Below, piece by piece: positions 1 to 64,000 of a stretch of DNA of 64,000 bases. The notes beneath the pieces were generated by a model, which worked only from the letters and a program-made list of their open reading frames with translations, was not told the DNA's origin and made no database searches. This DNA comes from Candidatus Saccharimonadota bacterium. Its GTDB lineage: Bacteria > Patescibacteriota > Saccharimonadia > Saccharimonadales > Saccharimonadaceae. How positions within the stretch are numbered: position 1 is the first letter of the stretch; every line of letters begins with the position of its first letter. A program made the translations under genes and the position numbers. The stretch covers positions 186,001 to 250,000 of the forward strand of contig JAFWHN010000001.1 of assembly GCA_017515205.1 (NCBI GenBank), given 5' to 3'.

Positions 1-2707
1 AAATACCATCTATCATATTTGTATTGGCGAAGTTAGATTTCTCCATCAGATAATCACATTGCTTAGTCTTTAAGCCATTCGCACTTCCGCCACACGCAGT
101 TTTTACTTCCGATTCCTTCATGTACCTAGTTACCTTATCATTAGCTTGTGCTATTAAGTTAGTATTCCGCCAGGTGTTAGAGTCTGGAAGCAAAGCGTAA
201 GCCGCATCGTAGTTTATACTGACATCAGATATATTCTTATACCAAACTAACACAGCATTGCCACTATTCGTACCTAGATAGTAGAATCTTTCTGACTGTT
301 CGTCGTATTCATTATTTGCATTAATATCGCAAGTATATGCAATACCAGGGACAAGCGTAGAATCTTGTGGAACTTTGCCATAAGTAATTGTTGCACCATT
401 TGCATAATTATTACTAGTTCGACACCCTGAACTAGTTCTGGCACAAGTTTCTGTGTGGAGTGCCGTAGGATCAGCAAGCCTACAAACATTTGTCGTTACT
501 ATCCAATTTGCAATAAATTCCATATTATCATCAATCGTGAGTGAAGTAGTGAGTTTAGTCCCAGTTCCATTTGCTCCAGTATACCAACCTTCCAAAGTAT
601 AACCACTTCTGATTGAAATAGGCAGTTCACTAATAGTTTCTCCAATCTCCACGTCTATCGGATCTACGCTCGAACCCTGCCCAGCATCAAATGTAACTCT
701 AGCCATGCTGTCACTTACAGTTACACTAATAGTTTTGGTAGTATGAGACTTCGTGCCCGTCATTGTAATCGTCGTCGTCCCCACGTCAACAGCAGTTACT
801 AGACCAGTAGTAGAATTAACCGTAGCTACTGAATCATCGCTCGAAGAAAATGTATATTCCTCAAGTTCAGCCGAATTCGTCACATTAATTGTCTCAGTTC
901 CATCCACTGGAAGAGTAATAGAAGAATTGCTAATCTGTGCTTGAGATACTTCTTTTAACCAAAAGGCATAGTAAGTTGCATCACCATGTGGTTGTGTCTC
1001 AGGAGTAGCAATACTACTACCACCTGATGTCGTGTACCAGTACATTAAGACATAATTAGTTCGCGTCGCAGTTGGTAATGTCCCCAAAGTGTCTCCATCA
1101 ATAACCGCATAGGTGGTTGTTGTAGGAGTACCGCCATTGCCATTAAATGTAACATGATGTATAGTTTCGCCAAAATCACCCAGCCTAATATACATATTAC
1201 TAAGTGTGGCTTCGATATATCTAATTGCATTCGTACAGACGCCATCTGTAGTGTTGCCAGTACAATCATCACCCGGGTAGGCCCCAAACCAAGTATTTAA
1301 ACCAAATTGTTGATCAAAACTAGAGATGTCTTGAATCTGTTGTAGCGAACCGTGGTTAATACTAGCATAAATTACACCATCAAGTCGATAAATGCTAATA
1401 TCAGCAGTATTTGATGGCACAATTATTTCAGAGCCACTGCTACCAGAATGGCCAGAAGTACTTCTAATTTGAATATCATTTCCGCTTCGTCTGACAATCA
1501 TACCTGGAGCTTTCCCATCATAAGGTGAGGCTGAAACACTAGACGACAATTTATCGCTCACAAAAGTCTGTTGCTGATCAGCTAAACCATCATTCTCACT
1601 CGGAACGTAATGATCGATTGTAAAATGAACCTCATAATCTTTTTGATAGTTTGCGGTACTATATAATGCAATTTCAGTATCAATAAATTTGTCATTAGCA
1701 TATTGCTGACATTCTGTACCGGTAATGTTACCATTGGTTGCAGCATGGAACTCACATGCACCCATTTGTGACCAAACCATCGGGAAAGAATCATTTAACC
1801 AAATTGCATATAAAGTAATATTCGTCGCACTTGATGTCTGATCAATCGGATAATCGCCTCCAGCATCATAAGTATTACCAGAGCATAAATAATCACCCGT
1901 CGAAGAATCAACCGTTGTAGCAACGTCACACCACCCACCAAAAGACATATCAGCACTAGTTATAGTTGGAATCGCACTACTAAGTTTGGCGTAACTCTGA
2001 GCTGTAGGCGTTCCACCATCAATCGTTAACGCTTGAGGATTAGGCAAAGGCATATTAGTCACTGTCTCAGAAGTATTATTGTTGTAGGTCACATTATAAG
2101 TAATTGCATTGGGGACGATGCGAAAAACCAAAGAATAAGTATAAGTACCATTAGGCATATCTTGGTTAACTCTCGCGCCAAATGAAAAATCATAAGTGTT
2201 ATCAGTAGCATTAGCTGCGCTAGTGACATCAAGAACCAAGCCAGAAGTAGTAGGAGCAGGCAAATAATCCGAGTTCTGAACTACAGTATTTACATTATTG
2301 TTAGTAGTAATATATTGGCTAGGCTTAAAGCCCCATTTATTATTATATGTACTACTATTAGTGAAATCAGTCTCAGAAACCGAAGAGCTAATTGAAGTAA
2401 TCTCATGATTCTCATTATCGACTAGACTCGTCGAATTGGTCGCAGCTTCTACAGACAAAGTATAACCCGTAAAATTATCAGTAGAAATTCCCAACGTCGA
2501 ATCGACCGACTTAGCAAATTGGCCTTCGGCAGTTGGCAACATTGAAATAGAAAGTAAGCCCGTATCATAATCCACACTAAGAGTACTCTGTCTAGCAATG
2601 CCAGAAACAGAGCCAGAAAGCGCAAACGATGCCAAAAAAATGGCAAAAACACTTACCAAAAACAGTCTAGGCCTGCATTTCACACAGATAAACTGGTATA
2701 AAATCAC
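1..2707 (-). CDS. large secreted adhesin-like protein, InlB-type repeats (C-terminus beyond left edge)
   Basis: The frame is open from a GTG at 2707 to base 1 without a stop, giving about 902 residues with the C-terminus outside the window. GTG 2707 is preceded by AGGAG; a second in-frame GTG at 2710 is possible. A signal peptide is seen at about residues 10-38 (hydrophobic LFLVSVFAIFLASFAL, then SGIA). Residues 40-195 are a beta-rich module like the whole secreted protein at 58481-59137. Three Listeria-Bacteroides (InlB B) type repeats follow at about 196-303, 513-580 and 668-730 (the last reads RVTFDAGQGS ... GYTLEGWYTG ... FIANW). Between them lie a laminin-G-like stretch (about 306-510) and a Big_2-like Ig domain (about 586-670). 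Such repeats occur in surface adhesins; binding to a host cell is inference. A sorting signal or anchor, if present, is off the edge. Confidence 0.85.
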   Translation of the reverse strand, partial: MILYQFICVKCRPRLFLVSVFAIFLASFALSGSVSGIARQSTLSVDYDTGLLSISMLPTAEGQFAKSVDSTLGISTDNFTGYTLSVEAATNSTSLVDNENHEITSISSSVSETDFTNSSTYNNKWGFKPSQYITTNNNVNTVVQNSDYLPAPTTSGLVLDVTSAANATDNTYDFSFGARVNQDMPNGTYTYSLVFRIVPNAITYNVTYNNNTSETVTNMPLPNPQALTIDGGTPTAQSYAKLSSAIPTITSADMSFGGWCDVATTVDSSTGDYLCSGNTYDAGGDYPIDQTSSATNITLYAIWLNDSFPMVWSQMGACEFHAATNGNITGTECQQYANDKFIDTEIALYSTANYQKDYEVHFTIDHYVPSENDGLADQQQTFVSDKLSSSVSASPYDGKAPGMIVRRSGNDIQIRSTSGHSGSSGSEIIVPSNTADISIYRLDGVIYASINHGSLQQIQDISSFDQQFGLNTWFGAYPGDDCTGNTTDGVCTNAIRYIEATLSNMYIRLGDFGETIHHVTFNGNGGTPTTTTYAVIDGDTLGTLPTATRTNYVLMYWYTTSGGSSIATPETQPHGDATYYAFWLKEVSQAQISNSSITLPVDGTETINVTNSAELEEYTFSSSDDSVATVNSTTGLVTAVDVGTTTITMTGTKSHTTKTISVTVSDSMARVTFDAGQGSSVDPIDVEIGETISELPISIRSGYTLEGWYTGANGTGTKLTTSLTIDDNMEFIANWIVTTNVCRLADPTALHTETCARTSSGCRTSNNYANGATITYGKVPQDSTLVPGIAYTCDINANNEYDEQSERFYYLGTNSGNAVLVWYKNISDVSINYDAAYALLPDSNTWRNTNLIAQANDKVTRYMKESEVKTACGGSANGLKTKQCDYLMEKSNFANTNMIDGI

Positions 2708-2745
2708 CACACTCTCCTGTTTCCTCGCTTTATTTATATATAACC

Positions 2746-2751
2746 ATTATA
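2746..2751 (-). promoter_or_regulatory. -10 box of the adhesin gene
   Basis: TATAAT on the minus strand about 39 bases upstream of the GTG start, so this gene has a normal leader with a ribosome binding site. It is divergent from the tRNA-Thr promoter (TGATATAAT on the plus strand near 2809-2817). Confidence 0.5.
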
Positions 2752-2825
2752 GGACAAGAATTTTTAATGCGCAAGTGCTTTTAAAACATTTTTCCACAAC
2801 AAAAAGTATGATATAATTAAAAAGC

Positions 2826-2901
<76 letters not shown>

Positions 2902-2902
2902 T

Positions 2903-2932
2903 AAAAAAACTCCCTCGAAAGGGAGATTTTTT
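2903..2932. terminator. bidirectional intrinsic terminator
   Basis: Stem CTCCC/GGGAG around TCGAAA (2910-2925), with an A-run before and a T-run after. It can end tRNA-Thr on the plus strand and the DUF5684 gene on the minus strand. Confidence 0.8.
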
Positions 2933-2945
2933 ATGAAAAATGTAT

Positions 2946-3485
2946 TTACTTATTCCAAGATTTTACAAGTTTTGCATTGTATTTCGACTTGTCGAAACCA
3001 AGAATCATTAGAAAAATGCCTTGAAGTAAAATCAAACCAACCGCAAAGCCAGTTCCATGTCCAAACGCTTTAGCAGTACGAATCGAATAAAACACGCTTA
3101 CGACAATTGCGAAGATCGACATGCAAAAAGTCAAAAAAGCCGCGAAAACACCAGTACCCGTTGAAACGTTAATTGTATCGACAGTCGTACCTTGGCCCAT
3201 CAAAGATGTGATAAGACTAATAACAAAAGACACAATCAAAAGAATCCAAAACCATTTTTCCATCGCCACAATCTTATAAAAAATATAAGTATTATAAATC
3301 GGAATCAAACTCTTCCACCCTTTTTCGCCGGCTTTTTCAAAAACCTTCCAACCAGCAATTACTAATAATATGTAATAAAACAAAGCAAAAATTGAAATGG
3401 TTACTAGCATGCCACCGAGCAAACCTCCCAAGAAAGAAGAACCATCCCCTCCAATTCTTATAGTTGTTTCACCAAATAGATTCAT
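2946..3485 (-). CDS. DUF5684-like membrane protein
   Basis: 179 residues. A short N-terminal Gly-rich segment is followed by a membrane span (about 25-45) and the characteristic motif W-x-V-F-E-K-A-G-x-x-G-W with IPIYNTY at about 47-68. Three further hydrophobic segments lie at about 77-95, 112-130 and 148-163, with a basic C-terminus. The motif resembles DUF5684 and other small proteins seen near secreted or signal-peptidase proteins; no function is established. It has its own TGTTATAAT box overlapping the end of the rubrerythrin gene and an AAGGAG ribosome binding site 7 bases before the ATG. Confidence 0.7.
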   Translation of the reverse strand: MNLFGETTIRIGGDGSSFLGGLLGGMLVTISIFALFYYILLVIAGWKVFEKAGEKGWKSLIPIYNTYIFYKIVAMEKWFWILLIVSFVISLITSLMGQGTTVDTINVSTGTGVFAAFLTFCMSIFAIVVSVFYSIRTAKAFGHGTGFAVGLILLQGIFLMILGFDKSKYNAKLVKSWNK

Positions 3486-3525
3486 TTATTAACTCCTTAT
3501 GTTAATTATGCTTATTATAACACAT

Positions 3526-4071
3526 TTAATAGTTTTCAGCTTTTATTTCAAAATAGCTTTGTGGATGATTACAAATCGGACAAACTTCCGGTGCATATTT
3601 ACCGATTACAATATGACCACAATTACGACAAACCCAAATCGTATCACCATCACGAGAAAAGACTTTTTTATCCTTTACATTTTTTAGAAGCTTGCGATAT
3701 CTTTCTTCATGATGTTTTTCAATTTCAGCTACACCCTCAAACTTTTTAGCTAATTCTTCAAAACCTTCTTCACGTGCAGTCTTAGCAAAGTCAGCATACA
3801 TGTCTGTCCACTCGTAGTTTTCGCCATCTGCTGCCGCTTCAAGGTTAGTTTCCGTATCTTCAACTGCACCGCCATGCAATTCTTTGTACCACATTTTAGC
3901 ATGTTCTTTTTCATTATCCGCAGTTTCCAAAAAAATAGCAGCAATCTGTTCATAACCATCTTTTTTTGCCTTGGAAGCAAAAAAAGTATATTTATTACGC
4001 GCCTGCGATTCACCCGCAAAAGCCGTTTTTAAGTTTTCTTCAGTTTTAGTCCCCTCATACTGAGTTTTCAT
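3526..4071 (-). CDS. rbr: rubrerythrin
   Basis: 181 residues. A ferritin-like di-iron domain (about 1-135) shows the E-x-x-x-x-R/N-K-Y start ([13 protein letters not shown]) and E-x-x-H pairs ([22 protein letters not shown]). A C-terminal rubredoxin-like domain carries CRNCG and CPICNHP, four iron-ligand cysteines. The family reduces hydrogen peroxide using electrons from rubredoxin-type partners, a cytosolic peroxide defence. The ATG at 4071 is chosen over one at 4086 because GAGGAGA lies just upstream of it. The gene lies 25 bases after the SDR gene and is probably co-transcribed. A peroxidase fits a fermentative organism exposed to oxygen. Confidence 0.93.
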
Positions 4072-4096
4072 TTTAATTCTCCTCATTTATTAATAA

Positions 4097-4858
4097 TTAA
4101 ATACAAGTATAACCACCATCAACTGGCATAATAAGGCCAGTAACATATGACGCTTCATCTGAAGCTAAAAATACTGCCGCAGCATCTAATTCACCAGGCT
4201 TTCCATATCGTTCCATTGGTACATGAGTCTTGGCAAATTCTTGAAATCTCGGCGTATCCAAAACCTGCTTGGTTAGTTCAGTCTCAAAATAACCAGGACA
4301 AATTGCATTGCAAGTAATGCCCTCCGTAGCAAGCTCGGCCGCCACTGCACGCGTAAAATTAACAACCGCGCCTTTAGAAGCATGGTAAGCCACTGTGTGA
4401 ATTTCAGTATTTCCTACTAAACCATACATTGAAGCAATGTTGATAATTCTACCATATTTATTTTTCTTCATAATACTCGCAAACGCACGCGTCATTTTGA
4501 AAACGCTTGTTTCATCTGTAGCAATCGTAAAATCCCACTCCTCATCTGACATCTCTAACACACCCTTATCTTTCGAAGAACCCGCACAATTCAAAAGTAT
4601 ATCAACTCTGCCAAATTCTTGCTCAGTTTTTATGGCAGCCGCATTGATATCTTCCGAAGAAGTTACATCGCACTTAATTGCGAGAACTTTTTCGGCTCCA
4701 GCTTCTTCTAGCTTTGGCTTAAATTCTTCCAGCCTCTCCATCCGCCTAGCCAATATGACCAGCTTTGCACCTTGTCTCGCAAATGCCAAAGCCATCTGTT
4801 GGCCAAGCCCAGAAGAAGCTCCCGAAACAACGGCTACTTTACCCTTTAAATTAAACAT
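4097..4858 (-). CDS. short-chain dehydrogenase/reductase (SDR)
   Basis: 253 residues, the usual length of a classical SDR. The N-terminal NAD(P) motif is SGASSGLGQQ (residues 12-21), followed by the NAG-like CAGSS, catalytic Ser-Tyr-Lys in NIASM ... YHASK (about 158-162), and the C-terminal PVDGG. It resembles 3-oxoacyl reductase and gluconate 5-dehydrogenase type enzymes, but the substrate cannot be told from sequence. There is an AAAGGAG site before the ATG and a TGCTATAAT box at about 4879-4887, divergent from the cation transporter promoter. Rubrerythrin follows in the same direction. Confidence 0.88.
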   Translation of the reverse strand: MFNLKGKVAVVSGASSGLGQQMALAFARQGAKLVILARRMERLEEFKPKLEEAGAEKVLAIKCDVTSSEDINAAAIKTEQEFGRVDILLNCAGSSKDKGVLEMSDEEWDFTIATDETSVFKMTRAFASIMKKNKYGRIINIASMYGLVGNTEIHTVAYHASKGAVVNFTRAVAAELATEGITCNAICPGYFETELTKQVLDTPRFQEFAKTHVPMERYGKPGELDAAAVFLASDEASYVTGLIMPVDGGYTCI

Positions 4859-4878
4859 TCTATCTCCTTTCTTGCTCT

Positions 4879-4910
4879 CATTATAGCAAATTTATGCTAA
4901 AATGGTAGGC
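4879..4910. promoter_or_regulatory. divergent promoters for the SDR gene and the CDF transporter
   Basis: Minus strand: TGC TATAAT followed by a leader with AAAGGAG for the SDR gene. Plus strand: TGC TAAAAT (box 4898-4903), then only 7 bases to the transporter ATG at 4911. The second spacing leaves no room for a ribosome binding site and predicts a leaderless mRNA. Confidence 0.65.
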
Positions 4911-5570
4911 ATGGAAAAAACCCGCAGCCAAACCATAGTCAAATCAGGGTGTCTCTTTATTATAACTAATTTTTTATTAGCTATTTTCAATATTTTAGTT
5001 GGTCTATTATCGAATTCATTAGCAATTATTTCCGATGCATTGCACAGTTTAATCGACGGTATTGCTGGGCTTCTAGTCATCATTAGCGAAAAACTAGCCA
5101 ATCATAAAAAATTGAACGCAAAACGCGAAGCAATCGAACGAACCACCACAATACTTATTGCACTCATCATCATCGCAACCGGAATTCATATAATCGTCGA
5201 ATCCATTGAAAGTCTTTCCGAAACCGAAGCACCAGATTATTCTGTAGCAACTATTATAGTATTGATTGCTAGCATCTTAGCCAAATACACCCTTGCTTTC
5301 TATCTGAAAAAAACTGGCCAAAGAATTAAATCTAAAGTCGTAGAAGCCTCTGGTGCTGAAACATTAAATGACGCCTGGATTTCAATAGTAGTACTAGCTT
5401 CAGCAATTATCTATTTAATTTGGCAAATTGACGTCGAGGCCTACGTTAGTATTTTAATTGCTATCGTAATCATTATTGTCGGCCTTGAATTCATCTTCCC
5501 TCACATCTCGCACCATCATCACCATCATTTGGAATCAGATCCAGACCACGATCATTGCGGGAAATTCTAA
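4911..5570 (+). CDS. cation diffusion facilitator (CDF) family transporter, short form
   Basis: 219 residues from ATG 4911; an upstream ATG at 4902 lies inside the -10 box and is unlikely. Six hydrophobic segments are visible. Helix 2 carries SDALHSLID, the HxxxD metal pair of CDF efflux proteins. The helix 5 site reads ETLND, that is ExxxD where HxxxD or DxxxD is usual. The usual cytosolic C-terminal domain is missing: after helix 6 the protein ends in a His/Asp-rich tail (HISHHHHHH ... DPDHDHCGKF), probably metal-binding. The family exports divalent metals such as Zn, Fe or Mn; the metal here is unknown. Confidence 0.85.
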   Translation: MEKTRSQTIVKSGCLFIITNFLLAIFNILVGLLSNSLAIISDALHSLIDGIAGLLVIISEKLANHKKLNAKREAIERTTTILIALIIIATGIHIIVESIESLSETEAPDYSVATIIVLIASILAKYTLAFYLKKTGQRIKSKVVEASGAETLNDAWISIVVLASAIIYLIWQIDVEAYVSILIAIVIIIVGLEFIFPHISHHHHHHLESDPDHDHCGKF

Positions 5571-5575
5571 AAAAA

Positions 5576-5651
5576 TGGAGCCTTCTACCAGGTTTGAACT
5601 GGTGACCTCATCCTTACCATGAATGCGCTCTACCAACTGAGCTAAGAAGGC
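5576..5651 (-). tRNA. tRNA-Thr (anticodon GGT)
   Basis: On the minus strand the acceptor stem is GCCTTCT/AGAAGGC, the D arm TTAGCTCAGTTGGTAGAGC, the anticodon stem CATTC/GGATG around loop ATGGTAA (anticodon GGT, reads ACC), and the T arm contains GTTCAAACC. CCA is encoded (5576-5578). Its 5' end directly abuts a partial copy of the tRNA-Tyr 3' end. Confidence 0.95.
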
Positions 5652-5726
5652 TGGTGCTGGAAGTAGGACTCGCTTCGAGCGAAGCGAGAACCGATGTCCT
5701 GCTTTTTAACGCGCGTCTGAAAGACG
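5652..5726 (-). repeat. duplicated tRNA-Tyr 3' end and hairpin spacer between two tRNAs
   Basis: Bases 5652-5672 match 5727-5747 (the CCA end, acceptor strand and T arm of tRNA-Tyr) at 20 of 21 positions. The rest holds a perfect 9-bp palindrome arm pair CTCGCTTCG/CGAAGCGAG, an outer stem AAGTAGGAC/GTCCTGCTT, and a small CGTCT/AGACG hairpin. It looks like the remnant of a tRNA duplication within the tRNA-Tyr/tRNA-Thr transcript. Confidence 0.7.
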
Positions 5727-5811
5727 TGGTGCTGGAGGTAGGACTCGAACCTACGAAGCCCGAAGGCGAGAGATTTACAGTCTCTTGTCATTGCCACTAG
5801 ACGACTCCAGC
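5727..5811 (-). tRNA. tRNA-Tyr (anticodon GTA)
   Basis: Acceptor stem GCTGGAG/CTCCAGC, anticodon loop CTGTAAA (GTA), a long class II variable arm (TCTCGCCTTCGGGCTTC), T arm GGTTCGAGTCC, discriminator A and encoded CCA (5727-5729). It lies upstream of tRNA-Thr(GGT) on the same strand, probably in one transcript. Confidence 0.96.
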
Positions 5812-5851
5812 TTACAGACTATTATATCAAAGCACAGTCAAAAATCAACTG

Positions 5852-6631
5852 CTAAATCCGCTTCCTCCCTACATGCGGTTTAATAATACCAGGTTTACCA
5901 TTAGCCACTTTCTTCGATTTCGCAGGCTTTTTACTAGGCACTAAACGACGTCTCACAACACGTTCCCTCCCCATCTTCGCATTAGTCTTCATAGAGCGTT
6001 TCTTCGCGGCTTCATTATCTTTAATAATTTGTTCCTCGATACGAGCAGTCGTAGCAGTTGCCGCTTCAGTATCACCCGTATTTTCATAAATTGCTAAAAT
6101 TTGACGTAAAGTGGTTACCTTTGGATCTAGTTCAAATGCATTCTCTAATGCCTCAATCGCTTTTTTCGTATTGCCCATCTTCTCCTCAGCCTTTGCAAGC
6201 GCAATATAGCGCGCCGGGACATCACCCTCCAAGCTAATCGCCTGTCTAAACGCCATTGCCGCCTTTTCGTAAGCACCAGTCTCTAAATAGATTAGGCCAG
6301 CATTATGAATCGAAGCCGGATTATTATCAAGCGACTGAGCAATTTCGAAGCATTCTACCGCTTGATCATATCTCTGGCTCTTCGCATACAAAATCCCCAA
6401 ACGGTTATAAGCCGCTGCATTTTTCTCATCAAACTTCAAAATCGTAAGGAGCGCTTTTTCCGCACGAAAAGGTTTTCGCTCACGCATGGAAGTCTGCGCA
6501 ATTTGCCACAATTTCTTCATCTGAGCCTTATATTTAGGTGATTTATCTTCGACAGGCTTGGTTTTTGGCTCCATAGGAAAGAAAAAACACAGAAAAATTA
6601 CAAAAAGAAGTATAGCAAAAATTGCAATCAT
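5852..6631 (-). CDS. membrane-anchored TPR protein with basic tail
   Basis: 259 residues. A single N-terminal hydrophobic segment (about 1-20) is followed by about four tetratricopeptide repeats (about 38-185; for example AYNRLGILYAKSQRYDQAVE) and a strongly basic Lys/Arg-rich tail (about 205-259). TPR arrays mediate protein-protein contacts; the partner is unknown. The tail could bind nucleic acid or anionic lipid (inference). The ATG at 6631 lies 6 bases after TGTTAAAAT, whose bases overlap the stop codon of the upstream holB-like gene, so it probably has its own leaderless promoter. Confidence 0.8.
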   Translation of the reverse strand: MIAIFAILLFVIFLCFFFPMEPKTKPVEDKSPKYKAQMKKLWQIAQTSMRERKPFRAEKALLTILKFDEKNAAAYNRLGILYAKSQRYDQAVECFEIAQSLDNNPASIHNAGLIYLETGAYEKAAMAFRQAISLEGDVPARYIALAKAEEKMGNTKKAIEALENAFELDPKVTTLRQILAIYENTGDTEAATATTARIEEQIIKDNEAAKKRSMKTNAKMGRERVVRRRLVPSKKPAKSKKVANGKPGIIKPHVGRKRI

Positions 6632-6640
6632 AAGATCATT

Positions 6641-7294
6641 TTAACATAAGTTCGCTATAATTTGAAGCTTCAAATGACCATTTTTTTGCAAATTTTCATA
6701 TATTCTGATAAATTTTAATAATCTTTCTAAAAAAATCGGCTTTTTTGTCAAAAAATAAGACTTATAAAGCAATTGAATAGAAGTGCTAATTATATCTAAA
6801 ACATATTTTCGATCCTTTCTAGCTGCAATTTCGTCTGTAATTTCTACCAAATCACTCTTTTTTGCCACCAAAAGTCGTTTCGCTATCTGTTTTATCTTTT
6901 CATCTGCAACCACAGAATCAAAATCATTGGCATCCCTATAATAATATAGCGCCGAACGACTTAAAATAGTCGGCATCACCGCAGAAATCTCATTAGTAAG
7001 TAAAGCAAAATGAACCTTATCCTGAGGTTCTTCCAAATTCTTCAAAAAGGCATTCGCCGCCTCTTCGTTCAAAAGTTCCACAGTGTTAATAATTATTAAT
7101 CGGTCAGAAAGTTGTTTTTTGCCAAGTTTTGCAATCAAATTCCGCACCTGTTCGATAGTAATAGTCTTCTTTTCTTCTGGCTGTAAAACAAATGCCCTCT
7201 TAAAATCAGGTATAAAATCGGCTGGCACCACAAAAATCGCCGTCCCATTCTTCTTCGCAATCTCTGGAATATCAGATAATTTATCGAAAAACAT
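6641..7294 (-). CDS. holB: DNA polymerase III delta-prime-like clamp loader subunit
   Basis: 217 residues from ATG 7294, which overlaps the end of rluD by 14 bases; a start further upstream inside rluD is less likely. The recognisable part is the AAA+ delta-prime segment: IEQVRNLIAKL, LIIINTVELLNEEAANAFLKNLEEP, then ALLTNEISAVMPTILSRS, the sensor-1 and Arg-finger (SRS) region. The N-terminal P-loop and zinc ribbon of a full delta-prime or gamma/tau subunit are missing, so it is shorter than the family norm (about 300). The likely role is structural in the sliding-clamp loader. The C-terminal domain is weakly conserved. Confidence 0.75.
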   Translation of the reverse strand: MFFDKLSDIPEIAKKNGTAIFVVPADFIPDFKRAFVLQPEEKKTITIEQVRNLIAKLGKKQLSDRLIIINTVELLNEEAANAFLKNLEEPQDKVHFALLTNEISAVMPTILSRSALYYYRDANDFDSVVADEKIKQIAKRLLVAKKSDLVEITDEIAARKDRKYVLDIISTSIQLLYKSYFLTKKPIFLERLLKFIRIYENLQKNGHLKLQIIANLC

Positions 7295-8162
7295 CTTCAA
7301 ATTCCTTTGGTAAAGGCGCTTCAAATGTCGTACGTCTCCCGCCAGGTAAAGTTATCTCTAACTTTTTCGCATGCAAAAATAATCTCTCAGCCTTTTCCCC
7401 ACCGTAGACTGTATCGCCCACAATCGGATGTCCCAAATATTTTAAATGCACCCGCAGTTGATGGGTTCGACCTGTCGTAGGGCTAAGCTCCAGCAACGAA
7501 TGTTCATTATCCTCCTTCATCACTTTATAGAAAGTCTCAGCTGGCTTACCATTTGGGTCAATTTTAAAAGTAGTCGGGCGTTTCAAATCACGCGCCATCG
7601 GCAAATCAATCCGCGCTTCATCTAACTTCATCTTGCCAGATATAATCGCATAATACACCTTATGTGCCTTCCGATCTTGGAATTGCTTCTTTAGAAAAAC
7701 TTGAGTTTTCTCGTCCTTAGCTAAAATCACTACCCCAGAAGTATCCCGATCTAACCGGTGCACTAAAAGACCATAATGTTCCAAAGTATTCTCTGGGCAA
7801 TATTCACCCTTCGCCATCGACAAAAGCCCAGCTGGCTTATTTAAAACCAAAACCTGCTCGTCCTCATAAATTACCTCTGGCACTAAATCAGCGTTTTTCA
7901 TAATCTGAGGTATTTTCAAGTCAATCTTGACGCCTGGCTCAAACTTAGAGTTAGCCTTTTTTACCATTTGACCATCCACCGTCACAAACCCATATTCAAT
8001 AAACTTCTGCAAAGTCGATCGATTATAGCTCTTGAATATCCCGCTCATTAAAACGTCTAGGCGTACTTTCTCAACCGAAGCCTCATCTTCCGGCAATTCT
8101 TTATCGCCATTAATCACCCGAGACATTTCTGGTTTACTAAATTTTTTCCCAGTTCTAATCAT
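7281..8162 (-). CDS. RluA/RluD-family RNA pseudouridine synthase
   Basis: 293 residues. An S4-like RNA-binding domain (about 35-85: RLDVLMSGI ... RSTLQKFIEYGFVTVDG) precedes the catalytic domain, which has the motif HRLDRDTSG with the catalytic Asp (about 135), then the conserved GRTHQLRVHL and GHPIVGDTVYG. The family isomerises uridines in 23S rRNA; the target site is uncertain. It starts 2 bases after the trpS stop and overlaps holB, so trpS-rluD-holB form one transcription unit. Confidence 0.92.
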   Translation of the reverse strand: MIRTGKKFSKPEMSRVINGDKELPEDEASVEKVRLDVLMSGIFKSYNRSTLQKFIEYGFVTVDGQMVKKANSKFEPGVKIDLKIPQIMKNADLVPEVIYEDEQVLVLNKPAGLLSMAKGEYCPENTLEHYGLLVHRLDRDTSGVVILAKDEKTQVFLKKQFQDRKAHKVYYAIISGKMKLDEARIDLPMARDLKRPTTFKIDPNGKPAETFYKVMKEDNEHSLLELSPTTGRTHQLRVHLKYLGHPIVGDTVYGGEKAERLFLHAKKLEITLPGGRRTTFEAPLPKEFEDVFR

Positions 8163-8164
8163 TT

Positions 8165-9178
8165 TTACCTAAGTCCAAAGGCTTTCTGTACCTCATATAG
8201 CTTTGCATTAGCAACTTTATTCGCGTAAGATTCACCCTCATTTAAAAGCTCGTAAACTTGCTCATCTGAAATGGCAGAAAGTTTTGTCTGGAAATTGGTT
8301 AACATCGTTTTGACACTCTCTGCTACCTGTTTTTTCAAATCACCATAACTTGTTTTACCAGACCACTCTTCAACTACCTCATCTAACGGTCGATCATTCA
8401 CCAAAGCCTCAATTTGCAATAAATTCGAAATTCCTGGCTGGTTAAACATATCAAACTTAATCTTGCCAAGAGAATCGGTCGTCGCAGACATAATCTTTTT
8501 GGCCGCTTTTTCTGGCGTATCATCTAGCATAATCTTTGAATTCTCTGCTTTAGTAGATTTACTCATCTTTTTAGTCGGATCTAACAAATCACGCACCCGT
8601 ACACCATCAGAAAGTCCCATAAATTTAACCTGATCCGCCGTTTTCACCGGAATCGTAAAGATGTCTTCACCAAATCGATGATTAAATCGCATAGCCAAAT
8701 TTCGCGTCAACTCTACATGCTGGAATTGATCTTCACCCACTGGTACATACTCCGCCGAATACAGCAAAATATCTGCAGCCATTAAAATCGGATAATCAAA
8801 AATTCCTACGTTACAACTTTCTTGGCCTTTTGACTTCTCTTTATATTGGATCATGCGCGAAGTTTCACCCATCGTCGCCACACAATTCAAAATCCAGCAA
8901 AGTTCAGAGTGCGCCGGCACATGACTCTGCCGATAAATATGCACATTGTCATTAGTCACCAAACCGGCAGCCAAATAATACTTCAAATTACGGATAATAT
9001 TGGTTTGCAAATCCCCATCCACCTCAGAAATAATCGAATGCAAATCCGGCACAAAAATATTAACTTGCGCCTCGTTTGAATGTTTATTTGCAAGTCTCAC
9101 CATCGGGAGCAAGGCTCCGAGATAATTTCCCAATGTTAAAACAGAGTTTGACCTTAGTCCTGTTAAAATCGTCTTCAT
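8165..9178 (-). CDS. trpS: tryptophanyl-tRNA synthetase
   Basis: 337 residues, typical for class Ic TrpRS. The HIGH-type signature is T-L-G-N-Y-L-G (residues 16-22), and the KMSKS loop is KKMSKSTKAE (about 198-207). ATP-grip and substrate residues include MAADILLY and PVGEDQFQHVELTR. The enzyme charges tRNA-Trp. The ATG at 9178 lies 6 bases after TGCTAAAAT on the minus strand with no ribosome binding site, predicting a leaderless message. It is divergent from tRNA-Ala and followed by rluD. Confidence 0.96.
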   Translation of the reverse strand: MKTILTGLRSNSVLTLGNYLGALLPMVRLANKHSNEAQVNIFVPDLHSIISEVDGDLQTNIIRNLKYYLAAGLVTNDNVHIYRQSHVPAHSELCWILNCVATMGETSRMIQYKEKSKGQESCNVGIFDYPILMAADILLYSAEYVPVGEDQFQHVELTRNLAMRFNHRFGEDIFTIPVKTADQVKFMGLSDGVRVRDLLDPTKKMSKSTKAENSKIMLDDTPEKAAKKIMSATTDSLGKIKFDMFNQPGISNLLQIEALVNDRPLDEVVEEWSGKTSYGDLKKQVAESVKTMLTNFQTKLSAISDEQVYELLNEGESYANKVANAKLYEVQKAFGLR

Positions 9179-9217
9179 ACTTTCATTTTAGCACATTCTA
9201 TGCTAAAATAAAATGAT
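9179..9217. promoter_or_regulatory. divergent trpS / tRNA-Ala promoters
   Basis: Minus strand TGC TAAAAT (box 9185-9190) sits 6 bases before the trpS ATG. Plus strand TGC TAAAAT (box 9204-9209) sits 8 bases before the tRNA-Ala 5' end. The two 9-mers are identical and arranged head to head only 13 bases apart, so the two polymerases would compete for the same DNA. Confidence 0.65.
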
Positions 9218-9294
9218 GGGGCGTTAGCTCAGTTGATTAGAGCGCTACTATGGCATAGTAGAGGTCATGAGTTTGAATCTCATACGCTCCACCA
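9218..9294 (+). tRNA. tRNA-Ala (anticodon GGC)
   Basis: Acceptor stem GGGGCGT/ACGCTCC, D arm TAGCTCAGTTGATTAGAGC, anticodon stem CTACT/AGTAG around ATGGCAT (anticodon GGC, reads GCC), T arm GAGTTTGAATCTC, discriminator A and encoded CCA. A terminator follows at 9335-9355. Confidence 0.95.
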
Positions 9295-9334
9295 CATGTA
9301 TCCATTTTCTGGCGTGTCAGCCATGTAATGGAAG

Positions 9335-9355
9335 CCCTGAAAACAGGGATTTTTT
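9335..9355 (+). terminator. intrinsic terminator after tRNA-Ala
   Basis: CCCTG AAAA CAGGG stem-loop followed by A and six Ts. The stretch from here to 9594 holds only AT-rich sequence and the short repeats at 9443-9506; no gene is seen in it. Confidence 0.8.
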
Positions 9356-9442
9356 AATGCTTTTCAGCATCGTTCTTGGTATTTTTCTTACAAAGAATGA
9401 AAGAAAAAATATCAATAAGCTACATTATAAAAAATGCAACTA

Positions 9443-9506
9443 TCTTACACATTTTTAGCTTGCCTTACACATCCTTACACATTTTTAGCCTGCCTTACAC
9501 ATTTTA
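9443..9506. repeat. tandem TTACACAT short repeats
   Basis: The unit CTTACACATTTTTAGC(C/T)TGC occurs in about two full copies with two further partial CTTACACAT copies, head to tail within 64 bases. It lies at the left side of an AT-rich accessory patch; function unknown. It is too irregular for a CRISPR array. Confidence 0.75.
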
Positions 9507-9594
9507 GTTCAAAACACCCCTCATTCATCGATAAAATAATAGTCTAAAATCTAGAAAAGGAGAGCATATTGAGTATTCACTTAATATGATATAA

Positions 9595-9969
9595 TCAACA
9601 TATGAAAAAGCAAAACAATCTGATTGCATTAATAGTGCAAAACAAAATAGCATAATTACTGATGATGAATTTAATAGAGCCGAAAGTGATCCTGTTTTAG
9701 CAATTGCATTGCTAACAAGGTTAAACAATGGATATCAAGAAGAAATAAACTGCTATGAGAAATATGACACTGGGGAGTCTGATGCTAAACTTAGTGAGTT
9801 AAGAATAAAGAAAAATGAAACTGACGCTTATATTGAATCAGCTAAAAGCTCGTTAAATAATAACACAACAAGTATACAAAGTTCGACATACCTATATTGT
9901 ACTTCCAATTCACAAGTTATTATACATACACCAATTGCTATTAAATCATTGCGTTACGCAAGAAGCTAG
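9595..9969 (+). pseudogene. gene remnant, open frame without a start codon
   Basis: A 125-codon frame is open from a TAA at 9592 to the TAG at 9967-9969 and reads like a soluble Glu/Lys/Asn-rich protein (YEKAKQSDC ... DDEFNRAESDPVLAIALL ... NGYQEEINCYEKYD). It has no ATG or GTG in its first third; the first usable codon is a TTG at 9709. A -10 box TATAAT (9590-9595) followed by ATG 9602 points instead to a 17-codon frame in another phase. The best reading is a decayed 3' fragment; its end overlaps the convergent nuclease gene by 24 bases. No family recognised. Confidence 0.4.
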
Positions 9970-11676
9970 CACATTTTTAACAGTATTATAATCATTCCTA
10001 GACAATGCAATCTGATAATCTTTTGCAATATCTCTCCATTTCTGAGCATACTCACATCTATAATATTTATTAGGTGGGTAATAAACTGATGGTCCACTAT
10101 CACTCTTCTTCCTGTTTTCGGACGCTGAAACAGCCACATAAACACCTTTATTCATCGCAGTTAAACTAGCTCCATACTCACGTTTCTGTTCCTTACTCCA
10201 ATTCGACCCACCATGGGAATTCACATATTTTAACGGTATAATGTGGTCAATATCAAGGTCATTACTCGTCCCATCATCCCCTCTATAAGGATTTCCAGTT
10301 AATGTAACACCAGTATACGGATCAACCCAGGAGCCATAAACAACAGTACAGCCATTTGAGGCTGTCTTTACTGCTATAATTGATGTTTGCTGTAGAATTC
10401 TGGCTCTAATATTACAACCATACCCAACATCCCAATCCGGTTGGTATTCCTTTCTCAAATATGGAACATCTATCGGTTCTGAAATAAGGACCCCAGCCAT
10501 TAAGCTATCGTTGTTATTTACTGGAGTCTCCATACCAGTATTAACACTTGTACTGTTGCCTACTGGCTTTTGCTCCACTTCTGTCTTTTCTACTGATTCT
10601 TTGACCTTTATAGTTTCAGTTTCAAAAGAAGCACTTGGAGAATCTATTGTATAAATGCTACTCTGACTCTGTATTGCGCCATTTACGAATGTATAAATGC
10701 ACATGACAATGATCATTAGCCAGATTAAACACCAGCCAATAAGATATATGCTTATTTTTTGATTAATCCTTTTTTTCATCGCAATATAAACTGGTGGCAA
10801 CAGAATTTTCAAAACAGTCTTTGCATTCATAATAGATTTAAAGAATTGGTCAAAAAGAATTCTTTGTTTCTTCTTTTTATTCTTTATGTAAATCACAAAA
10901 CATCCAATTATGCCCGCACCTATTATCAGCAATAAACATGTTACTAAAACTACAATAGCAGACTGGAAAAAATCTATTCTAAATACAGATACTTCAAAAA
11001 CAGTTTCTTTACCAGTTTTGGCAATAACCTTAAAACTGAGTGTATTATCTCCCACATCCAATTCTACAGGGCTCTCAACTTCAATCCCATTTTTTTCTAC
11101 CGTCATAGACACTTCATTAGAAGACAATTGGTATGTAAAGGACAACTTGTCCTTCCAATAATACCTATTCTGCAATTTGTAAGAATTATCTATAAAACGA
11201 ACCGGGTTAATCCCCTCATCCAGCCACACTTTCAAGTCCACTTTTAGAGGGACTGTTTCTGTCTCTTCTTTTACCTCAACATCCTCAATACTCGTATTAT
11301 CTGTTGTAGATTCATTGTCCTGGTTACTCTTTACAGTATTATCAGAATTTGATGTCGGAACAGTTGATCCAGATGAAGAATTAGAATTATTGGAGTTGCT
11401 ATTTTGAGTAGTCGAACTCCCACCCACAGGCTTAGCAGAAGCATTGCAAGGATTAGTCGTTAATTCATCGTCAGGATGAGCAGCATACCATGCTCCCTTT
11501 TTATTCTGCTTCGCTTCATGCCAGTGCCCATTATGAGCTCCAAAGGTTTTTCCATTACAATGGACAATCGTGTCTGTGTATAAATTGCCTCTAGATGCCA
11601 AAACATCTGAAGCGAATAAGAATACTATCAGGTTTATAAAAATGAATAAGACAGGAAAAAACTTTTGTGCTTTCAT
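9946..11676 (-). CDS. membrane-tethered secreted HNH (DUF1524/GmrSD C-terminal type) nuclease
   Basis: 576 residues. Signal peptide (about 1-27); a small extracellular module with a Cys pair and His-rich GAHNGHWHEA (about 33-78); a Ser/Asn/Thr linker; a cadherin-like beta module (about 140-235); two membrane spans (about 238-262 and 305-328) flanking a Lys/Arg-rich loop; a second linker; and a C-terminal nuclease domain (about 405-576). The nuclease domain has D-I-D-H-I-I-P-L (residues 475-482) and SASENRKKSD, the HNH core found in extracellular DUF1524 nucleases. The DNA substrate and outward topology are inferred. A plausible role is degrading environmental or host DNA for nucleotide salvage. 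It lies in an AT-rich patch next to repeats. Confidence 0.8.
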   Translation of the reverse strand: MKAQKFFPVLFIFINLIVFLFASDVLASRGNLYTDTIVHCNGKTFGAHNGHWHEAKQNKKGAWYAAHPDDELTTNPCNASAKPVGGSSTTQNSNSNNSNSSSGSTVPTSNSDNTVKSNQDNESTTDNTSIEDVEVKEETETVPLKVDLKVWLDEGINPVRFIDNSYKLQNRYYWKDKLSFTYQLSSNEVSMTVEKNGIEVESPVELDVGDNTLSFKVIAKTGKETVFEVSVFRIDFFQSAIVVLVTCLLLIIGAGIIGCFVIYIKNKKKKQRILFDQFFKSIMNAKTVLKILLPPVYIAMKKRINQKISIYLIGWCLIWLMIIVMCIYTFVNGAIQSQSSIYTIDSPSASFETETIKVKESVEKTEVEQKPVGNSTSVNTGMETPVNNNDSLMAGVLISEPIDVPYLRKEYQPDWDVGYGCNIRARILQQTSIIAVKTASNGCTVVYGSWVDPYTGVTLTGNPYRGDDGTSNDLDIDHIIPLKYVNSHGGSNWSKEQKREYGASLTAMNKGVYVAVSASENRKKSDSGPSVYYPPNKYYRCEYAQKWRDIAKDYQIALSRNDYNTVKNVLASCVTQ

Positions 11677-11809
11677 ACATAATCATGATAACACAAAAAC
11701 TATAATTACAAAAAAGCATAACCACATGTTTTAAAATTATTGCTAAAATTAGAAAGCGATATCCGCCTCACGTAAAGCTTCTTTCAATGTGATATAATAT
11801 CGACATACT

Positions 11810-12154
11810 ATGTATTACATCGGATCTGTTTTAGGCTGCATTGCTATTCCAGGCATCATCTTTTGTATTGGCTTATCATATAAAAAAGAAAACATCATCT
11901 TATGCAAAAACATCATTATAATAGCGATTATTCTCTCCGCCTCCGTGATACTATCTAGCATCCAACTTTATAGTGGCAACCACAAGGATTCAATGCTTAC
12001 GACAATTATATCAAATACCGTCCTTATGATTATCATGTGCCCAGTACTCGCTAGCATTGTATTAAAAAAGAAGAATGCCAGTAATTCTAAAACAACACAT
12101 CCTAAAAAGAATGTAGCCAACAAAACTAAGAAACAAAAAAAACAACTCCGATGA
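11810..12154 (+). CDS. small membrane protein, Lys-rich tail, unknown
   Basis: 114 residues with three predicted spans (about 5-23, 33-50, 63-83) and a strongly basic tail (KKNASNSKTTHPKKN and further Lys). TGTGATATAAT lies 11 bases upstream of the ATG, with no clear ribosome binding site. It is in the AT-rich patch, divergent from the nuclease gene. No family recognised. Confidence 0.5.
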   Translation: MYYIGSVLGCIAIPGIIFCIGLSYKKENIILCKNIIIIAIILSASVILSSIQLYSGNHKDSMLTTIISNTVLMIIMCPVLASIVLKKKNASNSKTTHPKKNVANKTKKQKKQLR

Positions 12155-12177
12155 TGATCTATAGTGCTACTCAAGCT

Positions 12178-12262
12178 CCGTTATAACGCCTTAATGAAAA
12201 AACTAACGGCTTTAAGGAAAAACTAACGGCTTATAACGGCTTGGCCAAAAAACTAACGACTT
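12178..12262. repeat. tandem AAAAACTAACGGCTT repeats with inverted flanks
   Basis: Three imperfect copies of AAAAACTAACGGCTT occur between 12196 and 12260. CCGTTATAA upstream is matched in inverted form by TTATAACGG within the array. It marks the right side of the AT-rich patch that begins near 9300. It could be a degenerate insertion scar or a protein-binding array. Confidence 0.65.
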
Positions 12263-12296
12263 GACAGACACTCCAACATGTGCCATAATGGCATAC

Positions 12297-12318
12297 AAGG
12301 GCCTAGCCCTTATTTTTA
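12297..12318 (+). terminator. intrinsic terminator
   Basis: AAGGGC CTA GCCCTT followed by ATTTTTAT on the plus strand, positioned to end the 11810-12154 transcript against the convergent sortase gene. Confidence 0.6.
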
Positions 12319-13026
12319 TATCGCATCAGCAAGCACTACTAACCGATGAGTGGCATCGCCTTGGCCAACTGAAGTTCCAGCACAAGTCAAAAAGGCTACA
12401 TCATGCCCCATTGCAGAATTAGCAATCTTATTCATCAATTTTGCCACATCAGTTTTACTATATGTAGTTACAGACGCTACTCTATACTTTTTTGAACTAC
12501 CGCCCTCGGTAACTTTAATTATTTCACCTACATAACGTGACTTCAAATTACCAAGCAGATTTGAAGTATTATGGCCATAAATCATCTTGCGAAATTTATA
12601 AATGCCATTATAACTAAGCTTATCAAAAGTCCGCGTATACTCTTCAACTGAGCCAATATAACGAGTCACTGTGTAATTCTGCACAGAAGGAGCGGTCGGC
12701 TGCGCCGTTGTCTTTTTTACGGTCGATGTTTTATTGGAAGAATTAGAAACAGCGGCTTGATCAGATTTTGGAGTAGAATCAACAACAGGTTTAGTTTTTA
12801 ACTCAGTTTTTGCAGGTTTAGTCTCTCCCACAACAATCTGAGTCTCTTTTGAATCATTAGCTTCTGAAGAATTATCATCAACTTCCGCTGCATCTAAAAC
12901 AAAACTAGAAGCAAAACCATCAGAAAGATCAGCTTCAGGTGATGAATCATTAGCCGTCAAAAAACTGCTAGAGTTCAAAACTCCGATAATCCCCGCTAAA
13001 ATCATCAAAAAAAGGCTCTTCGCCAT
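12316..13026 (-). CDS. sortase family transpeptidase
   Basis: 236 residues from ATG 13026, chosen because GGGAG lies 6 bases upstream; the ATG-less extension to 13050 is less likely. There is an N-terminal hydrophobic anchor (about 3-17), then a long Ser/Asp/Lys/Thr-rich linker (about 20-120), then a compact sortase domain with catalytic His in IYGHNTS, Cys in FLTCAGTS and Arg in THRLVVLADA. The domain is shorter on its N-terminal side than class A-C enzymes. Sortases join surface proteins to the wall or to pilins. The sorting signal at the end of the 62714-64000 protein is a candidate substrate. Promoter TGCTATAAT lies upstream. Confidence 0.85.
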   Translation of the reverse strand: MAKSLFLMILAGIIGVLNSSSFLTANDSSPEADLSDGFASSFVLDAAEVDDNSSEANDSKETQIVVGETKPAKTELKTKPVVDSTPKSDQAAVSNSSNKTSTVKKTTAQPTAPSVQNYTVTRYIGSVEEYTRTFDKLSYNGIYKFRKMIYGHNTSNLLGNLKSRYVGEIIKVTEGGSSKKYRVASVTTYSKTDVAKLMNKIANSAMGHDVAFLTCAGTSVGQGDATHRLVVLADAI

Positions 13027-13114
13027 ATCACACTCCCATTTAATGACCAATTTATGCTTTAATTATAGCACACTTTACTCAAAATGTCAATGCTTATAAA
13101 TCAATTGTCAAAGT

Positions 13115-13158
13115 TTGCCAAATCGAATTTGCCTATGGTATAATAATGAAAAAGGAGG
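13115..13158 (+). promoter_or_regulatory. thyA-folA-glyA promoter and ribosome binding site
   Basis: TTGCCA, an 18-base spacer, TGG TATAAT (13139-13144), then AAAGGAGG (13150-13157) 5 bases before the thyA ATG. Unlike many genes here this operon has a clear leader and Shine-Dalgarno site. Confidence 0.75.
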
Positions 13159-13161
13159 TAA

Positions 13162-14127
13162 ATGAATAAATTCGATCAAGATTACATCGACCTTTGTCGA
13201 CGCATTCTGGATAAGGGCGAAAAAATCACCAATTATAAAACTCAAGATACACGGAATGAGGATAGCTCTCTCGCTATGCCTCACCATAAAGCACAGGGTG
13301 ATACTAAAGCTCAAACCATCAGATTACCACATCAAATTTTTCAATATGACCTCCAAGCAGAATTTCCAATTCTTACCTCTAAAAAAGTTGGTTTTAAAAC
13401 CGCAGTTTTAGAAATCCTTTGGATTTATCAAGCTGCCTCTAACGACATCAGATGGCTACATGACCGCAATGTCAAAATTTGGGATGAATGGGAAATTTCC
13501 GAAAAAGGTGTTTATCAGGGGCAAAACATCAATCAAATCTTTAAGCAAAACCATCCCAATGAAAAAGAAGTAAATTTTGCCCATACCATCGGCACAGCTT
13601 ACGGCTGGATTGTAGAAAGGTATCATCTGATTGATAATCTAATTTCTACTCTAAAAAACAACCCTGGCAACCGTCGAATGGTGCTTTCACTCTGGCAAAA
13701 TGAATGGTTAGAGACTGCCGCTCTTCCCTCATGTGTCTGGAATACACAATGGAATCTCGTAAACTGGAGGCTCAATCTATTAGTTACTTCCCGCTCTTCT
13801 GACGTACCCCTAGGACTCCCCTTTAATATTGTACAATATGCCGTATTGTGTCATCTCATAGCCAGCGCAATCGGCGCTAAGCCAGGTCTTTTCACCTTTA
13901 TTACCAACGACGCCCACATCTACGAAAATCAAATCCCAGGCATCAAGGAACAGATCAAACGTTACGACGAAGCTATCAAGAATCATACTCTACCAAAACC
14001 GCCCAAGCTTTGGCTTAACCCCGAAATTCATGATTTTTACGCTTTCGATAATTCCAAAGAGCTAAAAGATATCAAATTAATTGATTACGAGAATCTCGGC
14101 ACCATCAAAATGCCAGTTACGGAGTAA
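13162..14127 (+). CDS. thyA: thymidylate synthase
   Basis: 321 residues, in the long (about 310-320) class of ThyA. Catalytic Cys is in ALPSCVWNTQW (about residue 192); the phosphate-binding RSSDVPLGLPFN and the folate-site region are clear. The His usually following the catalytic Cys (PCH) is replaced by Val, as in some other divergent ThyA proteins. It makes dTMP from dUMP with methylene-tetrahydrofolate. First gene of thyA-folA-glyA, which together form the full thymidylate cycle. Confidence 0.95.
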   Translation: MNKFDQDYIDLCRRILDKGEKITNYKTQDTRNEDSSLAMPHHKAQGDTKAQTIRLPHQIFQYDLQAEFPILTSKKVGFKTAVLEILWIYQAASNDIRWLHDRNVKIWDEWEISEKGVYQGQNINQIFKQNHPNEKEVNFAHTIGTAYGWIVERYHLIDNLISTLKNNPGNRRMVLSLWQNEWLETAALPSCVWNTQWNLVNWRLNLLVTSRSSDVPLGLPFNIVQYAVLCHLIASAIGAKPGLFTFITNDAHIYENQIPGIKEQIKRYDEAIKNHTLPKPPKLWLNPEIHDFYAFDNSKELKDIKLIDYENLGTIKMPVTE

Positions 14128-14128
14128 G

Positions 14129-14602
14129 ATGTTTAGTATTATCGCGTGTGTAGGCAAAAACAGAGAAATCGGCAAAAATGGCCAGCTAATCTATCATCTC
14201 AAAAACGACATGGCTTTTTTCAAAAAGACCACCTCAAATCATCCGGTGGCAATGGGACGTAAAACCTGGGAATCTCTCAATGGCAAACTCCAAAATCGCC
14301 AAAACATCGTCTTTTCTCGTTCCGATTTTGAAGGACCAGACCTCATCATCCACAATATTGACCGTTTTATTAGCGAAAACCAAAACACCAATGAAGAAAT
14401 CTTTATCATCGGCGGAGCCAAAATTTACCAAAAATTCATCGACGTCGCGAAAACTCTCTTTCTTACAGAAGTCGACGCTACCAAACCAGATGCCGATGCT
14501 TATTTCCCAAACTTCAATCAATCAGATTTTACCCAAAAACTAATTGAAAAAGGCACTGAAAATAATCTAAAATATCAAATAATCAAGTATAATAGGAAAT
14601 AA
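14129..14602 (+). CDS. folA: dihydrofolate reductase
   Basis: 157 residues from ATG 14129, one base after the thyA stop, with GGAG of the thyA tail as ribosome binding site. Conserved IACVGKNREIGKNGQL (Met20-loop region), GRKTWESL, the IIGGAKIY motif and the acidic substrate residue in HLKNDMAFF are all present. It regenerates tetrahydrofolate from the dihydrofolate released by ThyA. Confidence 0.95.
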   Translation: MFSIIACVGKNREIGKNGQLIYHLKNDMAFFKKTTSNHPVAMGRKTWESLNGKLQNRQNIVFSRSDFEGPDLIIHNIDRFISENQNTNEEIFIIGGAKIYQKFIDVAKTLFLTEVDATKPDADAYFPNFNQSDFTQKLIEKGTENNLKYQIIKYNRK

Positions 14603-14603
14603 G

Positions 14604-15974
14604 ATGGAAGATTTAGTATTTGACTTAATAAAACAAGAAAAAACCCGCCAAGAAGAAGGCTTAGAATTAATTCCTAGTGAAAACTATGTTTCCCCTGCCG
14701 TATTAGAAGCTATGGGATCAATTCTAACTAATAAATACTCAGAAGGTTACCCAAATTTCGAAGGACTCTCAGATTGGGATGAAAAGAAAATTGCTTCTGA
14801 AATTTTACCAAATTACCGCTATTACGGTGGCCAAGAAAACATTGACCGTATTGAAAGACTAGCAATCGAGCGAGCCTGTCGGCTATTTCACGCCGATCAC
14901 GCTAATGTCCAGCCTCACTCTGGTGCTCAAGCCAATATGGCAGTATATAACGCTTGGTGCCAACCAGGAGACACGATTTTAAGTATGTCACTCCCTGCTG
15001 GCGGCCATCTGACACATGGCGCTAAAGTCACTCTCGACGCCAATATTTGGAATTTTGTTACCTACGGCGTAACTGAAAACGATGACATAAACTACGATGA
15101 ACTAGAAAAATTAGCAAAAGAATGCCAACCCAAAATAATCTTGGTAGGATATTCCGCTTTCACTAAAATCCCAAATTTTACCCGCGTTGCTAAAATCCGC
15201 GATAAACTTAGCCAAGAAACTGGCCAAGAAATCCTACTAATGGCCGACATGGCTCACGTGGCTGGCCTTATCGCTGGCGATGTTCACCCTAATCCTTTGG
15301 ACTATGGTTTCAACGTTATGACCACTACCACACATAAGACTTTACGTGGTCCCAGAGGCGGATTAATCCTTTCAAAAGGTAAAGTCGCAACACCCCTGAA
15401 AAAACCAGAACACACTCTCGAAAACATTCCAATTTTAATCGACCGCTCAGTCTTTCCAGGTACTCAAGGCGGCCCACACGACCATATCATTGCCGCAAAA
15501 GCCGTTACCTTCGGTGAAGATTTAATGCCAGATTTTCACAGCTACGCCAAGAAAATCATCGAAAACGCTGCCGCACTAGCTGACTCTCTCAAAGAAAACG
15601 GTTTCAAACTAGTCGGCGATGGCACCGAAAACCATTTAATACTTATCGACATCAAGAATAGCTATGGCATCGATGGTAAATTCTACGAAAAAGCCCTTGA
15701 TAAGATTGGACTCACTCTCAATGCCAACGCTCTGCCTAGCGACCCAGCTGGCTCCTTTAACCCATCTGGCGTACGTCTTGGTACTCCAGCTATTACCACC
15801 CGTGGTTTAAATATCTCAGAAATGTCTCAGATCGCTAGATGGATGAAAGCAGTCGCCCTTATCTGCCAAGAAGCAAAAAGCATTGACCATCTCAATGACT
15901 ATCAAGACCAGCTAGACAAACTCCGCTCTGCAGTCCGTGAAGTCGCCCTTCGCTTTCCATTACCAAACGATTGA
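14604..15974 (+). CDS. glyA: serine hydroxymethyltransferase
   Basis: 456 residues, slightly longer than the usual 410-430. The PLP lysine is in TTTTHKTLRGPRGG; also seen are the N-terminal IPSENYVSP, HSGAQANMAVY, and the Asp-His of ADMAHVAG. It makes glycine and methylene-tetrahydrofolate from serine. It starts one base after the folA stop and closes the thymidylate cycle encoded by this operon. Confidence 0.96.
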   Translation: MEDLVFDLIKQEKTRQEEGLELIPSENYVSPAVLEAMGSILTNKYSEGYPNFEGLSDWDEKKIASEILPNYRYYGGQENIDRIERLAIERACRLFHADHANVQPHSGAQANMAVYNAWCQPGDTILSMSLPAGGHLTHGAKVTLDANIWNFVTYGVTENDDINYDELEKLAKECQPKIILVGYSAFTKIPNFTRVAKIRDKLSQETGQEILLMADMAHVAGLIAGDVHPNPLDYGFNVMTTTTHKTLRGPRGGLILSKGKVATPLKKPEHTLENIPILIDRSVFPGTQGGPHDHIIAAKAVTFGEDLMPDFHSYAKKIIENAAALADSLKENGFKLVGDGTENHLILIDIKNSYGIDGKFYEKALDKIGLTLNANALPSDPAGSFNPSGVRLGTPAITTRGLNISEMSQIARWMKAVALICQEAKSIDHLNDYQDQLDKLRSAVREVALRFPLPND

Positions 15975-16006
15975 AAGCTGAGTCTAATCTATAATTCTTT
16001 ATATTC

Positions 16007-16035
16007 TTGACAAGATTATCAAAGTATGCTATAAT
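16007..16035 (+). promoter_or_regulatory. consensus sigma-70-type promoter for the structured RNA
   Basis: TTGACA (16007-16012), 17-base spacer ending in TGC, TATAAT (16030-16035): a perfect extended consensus and one of the two strongest promoters in the window. It lies after glyA and reads into the 16.1-16.5 kb RNA. Confidence 0.85.
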
Positions 16036-16136
16036 ATATAGTATAGGCTTAAAAATGGACGTTTTTAGTCGTATATTTACAGAAAGAGTCTTTATATAAC
16101 TTATGCACAAGTTGTATAGAAACAAATTCTAAAGCA

Positions 16137-16490
16137 AGGCCGTAGCTCGTTAGACGGGTGCAAAATCAATTTTCCCCGTCGTAGCGAGGAGGAAAGATTC
16201 GTCTAAGCGACCCAATACTTGGTAACGATGTAAAAACCATAAAGGGATGGAAGTGGCAGAAATGTGTCCGGCAGTACTTTATAATGGTGTTCTATGTAGA
16301 TAGCAATCTACGTAGGTGTGAACTACGAATTTCACACTCTCTTTCGGGGACATTTTCCAAAACCCCCGCGAAAGGAAAAGGAGAGAAATTCCAGTTGGCA
16401 TAATTAATCGAGTCGTAAATGAGCATTACGATTTTAATAAAGAGATGCAACCCGCACCCATATTAAAAAGCTCGACGAAAAGCCAACAAA
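16137..16490 (+). ncRNA. rnpB: structured RNA, possible RNase P RNA (divergent)
   Basis: No coding frame. The order GAGGAAAG (16189-16197 area), TTGGTAACGA, then GGAAGTGGCAGAAATG and CCGGC resembles the J3/4-P4, P8 and CR-II order of bacterial RNase P RNA. Strong hairpins include CTCG..GACGGG/CCCGTC..CGAG, CTATGTAGAT/ATCTACGTAG, GTGTGAA/TTCACAC and CTTTCGGGG/CCCCGCGAAAG, and the ends can pair. TTCGTC can pair with GACGAA near the 3' end. The canonical P4/CR-V 3' strand is not convincing, so it may be another large RNA. It is bounded by a consensus promoter and a strong terminator. Exact ends are estimates. Confidence 0.5.
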
Positions 16491-16523
16491 ATATTTAATA
16501 AAATGATCAAAATCCCAAAAAAA

Positions 16524-16555
16524 GGCAGTTACAATAAAGTAACTGCCAATTTTTT
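16524..16555 (+). terminator. strong intrinsic terminator of the structured RNA
   Basis: Nine-base-pair stem GGCAGTTAC/GTAACTGCC with loop AATAAA followed by AATTTTTT. Confidence 0.9.
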
Positions 16556-16566
16556 GCAATAAAAAA

Positions 16567-16642
16567 TGGTGGAGCGTAGGAGAATCAAACTCCTGACCTC
16601 GGCAATGCGAATGCCGCGCTCTATCAGCTGAGCTAACGCCCC
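16567..16642 (-). tRNA. tRNA-Ala (anticodon CGC)
   Basis: Minus strand acceptor GGGGCGT/ACGCTCC, D arm TAGCTCAGCTGATAGAGC, anticodon stem CGGCA/TGCCG around TTCGCAT (anticodon CGC, reads GCG), T arm GGAGTTTGATTCTCC and encoded CCA. Acceptor and D arm match the GGC isoacceptor at 9218. Confidence 0.95.
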
Positions 16643-16675
16643 ACAGAAAAAATTATAGCATAAAAGCTCTAATTA

Positions 16676-16793
16676 GACAATCAAAAAAGCACTTTGAGGA
16701 CATTTCGGAGCGCGGCAACGCGAGAGTTAGCGCGTTTTCCCCTGTGGCGACAGGGGAAAACGACGCGTGTCCGAAAAGTGCTTTTTGATTGTC
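16676..16793. terminator. long-stem element A at the end of the rpsI operon
   Basis: Outer arms of about 19 bp (16676-16695 against 16775-16793, one-base bulge) enclose a perfect 11-bp hairpin TTTTCCCCTGT/ACAGGGGAAAA with loop GGCG (16735-16760) and GC-rich side stems. It ends 7 bases past the rpsI stop, and the minus-strand arm carries a T-run, so it can terminate the ribosomal operon. It shares CGACGCGT..TCCGAA..GTG..TTTTT with the element after rpoC at 23124-23232. Confidence 0.8.
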
Positions 16794-16799
16794 AAAGTA

Positions 16800-17201
16800 T
16801 TAACGCTTTGAGAACTGTTCTTTCTTACGTGCTGAACGTAAACCATACTTCTTGCGCTCTTTTTCACGTGGATCACGTGAAGTAAAGCCAGCTTTCTTTA
16901 GAACTGGGCGTAAATCTGGCGCCTCAGTCACCAAAGCCTTTGAAATTGCTAACTTAATCGCATCAACTTGCCCAGCCAAGCCTCCACCTTTGACTAAGAT
17001 AGAAATATCATACTCTTTTTGCTTTTCAGCTAATGCTAACGGGTCTGTAATTTCAGCAAGATAAGTCTTATTACCAGATAAGTATTCTAGAGCTGGTTTA
17101 TCGTTAATCTTAATCTCGCCCTTACCTTTATAAAGACGTGCCGAAGCTGTAGCTGATTTACGCCGACCTAATCCGTAAGTATATTTTTTCGTCGCTACCA
17201 T
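16800..17201 (-). CDS. rpsI: 30S ribosomal protein S9
   Basis: 133 residues. YGLGRRKSATASARL at the N-terminus, GGGLAGQVDAIKLAISKAL in the middle, and the basic tail ending SKR whose Arg reaches the P-site tRNA. It starts where rplM ends (overlap of one base) and is the last gene of the rpoA-side operon, followed by the long-stem element. Confidence 0.97.
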   Translation of the reverse strand: MVATKKYTYGLGRRKSATASARLYKGKGEIKINDKPALEYLSGNKTYLAEITDPLALAEKQKEYDISILVKGGGLAGQVDAIKLAISKALVTEAPDLRPVLKKAGFTSRDPREKERKKYGLRSARKKEQFSKR

Positions 17202-17626
17202 TATTTAATCTCCTTTGGATTTTGTGCAGTATGCGCATGCTCCGCTCCAGCAAAAACTCTGAGTCTTGCTAACCGGTCAGCAGCTAGCTTGTTCTTTGGA
17301 AGCATTCCCTTGACAGCCAGTTTAATAGCTACTGCTGGATCTTTTTCAACTACTTCTTCGAGTCTTAACTCTTTCAAAGCACCTGGAAAACCACTATGGC
17401 GATAATACTTCTTTTGTAACATCTTATCACCAGTAACTTTAAGATCCTTAGCATTAATTACTACTACATAATCACCACCATCAATATGAGGCGTATAAGT
17501 AACTTTGCTCTTCCCCATCAACTTATCAGCAATTACTACTGCTAATTTACCAAGTGGCATACTGGAAGCATCAACTACCCACCACTCGCGCTTAATTTCT
17601 TTCGCTTTTTGAGAATAAGTTTTCAT
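17201..17626 (-). CDS. rplM: 50S ribosomal protein L13
   Basis: 141 residues. WWVVDASSMPLGKLAVVIADKL, HIDGGDYVVVINA and the MLPKNKL segment are diagnostic. It overlaps rplQ and rpsI by one base each, giving translational coupling in rplQ-rplM-rpsI. Confidence 0.97.
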   Translation of the reverse strand: MKTYSQKAKEIKREWWVVDASSMPLGKLAVVIADKLMGKSKVTYTPHIDGGDYVVVINAKDLKVTGDKMLQKKYYRHSGFPGALKELRLEEVVEKDPAVAIKLAVKGMLPKNKLAADRLARLRVFAGAEHAHTAQNPKEIK

Positions 17627-18048
17627 TATTTATCCTCCTTCTTAGCAGGTTTCGTAGCTTTCTTAGTAGATTTTGCATTGAAATTGTAATCAATCTCATC
17701 AACAAAGCTAATCGTAGCCATTTCAGAGTTGTCTCCCTTACGAAAACCAGCTCGTTCAATCTTCAAATAACCAGAATCACGCTTAATTTGTGGAGCCACT
17801 ACATCCACTAATAGCGTAGCAGCCTCTAGATCATTAAGTCTAGCAATTATTAAGCGTCGATTCGCAAGACCACCTTTTTTGGCTATGGTGACCAGCTTTT
17901 CAAGACTACGACGAATCTCTTTAGCTCTAGCCAAAGTCGTCGTAATACTTTGATATCTAATCAAAGCACACATCAGAGCACGGCAAAGCGCCAACCTCTG
18001 ATCGGTTTTACGGCCAAACTTACGACCACTATACTCATGACGATGCAT
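17626..18048 (-). CDS. rplQ: 50S ribosomal protein L17
   Basis: 140 residues. The N-terminal MHRHEYSGRKFGRKTDQR region and KEIRRSLEKLVTIAKKG are diagnostic. A Lys/Ala tail (KSTKKATKPAKKEDK) extends beyond the minimal L17. It follows rpoA by one base, the classical alpha-operon order. Confidence 0.97.
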   Translation of the reverse strand: MHRHEYSGRKFGRKTDQRLALCRALMCALIRYQSITTTLARAKEIRRSLEKLVTIAKKGGLANRRLIIARLNDLEAATLLVDVVAPQIKRDSGYLKIERAGFRKGDNSEMATISFVDEIDYNFNAKSTKKATKPAKKEDK

Positions 18049-18049
18049 T

Positions 18050-19000
18050 TTAAATATTCAACTCCGTTAACTTTTCTTTCACCTCGTCAAGCGCCTTTTG
18101 ACCAAAACCTTTGAGATCCTTTAAGTCAGACTCTGAAAGAGTGACAAGGTCACGAATAGTCTTAATGTCATTATTAATGAGAGCATTTGCCGTTCTGGCT
18201 GAAAGATCCAATTCTTCAATTGGAAGCATTAAACCAGAATCATCATCATCGGCATTGCTACCAGGCGCTGGGCTGGATTCGACCTTTGTACTACCAGCTA
18301 GTGCGGTATATTGATTAACTAGTATCGCAGCAGCTTCCTCGAAGGCTTCTTTTGGCGTAATAGTGCCATCAGTATCAACCGTCATTGTAAGTTGTTGCAA
18401 ATTAGTATCTTGTCCTACACGAGTGTTCTCAACTTTGTAGCGTACTCTAAGAACTGGAGTAAACACCGCGTCAATCGCAATCATATCCGAATGTACTCTA
18501 GAATCGCTGGATTGTTCTATCGTAAGATAACCCCGACCAGATTCAACCACAAAATGCATTTTGAGAACATATTTCGGATCATCAATGTGACAAATCGTTT
18601 GATTTGGATTAGCAATTTCTACTTCCGCTGGCAATTTAATATCACCAGCAATCACTCGCTTATCACCATCTTTAGAAGATTGTTTATCACCTTTAATTTC
18701 TAGGCTGAGCTCTACAGGTGCATCAGTATGTAATTTAAAACGAATATTTTTCAAATTCAACATAATGTCTACGACGTCTTCACGAATACCAGGAATCGCA
18801 GTATATTCATGCGTAGTTCCTTCAATCGAAAATGCCGTAATTGCTGCACCTTTTACGCTTGAAAGCAACACTCGACGTAAAGAATTACCAAGAGTATTAC
18901 CATAACCTGGGTAAAGCGGCTTAATCACGAATTCGGCGCTAGTCTTACTTAGCTCTTTAACGCTATCAAGCTTTGCTTCATGAATATTTTTAGTTGCCAT
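18050..19000 (-). CDS. rpoA: DNA-directed RNA polymerase alpha subunit
   Basis: 316 residues from ATG 19000, chosen over 19033 because TAAGGAG lies upstream and the earlier start is inside rpsD. The N-terminal dimerisation domain has GYGNTLGNSLRRVLLSS and the C-terminal domain has the helix-hairpin-helix motif (ELDLSARTANALINNDIKTI ... LKGFGQKALDEV) that binds UP elements and activators. A short acidic linker (NADDDDSG) joins them. Confidence 0.97.
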   Translation of the reverse strand: MATKNIHEAKLDSVKELSKTSAEFVIKPLYPGYGNTLGNSLRRVLLSSVKGAAITAFSIEGTTHEYTAIPGIREDVVDIMLNLKNIRFKLHTDAPVELSLEIKGDKQSSKDGDKRVIAGDIKLPAEVEIANPNQTICHIDDPKYVLKMHFVVESGRGYLTIEQSSDSRVHSDMIAIDAVFTPVLRVRYKVENTRVGQDTNLQQLTMTVDTDGTITPKEAFEEAAAILVNQYTALAGSTKVESSPAPGSNADDDDSGLMLPIEELDLSARTANALINNDIKTIRDLVTLSESDLKDLKGFGQKALDEVKEKLTELNI

Positions 19001-19013
19001 ATTCTTTTTCTCC

Positions 19014-19631
19014 TTAGCGTGAGTAATACTCAACGATTAATTGTTCGTTAATACCAGCTTCCGCTTCTTCGCGCTTCGGAAAGCCAGTAACTTCGATTTT
19101 ATATTTCTTCGCGTCGACCTTCATCCAGGAAAGTGGCGTCACATTTGCCGCTCCGATGATATTCGGAAGATTCTTAAAGTATTCGGTTTTCACCGATTTT
19201 GGACGAACCTCTAGAACATCACCCGGGTTCAACCGAATTGATGGAATGTCAATTCTACGACCGTTCAAGGTAAAGTGTCCATGTGAAACTAATTGACGAG
19301 CTTGTCGGCGAGTTAAAGCAAATCCTGCCCGATAAACTACGTTATCAGCTCGTCTTTCCAAAAACTCCAAAAGCTTCTCGCCAGTTAGACCATCAGCTTT
19401 CTGAGCCTCACCCATCAATTTTGCAAATTGTTTTTCAAGCAAACCATACATTCGACGTACTTTTTGCTTTTCGCGTAACTGAGTAAGATACAAACTACCA
19501 CCTCTTACTCTTTTATCGCCGTGCTCACCTGGAATACCAGATTTCTTAGCCATCACCTTGTGCGCTTTAGGTGCCAAAGCAAAACTCTCACGACGACTCT
19601 GTTTTACAATTGGAGATATGTCTCGTGCCAT
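19014..19631 (-). CDS. rpsD: 30S ribosomal protein S4, cysteine-free
   Basis: 205 residues. The S4 RNA-binding domain (about 95-160) has RRADNVVYRAGFALTRRQARQLVSHGHFTLNG. The N-terminal part that in many bacteria holds a Cys zinc knuckle has no cysteine here (E. coli S4 also lacks it). It overlaps the rpsK stop (TAATG) and precedes rpoA. In other bacteria S4 can act as the autogenous regulator of this operon; no obvious target structure was identified. Confidence 0.97.
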   Translation of the reverse strand: MARDISPIVKQSRRESFALAPKAHKVMAKKSGIPGEHGDKRVRGGSLYLTQLREKQKVRRMYGLLEKQFAKLMGEAQKADGLTGEKLLEFLERRADNVVYRAGFALTRRQARQLVSHGHFTLNGRRIDIPSIRLNPGDVLEVRPKSVKTEYFKNLPNIIGAANVTPLSWMKVDAKKYKIEVTGFPKREEAEAGINEQLIVEYYSR

Positions 19632-20062
19632 TATGGTTTCCTTTCTCCCTTTGGTCGCACACCACCATGTGCAATCGGGGTTACATCGGTAATACTATCG
19701 ATTTTGATACCAACCGTCGAAATGGCTCGAATCGCGGCATCGCGACCTAAACCAATTCCAGAAACATATACATCCACCGAATTTAATGCGTGGTTTTTCT
19801 TAGCAATCTCAAGAGCTTTTTCTGCTGCAACTCCCGCTGCAAAAGCCGTCCCTTTCTTAGAGCCACGAAAACCATTCGCACCTGCCGATGAAGCAGCCAA
19901 TACACCACCAGACTTATCAGTCACACTTACAATAGTGTTATTGAAAGTAGCCTGGATATGCACTGCGCCACTATTTACTATTCTTTTACCTTTTTTCGCC
20001 TGTTTTGACTTAGGAGCACTCGACTCGTTAGTCTCAGGCATCACTTTTTCTTCTTCTGCCAT
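19631..20062 (-). CDS. rpsK: 30S ribosomal protein S11
   Basis: 143 residues. GAVHIQATFNNTIVSVTDKSGG and the C-terminal TPIAHGGVRPKGERKP are diagnostic; a charged N-terminal extension of about 25 residues (EEEKVMPETNESSAPKSKQ) precedes it. AAGGAG before the ATG; between rpsM and rpsD. Confidence 0.97.
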   Translation of the reverse strand: MAEEEKVMPETNESSAPKSKQAKKGKRIVNSGAVHIQATFNNTIVSVTDKSGGVLAASSAGANGFRGSKKGTAFAAGVAAEKALEIAKKNHALNSVDVYVSGIGLGRDAAIRAISTVGIKIDSITDVTPIAHGGVRPKGERKP

Positions 20063-20074
20063 TTTTAGTTCTCC

Positions 20075-20461
20075 TTAAGTCTTACTTGCTGCCTTTGGCT
20101 GTGCACCACCGACCGCGATCGCCTTACCCTTACGAGTACGTGCATTCGTACGAGTACGTTGGCCGTTAACAGGTAATTTAGCCTTATGGCGGACACCCTT
20201 ATATGAATTGATGTCCTTTAAACGTTTAATATTGTTGCTCACGAGGCGTTTCAAATCACCTTCGACCCGATATTTCGCGGATATAACGTCGTTGATTTTT
20301 TGTTCGTCAGCCTCGGTGAGATCTTTCACCCGAGTGGTAGGCTCGATTTTAGCCTCCGCAAGGATTTTCTTTGAAGTAGTTCTGCCAATCCCATAAACAT
20401 AAGTGAGCGCAATCCACACTTGCTTATCGGAAGGAATCACTACACTAGCTATTCTAGCCAT
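20075..20461 (-). CDS. rpsM: 30S ribosomal protein S13
   Basis: 128 residues. [27 protein letters not shown] (helix-two-turn-helix) and the basic C-terminus [13 protein letters not shown] are diagnostic. It starts 5 bases after the rpmJ stop. Confidence 0.97.
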
Positions 20462-20466
20462 ATATC

Positions 20467-20583
20467 TTAACCCTGCCTTTGCTTATTCTTAGGTTTTTTC
20501 TTGTTGATAACACGAAGCACACCTTTACGGCGTACAATAATGTCATCAGGGGAGATTTTTTTAACACTGGCACGTACCTTCAT
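20467..20583 (-). CDS. rpmJ: 50S ribosomal protein L36, cysteine-free form
   Basis: 38 residues beginning [14 protein letters not shown] with core [11 protein letters not shown] and ending [11 protein letters not shown]. The three Cys and one His that bind zinc in standard L36 are all absent, as in the 'C-minus' L36 paralogues known elsewhere. It sits between infA and rpsM as in the classical alpha operon. AAAGGA is about 12 bases upstream of the ATG. Confidence 0.93.
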
Positions 20584-20623
20584 GGTGTTAAAATATCCTT
20601 TCCTTTTATACTCTTGAAGTTAG

Positions 20624-20688
20624 AAATCATACTCGTATGATTTTCCAAATTTTACCTCTGTTAAAATTGCAGAAGAAAAATCATACTC
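20624..20688. repeat. palindrome and extra half-site between infA and rpmJ
   Basis: AAATCATAC TC GTATGATTT (20624-20643) is a perfect 9-bp inverted repeat, and another AAATCATACTC lies about 50 bases away (20677-20687). It could be an operator or an RNA hairpin in the infA-rpmJ leader. The spacing and identity look more than accidental, but no regulator is implied by neighbours. Confidence 0.5.
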
Positions 20689-20701
20689 CAGAGCGTTAAT
20701 A

Positions 20702-20926
20702 TTAATCCTTGAGTCGAAAGCTGATTCTGCCCTTTGTAAGATCGTAAGGGGTTAACTCAACCTCAACTCTGTCACCCGGGACCAAACGAATATAGTTTTT
20801 TCGCATGCGTCCACTCATATGGGCAACAATAACATGACCATTCTCGAGTTCAACCCGAAACTGGGTATTTGGCAGTGCTTCAACAACACTACCCGTGAGC
20901 TTAATCACTTCCTTTTGACTAGCCAT
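20702..20926 (-). CDS. infA: translation initiation factor IF-1
   Basis: 74 residues: an OB fold with [53 protein letters not shown]. It binds the 30S A site during initiation. TTATACT lies 7 bases before the ATG with no ribosome binding site, so the message may be leaderless or start here, downstream of the sortase gene. Confidence 0.96.
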
Positions 20927-20971
20927 AAATTACAGTATAATTCTACCACGAAAAAACTGCTTTGTAAAGCC

Positions 20972-21658
20972 CTAGTTTTCCACAAGCGTTGCACGTGTGA
21001 ACTGACGTGAAAGATAAGTTTGTTTAGTACTGGACCACTCGCCAGTACAAGTAATCAAAGTCAATGATTCCACACCTTCTTCTGGCGATTTCGCAGCTGT
21101 AGACATATAATTATCGGAATCAGACAAAAGCACTGAGTTGTTCTCAACTACTTGATAATTAAAAACCAAACCATCACCTCTTTCCACTGTTAAAATATCA
21201 CCATATGCTAAATCCGGAAGTCTTTTAAAAACGCCAAACTTAGTAGGGCCACCATTGTGACCATCTATCATCATCGTACCTCCCTGGCCAGGTTTGCCAG
21301 ACCCTTCATACCATCCCACATCATAAATGTTTCGCGGCGTATCAAGCTCCCCTTTTGCATTTATACCCATTGGTAAAATTCGCGCGTTCTTAATACCTAG
21401 TTTTTCAATCGAAAGATATCTTGGTCGATCCGGTGCAACGACATATTCGGCAATAGTTTCAGCCGAAATTTCTGTCTCATCCAAATCATCACGGGAAGTA
21501 GTATCATCCGTTACTGCCCGTTCGCTACCTTCCTTCTCACTATAATAACTATTTTCAAAAGATACCACTCTAATAAAGAAAATCAAGAACAAAAGGCCCA
21601 AAACTGCCCATAAGCACCAAGTTAAAAGCTTGCGCCAACCCTTAATCTTCAAGCTCAT
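20972..21658 (-). CDS. sortase (class D/F-like)
   Basis: 228 residues from ATG 21658, which lies inside the secY 3' end (17-base overlap). An N-terminal transmembrane anchor (about 12-32), an acidic linker, and a full sortase barrel: YLSIEKLGIKNARILPMG, GGTMMIDGHNGG with catalytic His, LTLITCTGEW with catalytic Cys, and LSRQFTRATL with catalytic Arg. There is no ribosome binding site, so translation is probably coupled to secY. Placement directly after the Sec channel gene fits a role in anchoring exported proteins; substrates are inferred. Confidence 0.9.
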   Translation of the reverse strand: MSLKIKGWRKLLTWCLWAVLGLLFLIFFIRVVSFENSYYSEKEGSERAVTDDTTSRDDLDETEISAETIAEYVVAPDRPRYLSIEKLGIKNARILPMGINAKGELDTPRNIYDVGWYEGSGKPGQGGTMMIDGHNGGPTKFGVFKRLPDLAYGDILTVERGDGLVFNYQVVENNSVLLSDSDNYMSTAAKSPEEGVESLTLITCTGEWSSTKQTYLSRQFTRATLVEN

Positions 21659-23072
21659 CGCCAAAATCGTCGTAAGTTACCATGAGAGCCCTAGAATCTA
21701 TCGACCGTAGATTCTCTAGCGCCACCGTCACTACAATGAGAAGCCCGGTACCAGAAATCGAAAGACCAAGTGGTGAACCAGTCGTCATAATAAAGATAAA
21801 ATCAGAAATAAATGGCAACATTGCAATCAAACCTAGCGATAAAGCACCAAACAAATCCAAATGATTCACTACTTTACCAAGATATTTTGCTGTTGAAATT
21901 CCCGGCCTCACTCCTTCAATAAAGCCACCCTGTTTTTGCAAATTATCTGCAATTTCTTTAGTATTAAATATGATCGAAGTATAGAAATACGTGAACATAA
22001 ATACCAACAAGAAATAGAGCGCCGGATAAACAAACCACATTGGAGTTATACCGTCTGGGTACAGAGTTGAGAAATTACTAGCCGAAGGCGCCGAGAAAAC
22101 CGCAGTCAAAGTAGTACCGACCGTATTCTCTGGATCAAAAGTCGAAATAACTTGCCCCACAAGCGCGGGGAGCGACAAGAAAGCAGTCGCAAAAATCACC
22201 GGAATCACGCCAGCCGCAATCAGCTTAATTGGTAAAATCGATTTAATACCACCGTAAGAAGAATTACCGTGCACCCTCTTTGCATAATTAATCGTAATGA
22301 TACGTTGTGCTTCGTTCAATTTCACCAAACAGAAAATTACAAAAATCATAATAATTGCAAACACCACGAATCCCCAGAAAACTGACGCTTGAACCGGGAA
22401 TTCAACACCAAATAGGTTCAAATTGGACTCTCCAATTAGCGACAAACGAGTCGAAAGTGAAGTCATCATCGATGGCAATTGCGAAATAATAGAAGCAAAA
22501 ATCAAAGTTGAAATACCATTACCAATGCCCTGTTCCGTAATCAATTCACCAAACCACATCAAAATCACCGAACCAGCAGTCATCGCCGTAACTGATAGTG
22601 CCCAGTCGCCAAAAGTCGGCGTAAAATCTGAAGCCACATTCGCTGCAACCGTTGATTGATAAAGAATAAAAATATATGCAATTGACTGGATAATTGCCAA
22701 AGGCACAGTGAGCATCCGTATCCACTGGTTAATCTTACGACGACCAACTTCACCATCATTCGAAAGCTCTTCTAAAGATGGAACCGCCTTCGTGATTAAT
22801 TGCACCACAATAGAACCAGTAATATATGGTGAAAGACCAACTAGAATAATACTGAATGAAGCCAACCCACCACCAGAAATCATATTCAAAAAACTCGAAA
22901 AATCGGATTTATCCAAGAGGTTTGAAACAGCTTCCTTAAACGTCGCTGCATCACCCATTGGCACTGGTATTTGCGCCAAAAGCCGATAAGCCACTAAGAT
23001 GCCGAAAATAACCATCACTCGCTTCAGCATGTCTTTATTCTTTAACGACTTGAAAATATTCTTGAAATGCAT
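21642..23072 (-). CDS. secY: preprotein translocase SecY
   Basis: 476 residues, about 10 membrane spans. GILVAYRLLAQIPVP near the N-terminus, GLSPYITGSIVVQL, GELITEQGIGNGIS and the cytoplasmic-loop region QGGFIEGVRPG are diagnostic. It is the channel of the Sec translocon in the inner membrane. AAGAGG precedes the ATG. Unusually it is not with rplO: it lies after rpoC and is followed by an overlapping sortase and then infA. Confidence 0.97.
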   Translation of the reverse strand: MHFKNIFKSLKNKDMLKRVMVIFGILVAYRLLAQIPVPMGDAATFKEAVSNLLDKSDFSSFLNMISGGGLASFSIILVGLSPYITGSIVVQLITKAVPSLEELSNDGEVGRRKINQWIRMLTVPLAIIQSIAYIFILYQSTVAANVASDFTPTFGDWALSVTAMTAGSVILMWFGELITEQGIGNGISTLIFASIISQLPSMMTSLSTRLSLIGESNLNLFGVEFPVQASVFWGFVVFAIIMIFVIFCLVKLNEAQRIITINYAKRVHGNSSYGGIKSILPIKLIAAGVIPVIFATAFLSLPALVGQVISTFDPENTVGTTLTAVFSAPSASNFSTLYPDGITPMWFVYPALYFLLVFMFTYFYTSIIFNTKEIADNLQKQGGFIEGVRPGISTAKYLGKVVNHLDLFGALSLGLIAMLPFISDFIFIMTTGSPLGLSISGTGLLIVVTVALENLRSIDSRALMVTYDDFGDELED

Positions 23073-23123
23073 AAAAACCTCTTAATAACTTATCCTATAA
23101 TAGCACAGTTTATGTACAAAAGC

Positions 23124-23232
23124 AACCGAAAATCTCACTCAGAACCGTTCAGAAGTTATAACCGAGAAAGAGCGCGCCCGCTCCGTGAAGACGGGCGCGG
23201 GCGACGCGTATTCCGAATGTGATTTTTCGGTT
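23124..23232. terminator. long-stem element B at the end of the rpoBC operon
   Basis: Outer arms AACCGAAAATCTCAC (from 23124) and GTGATTTTTCGGTT (23219-23232) enclose a GC-rich hairpin GCGCCCG/CGGGCGC (23174-23198). The segment CGACGCGTATTCCGAATGTGATTTTT matches the corresponding part of the element after rpsI. On the minus strand it lies just past the rpoC stop and before secY. It could terminate or process the rpoBC transcript. Confidence 0.7.
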
Positions 23233-23245
23233 AATTTATTGTGCG

Positions 23246-26200
23246 CTAAAGATTTTCTAAATCCGCCTCTGTAGGTTCTTTCGAATCTGCCACTTCAAAA
23301 TCTTCAATCGGTCTCACACCAGTTCCTACTGGAATTTTGCGACCAATAATCACATTTTCCTTCAAACCACGCAAGTGATCAACCCGACCATTAATCGCTG
23401 CATTGATGAGCACTCTCGTTGTATCCTGGAACGAAGCAGCTGATAAGAACGAATCCGAAAAGATAGACACTTTAGTGATACCAAGTAACAAACAAGTGAA
23501 CGTAGCTGGCTTTTTGCCCTTTGCTTCCAATTCTTTATTTTCAAGAACCACTGAAGCCTTAGAAGTAATATCGCCAGACACAAAGCTAGAATCACCTGGA
23601 TCGCTAATTTGCACTCTTGAGAACATCTGGCGGACCAAAATCTCCAAGTGCTTTGGCGAAATCTCGTGGCCCTGTGCCGCATAAACGCTTAACACATCAT
23701 TCATGATATAGCGTTCAGTAGCTTCTACACCTTTATACTTCAACAAATCCTGTAGGTTCAAAGAACCAGTGGTCAACCGATCGCCCGCTTTCACGGAATC
23801 GTTCGATTTAACTACTAATTCAGCATCACCAGGGATTTCAATTCTAGAAGAAGCTGAAGGAGCTGCCACCAAAATCACTGCATCCTTTACAAGTTCCACG
23901 ATACCCTTGCTAGTTGCTTTGACCGCCGGTTTCTTCCCATCCTTCTCAATCAATACATCACCAGCTTTAACCGATTCGCCATCTTTCTTAGCCGGTTTAC
24001 GACCGTCAAGCGGAATTCTCTCAATCACACCTGACTGTGCCGAAACTTGGACTACATAATGATTGCCATCTTCCCAAACTTCCACCACACCATCGATTGG
24101 TGAAACGTAAGCTTGACCTTTTGGCGTACGAGCTTCAAGAAGCTCCTCAACACGCGGCAAGCCTCTTGCGATGGCACCAGAACCAGCCACACCAGAACCG
24201 TGTTTAGTATCAAGCGTTAGCTGCGTACCTGGCTCACCTAGAGACTGAGCTGCAATTACCCCAACTGGCTCATTGGCGGCCACGAGAGATCTTGTAGACA
24301 TATCTACACCATAGGCTTTGCGTGGAATACCATCAACCGCCGTGGTTGAAAGGATAGATTGAATCTTAACGCCTTCAATTTTATCATCAGCTTCAATTTG
24401 TTCAGCCATTTCCTTAGTGATCAGCTCATCGGCTTCGAGATAACCTGGCACTGCCTCAGCTGTATAACGTCCACGAATTCGTGCGTTAAACTCAATACCA
24501 GAGGCTTCCGTCTCATTACGATAAACCATAAAACCTGGATCTTCCGCCACTTCGTCCGTTGTAAACACATCTTGCGATACATCAACGAGACGACGAGTTA
24601 GATAACCGGAGTCTGCAGTACGTAGAGCCGTTGAAACCTGGCCCTGACGTGCACCTCGAGTTGCAATGAAGGATTCTAGAGTATTCAAGCCTTTCTTATA
24701 AGAAGACTTCACAGGAAGCTCAATTTCGTTGTTGTTAATATCCACCATGATACCAATTTCAGCCGAAGCCAACTTGATATTCGAAATATTGCCACGCGCG
24801 CCAGAGTTAACCATCACTGCAATATCGGTATCCATTTCAGATAACTTATCTTGTAAGAAATCTGAAATCTTTTTATCAATATCACGCCAGTTGGCAATCG
24901 TCAATTTATAACGCTCTTCTTCCGTGACCAAACCGTCGTTATATTGTTGCTGAATCAACGCAGTCTTCGCATCGCCTTCTGCGATAAAGTCATCAATCTC
25001 ATCATAAGTTGGATAATCATCCTTCGCCGTTGAAATTGAAGCTATCGTTTCATATTCAAATGCGAGATCCTTCAAAGCATCTGCAGTTTTAACAGTCACT
25101 TCCGGCCCGTAAAGGTCAAAGATGTCTGCCATCACCTTAGAGAGATGCTTCTTCGTCTGTACGCCATCATCGTAAGGATAATCCTCAGGCAAAATTTCGT
25201 TAAAGATTACCCGTCCAAGTGTAGTATTTCTAATCTCTTTTTTAGCAAAAACCCGAATTGGGGTCTGCAGGGCAATGATACCGTGATCATATGCCATTTC
25301 AGCCTCATAAACCGAAGAGAAAGCTTTTGGCTTACCTTGATCAACTCCAGGTTTGTCATAAGTTAGATAATAAGCACCCAGCACCACATCCTGATAAATA
25401 GCAAGCACTGGTGAGCCATCTGCAGGTTTCAATAAGTTCTTATTAGAAGCCATCAATTCTCTTGCTTCGGCCTGTGCAGCATCAGAAAGTGGTAAATGCA
25501 CTGCCATCTGGTCACCATCATAATCTGCGTTAAAGCCAGAAGCTACTAACGGATGCAACTTGATGGCTTTACCTTCAATCAATCTTGGTTGGAAAGCTTG
25601 CACTGAAAGTCTGTGAAGCGATGGAGCACGGTTCAAAAGTACATATTTGCCCTTAATCACATCATCTAGTGCATCCCAGACCACGGTTTCCTTAGCTTCA
25701 ATCAATCTCGAGGCAGCCCGAATATTATTAGCATACTCATTGCTAATTAACCAAGAAATCACGAATGGCTTAAAGAGCTCCAGTGCCATCTGCTTTGGCA
25801 AACCACATTCAGTTAGTTTCAGCTCAGGGCCTACTACAATCACTGAACGGCCAGAATAATCTACACGTTTACCCAAAAGATTCTGGCGGAAACGACCTTG
25901 CTTACCTTTAAGAAGGTCAGATAGAGACTTCAATTTACGGCGCCCGTTGGTCGAATTCGCACCTCGCGAACCATGCGCAGCTGAATTATCAATTAATGCA
26001 TCAACTGCTTCCTGAAGCATTCTCATTTCATTTCGACAAATCACTTCTGGCGCATTCAAATCCAACAGCTTCTTCAAACGATTATTACGGTTAATCACTC
26101 GACGATAAAGATCGTTCAAATCTGAAGTTGCAAATCTGCCACCAGGAAGTGAAATCATCGGTCTTAAATCTGGTGGGATTACCGGTACCACAGTCAAAAT

Positions 26201-27079
26201 CAAATCTACTGGCTTAATATTAGCAGCCTGCATCCCTTCCAAAGTTTTTAGACGCTTTTGAATTCTCTTTTCTCTTTGCCCTTTGACTTTTACTTCTTCA
26301 GCGCGTAATTTTTCAATCAAACTATCAAGGTCGATATCATCGAGCATCTTCTTGATAGCAGTCGCTCCCATCTCGACCTCAATCAAGTCTTCATATTCTT
26401 CTGGCAAATTGCGATACTGTACTTCCGTAATCACGCCACCCTTTACGAATGATTCTAAAGTCGTTTTCTTAGCCTGATAATCCGCCTCTAGCTCATCCAT
26501 TTCTTTAGTCTGAGCATCAGCCAAAGCTTTCACATCAGCATCCTTAGCTTTGGCTTCTTTTTGATAGCGAATTTTAATGGCTTCTCGCGCTGCCATCGTC
26601 TGGTTTTCAAGCTCTTCTAAACGTTTATTAATTTCGTCTGTCTTAGCATCAGTGATAAGGTAAGTCGCGAAATAAACAACTTTTTCAATATTTTTCACTG
26701 AAATATCAAGAAGAAGCGACAAAGCAGAAGGAATTCCTCGCATAAACCAAATATGTGCCACTGGTGCAGCTAAGGCAATATGCCCCATCCGCTCACGTCT
26801 AGCGATAGATTTAGTTACTAGATTACCTTCCTTATCAACTGCCGCTTCTCGGCTTCTCACGCCCTTTAACTTAGAATCATGTGGATTGATATCCTTCGTT
26901 GGACCAAAAATCCTTTCGCAGAACAGACCATCACGTTCTGGTTTCTGAGTACGATAATTAATCGTTTCTGGCTTCGTAACTTCGCCATAGCTCCAGTTTA
27001 GAACATCGTCTCGACTTGCCACCGATAAGCGAATTGAATCAAAGTCAGAAGCACTAATGAAATTATCCATCCAAGCCAT
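23246..27079 (-). CDS. rpoC: RNA polymerase beta-prime subunit lacking both zinc sites
   Basis: 1277 residues from ATG 27079, one base after the rpoB stop, with GGAGAGGAG in the rpoB tail. The active-site loop NADYDGDQMAVH, the ENRKLKSL-type zipper region, GRFRQNLLGKRVDYSGRS and the trigger-loop region VGVIAAQSLGEPGTQLT are intact. The N-terminal zinc ribbon (CxC..CxxC in other bacteria) aligns without gaps at residues 64-93 but has Pro66, Asp68, Val81 and Glu84 instead of Cys. The second site (CxxxxxxCxxC) reads TTAVDGIPRKA and its distant fourth Cys is also missing. The protein has only four Cys, none at ligand positions. Confidence 0.97.
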   Translation of the reverse strand: MAWMDNFISASDFDSIRLSVASRDDVLNWSYGEVTKPETINYRTQKPERDGLFCERIFGPTKDINPHDSKLKGVRSREAAVDKEGNLVTKSIARRERMGHIALAAPVAHIWFMRGIPSALSLLLDISVKNIEKVVYFATYLITDAKTDEINKRLEELENQTMAAREAIKIRYQKEAKAKDADVKALADAQTKEMDELEADYQAKKTTLESFVKGGVITEVQYRNLPEEYEDLIEVEMGATAIKKMLDDIDLDSLIEKLRAEEVKVKGQREKRIQKRLKTLEGMQAANIKPVDLILTVVPVIPPDLRPMISLPGGRFATSDLNDLYRRVINRNNRLKKLLDLNAPEVICRNEMRMLQEAVDALIDNSAAHGSRGANSTNGRRKLKSLSDLLKGKQGRFRQNLLGKRVDYSGRSVIVVGPELKLTECGLPKQMALELFKPFVISWLISNEYANNIRAASRLIEAKETVVWDALDDVIKGKYVLLNRAPSLHRLSVQAFQPRLIEGKAIKLHPLVASGFNADYDGDQMAVHLPLSDAAQAEARELMASNKNLLKPADGSPVLAIYQDVVLGAYYLTYDKPGVDQGKPKAFSSVYEAEMAYDHGIIALQTPIRVFAKKEIRNTTLGRVIFNEILPEDYPYDDGVQTKKHLSKVMADIFDLYGPEVTVKTADALKDLAFEYETIASISTAKDDYPTYDEIDDFIAEGDAKTALIQQQYNDGLVTEEERYKLTIANWRDIDKKISDFLQDKLSEMDTDIAVMVNSGARGNISNIKLASAEIGIMVDINNNEIELPVKSSYKKGLNTLESFIATRGARQGQVSTALRTADSGYLTRRLVDVSQDVFTTDEVAEDPGFMVYRNETEASGIEFNARIRGRYTAEAVPGYLEADELITKEMAEQIEADDKIEGVKIQSILSTTAVDGIPRKAYGVDMSTRSLVAANEPVGVIAAQSLGEPGTQLTLDTKHGSGVAGSGAIARGLPRVEELLEARTPKGQAYVSPIDGVVEVWEDGNHYVVQVSAQSGVIERIPLDGRKPAKKDGESVKAGDVLIEKDGKKPAVKATSKGIVELVKDAVILVAAPSASSRIEIPGDAELVVKSNDSVKAGDRLTTGSLNLQDLLKYKGVEATERYIMNDVLSVYAAQGHEISPKHLEILVRQMFSRVQISDPGDSSFVSGDITSKASVVLENKELEAKGKKPATFTCLLLGITKVSIFSDSFLSAASFQDTTRVLINAAINGRVDHLRGLKENVIIGRKIPVGTGVRPIEDFEVADSKEPTEADLENL

Positions 27080-27080
27080 T

Positions 27081-30000
27081 TTACAACTCCTCTCCGAGAT
27101 CAACGGTTCCATCGTCCTCGTCAATCTCTTTTATTTCGATACCTTCATCCGCCATCATCGCCTCGGCCTCCGCATCATCGAGATCAAGAATCTGTGGCTC
27201 TGTTTCTTTCTTGTGTTGATCATAGATAGACTGATCATCCTTATCTTTTTCAATTTCTCTAGATGTCTTTTCGATTGCGTCGCTAGCATCAGCTGATTCA
27301 CCATGATCCAACAAATCCACCTTCAAACCAAGACCTTGCAACTCCTTTACTAACACGTTAAAGCCTTCTGGCAACTTCGGACCCTCAATCGGTTCGTGTT
27401 TGATGATTGACTCATACGCCTTTGCACGGCCGTATACATCATCTGACTTAATAGTTAGCATCTCTTGCAAAGTCGTTGCAGCACCATAAGCTTCAAGTGC
27501 CCAGACCTCCATTTCCCCGAAACGCTGGCCACCATTTTGAGCTTTACCGCCTAACGGCTGTTGCGTTACCATCGTGTAAGGGCCAGTAGAACGCGCGTGA
27601 ATCTTATCTTCCACCATGTGGTGAAGTTTCAACATATGCATCACGCCCACACTAGTTCTTTCGTTAAATGGTTCGCCCGTTAAGCCATCATAGAGCTGTA
27701 CTCTACCATCACGAGAAAAACCAGCTTTTTCTAGCTCTTCAGAAATCTTTTCGTCTGAGACACCATTAAATGATGGCGTTGCTACTTTATAACCCAAAGC
27801 CTTCGCCGCCATACCAAGGTGAATTTCAAATAGCTGACCTAGATTCATACGTGAAGGCACACCCATTGGTGACAAAATCACATCAATTGGCGTACCATCT
27901 TCCATGAATGGCATATCTTCTTCTGGCAGCACTCTCGAAACCACACCCTTATTACCGTGTCGGCCAGAAAGCTTATCACCTACGCCAATCTTACGCATTT
28001 CTGCTACAAATATCTTTATCTGCATAATCACGCCAGCTTTTAGCTCTTGGCCTTGCTCGCGCGTGTAAACTCTGACATCTACCACTTTACCGGTCGAAGA
28101 GCCATTCATTCTAACTGAAGTGTCACGTACATCTTTAGCTTTTTCGCCAAAGATTGCACGAAGCAATCTTTCCTCAGAACTTAACTCCTGTTCACCTTTT
28201 GGAGTAATCTTACCGACCAAGATATCGCCATTTTTCACTTCTGAGCCAACCATCACGATACCATCTTCACCTAAGTGTCGCAAAGAGTGCTCTGAAACAT
28301 TCGGAATATCCCGTGTCACTTGTTCTGGACCTAACTTAGTCTCACGTACTTCCACATCGAAATCTTGAATATTAATTGAAGTCAACGTATCGTCTTTGAC
28401 TAAGCGATTCGAAATCACTACTGCATCATCCATGTTGTAACCACGCCAAGGCATAAATGCCACCAAAAGATCACGCCCCAGTGCTAACTCGCCGTCAGCA
28501 ATTGAAGCACCTTCAATCAAAGCATCACCTTTCTTCACCTTTTGACCACGTGCTACTACAGTATGTTGATTGTAACAACGATCGTCGTTCGTCTTCTCAA
28601 AATGTTGTAATTTATATTCTTTATCGCCACCCTTATCATAAGTTACAATTACGCTTTCACCATCTGCTTTTTTCACTACACCGCTTCCGGAAGCCATAAT
28701 AAGCTGTGGCGTATTCTTAGCAATCTCACGCTCAATACCAGTTCCCACTACTGGACTATCTTGTTTCAATAGTGGCACTGCCTGTTTCTGCATTGCGCAG
28801 GCCATCAAAGAACGGTCAACACGGTTTTTCTCGACAAATGGAATCAAGGATGCTGAAACACCCAAAATTTCCTTATGTGCTGCATCAATATGAGTAACTT
28901 TTTTCGCTTCTACCTGGGCTGGCGCGCCATGTACACGAGCCGAAACCCAGTCTTCTACAAACCTACCATTTTTATCGAGTTTCACTGAAGCATCTGCAAT
29001 CACCATATCGTTTTCGGTATCGGCATCCATGTAAACTACTTCGTCAGTCACCTTACCATTCTTTACTACTCGATAAGGAGCTTCGATGAAACCATATTTA
29101 TTAATCTTGGCATAAGTTGCAAAGTTCAAAACCAAGCCTACGTTACCACCTTCTGGCGTTTCTACGGTACAAATTCTACCATAATGAGTCGGGTGAGCAT
29201 CACGTACATCAAAGCCAGCTCTTTCCCTAGTCAAACCACCAGGCCCCATCGAACTTAGACGTCTTTTGTGCGCCAATTCAGAAAATGGGTTGACTTCGTC
29301 CATCAGCTGTGAAAGTTGTGAGGTAGCAAAGAATTCTTTCACTGCTGCCACTACTGGACGCGAATTCAAAAGCTGAGACGGCGTTACATCATCTAGGCTC
29401 GCCATCGACATTCGGTCTAGAATATTACGTTGCAAACGAAGCATCCCTAGACGAAATTGTCTTTGCACCAACTCGCCCACTAATTTCACGCGACGATTCG
29501 AAAGTGAATCAATATCATCCGGCGCTTCCTGAGTATTGTTCAAACGAATCATCTCTGCCACAATTGCAGTAACGTCTTTCATCTGCAAAGTACGAAACTC
29601 TGGTTTATTCGGCGTATCAAAACCAAGTCTTCGGTTAATCTTAAACCGGCCCACATCAGAATAATCATAACGCTTCGGATCAAAGAAAGTCCTTTCAATC
29701 ATTGATTTAGCATTTTCTACTGTGGCTAAATCACCAGGACGTAATCTACGATAAACTTCAAGCAAAGCCTCACCCTGAGTCGAAGAAGTATCTTTTTCTA
29801 GAGTTGCATCAATGTAACTCTTCTCGCCATTATCAACCTTTTCAAATTGCTTTTTGATTTCAGATTGCGACATACCAAGGGCTCGCAAAAACGTAGTAAC
29901 TGGAATCTTTCGACGACGATCAATTTTGACGTACATCGCACCATTTGCAGCTGTTTCAAATTCTAACCAAGCACCCCGACTCGGAATAACCTTGGCACCA

Positions 30001-30461
30001 TAATAGTTACGAAGGCCAATCGTAGTTGCATTGAAAAACACACCAGCAGAACGAATCAATTGTGAAACAATTACCCGCTCAGTGCCATTAATAATGAAAG
30101 TAGCCCTTTCGGTCATCCAAGGATAATCACCGAAATAAATATCCTGTTCTTTCTTTTGACCTGTAGTTTTGTTTTCCAGTTCCACTAAAACATGAAGCGG
30201 CGCTTCATAGGTCGCCAAATTATATTTCGCTTCCTGTTCAGTTTCTTTTGGATCTTTAAAATAATAATCTTTGAATCTGAGAGATAACTTTTGCCCAGTG
30301 TAATCGTCGATCGGATTTAGCTCAGCAAAAACTTCCCGCAGCCCGTTTTTGACAAAGTCTGCCCACGAATCTTTTTGGTGTGCCGTAAGATCCGGAATAG
30401 GCAAAGCTTGGTCACCCTCGGTGAAGAATACTCTTGCACCTGACTTTGGTTTTGTAGCCAT
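27081..30461 (-). CDS. rpoB: RNA polymerase beta subunit
   Basis: 1126 residues from ATG 30461, chosen for AAGAGGTAG just upstream and the conserved N-terminal start. Diagnostic parts: PLxEL-type core SQLMDEVNPFSELAHKRRLSSMGPGGL (rifampicin pocket), GYNMDDAVVISNRLV, KIGVGDKLSGRHGNKGVVS, and FGEMEVWALEAYGAA. Compared with E. coli (1342) it lacks the large lineage-specific insertions. The acidic C-terminus (DLDDAEAEAMMADEG) is an extension. A Shine-Dalgarno site for rpoC lies in its last codons. Confidence 0.97.
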   Translation of the reverse strand: MATKPKSGARVFFTEGDQALPIPDLTAHQKDSWADFVKNGLREVFAELNPIDDYTGQKLSLRFKDYYFKDPKETEQEAKYNLATYEAPLHVLVELENKTTGQKKEQDIYFGDYPWMTERATFIINGTERVIVSQLIRSAGVFFNATTIGLRNYYGAKVIPSRGAWLEFETAANGAMYVKIDRRRKIPVTTFLRALGMSQSEIKKQFEKVDNGEKSYIDATLEKDTSSTQGEALLEVYRRLRPGDLATVENAKSMIERTFFDPKRYDYSDVGRFKINRRLGFDTPNKPEFRTLQMKDVTAIVAEMIRLNNTQEAPDDIDSLSNRRVKLVGELVQRQFRLGMLRLQRNILDRMSMASLDDVTPSQLLNSRPVVAAVKEFFATSQLSQLMDEVNPFSELAHKRRLSSMGPGGLTRERAGFDVRDAHPTHYGRICTVETPEGGNVGLVLNFATYAKINKYGFIEAPYRVVKNGKVTDEVVYMDADTENDMVIADASVKLDKNGRFVEDWVSARVHGAPAQVEAKKVTHIDAAHKEILGVSASLIPFVEKNRVDRSLMACAMQKQAVPLLKQDSPVVGTGIEREIAKNTPQLIMASGSGVVKKADGESVIVTYDKGGDKEYKLQHFEKTNDDRCYNQHTVVARGQKVKKGDALIEGASIADGELALGRDLLVAFMPWRGYNMDDAVVISNRLVKDDTLTSINIQDFDVEVRETKLGPEQVTRDIPNVSEHSLRHLGEDGIVMVGSEVKNGDILVGKITPKGEQELSSEERLLRAIFGEKAKDVRDTSVRMNGSSTGKVVDVRVYTREQGQELKAGVIMQIKIFVAEMRKIGVGDKLSGRHGNKGVVSRVLPEEDMPFMEDGTPIDVILSPMGVPSRMNLGQLFEIHLGMAAKALGYKVATPSFNGVSDEKISEELEKAGFSRDGRVQLYDGLTGEPFNERTSVGVMHMLKLHHMVEDKIHARSTGPYTMVTQQPLGGKAQNGGQRFGEMEVWALEAYGAATTLQEMLTIKSDDVYGRAKAYESIIKHEPIEGPKLPEGFNVLVKELQGLGLKVDLLDHGESADASDAIEKTSREIEKDKDDQSIYDQHKKETEPQILDLDDAEAEAMMADEGIEIKEIDEDDGTVDLGEEL

Positions 30462-30774
30462 TCTACCTCTTATTTTATTAGTGTTATTAATCTTTTTTCG
30501 ACAATTCCAGCAACAGAACACCTAAGCTCTGCGTCACAAATTGTCTCAGCGCCGAAGATTACTGCCTGCCTTCCCCCAGAGAGTCGCCAGCTCCCACAAA
30601 GTTATAAAAAACAGGGCACACTACTTCTTGTAACCAAGTTTATCACACAAAATAAAATTTCGCAAGACCTTGCTTGAACCAAAAAATGCCCAACGGCAGG
30701 CATTCTTTAGACATAGATAAATCTCTCAACTATTCATTCCAAAAGCTGACTCGCAGTTAGTTAGCTTATGTTTA
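30462..30774 (-). promoter_or_regulatory. long structured 5' leader of rpoBC
   Basis: About 310 bases separate the promoter from rpoB, unlike almost every other gene here. No coding frame of note. On the minus strand it contains a terminator-like hairpin (30681-30707), a GC-rich middle (GGGAGCTGGCGACTCTCTGG), and a closing stem GACAATT/AATTGTC about 40 bases from the start codon. It may be an attenuator or protein-binding leader controlling RNAP level, since rpoBC is separated from rplJL here. Not assignable to a known RNA family by eye. Confidence 0.5.
30681..30707 (-). terminator. terminator-like hairpin in the rpoBC leader (possible attenuator)
   Basis: On the minus strand AATGCC TGCCGTTG GGCATT is followed by TTTT, about 70-95 bases after the rpoBC promoter and about 220 bases before rpoB. 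Its position inside the leader suggests conditional termination. Confidence 0.55.
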
Positions 30775-30802
30775 ATTATACACGCTTAAAAAGCATTGTC
30801 AA
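30775..30802 (-). promoter_or_regulatory. consensus promoter of rpoBC
   Basis: TTGACA (minus strand, 30797-30802), 16-base spacer ending GTG, TATAAT (30775-30780). This and the structured-RNA promoter are the only perfect TTGACA/TATAAT pairs found. Confidence 0.85.
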
Positions 30803-30831
30803 CACGATTTTTACCTACTTTTTTACTTTTC

Positions 30832-30866
30832 CACAAAAAAAACTAGCCCTACTGGACTAGTTTTTA
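30832..30866 (-). terminator. intrinsic terminator after the KH protein gene
   Basis: Minus strand ACTAGTCC AGTA GGGCTAGT followed by a run of eight Ts, just past the stop of the KH gene and just upstream of the rpoBC promoter. Confidence 0.85.
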
Positions 30867-30874
30867 AAAGCAGA

Positions 30875-31318
30875 TTAAATATCTAGATCATCAAGATCAG
30901 CCATCTCTGCTCTAGTTTTCTCAGCAAGTTCTGAAGAATCTCCTTCAGATTTTTCATCCTCTTTTTCTACTTCTTCGTCATCTGCTGCAACTTCCTCAGG
31001 TTTTTCAACTTCCGTCTTTTTCTCAGCCGGTTTCTCCTCAGCCTTCCCCTCACGGGACGGCGCTCCATCCTCATCAGTATTTACAATCTTCAAATTGTAT
31101 CTAGCATCCTGCTTAGTACCAAGTGCTCTAAGCAAAACTCTAATCGCTTGCGCGGTTACACCTCTTTTACCAATCACACGACCTACATCACTCGGATCAA
31201 CGGTCAGAGATAAAAGCACACCTTTCTCATCTATCTTACGATCTACTTCTACTCCATCTGGATTATTGACTAAAGTCTTAACGATATATTCTACAAATTG
31301 CTGGTCGATAGTAGCCAT
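30875..31318 (-). CDS. khpA: KH-domain RNA-binding protein (KhpA-like) with acidic tail
   Basis: 147 residues. The first 75 residues match KhpA/YlqC: VEYIVKTLVNNPDGVEVD and the KH loop VGRVIGKRGVTAQAIR (GxxG = GKRG). The remaining half is a low-complexity Glu/Lys/Asp tail not found in the usual 75-80 residue protein. KhpA binds RNA and affects cell-size and elongasome regulation in Gram-positive bacteria. Its position after rpsP is classical. GGAGG precedes the ATG and TGCTATAAT boxes lie in the gap to rpsP. Confidence 0.9.
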   Translation of the reverse strand: MATIDQQFVEYIVKTLVNNPDGVEVDRKIDEKGVLLSLTVDPSDVGRVIGKRGVTAQAIRVLLRALGTKQDARYNLKIVNTDEDGAPSREGKAEEKPAEKKTEVEKPEEVAADDEEVEKEDEKSEGDSSELAEKTRAEMADLDDLDI

Positions 31319-31373
31319 GATTCCTCCGTTTTTTAATTATAATGCTTATATTATAGCACAAAAATACGATTAA

Positions 31374-31775
31374 TTATTTTTCAGCCGGTTCTTCTGAAGC
31401 TGACTCTTCCGCAGCTGGTTCAGCCTTCGGTTCATCCGCCAGAGCTTCCGCCGCAGCTTCTTTCGGCTGATTCTTACGTAACTTATCAGCATGTTTGGCT
31501 GCTACTTTTTTAGGATTTGGCTCTTTGTACCATTTTGGCAGCTTCACACCATTTTTCTTCAAAATCAAAGCTACGCGTGAAGAAGGTTGTGCTCCATTAG
31601 CTAAATATTTTTCCACCGCTTTTTTATCCAAAGTTAAAGCCTTGGTTGCGGGATTGTAGTTGCCGACCAAAGCAACCACGCGTCCCGAAAGTGGATGACG
31701 CTGTGATTCTTGGACGACTATCCGATACGCAGGGGAATGCGTTCGGCCATTACGTTGCATGCGAATCGCTAGCAT
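31374..31775 (-). CDS. rpsP: 30S ribosomal protein S16
   Basis: 133 residues. MLAIRMQRNGRTHSPAYRIVVQES and GNYNP are diagnostic; an Ala/Glu-rich C-terminal extension of about 40 residues follows the usual S16 core. AAGGAG before the ATG and TGCTATAAT about 40 bases upstream. Confidence 0.97.
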   Translation of the reverse strand: MLAIRMQRNGRTHSPAYRIVVQESQRHPLSGRVVALVGNYNPATKALTLDKKAVEKYLANGAQPSSRVALILKKNGVKLPKWYKEPNPKKVAAKHADKLRKNQPKEAAAEALADEPKAEPAAEESASEEPAEK

Positions 31776-31827
31776 TTTTTCTCCTTAATTATTAATCAAA
31801 ATCATTATAGCATATTTCAAAACAAAT

Positions 31828-31857
31828 GAAAAGGGGGGAGGTCTCAGACTCCCCCCT
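31828..31857 (-). terminator. intrinsic terminator after the 31932-32360 gene
   Basis: GGGGGGAG GTCTCAGA CTCCCCCC perfect 8-bp stem, followed on the minus strand by TTTTC. It lies between the 142-residue hypothetical gene and the rpsP promoter. Confidence 0.7.
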
Positions 31858-31931
31858 TCCATCGAAAGGAGAGCTCCGATTGCCAAGGCAAGTCCAGCAA
31901 TGGAGCAAAAGGAAAATGACTCAAACAGTCA

Positions 31932-32360
31932 TTATTTTTCAAAGTCTTGCAAACGGCAAATCTTGCCACTTTTCATTCTCCGTCTCGCCTTTCCGCGATA
32001 AGAAACTCGACGTTTCTCATCAAGCAACAGATTTAATAACCTGGCTGGCTTCGTAACAGAAGTCATCCCAGCTTGGCTACAGAGAATGTTAAATTTTTCG
32101 ACTTTTGCGTCAAAAGATTTTTGACGCAAATCAATTTCATCATTGATATTCTGTAAGCGACCATTATAATAACGGTCCACCACATCTTTTACCATATGTT
32201 CTGTAGAAGGGTCAAGATAATTAGCCCTCAGCTTAATTGCTGCAGCATACTTACCGGCTGCATCAACTATAGCAAGTACAGCTGTCCAGTACAAACCAAT
32301 AAATTCATCTGAAAAACTTTTCTGCTTCGACTGTTTCGAATCTTTAATGTTCTCTGCCAT
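31932..32360 (-). CDS. hypothetical protein, 142 residues
   Basis: No family recognised. Mostly helical and charged, with a moderately hydrophobic helix near the N-terminus (IGLYWTAVLAIVDAAGKYAAAI, about 21-42) and a very basic C-terminus (DEKRRVSYRGKARRRMKSGK). GGAGG lies 8 bases before the ATG. It stands alone between rnc and rpsP with its own terminator. The basic tail could bind nucleic acid (inference). Confidence 0.7.
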   Translation of the reverse strand: MAENIKDSKQSKQKSFSDEFIGLYWTAVLAIVDAAGKYAAAIKLRANYLDPSTEHMVKDVVDRYYNGRLQNINDEIDLRQKSFDAKVEKFNILCSQAGMTSVTKPARLLNLLLDEKRRVSYRGKARRRMKSGKICRLQDFEK

Positions 32361-32474
32361 GTACCCACCTCCAATCTAGATGAAATCCGGCAGCAATAAC
32401 TTCTAAATACTATTATATCACAAAATATCAAAAAAATCAAGCAGATAACCTCTAATACCAAAATGACTAAAAAT

Positions 32475-33182
32475 CTACTTTAAATACTCAGTAGTATATT
32501 TTTTTACGCCTTCTTTAGCGGCCTCAGTTTGCGCTTCCTGTTTTGAATGACCTGTACCAGTTCCCTTCAGCTTCTCGTTCACGTAAATCCCCACCGTAAA
32601 CTTCTTATCGTGATCTGGACCCTCTTCTTTCAAAGTTCGATAAGTCGGCGTCGCTCCATCGTATTTCTGCGCTAATTCCTGGACATAAGACTTCGGATCA
32701 CGCCATGAGCCTTCTTCTATTACCTTATCAGCTTTCGAAAGAATATGTTCATTGACAATCCTTCGTGCAGCTTCATAACCTTGATCCAAATAAACTGCTC
32801 CTAAAACCGCCTCAAAACAATCCGCCAAAATCGAATCATGAGCTCTCTCTGTCCCTTTTAATTCACCCCGAGACATACGCACCAACGGCTCATAACCTAG
32901 CTCTTTGCCTGCTTCACCAATTGACTCTGTCCGAACCAAGGCTGCCCTCACAGCCGTCATCACCCCTTCTGGTATATGATATTTCCGATACAAAAAATCC
33001 GAAGAAACTAGTTCGAGTACAGCATCACCCAAATACTCCAAACGTTCATTATGTTCATGCACCGTTTTTCGATGCTCATTTACATAACTCCGATGCGTTA
33101 AAGCAGTCACCAAAAGATTAATATTGTTAAACTTAATTCCTAACTTCTCTTTTGCAAATTCCTCATATGGTGCTAAATCCAT
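32475..33182 (-). CDS. rnc: ribonuclease III
   Basis: 235 residues. The RNase III signature HNERLEYLGDAVLEL (about 42-56) with acidic metal ligands, a second acidic site in ADCFEAVLGAVYLDQG, then a C-terminal double-stranded RNA-binding domain (about 160-232: SYVQELAQKYDGATPTYR ... GTGHSKQEAQTEAAKEGVKK). It processes rRNA precursors and dsRNA. AAAAGGAGG lies before the ATG; it is the last gene of rpmF-nusB-Nudix-rnc. Confidence 0.96.
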   Translation of the reverse strand: MDLAPYEEFAKEKLGIKFNNINLLVTALTHRSYVNEHRKTVHEHNERLEYLGDAVLELVSSDFLYRKYHIPEGVMTAVRAALVRTESIGEAGKELGYEPLVRMSRGELKGTERAHDSILADCFEAVLGAVYLDQGYEAARRIVNEHILSKADKVIEEGSWRDPKSYVQELAQKYDGATPTYRTLKEEGPDHDKKFTVGIYVNEKLKGTGTGHSKQEAQTEAAKEGVKKYTTEYLK

Positions 33183-33193
33183 TTTCCTCCTTT

Positions 33194-33778
33194 TTAACCA
33201 TTATATTCACCTGATCTAATTTTCTTCTTAGCAATCAACATTAATTTTTCAATATCTTCATATTCAATTACCTCAAGAGCTTCGGCAAAAGAAAACCAAC
33301 GAATTCCCTTCATCCACTTCTCTGGTGTTGGCGTTTCATGACTATCTAATGCCTGTACCAAATAAATTTGAGTCGTCATTAAAACTAATTTATCTATCCT
33401 ACGATATTTAAAGTGTATCTTCCCCAACCAAGTCAAAATCGAAATATTTTTCAACCCTGTTTCCTCTTCAATTTCTCGTCTCGCTGTCATTTTCGCTGTT
33501 TCACCAGGTTCAATATGGCCTTTTGGAATTGTCCACCGTTCTTTTGAATCCTGAATCAATAAAATCTCAATATCTTTTCTATCTTTAGTAAAACGAAAAA
33601 CAATACCACCAGAAGTCGGTTCTCTTACAATCTCCTGAATTGCTACTTTCCGATGAAAAACAGCTGATTTAATTTTATCGAGAGTTGACTCTTTAATCCT
33701 TTCCGTCGGCAGTGCTTCTGGAACCTTTAGAGCTCTTCTCGCCGTCGGTTCTTCTGACGGTTTTGTCTTTTGGTCCAT
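33194..33778 (-). CDS. Nudix hydrolase
   Basis: 194 residues from ATG 33778, chosen for GAAGAG upstream; the ATG at 33793 is the alternative. The Nudix box reads GHIEPGETAKMTARREIEEETGL split as G-x5-E-x7-REIEEETGL (about residues 92-114). The N-terminal 60 residues are basic and unrelated to the Nudix fold. It hydrolyses nucleoside diphosphate derivatives; the substrate is unknown (mutagenic nucleotides, Ap4A and RNA caps are all possible). It overlaps nusB by 86 bases in another frame. Confidence 0.88.
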   Translation of the reverse strand: MDQKTKPSEEPTARRALKVPEALPTERIKESTLDKIKSAVFHRKVAIQEIVREPTSGGIVFRFTKDRKDIEILLIQDSKERWTIPKGHIEPGETAKMTARREIEEETGLKNISILTWLGKIHFKYRRIDKLVLMTTQIYLVQALDSHETPTPEKWMKGIRWFSFAEALEVIEYEDIEKLMLIAKKKIRSGEYNG

Positions 33779-34223
33779 CTTGTTTCTCTTCACTAATACC
33801 TAATTTTTTGTAGGCAGTTCCTAGCACCCCATTGATAAACTTTGAGGAATTTTCACTTCCAAAAGCTTTTGCTAGTTCCACAGCCTCATTAATGGCCACT
33901 TTCGGTGGAATCGAATCCTGGCATTCCGAAAGTTCATATAGCCCCATCCTCAGGACATTTCGATCAATCGCCGCAATCGAATCAATCGGCCACTCTGGCG
34001 CCATCGGCTGTAAAGCCTTATCTAAAGTCTCGAAATTCTCCGCTACTTTATGCGCCAAATTATACACAAATTCCGTATCGCCTAATGCCTTTTCGTATGG
34101 CTCAATATTTTTTGCCACGATAATGTCCAAATCGACGCTTCCATCACCCGCTAAAGTCCTTAGTTCATACTCATACAAGCTTTGTAGAACAATTACTCTA
34201 CCTAAATGTCGATTACTTGCCAT
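33693..34223 (-). CDS. nusB: transcription antitermination factor NusB
   Basis: 176 residues. The all-helical NusB fold is recognised by SNRHLGRVIVLQSLYEYEL, IDRNVLRMGLYEL, PPKVAINEAVELAKAFGSENSSKFINGVLG. It works with NusE (S10) in rRNA antitermination. The last 35 residues (EEKQDGPKDKTVRRTDGEKSS) are a low-complexity tail lying in the overlap with the Nudix gene. Overlap and coupling suggest one mRNA with rpmF upstream. Confidence 0.95.
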   Translation of the reverse strand: MASNRHLGRVIVLQSLYEYELRTLAGDGSVDLDIIVAKNIEPYEKALGDTEFVYNLAHKVAENFETLDKALQPMAPEWPIDSIAAIDRNVLRMGLYELSECQDSIPPKVAINEAVELAKAFGSENSSKFINGVLGTAYKKLGISEEKQDGPKDKTVRRTDGEKSSKGSRSTADGKD

Positions 34224-34235
34224 TTTAATCTTCTC

Positions 34236-34394
34236 TTACTTCTTAGTTTTAACTTTTAAATTTGGTGTCTTTTTCTTAGTTTCAAAAGCTTTCACAGGCG
34301 AAACTTTATTAACGCTCCGTGCCAACTTCAATCTAAGATGACTCCTACGAAGCCCAGTTTTTCTCGGGCTACTTTGTTTCTTAGGTTCAGGCAT
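34236..34394 (-). CDS. rpmF: 50S ribosomal protein L32, cysteine-free form
   Basis: 52 residues: MPEPKKQSSPRKTGLRRSHL followed by RLKLARSVNKVSPVKAF and a Lys-rich tail. The N-terminal P-K-K ... R-R-S-H pattern is that of L32. The usual CPxCG ... CPxCG zinc ribbon is absent: no cysteine is present at all. AAGGAG before the ATG. First gene of rpmF-nusB-Nudix-rnc. Confidence 0.85.
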   Translation of the reverse strand: MPEPKKQSSPRKTGLRRSHLRLKLARSVNKVSPVKAFETKKKTPNLKVKTKK

Positions 34395-34460
34395 TTTACT
34401 CCTTTTAGTTTAATAGATAATTTTATTAATTTTATCACGTTTTTTAGCACTTCGCAAGTT

Positions 34461-34494
34461 AAAAATAAAAACGCCCCGTCATTTCTGACGAGGC
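34461..34494 (-). terminator. intrinsic terminator after the 34505-35032 gene
   Basis: Minus strand GCCTCGTCA GAAA TGACGGGGC followed by GTTTTTATTTTT, directly after the stop of the 175-residue protein. Confidence 0.8.
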
Positions 34495-34504
34495 ATCTTT
34501 GGGG

Positions 34505-35032
34505 CTAACACCAACTGTACTTCTGTTCCGCTTGATCTTTGAGCAACTCTCTCTCACGAGCATCGTCTTGCTCATTGATTTTCTGCACCAACTCTTTATT
34601 AAGCTTGCGCAAATCATCAATCGCCTTTGTTGTCCTTCCTTTAAAAAAGTCCAACGAGATACGATACTCACCTTTATCGAGCCTTCCCTTCTTTACACCC
34701 TCTTTTATCGCATAAAGAGCATGTAAATTGTTATAATATTCTTCTGCAAGGGATTGTACTTCCTCCTTTGTAAAATAGTATTCTTTTAGCTCATACAGGC
34801 AAATATGATTCACGACTCTTTCAAGCCAATACATCAAATCACTAAGCTGTTTTTCACAGCCTGGCCCGAAAACGTCTACTTTCGCATATTTGAATTTAAT
34901 ACGATAGTTCCGAGCTCCGAAGAATTTAACACGCATGCCAGGCGAATAACCAGCGAAAAAATACATTGCAAAAAGCACTACAACCGCTGACAAGGGTACC
35001 AGTGCAATCAAATAATAATAGTTGCCTTTCAT
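34505..35032 (-). CDS. membrane-anchored hypothetical protein, 175 residues
   Basis: One N-terminal span (about 5-28: YLIALVPLSAVVVLFAMYFFAG), then a soluble, charged, mostly helical domain. No family recognised. AAAGGAGGGGG before the ATG is one of the strongest ribosome binding sites in the window. It follows the 21-residue membrane peptide gene by 19 bases and ends at a terminator, so these two form a small operon. Confidence 0.7.
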   Translation of the reverse strand: MKGNYYYLIALVPLSAVVVLFAMYFFAGYSPGMRVKFFGARNYRIKFKYAKVDVFGPGCEKQLSDLMYWLERVVNHICLYELKEYYFTKEEVQSLAEEYYNNLHALYAIKEGVKKGRLDKGEYRISLDFFKGRTTKAIDDLRKLNKELVQKINEQDDARERELLKDQAEQKYSWC

Positions 35033-35051
35033 TTGACCCCCTCCTTTAAAC

Positions 35052-35117
35052 CTACTTTTGTATGAATAGAATACACAATATGATCAAACCAATCAAAATA
35101 AACGTTGCTGACACCAT
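35052..35117 (-). CDS. 21-residue single-span membrane peptide
   Basis: MVSATFILIGLIILCILFIQK: one hydrophobic helix with a short end on each side. AAGGAGG lies 5 bases before the ATG, and TATAAT boxes lie upstream (about 35140-35145 and 35175-35180, minus strand). It precedes the 175-residue membrane protein with which it probably shares an mRNA. Too short for homology; the coding call rests on the start signals, the clean span and the operon position. Confidence 0.55.
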   Translation of the reverse strand: MVSATFILIGLIILCILFIQK

Positions 35118-35215
35118 ATCGCCCTCCTTAGCCCCAATTATAAAAGGACATAGCTTTTTAAACCTACATCCTTTTATTATATCAAAAATAGGCCAGTTTG
35201 TCAAGAATCCACCCC

Positions 35216-37501
35216 TTATACTACAAAATTCAATAGCTTTGCTTTTTTCACGAAAATCGTCTTTTTAATGCCATCTTTGGTGTATTTTTTAATCTTATCT
35301 AAACCAAGCGCCACATCAATGATTTTTTGTTCATCGTCTAAATCTTCAGTATTCACCTTCAAATTAGCCCGCAGTTTACCATTCACCTGTACAATTACTT
35401 CAACAGTGTCCGAGGACAAATATTTCTCATCCCACTTCGGCCACTCATCATCGGCCCCCAATTTTTCCAACATCTCTGAAGCAAGGTGTGGTGCAAAGGG
35501 TTTCAGCAATTTCGCAAGCACAATTAAGTCTTCCTTTGTTGCTCCATTTTTATACAGTTCATTCACATATTCCATCAGTGCAGCTACCGCTGTATTGAAT
35601 TGACACTTATAAATATCAGAAGTTACCTTTTTGACAGTCTTATTGCGAATGACAAGATTTTTATCTGTTTTAACGACATCATCAAGCAAATTCCAGCATC
35701 GATTGAGAAAACGATACACCCCACCAACGCTTCTCGGATCCCAAGCCGCGTCTAATTCCACCGGCCCGATAAACATCTCATAGGTGCGTAATGTATCCGC
35801 TCCATAACCATCGTTAATCACATCTAGCGGGTCAATTACATTCCCCTTAGATTTGCTCATTTTCTTGCCATCAGGCGCATTAATATAACCATGATAAATC
35901 AACTTTTTAATTGGCTCCCTAAACGGTAAGTAACCCTGATCTGCAAAGAATTTGCACCAAAAACGAATATAAAGTAAATGCGCCACTGCGTGATCTGCAC
36001 CCACATACACATCAGTTGGCTCCCAATACTTAATCGCTTCAGGATCCCACGCCGCTTTTTTGTCGTGAGGTGAAGCATAACGCCACAAATACCACGAAGA
36101 ACAAGCATAGCCATCCAGTGTATCGGTCTCACGCGTCATTTCTTCCATATGAGTCTCACCAGTCTTTGGATCTTTTACTGGCAACTTCACTTTTAACCAA
36201 TCCTTCGCCTTGGCAAGCGCCGAACGTCCCGATTTATCTGGTTTATAGTCCTTTATCTCTGGCAACAATACTGGCAACTGGTCTTCTGGGATTGCATGTG
36301 GGTTACCCTCTTTATCGTAAGCAATCGGAATTGGACAACCCCAATAACGCTGACGACTAATCAGCCAATCGCGCATTCGGTAAGTCGTTTTCAACGTACC
36401 ATAAGCATCACGGTCTACCAACTCCGTCTCCACAATTGGCAGATCAAACTTTTCAGCAAATTCATGATCACGGTCATCCATCGCCGGCACACCCATAATT
36501 GCACCAGTCCCATAGCCGGCTAACACATAATCTGCCACCCAAATTGGAATCTTTTCTTTCGTTGCGGGATTAATTGCATATGCACCAGTAAATACGCCGG
36601 TTTTCTCTTTATTCTCTTGGCGTTCAATCTCCGACTTTTTAATCGCCGCAGCTTTGTAAGCCTCAACCTTGTCCTTTGCATCATCCGAAACGATAAAGTC
36701 AAGCCCAGGATATTCTGGCGCCAATACCAAAAACGTCGCACCCTTAATTGTATCAGGACGAGTAGTAAAGACAGTAATCTTGCGAGAGTCTTGAACAATT
36801 GCAAAGTCAATTTCTGCGCCTACGCTCCGACCAATCCAGTTTCTCTGCATTGTTTTAATCTTCTCGGGCCAATCCAGCGCATCAATATCTTCTAGTAATT
36901 CATCCGCATAATCCGTAATCTTGAAGAACCACTGCTTCATCTTTTTCTTTTCAACTTCATGCCCACACCGCCAGCACTTACCATTTTCCACTTGCTCATT
37001 TGCCAGCACGGTCTGATCTACCGGACACCACCATTGATACGACTCTTTTTGATAAGCCAAACCCTTCTTAAATAACTGCAAAAAGCACCATTGTGTCCAC
37101 TTATAATATTCGGGATCCGAAGTATTAATCTCACGTGTCCAGTCAATCGCATAGCCCAAGCTTTTCGCCTGCTTGCGAAAATTCGCCACGTTTTCCGTCG
37201 TTACTTCTTTCGGCGAACGCCCAGTCTTAATCGCATAATTCTCCGCCGGCAATCCAAAAGTATCATACCCAAACGGCCGCATTACGTTCAACCGTTGTTG
37301 CTCATAAAACCGCGTCAAAACATCTACGATGGTAAAATTTCGCACGTGCCCTACGTGCAAACCTGCCCCCGAAGGATACGGGAACATCTCCGCCACCATC
37401 ATTTTAGGCACATTTGGTTTTTCCGTAGCTTTAAAGGCTTCGGTCTCTTCCCACTTTTTTTGCCATTTTGCTTCAATTTTTAACGGGTCATATCTTTCCA
37501 T
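35216..37501 (-). CDS. leuS: leucyl-tRNA synthetase
   Basis: 761 residues from ATG 37501 (M-E-R-Y-D-P), which lies 7 bases after TGATATAAT; the longer frame to 37558 begins inside or beyond the promoter. HIGH motif in FPYPSGAGLHVGH, zinc knuckle WWCPVDQ..CWRC (second Cys replaced by Asp), CP1 editing domain with TTRPDT and GTGAIMGVPAMDDRD, and KKMSKSKGN. It is about 100 residues shorter than E. coli LeuRS, mainly within CP1. It charges and proofreads tRNA-Leu. Divergent from trmH. Confidence 0.97.
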   Translation of the reverse strand: MERYDPLKIEAKWQKKWEETEAFKATEKPNVPKMMVAEMFPYPSGAGLHVGHVRNFTIVDVLTRFYEQQRLNVMRPFGYDTFGLPAENYAIKTGRSPKEVTTENVANFRKQAKSLGYAIDWTREINTSDPEYYKWTQWCFLQLFKKGLAYQKESYQWWCPVDQTVLANEQVENGKCWRCGHEVEKKKMKQWFFKITDYADELLEDIDALDWPEKIKTMQRNWIGRSVGAEIDFAIVQDSRKITVFTTRPDTIKGATFLVLAPEYPGLDFIVSDDAKDKVEAYKAAAIKKSEIERQENKEKTGVFTGAYAINPATKEKIPIWVADYVLAGYGTGAIMGVPAMDDRDHEFAEKFDLPIVETELVDRDAYGTLKTTYRMRDWLISRQRYWGCPIPIAYDKEGNPHAIPEDQLPVLLPEIKDYKPDKSGRSALAKAKDWLKVKLPVKDPKTGETHMEEMTRETDTLDGYACSSWYLWRYASPHDKKAAWDPEAIKYWEPTDVYVGADHAVAHLLYIRFWCKFFADQGYLPFREPIKKLIYHGYINAPDGKKMSKSKGNVIDPLDVINDGYGADTLRTYEMFIGPVELDAAWDPRSVGGVYRFLNRCWNLLDDVVKTDKNLVIRNKTVKKVTSDIYKCQFNTAVAALMEYVNELYKNGATKEDLIVLAKLLKPFAPHLASEMLEKLGADDEWPKWDEKYLSSDTVEVIVQVNGKLRANLKVNTEDLDDEQKIIDVALGLDKIKKYTKDGIKKTIFVKKAKLLNFVV

Positions 37502-37529
37502 ATCACCAATTATATCATATAATATAGGG
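37502..37529. promoter_or_regulatory. 28-bp bidirectional leaderless promoter between leuS and trmH
   Basis: The entire gap between two divergent start codons. Minus -10 TGATATAAT (box 37509-37514) then TGGTGAT then ATG of leuS. Plus -10 TATAAT (37518-37523) then ATAGGG then ATG of trmH. The boxes are 3 bp apart and each -35 region must lie inside the opposite gene. No ribosome binding site is possible. Confidence 0.75.
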
Positions 37530-38036
37530 ATGAAAATAATTTTGGTGTTGGACAACATCCGTTCGACCTATAACGTCGGAGCCATTTTGCGCACCGCCGA
37601 AGGCTTCGGTGTCTCTAAAGCCATCCTCTCTGGTTACACCCCTAGAGTGCATGATGCCAAATTGTTGCCACATCTCCGCGCCAAATTAGACCACGAAATC
37701 CACAAAACCGCTCTCGGTGCTGAAGATATGCTAGATGTTTATTCATCTGATGATATAATTTCAGACTTGAAAAATCTTAAAAAACAGGGATATCAAATTG
37801 TCGGCCTCGAAAACAATATCCAAAACGTCCCGATTTTCAATTTAAATGACTCTAAGCTGAAGGGCAAATTAAAAGATCAAATTATACTCATCCTAGGGGA
37901 AGAAGTTAATGGCATCAAAAATTCACTCTATGATATAATTGATCTTTTTGTCGAAATCCCCATGCGCGGTCAAAAAGAATCCTTCAACGTTTCCGTCGCC
38001 ACTGGTATCGCAGTTTATGGTATAATGAATCTATGA
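37530..38036 (+). CDS. SpoU/TrmH-family RNA 2'-O-methyltransferase
   Basis: 168 residues from ATG 37530; any earlier start lies within leuS. SPOUT motifs: LDNIRSTYNVGAILRTAEGFG (motif 1), ILGEEVNGI (motif 2), IPMRGQKESFNVSVATGIAVY (motif 3, knotted SAM site). It has no extra N-terminal domain. The family methylates tRNA G18 or 23S rRNA; the target is unknown. Its last codons contain the -10 box of the glutaredoxin gene and its stop overlaps that start (ATGA). Confidence 0.92.
   Translation: MKIILVLDNIRSTYNVGAILRTAEGFGVSKAILSGYTPRVHDAKLLPHLRAKLDHEIHKTALGAEDMLDVYSSDDIISDLKNLKKQGYQIVGLENNIQNVPIFNLNDSKLKGKLKDQIILILGEEVNGIKNSLYDIIDLFVEIPMRGQKESFNVSVATGIAVYGIMNL
38018..38032 (+). promoter_or_regulatory. 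glutaredoxin promoter embedded in the end of trmH
   Basis: TGG TATAAT (box 38021-38026) then GAATCT then the glutaredoxin ATG at 38033. The same bases encode the last trmH residues (V-Y-G-I-M-N-L). Confidence 0.65.
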
Positions 38037-38233
38037 TTAAAGTTTATACAACAACCACTTGTCCTTATTGCCACGCCCTCATGGACTGGCTCGATGAACA
38101 AGGCATCGAATACGAAGAATTAGATGCCACCAAAGAAAAAGGCATTACTTCTGTACCAGTCACTGTAATTGGCGACCAGAAAATCGAAGGCTTTGATCGT
38201 CCCGCCATCAAGCGTGCTCTCAAAAATCTCTAA
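38033..38233 (+). CDS. glutaredoxin-like thiol-disulfide protein
   Basis: 66 residues, shorter than typical glutaredoxins (75-85). The CPYC active site is at residues 10-13; TSVPVTVIGDQKIEGFD holds the cis-Pro and glutathione/substrate-binding GFD. It resembles NrdH/Grx-like redoxins that reduce ribonucleotide reductase or other disulfides. Start overlaps the trmH stop. Confidence 0.92.
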   Translation: MIKVYTTTTCPYCHALMDWLDEQGIEYEELDATKEKGITSVPVTVIGDQKIEGFDRPAIKRALKNL

Positions 38234-38374
38234 AACTTATTAGAACTGCATAAAACACAAAAAGCCAACTTAGTTTCATAAGGTTCTCTCTTTTCCTCCC
38301 TTGACGGTAGTTAGAATAAGTGGTATAATAAAGAAACGGGCGCTTTTTAAAAACTAGAGAGGGGGGAGCAAAAA

Positions 38375-39016
38375 ATGGCCAACTTCAATATCAATAAAGC
38401 CAATTTTTGTGCCAGAATGTCATGTCGAAAATGGAACAAAATCCGGCTTAGTCGACAATTCTATCGAAGCAGATACCGACAAATAGCACAGCAATATTGG
38501 GAGAGCGAAAAGGCTCAAGAAAAGATTTCGGAATATCAAGCATTTCACGCTAAATGTGCGTCAATAGAAGAAAATGCTATCTGGAATCTAATTGATACCT
38601 ATCCGCTGCCATACTCTCACCCAGAATTTGCTAATTGGGAAGAAGATGACAGTGAGGAAAATTATTCGCTAATTTCTGATCAAAGTGGCTGCATAGTCAA
38701 ATATGCAACTAGCTATGTAGCCTGGAAAATATTCGAAACAACCGGCACTTGGCCACAGAAAACCTCGAAAGAAAGACTAGACGCCAAAAGATGGGTCCAG
38801 TTTTTAGCCGAAGCAGGTTATACTACTATCGTAAGTGTACCTAGCGGCAATGGTTATTTTGTTGGCATTGATCCCAAAAAAGGCGAATTTGGTACAGTGG
38901 TTTGGTACGAAGGTACCACACTTGACCACCAAATCATCTCCACAACGTATAAGAATAAAACCTATACGATTTCCAAAGATGGTCCAGCTGACTTCATCTG
39001 GGTCAAAATCAAATAG
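38375..39016 (+). CDS. CHAP-fold protein lacking the catalytic Cys and His
   Basis: 213 residues. No signal peptide: the N-terminus is basic (RKWNKIRLSRQFYRSRYRQ). The C-terminal half aligns with the CHAP domain of the hydrolase at 41546-42709: YATSYVAWKIFETTG here against ECTSYAGWKAFENYG there, then DAKRWVQFLAEAGYTT, VPSGNG and FGTVVWYEG against YGHVFWVES. The nucleophile Cys is Ala111 and the catalytic His is Thr174. Either a binding-only pseudo-enzyme or a different activity on the same fold. AGGGGGGAG precedes the ATG; terminator follows. Confidence 0.7.
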   Translation: MANFNINKANFCARMSCRKWNKIRLSRQFYRSRYRQIAQQYWESEKAQEKISEYQAFHAKCASIEENAIWNLIDTYPLPYSHPEFANWEEDDSEENYSLISDQSGCIVKYATSYVAWKIFETTGTWPQKTSKERLDAKRWVQFLAEAGYTTIVSVPSGNGYFVGIDPKKGEFGTVVWYEGTTLDHQIISTTYKNKTYTISKDGPADFIWVKIK

Positions 39017-39025
39017 CGCCTCTTT

Positions 39026-39051
39026 GCCCGAGCTAATACTCGGGCTTTTTT
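39026..39051 (+). terminator. intrinsic terminator after the CHAP-like gene
   Basis: GCCCGAG CTAATA CTCGGGC followed by six Ts. Confidence 0.9.
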
Positions 39052-39062
39052 CTTGTCAAAAA

Positions 39063-40310
39063 CTATTTAGCTTCTTTACTACTAATTACTTTTTGATAAA
39101 TATTAATAAATCGATCTAATGTCCGCTCAAAATCATGCCCCCTAGCAATCTCTAGCGACTTTTTCGAAAACCCAGTTCGCATCTTATCATCAGACAGTAT
39201 TTTTACCATCGCTGCTGCTATTTCATTCACCGCACCAGGATTACAAAGATAACCATTCTTGCCGTCCTGACAAACCTCTGCCACTGCTCCTTTATCCACA
39301 GCAATTAAAGGCATCCCACAGGCCGCCGCCTCAATTAACACAATTCCCTGCGTCTCAATTTCCGAAGCTGTCGCGAACACATCACCTAAACGATAAACTT
39401 GATATAACTCCGGCGGCACAATCCTACCTAAAAAATGAATATTGGAATGCCCTTCTGCCATCTTCATCAAATGATTCTTATCTACTCCATCACCCACAAT
39501 GACAAGCTGTGCATCCTTTAACTCCTGCTCCACTTTCAAAAAAGCCTCAATCAAAATCCCCACTTTTTTCTCCGGATCTAGTCTTCCCAAGTTTAATACA
39601 GTCTTATAATTTTTATTAAGCCCATATTTTTCAAATACTGCCACTGCCGGCTTTCCTGGCTTAAAATTAGAAAGATCCACCCCATTTGAAATCGCCGCCA
39701 CTGGCACCGGAAATTCCGTCCCATTCTTGATTAAATTTGAAATCGCCATTTCCGTTGGCATCGTCACAAAATCACTTTTGCTCTGTCGATTACGAAAATA
39801 CGCTGACAAGAGATAATTAGTCGGTTTTCTCACAAACCCAGGAATATGAAGCGGCTCCGTCAAAACTTCTGGCTGATTATGCTCCGTCGTCACCACTGGA
39901 ATTCCTTTTTTCCGCGCGTAAGAAACTACCGAAAGTCCAATCGGATCCGATACCTGCACATGTACCACATCTGGTTCAAATTCGTCTAAAGCCCTTTTTA
40001 CTTCTAGCTGCGGAAATACCGAAACCCTAAAACCATTCTTATATATCAATCTAGGCCATTTCAACCCCAAAAACTTCTTCTTTTCCGGTACATCATGAAT
40101 TTGATCCGGATAAACTTTTGCTTCCACCGATCTTAAATAAACCGTCTTCACACCGTCTATCGTTCGCGTGTACGATTTACCAGTCTGCGACGGACATAAA
40201 ACCATTACTTCTAAACCACGCTTGGCCAAACCACACGCTAAATTATGTGAAAACACTGCCACCCCATTTATTTGCGGATAATATACGGCTGTAGCAATTA
40301 CGACTTTCAT
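39063..40310 (-). CDS. GT4-family glycosyltransferase
   Basis: 415 residues, GT-B fold. N-terminal domain YYPQINGVAVFSHNLACGLAKRG; C-terminal NDP-sugar site with NLGRLDPEKKVGILIEAF, VGDGVDK, and the EX7E pattern in SEIETQGIVLIEAAACGMP. It resembles diacylglycerol glucosyltransferases and mannosyltransferases of the PimB type, so a glycolipid product on the cytoplasmic face is plausible but unproven. Its ATG overlaps the stop of the CtpA-like protease gene (4 bases). Confidence 0.88.
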   Translation of the reverse strand: MKVVIATAVYYPQINGVAVFSHNLACGLAKRGLEVMVLCPSQTGKSYTRTIDGVKTVYLRSVEAKVYPDQIHDVPEKKKFLGLKWPRLIYKNGFRVSVFPQLEVKRALDEFEPDVVHVQVSDPIGLSVVSYARKKGIPVVTTEHNQPEVLTEPLHIPGFVRKPTNYLLSAYFRNRQSKSDFVTMPTEMAISNLIKNGTEFPVPVAAISNGVDLSNFKPGKPAVAVFEKYGLNKNYKTVLNLGRLDPEKKVGILIEAFLKVEQELKDAQLVIVGDGVDKNHLMKMAEGHSNIHFLGRIVPPELYQVYRLGDVFATASEIETQGIVLIEAAACGMPLIAVDKGAVAEVCQDGKNGYLCNPGAVNEIAAAMVKILSDDKMRTGFSKKSLEIARGHDFERTLDRFINIYQKVISSKEAK

Positions 40311-41500
40311 AACTTTTTCGCTTTGTCCATTTGTGGATCCCGCATAGCATTAATATCTTCAAAACTTCGTTCAACCACAATGTCTGGTTCAATGCCAGTT
40401 CCGTTGATTGAACGCTCTTTCGGCGTATACCAAGCCGCAGTAGTAACCTTCAGTTTCGAACCATCCGAAAAATTATGCAAAGTTTGCACCACACCTTTAC
40501 CATAAGTTTGCTCGCCTACAATTGTGGCTTTTTTATAATCTTGCAAGGCACCCGCTACAATCTCTGAAGAAGAAGCTGTCGTTCCATTTACTAATACCAC
40601 CGTCTCCATATCCTTCAAAATCGCCTTACCAGAATTCGAAGTCATTTTTTCATCACCAAAATGTTTTGATTTCTGCAACAAAATGTCCTGTCCATCTAAC
40701 CAAAGGCTCAAAAGATCTTTCGCCGCCGTCACAAAACCACCACCATTTCCCCTCAAGTCCAGTATTACTTTCTTTACGCCTTTATCTTTAAACTCATTTG
40801 CAAATCCTTCGACAATTTTCCCAGTATCATCATCAAAACGCGTAACGGTCACAATCGCCATCTTGTCATCGTACTCTACATAAGCCGATACATTATTAAT
40901 CGTCTCTCTCACCATTTTAAAAGTCTTTTCCTTACCATCCCTCACTACTGAAATCTCAACTTCTGTACCAGCATCACCTCGCACTCTTTTAGAAATTTCC
41001 TCCGTAGAAAGATCGTAAACCTCTTCCCCATTTATCTTATACAAAATATCACCAGCCAGTATCCCTGCTTTTCTGGCCGGATTATCTGGCAAAGTCCGGA
41101 GAACTCTCACATACCCATCACGAAGTCCCATTTCGACGCCAATCCCCGCTCCTACATTACCATGCAAATCATCATCGAATTGTTCCGCTTCTTCCGCATC
41201 CATATAAACTGTATATTTATCTCCCAAAGCCTCCGTCAAGCCTTTTTTTGCACCTTCGACTACATCCTCTTTCGAGAAATCACCATTATAAGTATTCGCT
41301 AATTCATTATAAACATCGTCTAAAGAAGACCAATCTACTTCAGAGTCGTTTACATTAAAACCCAAAAAGGGACCAAAATTACCAAATAAATTCCGCCAAT
41401 TCAGTCCAATTATAACGCCAATTATCAAAAGAACTACCGAAATGATAATAGCATTGCCTAAGCTAACTTTTTTCTCATTCCACTCTAAATTATCATCCAT
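40307..41500 (-). CDS. C-terminal processing peptidase (S41, CtpA-like)
   Basis: 397 residues. N-terminal membrane anchor (about 14-33), PDZ domain (about 110-185: GIGVEMGLRDGYVRVL ... AGILAGDILYKINGE), and a S41 core with LDLRGNGGGF, catalytic Ser in NGTTASSSEIVAGAL and Lys in GEQTYGKGVVQT. In other bacteria such proteases trim envelope proteins and can control peptidoglycan hydrolases. ATG 41500 lies 7 bases after TGGTATAAT (leaderless). Downstream of the CHAP hydrolase. Confidence 0.94.
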   Translation of the reverse strand: MDDNLEWNEKKVSLGNAIIISVVLLIIGVIIGLNWRNLFGNFGPFLGFNVNDSEVDWSSLDDVYNELANTYNGDFSKEDVVEGAKKGLTEALGDKYTVYMDAEEAEQFDDDLHGNVGAGIGVEMGLRDGYVRVLRTLPDNPARKAGILAGDILYKINGEEVYDLSTEEISKRVRGDAGTEVEISVVRDGKEKTFKMVRETINNVSAYVEYDDKMAIVTVTRFDDDTGKIVEGFANEFKDKGVKKVILDLRGNGGGFVTAAKDLLSLWLDGQDILLQKSKHFGDEKMTSNSGKAILKDMETVVLVNGTTASSSEIVAGALQDYKKATIVGEQTYGKGVVQTLHNFSDGSKLKVTTAAWYTPKERSINGTGIEPDIVVERSFEDINAMRDPQMDKAKKL

Positions 41501-41545
41501 ATTCTCTATTATACCATCAAAAAACTACATTATTAAAAATAACCA

Positions 41546-42709
41546 TTATTTCAAATGGATATAATTATAAGATCTCGCCTGTGCTGCCGAAATCGTCTGC
41601 GAACCAAAATCACCCATGTGATAAGAGCCAGTTAATTGGCCAGTAGACCAATAGTTATTATATTCAGAAATATTAATCGAACCATCCGCATTTACACTTT
41701 CAACCCAGAAAACGTGTCCATAAGGCCCACTGTAAAACTGGCCAATCGTACCCGCCGCTGGATCATGATCGACAGAATAACCTCGTCGCTTTGCCGAACC
41801 ATCCCAGCTCTTCGCATCACCCCAGAAAGAAATCACAATGCCATAGTTTTCAAACGCTTTCCAACCAGCATAACTCGTACACTCACATAAGTACCCACCA
41901 ATCACACCTATACCAGGATAAACTGAAAAGCCCCAATCTTGCTGCTCTGGACAACGATCCTGCCAATAGTAAGTATTCGCGCCAGAATAAAATCTACCAC
42001 CACCATAAAGATTTGGATTCTTCTTTTGCTCAGCTTCTTCCGCCGCACGCTTCTTAGCGGCTTGCTCTTTTGCAATCTCTGTATACGCCTCAGCGTCATT
42101 TTCATACTTTTCAACCAACTCCTTCTGTTCCGCCTGCTTCGATACCAATGACGCACGCGCAGATTTCTGTTGACCTAATAAGTCTTCCACTTCAGCCTTA
42201 TCTGCCTCAAGTTTTGCTTTCGTCTCCTTTACGTTATTCGCCGAAACACTAATTTGCTCCTTAGCAACTGCTTCACGTGCGGCTTTTTCAGCTAAATCCG
42301 AAATTGAATTGGCCCCCGCTAAAACTTTAATCGGTTCCGCATCAGATTCGAAATGCATATTGACTAAAAGTGTCGCCAAAGCTTCCTGTTCTTCTTGTAA
42401 TTTTTCCTCAGTTTCCTCTATCTTTTGTTTCAATTCTTTAATATTTACTTCAGTTTCTGCAATTTCAGCTTCTTTCCCTGCAATCACCACCGAAAGTTCA
42501 TTCACCTTCATTTGATAAGCATTTGCCGAACTCTCCGCTTTTGCGGCATTTCTATTTGCTTCCTCTTCCTTTGCTGCCGCTTCACGACAAGCTGCAGAAT
42601 TTCGACAAGCCAAAGAAATCGCTCCTACTTTAATACTAGGTACCATCAAACCAATCAAAACTACAACCGAAAAGACAATTCTAACTTTTTTATTTTTCAT
42701 AATGTTCAT
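41546..42709 (-). CDS. PcsB-like peptidoglycan hydrolase: coiled coil plus CHAP domain
   Basis: 387 residues. Signal peptide (about 8-31), long coiled coil (about 38-230, Glu/Lys/Ala-rich, with VNMHFESDAEPIKVLAGANS in the hinge), linker, and CHAP amidase/endopeptidase domain with Cys277 in ECTSYAGW and His332 in YGHVFWVE. This is the architecture of PcsB/CwlO-type hydrolases activated by FtsEX in Gram-positive bacteria, and ftsEX lies directly upstream here. The ATG at 42709 lies 7 bases after TGTTATAAT (leaderless). Confidence 0.92.
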   Translation of the reverse strand: MNIMKNKKVRIVFSVVVLIGLMVPSIKVGAISLACRNSAACREAAAKEEEANRNAAKAESSANAYQMKVNELSVVIAGKEAEIAETEVNIKELKQKIEETEEKLQEEQEALATLLVNMHFESDAEPIKVLAGANSISDLAEKAAREAVAKEQISVSANNVKETKAKLEADKAEVEDLLGQQKSARASLVSKQAEQKELVEKYENDAEAYTEIAKEQAAKKRAAEEAEQKKNPNLYGGGRFYSGANTYYWQDRCPEQQDWGFSVYPGIGVIGGYLCECTSYAGWKAFENYGIVISFWGDAKSWDGSAKRRGYSVDHDPAAGTIGQFYSGPYGHVFWVESVNADGSINISEYNNYWSTGQLTGSYHMGDFGSQTISAAQARSYNYIHLK

Positions 42710-42731
42710 ACTTATTATTATAACATAAGCA

Positions 42732-43763
42732 TCAAGTCTTATGCAAGTATCTAGACACTGCTAAGCGCGCTGAAATCTTGCCAATCAGCATTCCAGCGAG
42801 CACGAAAGCCAAATAAACTAGAAGCAGTTTGTTTGAGTCAAGCAGCTCGTTAATCGAATCAACATTGATACCATAATTTGCCAGTTTTGGAGAAAGGAAT
42901 TTGAAACCAAAATAAGAAGATGTTGCCGCAATTAAACCTGCAATAATACCGCAGATCTCTGCCTCAATCAAAAACGGACCGCGAATAAAGCTCTTATCCG
43001 CACCTACTAATTTCATCATATAAATCTCTTCACGACGCGAAAAGATTGCCATCCGAATTGTAGAGAAAATAATCAAAATCGAAATCACCAAAAATACTGC
43101 GGCGAGAATCATACCACCAGTTCTAGCAATTCTTGCCCAGGAAGTAATCGTTGCAATCTCGGCTCGATTCACATCATAAGTCGGCGCCATTTCCTTATCT
43201 GTATACTTTCTAAACAATTCACCTTCATCCACTAACTTCTTAATACTATCAAGATTATCGACATCATATACTTTAATCCGCATCGTTGCCTGCATCTTAT
43301 TCACCATCATCTTCTTCATATCTTCATCCAAAATATTCATAATCTCATCGCTGCCTTCATTCTCGGCCAAGAATTTTTCGTATTCTTCTTCCGAGGTTGA
43401 AGTCTCGACTTGCTTAATATTTGGATCCTGCGAAATAGCTTCCGTCAACTTACCGAGTTCTTCTTCAGTCGTATTAGGTTTGAAATAAATCGTAATATCA
43501 ATTTTATCCTTCATCATCTCGGCAGTATTTGTCAAAATCACGCTTGCCACAATCGTTACAAAAAGAATAATCAGAGTAATTGCCATTACCGCCGTCGCCG
43601 CACTAGATAACCAAATATTACGTGTAAAACCACGTGTCCCATACTTCACGATTCTCACTCTTTCGCGCACTAAATGTCGCTTTCGAGTCTTTTGCATCGT
43701 GTGTAGGTTCTTTTTCGAAACCTTCTTCAGCTTTTTCTCGCTTTCAGCTTTCTGATCTACCAT
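42732..43763 (-). CDS. ftsX: cell division protein FtsX
   Basis: 343 residues. Cytoplasmic basic N-terminus (about 1-50), first span (about 55-80), large extracellular loop (about 85-215), then three spans in the C-terminal half (IISILIIFSTIRMAIFSRREEIYMMKLVGA is the conserved coupling segment). With FtsE it forms a type VII ABC complex that transmits ATP hydrolysis to an extracellular hydrolase. It starts one base after the ftsE stop and is followed by the CHAP hydrolase. Confidence 0.95.
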   Translation of the reverse strand: MVDQKAESEKKLKKVSKKNLHTMQKTRKRHLVRERVRIVKYGTRGFTRNIWLSSAATAVMAITLIILFVTIVASVILTNTAEMMKDKIDITIYFKPNTTEEELGKLTEAISQDPNIKQVETSTSEEEYEKFLAENEGSDEIMNILDEDMKKMMVNKMQATMRIKVYDVDNLDSIKKLVDEGELFRKYTDKEMAPTYDVNRAEIATITSWARIARTGGMILAAVFLVISILIIFSTIRMAIFSRREEIYMMKLVGADKSFIRGPFLIEAEICGIIAGLIAATSSYFGFKFLSPKLANYGINVDSINELLDSNKLLLVYLAFVLAGMLIGKISARLAVSRYLHKT

Positions 43764-43764
43764 A

Positions 43765-44532
43765 TTAGATTACCTTCTTTCTTTGTCTCAAAGCATGACC
43801 AGGTACTTGAACTTTTCGTTCTGGCACCTTTGGTACCGGCGTTTCATCCAGTTTATAGATGCCATTCGCTTTTTGATCATTCACAATCTTGCCATTCTTC
43901 AAAGTAATCACTCTCTTTTGCAAATTATTCACAATATTCTCATTGTGAGTAGTCACCAAAATCGTCGTGCCAAAATCATTAATCTTCTTCAAAAGTTGAA
44001 TAATCTCTTGCGTTGTCAACTTGTCAAGATTAGCCGTCGGCTCATCCGCAATCAAAATCTTTGGCTGTCTTGCTACACTTCTTGCAATCGAAACTCTTTG
44101 CTGCTGACCACCAGACAATTGATCCGGAAACTTTTTCGCCTGATCTAACAAATCCACCAGTTCCAAAACTTTCGGTACTGTCCGACGAATCTCTTTTCCG
44201 CTCATTCCAGCAATCTCAAGTGCAAAAGCTACATTTTCATAAACCGTTCTACGTGGTAAAAGTTTAAAATCCTGGAATACCACACCTAGTCGTCGTCGAT
44301 AGCCCGGAATATGACGCTTTTTTACATAATCCAAATCAATCCCACCGATAATAATCTTACCAGAATCTGGATTCTCTTCCTTAGTAATCATCTTCATTAG
44401 GGTCGACTTACCAGCCCCAGACTTACCCACCAAAAATGCGAATTCATTCGGCTCGATATGTAGCGAAACATGATCAAGCGCCGGTTCTGGATCGCCCGGA
44501 TATCTCTTTGTTACAGAATCTAGAAGAATCAT
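43765..44532 (-). CDS. ftsE: cell division ATP-binding protein FtsE
   Basis: 255 residues. Walker A GKSGAGKST, Q-loop VFQDFKLL, signature LSGGQQQR, Walker B ILIADEP and H-loop TTHN are intact. A 25-residue basic tail (VPKVPERKVQVPGHALRQRKK) extends the usual 228. The ATG at 44532 lies 6 bases after TGCTATAAT (leaderless). Confidence 0.96.
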   Translation of the reverse strand: MILLDSVTKRYPGDPEPALDHVSLHIEPNEFAFLVGKSGAGKSTLMKMITKEENPDSGKIIIGGIDLDYVKKRHIPGYRRRLGVVFQDFKLLPRRTVYENVAFALEIAGMSGKEIRRTVPKVLELVDLLDQAKKFPDQLSGGQQQRVSIARSVARQPKILIADEPTANLDKLTTQEIIQLLKKINDFGTTILVTTHNENIVNNLQKRVITLKNGKIVNDQKANGIYKLDETPVPKVPERKVQVPGHALRQRKKVI

Positions 44533-44539
44533 AATACTA

Positions 44540-46879
44540 TTATAGCATAAGTTCTATGTGAAATGTAATATTACGAGTTTTTTGGCCTTCTGCTTGATAA
44601 ATTGTACCTGGCATAATCTTTGCATTTGGATATTTCGCTTGCACTTCCTCCAAAGCTTCAGCGTAAGTCTTATCCGTCGTAATAGTCAAATCCTCAATTT
44701 TCTTCTGACCAAAGCAAACTGTCTTTTTTAATGAAGCCATATTAAGAATTTTTAGAAGATCAATTTCAAACCCAGCCAAAAATGGCGCCAACTTAAAGTT
44801 ATTCCTCACCGAATTCTTAAATTCACCTACTATGCCCAAATACTCACCATTAGCCCAAATTTCAGCCGTTCTTTTCGGCTCAAATGGCAAAATTTCAGGA
44901 TTGTTTTGTTTCACCGATAGATAATCAACTTCAATGTTCAATTCTTCAAACAATTTGGCAACATATTTCTTTGCCAAATAAAAAGCAGTCTGGTTATTTT
45001 TACGTTCCGCCACCAAAAAACCCAGTGAAATCTTTTCTTGAGGTACGTTCTCATCATCCATCCCCAAATCTTTTCGATAAACCTTATTCATCTCAAAAAT
45101 CGCAAATTGATCGACTGGCAATTTCTCATTCAAATATGCTTTATCAAGTAAACTCGGCATGATTGACTGCCGCACAAATTGCAAATCAGGCGAAATCGAA
45201 TTAACGATTTTATACGAGTTATCCGTATTCAAACCTGCTTTTTCAAGCACATTGCCACTCACGAAACTATAAGTTAACACTTCATTCGCACCATATTTGC
45301 TCAAAAGATCACGAATATACTTCTTTAATTCAAACAAAGCGTTCTTCTCGGCTGTAGCATGAAGTGGTAAAACTGGTTCGATATTGTCAAAACCAAGCAA
45401 CCTGCCAATCTCCTCAATAATATCTTCTTCAATATGGATATCTGTACGCCAACTAGGTGCAGTAATACAAAGCGTATCGCCATCAGGTTCAACTTTAAAC
45501 TCTACATTAGAAAGAGTATTCACAATCAAATCTTTTTGGTAATTAGTTCCCAGCAAATCATTAATTTCATCTGTTGTAATTTTCACAACATTCTTCGACT
45601 GCTGATCCGGGTATTCATCCGCTACCGCATCTATTGCAAAACCATCTTTCAACATATCTGCACATTTAAGCGCAACTGGCAAAGTTTGATATGCCGGCTG
45701 TCCTTTTGTAAATCTAGTAATTGCTTCCGAAAAAATTCCATGCGACATCTGGGTTTTGCGTAAATTATATAAACTAAACGTCGCCGATTCTACCAAAATG
45801 TTTCTCGTATTTTCGTCAATCATGGTAGATTTGCCACCCATCGCACCGGCCAATGCTACTGGCTTGTCATTTGAAGTAATCACTATATCATTTTCGTTTA
45901 ATTCAATTTCTTCATCATCTAGAAGCACCAACTTTTCGCCTTTTCGCGCTAAACGTACAATCACCTTTGGTGTTTCACTTCCACCCACTTTTACAAACTT
46001 ATCATAGTCAAATGCATGAAGCGGTTGACCAGTCAAAAGCATCAAATAATTCGTTGCATCCACAATCGGATCAATTGGACGCATGCCCGCTTTTGCCAGC
46101 AAAGTATCTTGCAAGTTCAAATACTTCTTTTTTATTTCACCATGTTTTTCTAGTATTACAGCCGAATATCTCGGACAAATCGTTTCATCGGTGATAGTAA
46201 TACTAACTGGTGCCTTTTTATCTGGCAAATTCGGCAATTTTTCAGACAAATAATCACACTCAAATTTTTGTCCCAAAATCCCAGCTACCTCTCTCGCAAA
46301 CCCTATTAATCCAAATGTGTCCGGACGGTGTGTCAAAGATTTATTCTCAATATCCAAAATCAAATCATTTAAATCAAATACTTCAGCAAAGGCTTCTCCT
46401 GGCTTTGCCATATTTGGATCAATTTCTACAATGCCTTCATGGTCATCACCTAGATCTAGCTCATCCATCGCCGCTAGCATGCCATTAGAATCAAACTTAC
46501 CAAGCATCTTCCTTTTACCAATTACAAAAGGAGCCGCTTCATGTACCGAAGCTGGCACCACTGCGCCAGGTGCAATCCAAGCCGCAAGCATTCCCGCATG
46601 CACATTCGGCGCGCCACACACCACTTGCACTAAACCATCTGCATTTTTTTCAACTTTCGGGATCTCCAGTTCGCCTACATTAATTTGGCACAAAGTCAAA
46701 TGCGTATCTGGAATCTTTTCGGCCTTTTCTACCTTCACTACAAATATATTGTCATACTTATGCGTCTCATCAATCACTTCTTCTACTTCAACTAACCGCG
46801 CGCCAATCAACCGCACCAATTCCGCATCCGAGATTGGAATATTGACGTACTTTTTAACCCAATTCAAAGATATTCTCAT
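44540..46879 (-). CDS. pheT: phenylalanyl-tRNA synthetase beta subunit
   Basis: 779 residues. N-terminal EMAP/OB tRNA-binding domain (about 40-150: VVKVEKAEKIPDTHLTLCQI), B3/4 editing domain, B5 domain, and a catalytic-like core without catalysis; a C-terminal anticodon-binding (FDX-ACB) domain. Forms the alpha2beta2 enzyme with PheS. Overlaps the pheS stop (TGATG). Confidence 0.95.
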   Translation of the reverse strand: MRISLNWVKKYVNIPISDAELVRLIGARLVEVEEVIDETHKYDNIFVVKVEKAEKIPDTHLTLCQINVGELEIPKVEKNADGLVQVVCGAPNVHAGMLAAWIAPGAVVPASVHEAAPFVIGKRKMLGKFDSNGMLAAMDELDLGDDHEGIVEIDPNMAKPGEAFAEVFDLNDLILDIENKSLTHRPDTFGLIGFAREVAGILGQKFECDYLSEKLPNLPDKKAPVSITITDETICPRYSAVILEKHGEIKKKYLNLQDTLLAKAGMRPIDPIVDATNYLMLLTGQPLHAFDYDKFVKVGGSETPKVIVRLARKGEKLVLLDDEEIELNENDIVITSNDKPVALAGAMGGKSTMIDENTRNILVESATFSLYNLRKTQMSHGIFSEAITRFTKGQPAYQTLPVALKCADMLKDGFAIDAVADEYPDQQSKNVVKITTDEINDLLGTNYQKDLIVNTLSNVEFKVEPDGDTLCITAPSWRTDIHIEEDIIEEIGRLLGFDNIEPVLPLHATAEKNALFELKKYIRDLLSKYGANEVLTYSFVSGNVLEKAGLNTDNSYKIVNSISPDLQFVRQSIMPSLLDKAYLNEKLPVDQFAIFEMNKVYRKDLGMDDENVPQEKISLGFLVAERKNNQTAFYLAKKYVAKLFEELNIEVDYLSVKQNNPEILPFEPKRTAEIWANGEYLGIVGEFKNSVRNNFKLAPFLAGFEIDLLKILNMASLKKTVCFGQKKIEDLTITTDKTYAEALEEVQAKYPNAKIMPGTIYQAEGQKTRNITFHIELML

Positions 46880-47838
46880 CAGTTAAACTCCCTCAAAAAA
46901 TTAAGGTTACCCGCTTCAAAATTTCTCACGTCTGAAAGGCCATATTTCAACATCACCAAACGATCAATTCCGCCACCCCAGGCGAAACCATGATAAACTG
47001 CCGGATCAATCCCCGCCATTTTTAACACATTGGGATGAATCATTCCACAACCCAGCATTTCTAGGTAATCACCTTTCTTACCGCCAATATTCTTTGGCTT
47101 TTCAATCAAAAGCTCAAGCGAAGGTTCCGTAAATGGGAAATATCCCGGCTGAGTTCTAATATTCAATTCTTGTTCGTAATACTTTTCAAAAAATTCCTTC
47201 AAAATTCCCAACATCTGGCCCATCGTGCAATCCGAAGAGACATACACGCCCTCACATTGGTAAAAAGTATGCTCATGCGTCGCATCCACATCCTCATTCC
47301 GATATACTCGACCCGGCACAGCCACAGCAATCGCTTTCCCTTCGGCTAAATTATGCTTATATTTCTTCAAAACTCGGTGCTGCATCGTTGAAGTATGCGC
47401 CGGCGGGATCAAATTCTCTTCTGTACGAAAAGTATCATAACCATCCCTCGCCGGATGCTCCTTTGGAAAGTTCAAACTATCAAACATATGAAATTCATCA
47501 TCAAGCTGCCGCGATTCCATGATATCAAAGCCCATCATTTGATAAATCCCAGCCACACGATCTAATTCCGTCATCAAAGGGTGTTTTGAACCTAATTCCG
47601 TTCGATAAAACTCTGGCTCTTTTTCATTCACACCCGACCAAGCCGTAATGTCTAGAGGCTCAACGTCCTTGTCTAATAACGATTTTTCAAAGGCTTCAAT
47701 TTTTTCCAAAATCTCAGTCTTTTTTGCGTTAATCTCTCTACCAAAACTTGCCCGCTTTTCTGGTGGCAAATCCCTCACTTTCGCTGCTTCAAGATTAACC
47801 TTCTTCAGCTCGTTTTTTAGCTTTTCTAACTCGTCCAT
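46879..47838 (-). CDS. pheS: phenylalanyl-tRNA synthetase alpha subunit
   Basis: 319 residues. Coiled-coil N-terminus (about 1-45) is shorter than usual, then class II catalytic core: RTEENLIPPAHTSTMQHRV (motif 2 region), GKAIAVAVPGRVYRNEDVDATHEHTFYQCEG and GFAWGGGIDRLVMLKYG (motif 3). TATAAT lies 10 bases before the ATG; GAAGAGA could serve as a weak ribosome binding site. Operon pheS-pheT. Confidence 0.96.
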   Translation of the reverse strand: MDELEKLKNELKKVNLEAAKVRDLPPEKRASFGREINAKKTEILEKIEAFEKSLLDKDVEPLDITAWSGVNEKEPEFYRTELGSKHPLMTELDRVAGIYQMMGFDIMESRQLDDEFHMFDSLNFPKEHPARDGYDTFRTEENLIPPAHTSTMQHRVLKKYKHNLAEGKAIAVAVPGRVYRNEDVDATHEHTFYQCEGVYVSSDCTMGQMLGILKEFFEKYYEQELNIRTQPGYFPFTEPSLELLIEKPKNIGGKKGDYLEMLGCGMIHPNVLKMAGIDPAVYHGFAWGGGIDRLVMLKYGLSDVRNFEAGNLNFLREFN

Positions 47839-47905
47839 ATCTCTTCACATTATACTCCACATTAGCAAAAAATCAAAATCATGTTATAGCGCAAAAAAAT
47901 CCAAA

Positions 47906-50503
47906 CTAAGCTGCAAAGCTTCTACTTCTAATGCTGTCGTATTCAATTTCACCATGTTTCACGGCATAATAATTAAGTGCAATGCTATCAGAATGCTCAA
48001 CCAGTATATTCTTTTCAATCATAGCTTGAGGCTCTCCAAAAGAAAATCTAGTTTCTGAATGATAATTCGCAATCATGTCCAAATAACTATAATAGTTCAA
48101 AGCCACTTGCGCTTCTGCTTTTGAAAGCCCCGATCTGCTTGCTAAAACCCCAGCAGCAGAATTATCAACCGGATGTTTAGCATAATATTCTTTTCTAATT
48201 TGATAAGCCGTGCTTTCTTTCCCCTCTAGAAGTGAAGAGACTTCATCATAAAGCGCATATCCAGCATATTCTTCCATTTTAGCTCTCTTGCTATTATTAT
48301 CACTCAACACATAATCTGCGCCGTTAACCTTACCCTTGTCATCTTCATCAATATCATCACAAACACTATACGCACCGAAAAGATCTGCTACAAATTCCAG
48401 AGCATTTTTCTCTGCTAAGGCCTCACAGGCAGCCGTATTCTTCAGCCCCACTGTCGGCTTCCGACCCATAGCCAGTAAAACAAACTCCTCATACTCATCT
48501 TTATCAATGTTCCAATCTTCTTCTTTACGTTTAAGAAATTTTGTAGTAATCGTCCCAGTCTGCGTGCAAAAAATATCTGCACTCGAGCTAACTCCTTCAG
48601 GAGTCTTACAATAATCACCAAACGTAGTCAAATAATTGCTATCTTCACCATCCGCAATCGCTCCTCCCAGCAAACCATTTAAAGAATCGCTCGTTGCACT
48701 TGCTACCGAACCAAGCGTCGAAAGTGCAGAACCACCACCTAGAGTACTACGATTCCTAATCAGTCCAGCTGCAAAACTATACGCAATGCTACCTAGAAAA
48801 GTATTCGGTGAAGAAATATCAAATGGGCTTAACGTTGCCCTCTCAGCCGCCTCCTTCCTCGCCAAAGCATCACTCGCTTCATGATTATATGCTAAAACCG
48901 TCTCAGCATCCGAAGGCAAAGCCGCAATTAATCGCATGTTTATCGTATTGGAAATAAACGAGCCACCTTCCACAATGCGATTCCCGCCAATTATACCTTG
49001 ATAAACTGCCGAATTCTTCGCCAAAGCCACATCAATATTATCTGCAGCTTTATCCAGTATGCCCTTATCCGCTTTAGAAAGACCAAGCATGCTAATTATC
49101 GTGTCTGATTTTTTCTGTCCATCAGTGCTAATCCCAGATTCCTTAATAATCTCCTCATCTGCTGAACCAGTCGAAATCAAAACCCGATCCCGCGCAAAAC
49201 TCATTGCTTCCGTTTTTGAAAAAGTACCTTCAGACGCTGCTGCCGCAAAATTTGGCGTGTCAATAATTGCCGTTTCTTTTTGCACCTCCTCACCAGTACT
49301 AACATCTACATAAGTCGTAATAGTCGGAGTATACAGCATATTCATAGTTTCGTTCATCGGCCCGCTACCATCAAGCCTCACTCGATTCGTCACCTCCTCT
49401 AATGCCACAAAAGCAGCCGCAGCTTTATATGACTCGTCCGCTGAAACTGCCGCATTCATAATCTGAGCTCCCCTCGCAGTAGAATCCGTGGTATCAGCCC
49501 CCGTCGTTCCGTCCGCAACTTCTTCCACGACGTCGCTACCGTTACCTTCCATCGAAACATTCAATTCACTATCCTCACCAAAACCATTCACACTGACTTC
49601 AGATTCTATATCCAAAGCACTTTCTAACATCTTATTATAATTTTCTTGGTCTATTTCAACATCACCCGTACTCTTAAAATCATAAAATGAATTCCTTGAA
49701 GCACCCGTCTCATCAAATACTTCATTCGCCTCTTTACTATAATAATACCGAGCTGAAATGTCCGTTGCTTCCGAAAAAGCCGCATAAAGTTTAGGATCAG
49801 ACTCCACTGCAGCTACAAAGTCATCAGCTCTAATTAATTCATCTCCAAATAATACAGCCAACTCGCCATCCGCATCAGTTAATTGGAAACCACTACCAAT
49901 CGCAGCGATTTTATTGAGTTCTTCCACGTTGGCGATATACTTATTTGTCGGCACGAAATCACCTGCTACTGTCACCTGTCCTACTTGAATACCAGACTTG
50001 GCTAAATCTCTTGCATAATCTACCGGCACTTCGCCCTTAGACAATTTTTCGCCCAAAAAATACCCAGTCGCCTTTTCCAAAATTGCCACTGTCGGACTAA
50101 ATCCCAAAGTCTTCTGCAAATTGTAATCCAACATTCCAATAATAAATAATGGAGAAGTAACCACAGTCCCCACCACAGCAAGCATCACTAAACAAATAAT
50201 CACAAAGCCACTCGCCGTGACCTTTCCGCCTATTTTCGATTTGCCACCACCTTTTTTACTGAGTAGCTTCTTTCCAACACTAGATTTCCAACCACCTGGC
50301 AACTGCTCTTTTTGCTTTGCTCCATTAATTCCTTGGTCGCCTTGTCCAAAATCACCTTCGGCCGCCGCTGCCTCTTTAGCTCTACCATCTTCCTTCGCAG
50401 CCGAACCCGCTGTCTTTCCACCACCTTTTTTGCCTAAATCTGGAGTGTTCTGCGCAGCTTCCGTCCCACGATAAGTGTCATAATCACGTGAATTGCTATC
50501 CAT
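47906..50503 (-). CDS. large membrane-anchored protein of unknown function, 865 residues
   Basis: A cytoplasmic Gly/Lys/Ala-rich N-terminus (about 1-95), one membrane span (about 97-122: GFVIICLVMLAVVGTVVTSPLF), and about 740 Ala/Ser/Asp-rich residues presumably outside. Two Cys pairs lie near the C-terminal third (DYCKTPEG..DIFCTQ; AACEAL..VCDDID), possible disulfides. Motifs such as GGNRIVEGGSFISNTINMRL and SPFDISSPNTFLGSI look conserved-like but I do not recognise the family. The ATG at 50503 is 7 bases after TATAAT (leaderless). A small tail-anchored protein gene lies immediately upstream. Confidence 0.75.
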   Translation of the reverse strand: MDSNSRDYDTYRGTEAAQNTPDLGKKGGGKTAGSAAKEDGRAKEAAAAEGDFGQGDQGINGAKQKEQLPGGWKSSVGKKLLSKKGGGKSKIGGKVTASGFVIICLVMLAVVGTVVTSPLFIIGMLDYNLQKTLGFSPTVAILEKATGYFLGEKLSKGEVPVDYARDLAKSGIQVGQVTVAGDFVPTNKYIANVEELNKIAAIGSGFQLTDADGELAVLFGDELIRADDFVAAVESDPKLYAAFSEATDISARYYYSKEANEVFDETGASRNSFYDFKSTGDVEIDQENYNKMLESALDIESEVSVNGFGEDSELNVSMEGNGSDVVEEVADGTTGADTTDSTARGAQIMNAAVSADESYKAAAAFVALEEVTNRVRLDGSGPMNETMNMLYTPTITTYVDVSTGEEVQKETAIIDTPNFAAAASEGTFSKTEAMSFARDRVLISTGSADEEIIKESGISTDGQKKSDTIISMLGLSKADKGILDKAADNIDVALAKNSAVYQGIIGGNRIVEGGSFISNTINMRLIAALPSDAETVLAYNHEASDALARKEAAERATLSPFDISSPNTFLGSIAYSFAAGLIRNRSTLGGGSALSTLGSVASATSDSLNGLLGGAIADGEDSNYLTTFGDYCKTPEGVSSSADIFCTQTGTITTKFLKRKEEDWNIDKDEYEEFVLLAMGRKPTVGLKNTAACEALAEKNALEFVADLFGAYSVCDDIDEDDKGKVNGADYVLSDNNSKRAKMEEYAGYALYDEVSSLLEGKESTAYQIRKEYYAKHPVDNSAAGVLASRSGLSKAEAQVALNYYSYLDMIANYHSETRFSFGEPQAMIEKNILVEHSDSIALNYYAVKHGEIEYDSIRSRSFAA

Positions 50504-50533
50504 ATATTATATTATATACCACTTATTCTATTT

Positions 50534-50758
50534 TTAAAAAAAGATAATCGAAACAATCGACAAAATAGCTAGTACAATCAGTATAAACCAAGCCCAACTA
50601 AACTTACCAGTCTTTTTCAAGTCTTTCAGATATTCAGCATCCTCTGCTAAATCCGGATCATTCACATCATCCGCTTCCACCGCACGATCTTTTAAATCAG
50701 CACTAATCCTCCGCGACAGTTCATCTTGACTATTCTCTTTATTTACAATTATGCCCAT
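50534..50758 (-). CDS. small tail-anchored protein, 74 residues
   Basis: A charged cytosolic region (about 1-50, acidic: DVNDPDLAEDAEYLKDL) then one C-terminal span ending the protein (FSWAWFILIVLAILSIVSIIFF). No family recognised. AGGGAAAG lies upstream of the ATG, with TGCTATAAT about 45 bases before it. It lies 30 bases upstream of the 865-residue membrane protein gene. Confidence 0.65.
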   Translation of the reverse strand: MGIIVNKENSQDELSRRISADLKDRAVEADDVNDPDLAEDAEYLKDLKKTGKFSWAWFILIVLAILSIVSIIFF

Positions 50759-50847
50759 TTTACTTTCCCTAAATAAATTATTGACTTTTTTATTATAGCA
50801 CAGATTTTTGTGTTATAATAAAGACAATATCATTAAAGGAGGAATAA

Positions 50848-51762
50848 ATGGCGACCAAAAAGTCGAAAACGTCGAGCAAGTCCGAAAAGGCCAAATCGAC
50901 CAAATCCAAATCTACTGTAAAGACTACAGTAAAGACAGAGCACGAAGCTCCTAAAACCAACACGGTGGTGACAAACAGCAAAAAATCTTGCTTAAGCGGA
51001 TTCTTTGCTAAAAAATACGAAGCAAAAGAAAGCATCTTCACGGTTTTCAAGACCCCAAGTTTTTATGGTGCTTTAATCGGTGAAATTCTTGGTACCATGC
51101 TCTTAGCATTGCTACTCTTTGCAGTTTCACTTATGGGAATTGCTAGCCTCGCGACCTATTCATTTGCAGTAATTGCAGTACTTATCGCAGTCTATGCTAT
51201 CTCAGGCGCTTGCCTCAATCCATTAGTAACTGTCGGTATGATGGCTTCTCGCCGCATGTCAGTTATTCGTGGCGTCATGTATATCATTGCTGAAGTTATC
51301 GGCGCTTGGCTCGGTTGGCTCATCTTCAATGGCCTTCACCTAGCAGGTGGCGAAACTGCCTATGACATCCCAGCTATGACTGCTGTAGGGGAAAATCAAT
51401 TCTGGCTCTTCGCTGCAATTGAGATTCTCGGCGCTATTATCATCGCGTTCTTCTACGCTCGCGCCCTTAGCTACAAACGCAGCGTCTTTACTTTCGCAGC
51501 TGTAGTCACTGGCGGTATGGTATTAGCTATCCTCGTCAACTATGTAGCATCCGCAGCATTCTTGAACTTAAACAATAACTTCATCATGAATCCAGCTGTG
51601 GCCATGATGCTTCAAATCTTCCCGACTGCAGGTGAGAACTTCGGCGAAATCCTCGGCGGTATTTGCCAAGCCCTTTCACTTTATGCAATCCTACCAATGA
51701 TTGGTGGTGTAGTTGGCTTCTACTTGTCAGATTTCACCAGTAAACTCTCTGGCGAAGAATAA
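50848..51762 (+). CDS. aquaporin/MIP-family channel with altered filter residues
   Basis: 304 residues. A long Lys/Ser/Thr-rich cytoplasmic N-terminus (about 1-68) precedes six spans. First pore loop SGACLNPLVTVG has NPL for NPA (124-126). Second loop NNNFIMNPAVAMM keeps NPA (248-250), but the Arg that follows NPA in nearly all members (ar/R filter) is Val251. Glu79 in helix 1 (GALIGEILGT) is conserved. It could conduct water, glycerol or another small solute; the loss of Arg suggests a wider or different selectivity (inference). AAAGGAGG before the ATG; terminator follows. Confidence 0.85.
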   Translation: MATKKSKTSSKSEKAKSTKSKSTVKTTVKTEHEAPKTNTVVTNSKKSCLSGFFAKKYEAKESIFTVFKTPSFYGALIGEILGTMLLALLLFAVSLMGIASLATYSFAVIAVLIAVYAISGACLNPLVTVGMMASRRMSVIRGVMYIIAEVIGAWLGWLIFNGLHLAGGETAYDIPAMTAVGENQFWLFAAIEILGAIIIAFFYARALSYKRSVFTFAAVVTGGMVLAILVNYVASAAFLNLNNNFIMNPAVAMMLQIFPTAGENFGEILGGICQALSLYAILPMIGGVVGFYLSDFTSKLSGEE

Positions 51763-51792
51763 AAAATAGCCCCTTCGGGGGTTATTTTTTTT
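51763..51792. terminator. bidirectional intrinsic terminator
   Basis: AATAGCCCC TTCG GGGG(G)TTATT flanked by A-run and T-run, between the convergent ends of the MIP gene and metG. Confidence 0.85.
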
Positions 51793-51799
51793 AGCGAAC

Positions 51800-53209
51800 T
51801 TATTTAGGAAATAGCGGTACTTTAGGTGGAGCAATCGGGTCTCGTAATATCTCAGCAATCTTTCCGCAAGCATCTGGCATAAATGGCGTCAACTCTGTAT
51901 TAACCTGCAAAAGATCAACTAATAGTTTCTTCAAGCAATTCTCAAGTTTTTCTGTTTCACCAGCTTTTGCCAGCATCCATGGTTTTTCCTCATCAATCCG
52001 TTTGTTTAAATCCTGTACTTTTTCCCAACAATAATCAAACGCCTTACTGAACTCAAACTTATCCATCAGCTCACAATAACCGGTAGATAGTTCAAGGACA
52101 GCCGAATTACCAAGCTGAATGTTATTTTTTTTGGCTAACGTCGCGAGACGCTGCACTAAATTGCCTAAATCATTCGCTAATTCATTCTTATAAGCCTCAT
52201 CAAATTTTTCCGCCGTATAATCCGAATCGGCAAACGTATCAACATGTCTTAGGAAGAAAAAACGAAAAGCGTCTAAACCATATTTATTAATCACTTCAAT
52301 TGGATCTACTACATTACCAATACTTTTTGACATCTTCTGGCCATCAGCTAGAATCATCCCATGCGAGACAATTACTTTAGGCAGTTCCAAACCTAAACCT
52401 AGTAACATTGCTGGCCAAATAATTGCATGGAATCTCAAAATATCCTTACCTACAAATTGTGCTGCCGCTGGCCACCACTCGCTAATATCTTGCTCAGGAT
52501 AGCCAAGCACCGTAATATAATTCGAGAGTGCATCAATCCACACATACATTACTTGCGATTCGTCACCAGGCACTGTCACGCCCCATTTCAACTGCTCACG
52601 TGGTCTAGAAATCGATACATCTGGTGAATCATCAAGTAATTTCAAAATCTCCTTCTTACGAAAATCCGGCAAAATCAACAATTCATCGCTCTCAATTTTA
52701 GCTTTGATTTGTGATTTAAAATCCGAAATTCTAAAATAATAATTCTCTTCTTTAATCTTTTCGTAAGGCTTTTGATGATCAGGACAAACACCATGATTTT
52801 CTTGACATTCCTTTTCAGTAATAAATCGTTCACAGCCAGTACAATACCATCCTTCATAGCTAGCCAAATAAATATGGTCCTGTAATTTCTTCCAAATCTC
52901 TTGGCATCTTCTTATATGCGCTTCATCAGTAGTACGAATAAAATCGGTATAAGAAATATTTAACTTACCAATAAAATCTCTAAAAGCATCCGAGTTTTCC
53001 TTCACATATTTTTCAACTGGAATATTTAATTCTTCTGCCTTTTGGAAAATCTTTCCACCATGCTCATCCGTTCCAACTTGGAAACGTACTTCATCCCCTT
53101 TCAGCCTAAAGTAACGCGCTGCCGTATCTGCCAAACAATAATCCACCGCATGACCAATATGCGGAGCACCATTAACATACGGTATCGCCGTCGTTACATA
53201 TTCTCTCAT
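51800..53209 (-). CDS. metG: methionyl-tRNA synthetase
   Basis: 469 residues from ATG 53209 (M-R-E-Y-V-T), 6 bases after TAAAAT; an in-frame ATG at 53215 overlaps the promoter. HIGH motif PYVNGAPHIGH, zinc knuckle YCTGC..VCPDH (last ligand His instead of Cys), KMSKS in GQKMSKSIGN. The C-terminal tRNA-binding OB domain of long MetRS forms is absent, so it is a short form. Confidence 0.96.
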   Translation of the reverse strand: MREYVTTAIPYVNGAPHIGHAVDYCLADTAARYFRLKGDEVRFQVGTDEHGGKIFQKAEELNIPVEKYVKENSDAFRDFIGKLNISYTDFIRTTDEAHIRRCQEIWKKLQDHIYLASYEGWYCTGCERFITEKECQENHGVCPDHQKPYEKIKEENYYFRISDFKSQIKAKIESDELLILPDFRKKEILKLLDDSPDVSISRPREQLKWGVTVPGDESQVMYVWIDALSNYITVLGYPEQDISEWWPAAAQFVGKDILRFHAIIWPAMLLGLGLELPKVIVSHGMILADGQKMSKSIGNVVDPIEVINKYGLDAFRFFFLRHVDTFADSDYTAEKFDEAYKNELANDLGNLVQRLATLAKKNNIQLGNSAVLELSTGYCELMDKFEFSKAFDYCWEKVQDLNKRIDEEKPWMLAKAGETEKLENCLKKLLVDLLQVNTELTPFMPDACGKIAEILRDPIAPPKVPLFPK

Positions 53210-53227
53210 AAACATATTTTATAATAT

Positions 53228-54109
53228 CTATTCGGCTAAGTCAATCGTGTCAACGTCTTCTGGTTCAATTAGTTCATCAACATCCTCAGTAGATGAACTA
53301 GATTTGGTAGTCGTTTCTTTATCAGTAGTTATAGTCTCGTCCTCTTCTTCGTCTTCATCTTCTTCTTCTGTCTCTTCTACAGTACTACTATTTTTGTCAG
53401 TTACGGTCCCGGACTGATTGTCATCATACTGAATTTCTGGCTGCGTAACCGAAGCACCGCCAGAACCTCCATTATTATTGCCACCCCCAATAAGTGGCAT
53501 TACCAATACGACTACCAGAACCACTACAATAATTGCAGCAACAACAATCAAAGCAATCAAAGTGTTCTTATTGGTCGCTGGCTTCTTCGCAGCCTTATTA
53601 TTCTGAGGAGCATTAGGCTGGGTAGCAGGATCCGTAAAGGAAACATTTGGCGTCTGTTCTGGTTTAGTAAATGGATTATCTACAGGGTTTACTTCTGCCG
53701 GCGCACCAGCTGGGCCAGAAACCGCCGAACCAATCGAACCAGGTGCTGGCTCCGCTGCTTTCATTGGAGCTTTCAATTCTTCTTCAATCGGATCTGGAGG
53801 GGTTGGAGCCTCAGGCATCATAATTGGATCCGTAGCGGCTACTCCGCCCTGACCAGTAGGCTGGATCACAGGATTAATCGGATTCGTCGGCACACCAACA
53901 ACAGGTGGCACAGGACCAGCCGAAGGAGCCGGAGCCGCTGGTGCTACTGGATTCGCTACAGTATCAACCGCTGCACCTTGCAAAGGATCAGTCGAAACTG
54001 GAGGAACTGGAGCCGTCGGAGCTGGCGCTGGTGCCGGTTCTGGAGCCGGAGTCGGCGTAGGTGCCGGCGTTGGATTAGGTGTTGGTGTAGGGTTATTTAT
54101 TGGATCCAT
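53228..54109 (-). CDS. Pro-rich single-span membrane protein
   Basis: 293 residues: an extended Pro/Thr/Ala N-terminal region (about 1-165, PTP and PAP repeats), a span (about 180-205: LIALIVVAAIIVVVLVVVLVM), a Gly/Asn linker and an acidic Ser/Thr/Glu tail. Low complexity; a disordered spacer linking cytoplasm and surface is plausible. No family recognised. AAGGA precedes the ATG. Possibly related in role to the neighbouring DUF2207 protein. Confidence 0.7.
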   Translation of the reverse strand: MDPINNPTPTPNPTPAPTPTPAPEPAPAPAPTAPVPPVSTDPLQGAAVDTVANPVAPAAPAPSAGPVPPVVGVPTNPINPVIQPTGQGGVAATDPIMMPEAPTPPDPIEEELKAPMKAAEPAPGSIGSAVSGPAGAPAEVNPVDNPFTKPEQTPNVSFTDPATQPNAPQNNKAAKKPATNKNTLIALIVVAAIIVVVLVVVLVMPLIGGGNNNGGSGGASVTQPEIQYDDNQSGTVTDKNSSTVEETEEEDEDEEEDETITTDKETTTKSSSSTEDVDELIEPEDVDTIDLAE

Positions 54110-54188
54110 TTCTTTTTTCCTTCAAAATTAACTTTGCTTTTATGCTTATGTCTATATTGTATCACAAATAAATAATAAATCTAGTCTT

Positions 54189-56072
54189 TTAACGGCCAAA
54201 TCCACCGCCTCCACCGCCTCCGCCGCCGGAAAAGCCACCACCAAAGCTGCCCGAAAAGCCCGAAGACGATCCTCCACCCGAACTCGACATCATAGTCGAT
54301 GCTGCCGCATAAGAAGATGCGCTCCTGAGGCCTCGCGAAATCTCCGACGCCGCAATTCCTGACATCAAATAATCCGGTTCTTCAATTTCCTCAACTTTGC
54401 AATACTCTTTCATTTCTTTTATCCAACTTTCCTCCAAACCAAAAACCGCTGCATATGGCAACAATTTTTCATAAAGCTTCACAATTCCCTCTACTGACGT
54501 GTCTGCGCCCTTCACACTCTGAAGCATTTTCATCCGATCTGCTTCCGCCATTTTAATATACAACTTCAATCCGTCCATGTAACGAGAAGCTTTCAGGCCT
54601 TCATCTGTATGCTTAGCATAGCGCACCGACAAATCCTCCAATGTTACGCCAATCACACTCGATGCCACAATAATGATGAACATCACTCTCATAAATTCTT
54701 CTTGACCGACAAAAACTTTACCGTAAGATTCATCCAACCCTAACACACCTTCAAGCACCGACATGATTAGTCCTACAATTGCTATCATAAAGGGCACGAT
54801 TATCACTGTCATGGCAATAATGTTGTCGATTCCTCTCTTTTTACTATCACCCGTATAATACTTTTCAGTTACCAAACCATCTTTCTTTAAAGCCACCACC
54901 ACCTTTTTATCCATTTCTTTTTTCAAATTAATCAAAGTAGTGGTTGCCGACCGGCTCTTTAATTCAATCTCATCACCTTCTTTCGGCTGCGAACCACCAC
55001 TCAAAATCGACAAGAGATCCATGTATTCTCCATCTACCCCATTCAAACTTTTTACCAATATACTCCATTTTCGTTTATCCTGCTTTTTGAGCTCAATCTT
55101 ACGCTTTACGACTAATTCAAGTAGCATCGCAACCTTCATATCCTTTTTCTTCCCAAGATACAGCTCCGCCATTTCAGTCAAACTATGTTCTTTGTTCGGT
55201 TGATACTCTGGCTTTACAAAAATTCCTTTATAATAGTTCGCTTTTTCACGCGATTTCAAGAATTTTACAAACAAAAATCCAATCAAAAGTATTGCTATCC
55301 CTAACGAAACTGACATGATTATCACAAAAGTATAATCTTTTTCTGGTGGTACTATTTCAAAACTACCATCTTTTAGTAAAGCTACAAAAGTCAAACCTTC
55401 AAATGCCGATAAACCAGATGCCGAAAATTCTAATCCGTCTTCTAACTCAATCACTTTGCATCGGCTCTGATTATTAGAACCATACTTTCCTACATAACAC
55501 CAACTTTTTCCGTCATACACATCTTCGTCTTCAAAATGCAATCTCGCCGTCACTTTGCTAAAACGTTGTCGCCAACCATTACCGTTTGCATCCCAATATA
55601 ATTCTTGATATTTCTTGCCATCTTTTTCAAACTCACCCACCACACGCTCAAAACTATATTCAAGCTCATAAACTTGCTTACCGTGTACATATTCTTCCGT
55701 ACCAGTACAAACTGTATAATAACCATTCTTCGTTTCTGAATCATCAGTTTTTCCAATGCTATAAATCGGCTCTTCTTTGCCATTTCTAGTCAGCTTGATA
55801 TTATTTCTAGTCAATTCGGGCAATGTGATATTAGCACCGTCTTGATTAGTAAACGGAATTAAACGACAAAAACCCTTATTTTGATCATAATCTGGAAAAA
55901 CCGCCGTCAAACGTTCTTTTACCTTTAAATGCGAAATTCCCTCTTCGTCTCGCGTCAAATAATAATCTGCCGTATAATCTTCAAAATAAAAACTATCTTT
56001 GTCGATTGCTTTCGCAGGCAAAACCCACAAAAAAGCTAAAAGTATTGTTAAAAAAATCCCAACTCTTTTCAT
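54189..56072 (-). CDS. DUF2207 membrane protein
   Basis: 627 residues from ATG 56072, 6 bases after TGTATAAT; the track-length start at 56090 lies inside the promoter. Signal peptide (about 1-23, LAFLWVLPAKA), extracellular beta domain (about 25-245), span (about 255-278), cytoplasmic domain, two more spans (about 410-435 and 455-480), helical region, and a Gly-rich C-terminus (SGSFGGGFSGG then polyGly). This matches DUF2207 proteins, widespread and uncharacterised. Confidence 0.88.
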   Translation of the reverse strand: MKRVGIFLTILLAFLWVLPAKAIDKDSFYFEDYTADYYLTRDEEGISHLKVKERLTAVFPDYDQNKGFCRLIPFTNQDGANITLPELTRNNIKLTRNGKEEPIYSIGKTDDSETKNGYYTVCTGTEEYVHGKQVYELEYSFERVVGEFEKDGKKYQELYWDANGNGWRQRFSKVTARLHFEDEDVYDGKSWCYVGKYGSNNQSRCKVIELEDGLEFSASGLSAFEGLTFVALLKDGSFEIVPPEKDYTFVIIMSVSLGIAILLIGFLFVKFLKSREKANYYKGIFVKPEYQPNKEHSLTEMAELYLGKKKDMKVAMLLELVVKRKIELKKQDKRKWSILVKSLNGVDGEYMDLLSILSGGSQPKEGDEIELKSRSATTTLINLKKEMDKKVVVALKKDGLVTEKYYTGDSKKRGIDNIIAMTVIIVPFMIAIVGLIMSVLEGVLGLDESYGKVFVGQEEFMRVMFIIIVASSVIGVTLEDLSVRYAKHTDEGLKASRYMDGLKLYIKMAEADRMKMLQSVKGADTSVEGIVKLYEKLLPYAAVFGLEESWIKEMKEYCKVEEIEEPDYLMSGIAASEISRGLRSASSYAAASTMMSSSGGGSSSGFSGSFGGGFSGGGGGGGGGFGR

Positions 56073-56119
56073 ACTTTCATTATACATCATTTAGATGAGA
56101 ATATTCACAATTATTCTGC

Positions 56120-56137
56120 TTATGCTATAATATAACT
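56120..56137 (+). promoter_or_regulatory. leaderless promoter of the lactate dehydrogenase gene
   Basis: TGC TATAAT then ATAACT then ATG at 56138; spacing of 6 bases. Confidence 0.65.
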
Positions 56138-57052
56138 ATGGATAATAATAAGATCATGATCGTGGGCACCGGAAACGTCGGCGCATCCATCGCCTACGCT
56201 TTGATTAACCAACGTACCGCCGTCAACGAAATTGTATTAACTGACATCATTGCGCACGACGCCGAAGGTGAAGCGATGGACTTACGCGACGCTCTTGCCG
56301 TCGCCCCTTCTTACGCCAAGATTAAAAACGGTACTTATAAAGATGCTAAAGATTGCGATGTAATCGTCATCACTGCTGGCGCCGCCCAAAAACCTGGTGA
56401 ATCTCGCATGGATTTACTAAAGAAAAATGCTAACATTTTGCAGGGTATGATTGAACAAATTATGGACTCTGGTTTTAACGGCATTTTCCTAGTTGTTACC
56501 AATCCAATGGATGTAATGACTTACCTAACTATGAGGTATTCTGGTCTTCCTGCTGAAAAAGTCATCGGCTCCGGCACAGTTTTAGACTCTGCAAGATTAC
56601 GTACTCGCATTGCTAGTTATCTCAACGTCAATCCAAAATCCGTTCACGCTTATCAAATTGGCGAACACGGTGACACAGAATTAACTCTTTGGTCCCTCGC
56701 CGACACTGGTGGCCAAAAAGTTACTACCATGCTCAAAAAAGATATCAGAAACGGCATTTCCGACTTCGTCAAAAACGAAGCCTACGACATTATCGATAAA
56801 AAAGGCGCTACTTACTATGGTATTGCCACTTGTGTAGCACAGATTCTTAATTGCATATTGAATGACGAAATGCGCATTTTACCTGTTTCGTCTTACGATC
56901 AATTCTCCGACACCTCCTTTGGCTGGCCAACTGTAGTCGGTAGAAGCGGTATTATCCGTCGTCTCGACCTCGATCTTTCTGAACAAGAAGGCATAGAACT
57001 ACAAAAATCCATCAACGCCATAAAAAAAGCCATCAGTTCAGTTAAACTTTAA
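56138..57052 (+). CDS. ldh: L-lactate dehydrogenase
   Basis: 304 residues. NAD site GTGNVGASIAYAL; the substrate loop AAQKPGESRMD has Gln at the position that selects lactate (malate dehydrogenase has Arg) and the mobile-loop Arg; SARLRTRIA with the Asp, and catalytic His in IGEHGDTE. It reduces pyruvate to lactate and recycles NADH, consistent with a fermentative life. Its stop abuts the exonuclease I stop on the other strand. Confidence 0.93.
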   Translation: MDNNKIMIVGTGNVGASIAYALINQRTAVNEIVLTDIIAHDAEGEAMDLRDALAVAPSYAKIKNGTYKDAKDCDVIVITAGAAQKPGESRMDLLKKNANILQGMIEQIMDSGFNGIFLVVTNPMDVMTYLTMRYSGLPAEKVIGSGTVLDSARLRTRIASYLNVNPKSVHAYQIGEHGDTELTLWSLADTGGQKVTTMLKKDIRNGISDFVKNEAYDIIDKKGATYYGIATCVAQILNCILNDEMRILPVSSYDQFSDTSFGWPTVVGRSGIIRRLDLDLSEQEGIELQKSINAIKKAISSVKL

Positions 57053-58405
57053 CTAAGCTAACGACTGCATATACAGCATCAGTTCTTCTTTTACGAAATC
57101 ATCTTTGACTAGTTCTAATTCTCTCATAAATTTAGGGGCTAAACGTTCCAGCCGCGCCCGACGATATTTTTCATATAATTCTGTTTCCGATTCCGACATA
57201 GTTTCAGGATAATTACGGCCTTTATAATGCAGCAATAATTCCGGCAGCCTTTCATCGATAAAATCCGGATGAAAATCCGCCAATTTCTCTACTTCAGCAT
57301 TTCTGACCGCTGCCACTTTAATCTGGTCTCGATCATTTAAAAATCCTTCATAAAGCGCCGCTTCTGGCTCCACTGCTTTCGGATATTCCGGACGATTTTC
57401 ATATTCACTCCGCATTTGCTCCGCAAACTCTGGATGATTAAATAAAATCTGCAAATTATTTTCCATCATTTGTTTATCTAAACTAATTTTCTTCCAATCA
57501 TCTTTTCCGAGTACCGAAAGTGGCGCTACCGCTGGACATTTATTAAAGCATAATTCCTTCACAATCGGGAACATACTGCTAAGCATCGTAGCCGAATCAG
57601 TCCCATCTTTTAAAATATCTTCTAAGTTATATCTTAAGTCATACACCAACACGTTTCCATTCCGTCCCGCAGTCAAAGGAACCACCACCGTCACCTTATT
57701 ATACTCATTCGGATATCGCCCACTCGCGTATACAAACGGTCTTTTGTTCTCTAAATTTACCAATTTCTTAATAGCATTTTTCTCGCGCATTTTTAACAAA
57801 AAATCAAACAACTTTGGCTGTCTTTCTTTAATCATTCTCGCTACCGCAATCGTAGCAAATACATCCGACAAGGCATCATGCGCATGCTCATGCGACAAAC
57901 CATTCAGCTTCGTTAAAAGTTCTAGCCGATTCGTCGGCGCCCCATCCTCTCTGAATGGCCACTCAATCCCTTCTGGGCGAAGAGCCCTAGTCATCCTCAC
58001 CACATCGAGCATATCCCAGCGACTCCGTCCATCCTTCCATTCCCATTCATAAGGATCATAAAAATTTCGCCAAAAAGTCGCCCGCATAAATTCATCATCA
58101 AACCGCACAGTATTATACCCCACAGCTATCGTATTCGGCGTAAACACTTCCTCCGTCACGAACTTACAAAACTCTGCTTCATTAATCCCATCGCGCAAAG
58201 TGTCCTGTGGTGTGATTCCCGTTACATTAATCGCACTGGGGCACGGCAAAGCATCATTAGTCATTTCTACTAACACATTTATTGGCTCACCTTTTGGCTG
58301 TAAATCTAAATCAGTCCGTTGCCCCGCAAATTGCATAATCCTATCTTCTCGCGGATTTAACCCGCTAGTTTCCAAATCATAATAGAAAAACGTTTTATTA
58401 TCCAC
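57053..58405 (-). CDS. sbcB: exodeoxyribonuclease I
   Basis: 450 residues. DEDDh exonuclease: DLETSGLNPREDRIMQFAGQRTD (ExoI, D and E), GYNTVRFDDEFMR (ExoII), and HEHAHDALSDVFATIAVARM (ExoIII). The middle SH3-like and C-terminal helical regions match ExoI. It digests single-stranded DNA 3' to 5' in repair and recombination. Start is GTG 58405 with GGAGAG upstream. It convergently abuts ldh. Confidence 0.93.
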   Translation of the reverse strand: MDNKTFFYYDLETSGLNPREDRIMQFAGQRTDLDLQPKGEPINVLVEMTNDALPCPSAINVTGITPQDTLRDGINEAEFCKFVTEEVFTPNTIAVGYNTVRFDDEFMRATFWRNFYDPYEWEWKDGRSRWDMLDVVRMTRALRPEGIEWPFREDGAPTNRLELLTKLNGLSHEHAHDALSDVFATIAVARMIKERQPKLFDFLLKMREKNAIKKLVNLENKRPFVYASGRYPNEYNKVTVVVPLTAGRNGNVLVYDLRYNLEDILKDGTDSATMLSSMFPIVKELCFNKCPAVAPLSVLGKDDWKKISLDKQMMENNLQILFNHPEFAEQMRSEYENRPEYPKAVEPEAALYEGFLNDRDQIKVAAVRNAEVEKLADFHPDFIDERLPELLLHYKGRNYPETMSESETELYEKYRRARLERLAPKFMRELELVKDDFVKEELMLYMQSLA

Positions 58406-58480
58406 GGCAAACTCTCCTTCCCACTATATACCACATCGAATCAAAAAGCACAATCCTCTCCATTAGTAAAATCCATTTAC

Positions 58481-59137
58481 TTAAGAAGCCGGATTTTTAG
58501 CAACAGCATAAATATTAATCGTATTTGTATAAGTTCCAGCTGGCTGAGTTGCCCCAGCTTTAGCAGCAATCTTTACCTTCACCTTATGATTGCTAGAAGG
58601 ATAATCCGAAGTATCAAGCAATGTCGCACCACCCTTACCACGTTCAGAAGCATCAGTATTATTATCTAACGGAAAACCACGATAAGTAGACCAACTAGAA
58701 TAGGATTGGCCATTGTTAGTCGAAGTGGCATAAGCACACCCCCAAGTGTTATCAGTCGTCAAACTCGACAAATTAGCATTAGTCGCAATACTCGTAAACT
58801 TATAAGAACTGTTTGTAGAGTGCACCAAATTAGTATTACCATTCTTAACTCCTACGGTAGCCGTCACGGTAAATCCATATGCGGAATTAGTTGAAATCGT
58901 ATATTCTACAACGTTACTTTCCGCAGTAGTACCCGCTGCCAAATTAGAAATAGTATAAGCGTTCGTACTTTCCGATAATGTAAGCGTCGGGTTGAATGTA
59001 AAATAAATCGGTTCCTCATCCTGATAAGTCAAAGCAAAAGTCTGTCTAGAAAAACCAACCAAAAGAGCTACCGCTATTAAGCTTGCCCCAACCCCAAAAA
59101 TTAGCTTTTTATTTTTCAGCGTATGCCTTGTTTTCAT
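58481..59137 (-). CDS. small secreted beta-rich surface protein
   Basis: 218 residues. Signal peptide (about 10-36: LIFGVGASLIAVALLVGFSRQTFA). The mature part is Ser/Thr/Asn-rich and resembles residues 40-195 of the adhesin at 1-2707: a TNAYTISNLAAGTTAE-like start, a W-G-C/W-G-F element, and a closing PAGTYTNTINIYAVA against PNGTYTYSLVFRIVP. The ATG lies 6 bases after TGTATAAT (leaderless). It has no anchor, so it may be released or bind another surface protein. Confidence 0.8.
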   Translation of the reverse strand: MKTRHTLKNKKLIFGVGASLIAVALLVGFSRQTFALTYQDEEPIYFTFNPTLTLSESTNAYTISNLAAGTTAESNVVEYTISTNSAYGFTVTATVGVKNGNTNLVHSTNSSYKFTSIATNANLSSLTTDNTWGCAYATSTNNGQSYSSWSTYRGFPLDNNTDASERGKGGATLLDTSDYPSSNHKVKVKIAAKAGATQPAGTYTNTINIYAVAKNPAS

Positions 59138-59185
59138 GCCCTAATTATACACTAGCACGATAAAAATGCAAGTGTTTTTTCTATG

Positions 59186-59221
59186 AAAAATCCCCCGAAC
59201 TATCATAGTTCGAGGGTTTTT
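59186..59221. terminator. bidirectional intrinsic terminator
   Basis: CCCCCGAACTA TCA TAGTTCGAGGG with A-run before and T-run after. It ends the 59227-59640 gene on the minus strand. Confidence 0.85.
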
Positions 59222-59226
59222 ATTAG

Positions 59227-59640
59227 CTAGTCCTGTTTGTCCTGGATGATATCTTCGACCTCATCCCAGTCATAATAGTAACCGAGCTTAACCAGTGAAG
59301 CTAACTTCCCTAAAAGGAAGAAGATAATCGGAAAAGCAAACAACATAATTGCAACTGTTCCAACCAACCGATCTTCTTCGACGTTCAGTAACACTTCATC
59401 GATCCCTTCTTTCTGTAAAGCCGTCAGGATATCTCCCACGCGCATTGCAAAAAGTGGCCAATTCACAATTGTCATGAGCACGCTCAAAATCTCGTAAAAA
59501 CGATCTTTGAAGCATCTCCTGACTTCGCCATCTCCAAGCAGCTTATACTGCTTAGAACCCAGATACATCATTACCATAGCGCTAAAAACCGCTACAATAA
59601 TCCATCTGTCAGCACAAACATCTACTAAACTGTTAAACAT
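59227..59640 (-). CDS. two-span membrane protein, unknown
   Basis: 137 residues with spans at about 12-28, 48-64 and possibly 90-112, and an acidic tail (DWDEVEDIIQDKQD). AAGGGA lies before the ATG. No family recognised. Probable single-gene transcript ending at the adjacent terminator. Confidence 0.65.
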   Translation of the reverse strand: MFNSLVDVCADRWIIVAVFSAMVMMYLGSKQYKLLGDGEVRRCFKDRFYEILSVLMTIVNWPLFAMRVGDILTALQKEGIDEVLLNVEEDRLVGTVAIMLFAFPIIFFLLGKLASLVKLGYYYDWDEVEDIIQDKQD

Positions 59641-59767
59641 AATCCCTTACCCCCTGATAATACTTTAAATAGGATTTGTTATAATTACGAGATTGAGGAA
59701 AGATTTTTCTCAATCTACATCTAATTATAGCACAAGCGGTTTAAAATGTCAATAGCTATACAATAAT

Positions 59768-60484
59768 CTACTCTGTTACTAAACTATCATAGTCCATCCC
59801 GTAAGAGGCGTACTGCAATCTTAGAGATGCCGTCTCTAACTCTTTTGCCAAAGTCTTAAGAGGATCCTTATTTGCCACTGCCATCACCATAAACTTCAGA
59901 GGTTTATTAGTCCCACCACAAATTTCTTTCGAATCGCCATAAGCCAACTCCCCTGGAATCGTGATTTCGCGAATACCACCTAATTTCATGCCCTTCACCC
60001 CTTGATTCCAACCTTCAATCATGCCAATCGACGGATCAATCGCAATCCTAAACCCCTGTGGGTTATCATTATCGTCAAACGAAGAATCAAAAACTGTCTC
60101 ATCCGCGCACCAACCAATATAATATGCCAAGTAGTTCTCCTCTGTTACCGTATCACCTGAACCAGATTCCAAATCCTTTGTTTTCACGCCACCCTCATTA
60201 GCCGAAGCCTCGTTGTAAGCTTTTACCGAACTACCCTTATAGCTCAAAAACTTCTGAAAATCATCTTTGGTTGCCTCTTGAAATTTTTTCAAAGTCTTAT
60301 CGTAAGCTTCCTGATATTCGGCCACTTTCGCCTCGTCGATCTCTGTTTCTTCCTCATTATTGTTCGCACTGCCACTAATTACAATTGCCGCATAGCTTGC
60401 GATAATCGAACCAAGCATAAAAACTGCGATGATAATAATAAAAATTCTCTGTTTGACACTAGTCTTTAACTCTTTTTCGTCCAT
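59768..60484 (-). CDS. membrane-anchored FKBP-type peptidyl-prolyl isomerase
   Basis: 238 residues from ATG 60484, chosen for GTGGAG upstream and TGGTATAAT about 22 bases earlier; longer starts run through the rplO terminator. An N-terminal span (about 12-35) and coiled segment (about 45-80) precede the FKBP domain: TVFDSSFDD, MIEGWNQGVKGMKLGGIREITIPGELAYGD, PLKFMVMAV. It folds exported proteins at the membrane outer face. It takes the position after rplO where secY sits in most bacteria. Confidence 0.9.
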   Translation of the reverse strand: MDEKELKTSVKQRIFIIIIAVFMLGSIIASYAAIVISGSANNNEEETEIDEAKVAEYQEAYDKTLKKFQEATKDDFQKFLSYKGSSVKAYNEASANEGGVKTKDLESGSGDTVTEENYLAYYIGWCADETVFDSSFDDNDNPQGFRIAIDPSIGMIEGWNQGVKGMKLGGIREITIPGELAYGDSKEICGGTNKPLKFMVMAVANKDPLKTLAKELETASLRLQYASYGMDYDSLVTE

Positions 60485-60515
60485 AAAAACTCCACTTATT
60501 TCTCTAATTATACCA

Positions 60516-60547
60516 CAAAAAATAGCCCCCTTAAAGGGGCTATTTTT
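60516..60547. terminator. intrinsic terminator at the end of rplO
   Basis: AATAGCCCC CTTAAA GGGGCTATT with A/T-runs on both sides. It overlaps the rplO stop region and separates the ribosomal operon from the FKBP gene. Confidence 0.85.
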
Positions 60548-61007
60548 ACTCTTTAGCTTTCGGCCTCTTAGGAACTTCAACTTTCTTAAATGAACCACCG
60601 GCTTTCTCAACTGCAGCTTTAGCTGCTTTTGAGATAAACTGAGTCTCAAGTTCAACTTTAGCAGTTAATTCCCCTCTTAAAATCACCTTAACCTTAGAAA
60701 ACGGTGAAGCAATCAAAGAAGCCTTAGCTAATGCAAAATTGTCTACTTTACCCTTTAGACCATTTAATCTATCAGTGTAGACCACCTCAGCCTTCGGATG
60801 GAAAGATTTAAAACCTTTGAGCTTAGGCACAGCTTGCATAATTGCACGTTGACCGCCCATAAAACCTGCTGGCATCTTGTTATGACCAGCACGTGCTTTT
60901 TGGCCTTTAGTACCACGTCCAGCGGTTTTACCCTGGCCAGCCGCAATACCACGACCTTTTCTCGAAGGGCGAGTATTCTTCTCGACGGTTAAATCATTGT
61001 ATTTCAT
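60546..61007 (-). CDS. rplO: 50S ribosomal protein L15
   Basis: 153 residues. KGRGIAAGQGKTAGRGTKGQKAR and KMPAGFMGGQ are diagnostic. Overlaps the rpsE stop by one base; rpmD (L30), usual between rpsE and rplO, is absent. Last gene before a terminator. Confidence 0.96.
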   Translation of the reverse strand: MKYNDLTVEKNTRPSRKGRGIAAGQGKTAGRGTKGQKARAGHNKMPAGFMGGQRAIMQAVPKLKGFKSFHPKAEVVYTDRLNGLKGKVDNFALAKASLIASPFSKVKVILRGELTAKVELETQFISKAAKAAVEKAGGSFKKVEVPKRPKAKE

Positions 61008-61768
61008 TATTTCTTCTCCTTCTTAGCGGCTGGTTTTTTTGCTTTGGTAGCAGTCGGTTTTTTCGTTTCGGCAGCTGGCTTTTTTGCCTTCGCAGGAGTA
61101 GCCTTCGCAGGAGCCTCTTTAGCTACCTTTACTTCTGACTTAATAGCCTTTGATGACTCACGTGCGCCGGTCCAATCTTTTCTCGCCACTTGTTGACGTA
61201 AACCTTCTAGTACCGCATAAGCAATATTTACCTTATTGGTAGAACCTAGCGATTTAGAAATCAAATTCTTCACACCAGTGAGACCCATGATAGCTCTTAC
61301 AGTACCACCAGCGATAATACCAGTACCAGGTGCAGCTGGTTTCATCAAAACATCAGCGCCAGTTACCTTGGTCCGAGTCTCATGGCAAATCGTCTCGCCG
61401 TCCATCTTGAAGGTAATCATGGCTTTTTTAGCCTTCGTACCAGCCTTGGCTACTGCAGTAGTCACATCATTACCTTTTGCAACACCGATGCCAATTCGAT
61501 TTTTATGATCTCCCATTGCTACTAAAGCCTTGAAACGCATTCTACGTCCACCGGCTACAGTACGCGAAACTCTGTCTACCGCAATTGTAATCTCATCAAA
61601 TTCCTTCGGACCCGCATTCGCACCTCGCGCCCGATCGCGACGATTCTTTCTCTCTAGTTTATGCCCAGAAATATCTCGAGCCTGCCGAGTAGCGGCAGTT
61701 TTGTCGTCCATCTTGAGCGTACCAGATTTGTTGATTACCCTTGGGGCTTTTTTCTCTACTTCTGGCAT
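61007..61768 (-). CDS. rpsE: 30S ribosomal protein S5
   Basis: 253 residues. FDEITIAVDRVSRTVAGGRRMRFKALVAMGD, GRNRIGIGVAKG-like segment and GTGIIAGGTVRAIMGLTGV are diagnostic. An N-terminal basic extension and a 55-residue Lys/Ala C-terminal tail make it much longer than the usual 165. Starts 2 bases after rplR. Confidence 0.96.
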   Translation of the reverse strand: MPEVEKKAPRVINKSGTLKMDDKTAATRQARDISGHKLERKNRRDRARGANAGPKEFDEITIAVDRVSRTVAGGRRMRFKALVAMGDHKNRIGIGVAKGNDVTTAVAKAGTKAKKAMITFKMDGETICHETRTKVTGADVLMKPAAPGTGIIAGGTVRAIMGLTGVKNLISKSLGSTNKVNIAYAVLEGLRQQVARKDWTGARESSKAIKSEVKVAKEAPAKATPAKAKKPAAETKKPTATKAKKPAAKKEKK

Positions 61769-61770
61769 AA

Positions 61771-62100
61771 TTAAAACTCCAATCCTTCCTTGCGAGCCGC
61801 ATCAGCCAGTGCTGACATTCGTCCCGCATATAATTTAGCACCACGGTCAAACACTACTTGTTTAACCTTAGCGACCTTCGCCTTTTTCGCAATTTCTGCC
61901 CCAATTTGGGCGGCTTTTTCAGTCTTTGTACCAGTCATCTTTGCACCGACTGTCGTCACATAACAAAGCGTCTTGCCCTTGTCATCATCGATAATCTGCG
62001 CCGTGATATGTTGGTTCGAAAAATGAACTGAAAGACGTGGCCTTTCACTCGTGCCATGAATCTTAGCACGTGTTCTTTTTGCTCTAAATTTCGCTAACAT
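61771..62100 (-). CDS. rplR: 50S ribosomal protein L18
   Basis: 109 residues. RTRAKIHGTSERPRLSVHFSNQHITAQIIDD and VVFDRGAKLYAGRMSALADAARKEGLEF are diagnostic; binds 5S rRNA. Starts on the last base of rplF. Confidence 0.96.
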   Translation of the reverse strand: MLAKFRAKRTRAKIHGTSERPRLSVHFSNQHITAQIIDDDKGKTLCYVTTVGAKMTGTKTEKAAQIGAEIAKKAKVAKVKQVVFDRGAKLYAGRMSALADAARKEGLEF

Positions 62101-62636
62101 TATTTCTTACCCGCCTTTCCTGCCTTACGAAGAATTACTTCATCGACATACTTAATACCTTTACCCTTGTAAGGTTCTGGCTTCTTCAGCGCACGAATTT
62201 CTGCCGCTACCTGGCCAACTTTTTGCTTATCAATGCCAGAAACGGTAATTTCCATCTTGTTAGTAGCAAGTTGGACACCTTCTGGAGCATGATATTTCAC
62301 TGGATGTGAAAAACCAAGCGCCATTTCGATATCCTGACCACCACCAGAAAGACGAAAACCTACGCCATTTACTTCTAGTTTCTTTTCGTAGCCTTTGGTT
62401 ACTCCGATAACGGCGTTATTTAAAAGCGCCCTCTGTAACCCATGCCAAGCACGGGATTTTGGCTCGTCATCCGCACGGGTGACTGTCGCCACGTTACCAT
62501 CAACCTTGACTGTAGTCTTAGGCTGCACCGGCACGATGAGCTGACCTTTCGGGCCAACGACAGTAATCTCTTTGTCGCCGACCGTGATTGTCACTCCCGC
62601 CGGAATTTCGATGGGTTGTTTTCCGATTCGACTCAT
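62100..62636 (-). CDS. rplF: 50S ribosomal protein L6
   Basis: 178 residues. MSRIGKQPIEIPAGV, GPKGQL and the C-terminal EPYKGKGIKYVDEVILRKAGK are diagnostic. AAGGGA lies 9 bases before the ATG and TGGTATAAT (62666-62674) about 30 bases upstream, so the operon begins here; rpsH and earlier spc genes are not adjacent. Confidence 0.97.
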   Translation of the reverse strand: MSRIGKQPIEIPAGVTITVGDKEITVVGPKGQLIVPVQPKTTVKVDGNVATVTRADDEPKSRAWHGLQRALLNNAVIGVTKGYEKKLEVNGVGFRLSGGGQDIEMALGFSHPVKYHAPEGVQLATNKMEITVSGIDKQKVGQVAAEIRALKKPEPYKGKGIKYVDEVILRKAGKAGKK

Positions 62637-62665
62637 ATTTTATCCCTTTTGTTAATATCTTTACC

Positions 62666-62703
62666 ATTATACCACAAAAAAGAGGTCCCCGCAACCTCTT
62701 TTT
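62666..62703 (-). terminator. adhesin terminator overlapping the rplF promoter
   Basis: AGAGGT CCCCGCA ACCTCT hairpin (62681-62699) followed on the minus strand by TTTTT and then directly GTGGTATAAT, the -10 box (62666-62671) of the rplF operon. Confidence 0.75.
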
Positions 62704-62713
62704 CACCTATTTT

Positions 62714-64000
62714 TTACCGTTTTCGAATTAAGAAAACAAAACTCACCACCGATGTCATCAGCCCAATAATCACCGCTGTCACTAAGGCTGCAGCACTAGC
62801 CGAAGCTCCCGCAGCAGTCATCGTACCACTCTCTGGTGAAACTATTTCTATGGTTTCCTCCGACTTCCCAGTTTCCCCAGATTCGCCTTCTGATTCTTCC
62901 TCCGGTTCTTCTTGTACTGAATTTACACCAGCTATTCCATAAGTCGATAAATGGTTAGTCACAAATACCAAGTACCACGAACCATTGTCCAATTGACGTA
63001 GCTCTGCTTCGATTCTTTCTTTTTCTGCACCATCTTCATCAAAGTAAACCACTACTTTCTTTTCATAATCCTTCAAAGCCTTATATTGCTCATCCGTAAG
63101 CTTCACAAAAACAGTTAATTCTACGCCATCATCTTCTGACACGCTAACAACACCGTCGTCATCCTCGAAGCCTAAATCATAAGCAGAAATCAAAACAGCT
63201 TCATCATCACTTTCCGCTAGTACTAAATCAGAAGAATCTTCAAGTTCTTCAGCCGTAAACCTCAACTCAGACTTTGCGACAATAGAGCCGCTAATATCCA
63301 CCATAGCCTTACCATCTTCAGCTTCAAGATGATTAACAAAATCGCCACCAGTCACAAAATCATCTTTATTCTTGTCCTCCGACACAATATCCCCGACAAA
63401 TGCACCACCAGTGATAGCAAATTTTACATCAATCGGATCACCATCTTGTGGATCAGCTTCCGAAAACGCCACCGGTCCTATAAACGACCCACTAATAATA
63501 CTTAAATCTATCTTCTTTCTAGTAGTATGCTGCGCCACCGCCACAGCAGCACCAGTCGTAGTAGCACCATTACCATTTGGAACCACCGTATACGCATTTT
63601 CTCCAGTCACTATAACTTCTGCGCCATCAATTGTCAAACTACCTGCCCTAATCTCAATACCTGCCCTCTCACCCTTTACCTTCAAATTTTTACCAAGATA
63701 AGTGGTGCCAACCTGAGACTGATAAAGTGCAGTTTGCTTCTCAGAGACTATAGTGCCACCATTTAAAGTCCACTCTGTATTCCCGTAAAGTGGTTCACCA
63801 GACGCATCAACCGAACCATTTCCAGCCAACGCATAGCCAGACGCAACAACCGTCCCATTATTCATAATAAACTTACTATCCTTGCCTGTGTACACAGCTA
63901 CACCACTCGTAGCATCTACCTCTCCATCATTCATTGTAAAGCTAGAGCCAGTCAACGAAATAGTCTCATCTGTGCCAGATATTTCTCCATTTTTAAAAAT
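62714..64000 (-). CDS. cell-wall-sorted surface protein (N-terminus beyond right edge)
   Basis: At least 428 residues; the frame is open to base 64000, so the start is outside the window. The visible N-terminal part repeats short beta-strand units with MNDGEV, MNNGTV, LNGGTI, typical of a beta-helix or adhesin passenger. A linker follows (about 220-345), then a Glu/Ser-rich region and a C-terminal sorting signal: SPESGTM, a hydrophobic span (ALVTAVIIGLMTSVVSFVFL) and RKR. It is a candidate substrate for the two sortases in the window. Confidence 0.85.
   Translation of the reverse strand: MFKNGEISGTDETISLTGSSFTMNDGEVDATSGVAVYTGKDSKFIMNNGTVVASGYALAGNGSVDASGEPLYGNTEWTLNGGTIVSEKQTALYQSQVGTTYLGKNLKVKGERAGIEIRAGSLTIDGAEVIVTGENAYTVVPNGNGATTTGAAVAVAQHTTRKKIDLSIISGSFIGPVAFSEADPQDGDPIDVKFAITGGAFVGDIVSEDKNKDDFVTGGDFVNHLEAEDGKAMVDISGSIVAKSELRFTAEELEDSSDLVLAESDDEAVLISAYDLGFEDDDGVVSVSEDDGVELTVFVKLTDEQYKALKDYEKKVVVYFDEDGAEKERIEAELRQLDNGSWYLVFVTNHLSTYGIAGVNSVQEEPEEESEGESGETGKSEETIEIVSPESGTMTAAGASASAAALVTAVIIGLMTSVVSFVFLIRKR

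Follow-up and report, generated by a model that had tools for sequence, protein, structure and literature searches.

The 28 bp between leuS and a divergently oriented RNA methyltransferase gene in Candidatus Saccharimonadota very probably hold two separate -10 promoters placed back to back. Judging from sequence, RNA would start on the A of each start codon or no more than one base away, and the arrangement would be a by-product of a genome whose promoters are leaderless and poor in -35 elements. The site is ordinary for its genus, in which versions of 14 to 18 bp are tighter, but through it a class of ultracompact, divergent leaderless promoters came to light that is real and has been little described. 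Coordinates are those of the window, the whole stretch of 64,000 nucleotides that was analysed.

The leuS/trmH intergenic gap

The features of the locus are listed below.

35216..37501, minus strand: leuS, leucyl-tRNA synthetase, 761 aa; open reading frame with ATG at 37501; TIGR00396, E 6e-259
37530..38036, plus strand: gene for a SpoU/TrmH-family RNA 2'-O-methyltransferase ("trmH"), 168 aa; ATG at 37530; PF00588 (SpoU_methylase), E 1e-30
37502..37529, no strand: intergenic gap with both putative core promoters, 28 bp; read directly, with equal length and the same 21-bp core in L145/G202
37518..37523, plus strand: trmH -10 box TATAAT; 6-nt spacer to the ATG, the genome-wide peak spacing
37509..37514, minus strand: leuS -10 box TATAAT; 7-nt spacer to the ATG, the second peak
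37515..37517, minus strand: TGA, extended -10 element of leuS (TATGATATAAT); base pair 37516 is G on the leuS strand
37495..37500, plus strand: weak -35-like TTTCCA for trmH, 17-bp spacer; overlaps the leuS start codon; not above chance
37531..37536, minus strand: weak -35-like TTTTCA for leuS, 16-bp spacer; overlaps the trmH start codon; not above chance
37530, plus strand: predicted trmH transcription start (A of the ATG), the 7th base past the -10 box
37501..37502, minus strand: predicted leuS transcription start (A of the ATG or one base earlier), the 7th to 8th base past the -10 box

The leuS gene begins with MERYDPLKIEAKWQK on the minus strand, and its N-terminus, MERYDPLKIE, is kept in relatives. 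The plus-strand gene begins with MKIILVLDNIRSTYN. Its protein passed none of the NCBIfam equivalog cut-offs (TrmH, 47 bits against 227; RlmB, the best match, 92.6 against 160). Since it matches PF00588 but falls short of these cut-offs, trmH is used here as a loose name.

The gap reads ATCACCAATTATATCATATAATATAGGG. A preliminary description of this DNA had placed the two start codons 28 bp apart, with two head-to-head -10 boxes separated by 3 bp, and both statements are exact. The boxes are perfect TATAAT hexamers that do not overlap, and the bases between them are TCA. Because the boxes are just 3 bp apart, TG is present in a single direction: base pair 37516, which is G on the leuS strand, is C on the plus strand, so the trmH side reads TCA and its promoter, TATCATATAAT, is without TG. 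The two -35-like hexamers each match at 4/6 positions, and 2 were found where 1.3 were expected. No other promoter site scored within positions 37300-37800.

Two observations concern the genes themselves. The leuS product has 761 aa, compared with open frames of mostly 800-990 codons in family relatives (window positions 35216-36500). At the far end of trmH (38034-38300), a frame with an ATG at about 38034 overlaps the end of the gene and has its own TATAAT-N6 upstream; it is similar to the glutaredoxin-like start (MIKVYTTPTCIYCHALMD) that lies opposite trmH in a relative's locus, L272.

Predicted leaderless promoters across the genome

The genome has 650 kb at 40.6% GC, of which 645 kb were scanned, and the same genome read backwards served as the control. 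TATAAT-N6-ATG was found 112 times compared to 8 times in the control, and TATAAT-N7-ATG 50 times compared to 12; the remaining spacings gave 7-29. A perfect box lies 6-7 nt before 130 of the 594 long open reading frames, as against 10 with a box at 12-13 nt. This leaderless architecture, with the -10 box adjoining the start codon, is used in the genome beyond chance. Both leuS and trmH fit it, with boxes 7 and 6 nt ahead of their start codons.

The 134 perfect leaderless promoters of this genome gave the consensus TRTGNTATAAT. Relative to the box, T is found at -5 in 77%, T at -3 in 82% and G at -2 in 81% of them, and their -35 region shows at most a weak preference. In sigma-A promoters with an extended -10 (TGN or TRTGN), the -35 element is largely dispensable. 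Because the promoters here are of the extended -10 type, a -35 hexamer is not needed. The preliminary description had held that the upstream half of either promoter has to be located in the neighbour's coding sequence, a requirement that falls away with promoters of this type, with a -35 signal that is weak at most and -35-like hexamers at chance level. We also rejected the idea that pairs of -35-dependent promoters are the norm in this genome.

Across 145 genomes sampled from the phylum, this genus had the strongest N6 signal: its two members gave 112 and 124 matches, and no other genome exceeded 55. A -10-like hexamer was present 6-12 nt before the leuS ATG in all 28 of the other family genomes read, whatever the upstream neighbour, and at 6-8 nt in members of the genus. 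Position and conservation make leaderless initiation at leuS and trmH a well-supported prediction.

Conservation of the gap and changes in gene order

The host genus comprises gut Candidatus Saccharibacteria, many from ruminants, and relatives were collected by protein searches with both genes (170 genus genomes). The nearest relative found was isolate RGIG5840 from sheep jejunum (L145, apparently one genome with G202). It keeps the 28-bp gap, both boxes and both spacings. The 21-bp core, CAATTATATCATATAATATAG, is identical, and all differences are in the outer bases. Conservation of the gap in related genomes, which the preliminary description had proposed as a check, is thus borne out in this relative.

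Counting this one, at least 13 of the 170 genus genomes have a head-to-head leuS and trmH no more than 60 bp apart; the gaps measure 19, 22, 28, 35, 37, 46, 50 and 56 bp. These coordinates were read by eye, and the start in G251 was shifted by eye one codon upstream. A perfect -10 box was seen for leuS in 12 of the 13 and for trmH in 9, and trmH in relatives often starts with MEL or MEI. The distance between the boxes ranges from overlapping to more than 10 bp. In the roomier head-to-head relatives, TG is present on most sides. The other head-to-head relatives carry a separate, mostly TG-extended trmH box at 6 nt.

Other neighbours of trmH provided a comparison. Where leuS and trmH are in tandem with a junction of at most 25 bp, a trmH box was present in 0 of 7 distinct junctions. 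Where trmH is head-to-head with tsaC (TIGR00057-like, slightly under the cut-off), TATCAT lies 6-7 nt from trmH in 18 of 19 loci; some loci represent one species twice. The trmH box is kept when the gene faces divergently and lost in tandem and, therefore, is present when needed and absent when not. With the genome-wide spacing peak and the family-conserved leuS boxes, this upholds the earlier reading of the gap as two promoters, both leaderless by position.

The tsaC/trmH gap itself is about 23 bp, and its -10 boxes overlap in most loci (ATTATATCAT; L105-L108, L146, L148, L149, L152). The two directions share -10 bases there, and their predicted starts are separated by about 23 bp. A hairpin element was also noticed in the leuS-trmH gaps of G262 (L223) and G164 (L224). 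Its centre, CGCTCC[AG]GGGCGCTAGCCCAAGTCTTA, is constant, whereas the sequence of its long arms differs between copies. The hairpin core has 27 copies in 17 of the 170 genus genomes (examples are L261-L270) and none in the window's genome, and the hairpin from the two relatives' gaps had no match in Rfam.

A common gene order in the genus is a tandem leuS-trmH-nusB-nudix-rnc. Other arrangements were trmH before leuS in tandem, tsaC between the two, trmH divergent with tsaC, leuS and trmH head-to-head, and the two genes unlinked. Outside the genus, leuS-trmH adjacency was not found in the relatives examined.

These arrangements bear on whether the gap is a dedicated regulatory coupling, in which initiation at leuS and at the methyltransferase gene exclude each other and a seesaw has evolved that sets tRNA charging against RNA methylation. 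The polymerase footprints must overlap, because the -10 boxes are 3 bp apart, and the recurrence of the head-to-head pair in at least 13 genomes would also fit such a coupling. However, the same genus has the genes in tandem in either order, or trmH facing tsaC, and they are not neighbours outside it. The variable inter-box distance also speaks against a seesaw, as does the finding that bidirectional promoters of basal strength in E. coli did not compete (PMC12825309). A conserved seesaw would hardly be expected to tolerate these changes of arrangement, and we regard this explanation as improbable. The link between the tRNA synthetase and the methyltransferase drawn in the preliminary description is not supported, given the same lability of pairing and orientation. 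A conserved leuS-trmH coupling was rejected, as order, orientation and partner vary within the genus.

Another possible explanation is that leuS, with its extended -10, has the sole real promoter. The plus-strand TATAAT would then come from AT-rich pseudo-symmetry, and trmH would be transcribed from elsewhere with a leader. The trmH box without TG and the AT-rich, nearly symmetric gap agree with this. We nevertheless find it unlikely, since the plus-strand box sits exactly at the genome-wide spacing peak and is kept in G202. Moreover, the separate trmH box of the other head-to-head relatives and its loss in tandem operons are both at odds with a promoter for leuS alone. AT-rich DNA readily yields TATAAT, but it is extremely improbable that the matches in this gap are meaningless, and a chance origin of the double box was rejected as contradicted by conservation of the core and by the controls: first-order random sequences matching the gap in composition had both boxes rightly placed at a frequency of 2.8e-4, and 9 double-box sites were found over gaps of 12-60 bp in the genome compared to 0 in the reversed genome. 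Of the 152 CAT-N28-ATG places in the genome, one has both boxes, and it is the leuS/trmH site.

Tighter divergent promoters in the genus

The preliminary description had placed the site near the limit of compactness for a divergent promoter, a statement overtaken by a 16-bp case in the same genome and many 14-bp cases in the genus. The 16-bp case separates dnaG from a gene for a 204-aa membrane protein (G000:C6:43532-43549, locus L231). Its boxes overlap in a shared palindromic -10 (TATAATTATA; also written ATGCTATAATTATAAC). This gene pair has a gap of 14-18 bp in 13 of the 20 genus loci in which both starts were read (of 30 loci).

Of 394 family genomes, 62 contained a palindromic 14-bp divergent site, CATNNTATAATTATANNATG, also written CATGCTATAATTATAGCATG; almost all of them belong to this genus, and the control sequence occurred in none. 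Among the 30 sites examined (L271-L300), 26 lie between two head-to-head open reading frames of at least 60 codons. The pair of dnaG and the membrane protein gene recurs at these sites, and one site has trmH facing a glutaredoxin-like gene. From N-terminal sequence, we take further pairs to be ung with tdk or tmk, tpiA with a HAD gene, a Mur ligase-like gene with tsaE, and galE with a glycosyltransferase gene. Most of the 14-bp sites read CATG...CATG, so that one gene's start codon and the other's extended -10 overlap.

We lean towards the view that this genus uses a class of ultracompact, bidirectional and leaderless promoters, where the start codon on one side doubles as part of the promoter for the other. 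The extreme form would be the 20-bp palindrome CATGNTATAATTATANCATG, in which 14 bp separate the start codons and CATG serves at once as an ATG and as the TG for the extended -10 facing the other way. The 28-bp leuS/trmH site would be a relaxed, non-overlapping member, its direction set by the shared base pair 37516.

Proposed mechanism and significance

In the two-promoter reading that we prefer, sigma-A RNA polymerase would recognise TATGATATAAT for leuS or TATCATATAAT for the methyltransferase gene and then melt the box. Leaderless mRNAs would start in opposite directions, and they would probably be translated from the 5'-terminal AUG. Base pair 37516 could complete a TG element in one direction only. 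Because it is G on the leuS strand, leuS is predicted to be the stronger side, and trmH may be weak because its box is without the TG common to most leaderless promoters here. Simultaneous occupancy of both sides by polymerase should be impossible, which is physically plausible from the geometry of the site and the size of the polymerase. At ordinary promoter strength, this exclusion would probably be of little consequence. Leaderless, -35-poor promoters throughout the genome would let genes join head-to-head with almost no intergenic DNA, and the arrangement is probably a by-product of such promoters and not a dedicated control circuit for leuS and the methyltransferase gene.

If the start sites are confirmed, these promoters would be near the lower size limit for divergent expression of two protein genes, with promoter, leader and ribosome site all collapsed into 14-28 bp. 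With them one could test how RNA polymerase selects its orientation where two promoters have bases in common, and how leaderless translation shapes the compaction of genomes in the Candidate Phyla Radiation. The -10 box would also allow gene starts in these genomes to be predicted.

Comparison with known systems

In the open-licence literature searched, we found no start mapping, leaderless-promoter or promoter-analysis papers on Saccharibacteria or the Candidate Phyla Radiation, and no 5' end mapping for this organism. The promoters of this genome resemble other extended -10 sigma-A promoters in their TRTGNTATAAT consensus, but here the start codon forms the downstream boundary of the promoter.

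Genes without a leader whose -10 box adjoins the open reading frame have been described before, as the available passages of two papers show (Zheng 2011, PMC3160421; Deinococcus-Thermus 2025, PMC12340547). As in those passages, the first T of the -10 box lies about 12 bp before the start codon, there is no leader, and the architecture is common in the genome. In contrast, the box here is a near-consensus TATAAT and is usually TG-extended. The same passages contain no description of a head-to-head pair of leaderless promoters such as the one found here.

The closest comparison is with the bidirectional promoters of Warman, Grainger and colleagues, which share one -10 element and have starts mostly 18, but also 10 or 23, bp apart (PMC12825309). 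Five such promoters in E. coli were too weak to compete at the basal level, and activation of one side could repress the other (PMC12825309). Like these, the leuS/trmH site would be transcribed in both directions from a short, AT-rich stretch to which polymerase cannot bind both ways simultaneously. Unlike them, it has separate boxes (37509-37514 and 37518-37523), and its predicted starts are 28-29 bp apart. Because the boxes are separate, the site is outside that class and would count, in those authors' terms, as separate divergent promoters. The dnaG site of this genome and the tsaC-trmH sites of relatives do share -10 bases, as the promoters of that class do. In its working, the leuS/trmH site would resemble two divergent promoters that overlap.
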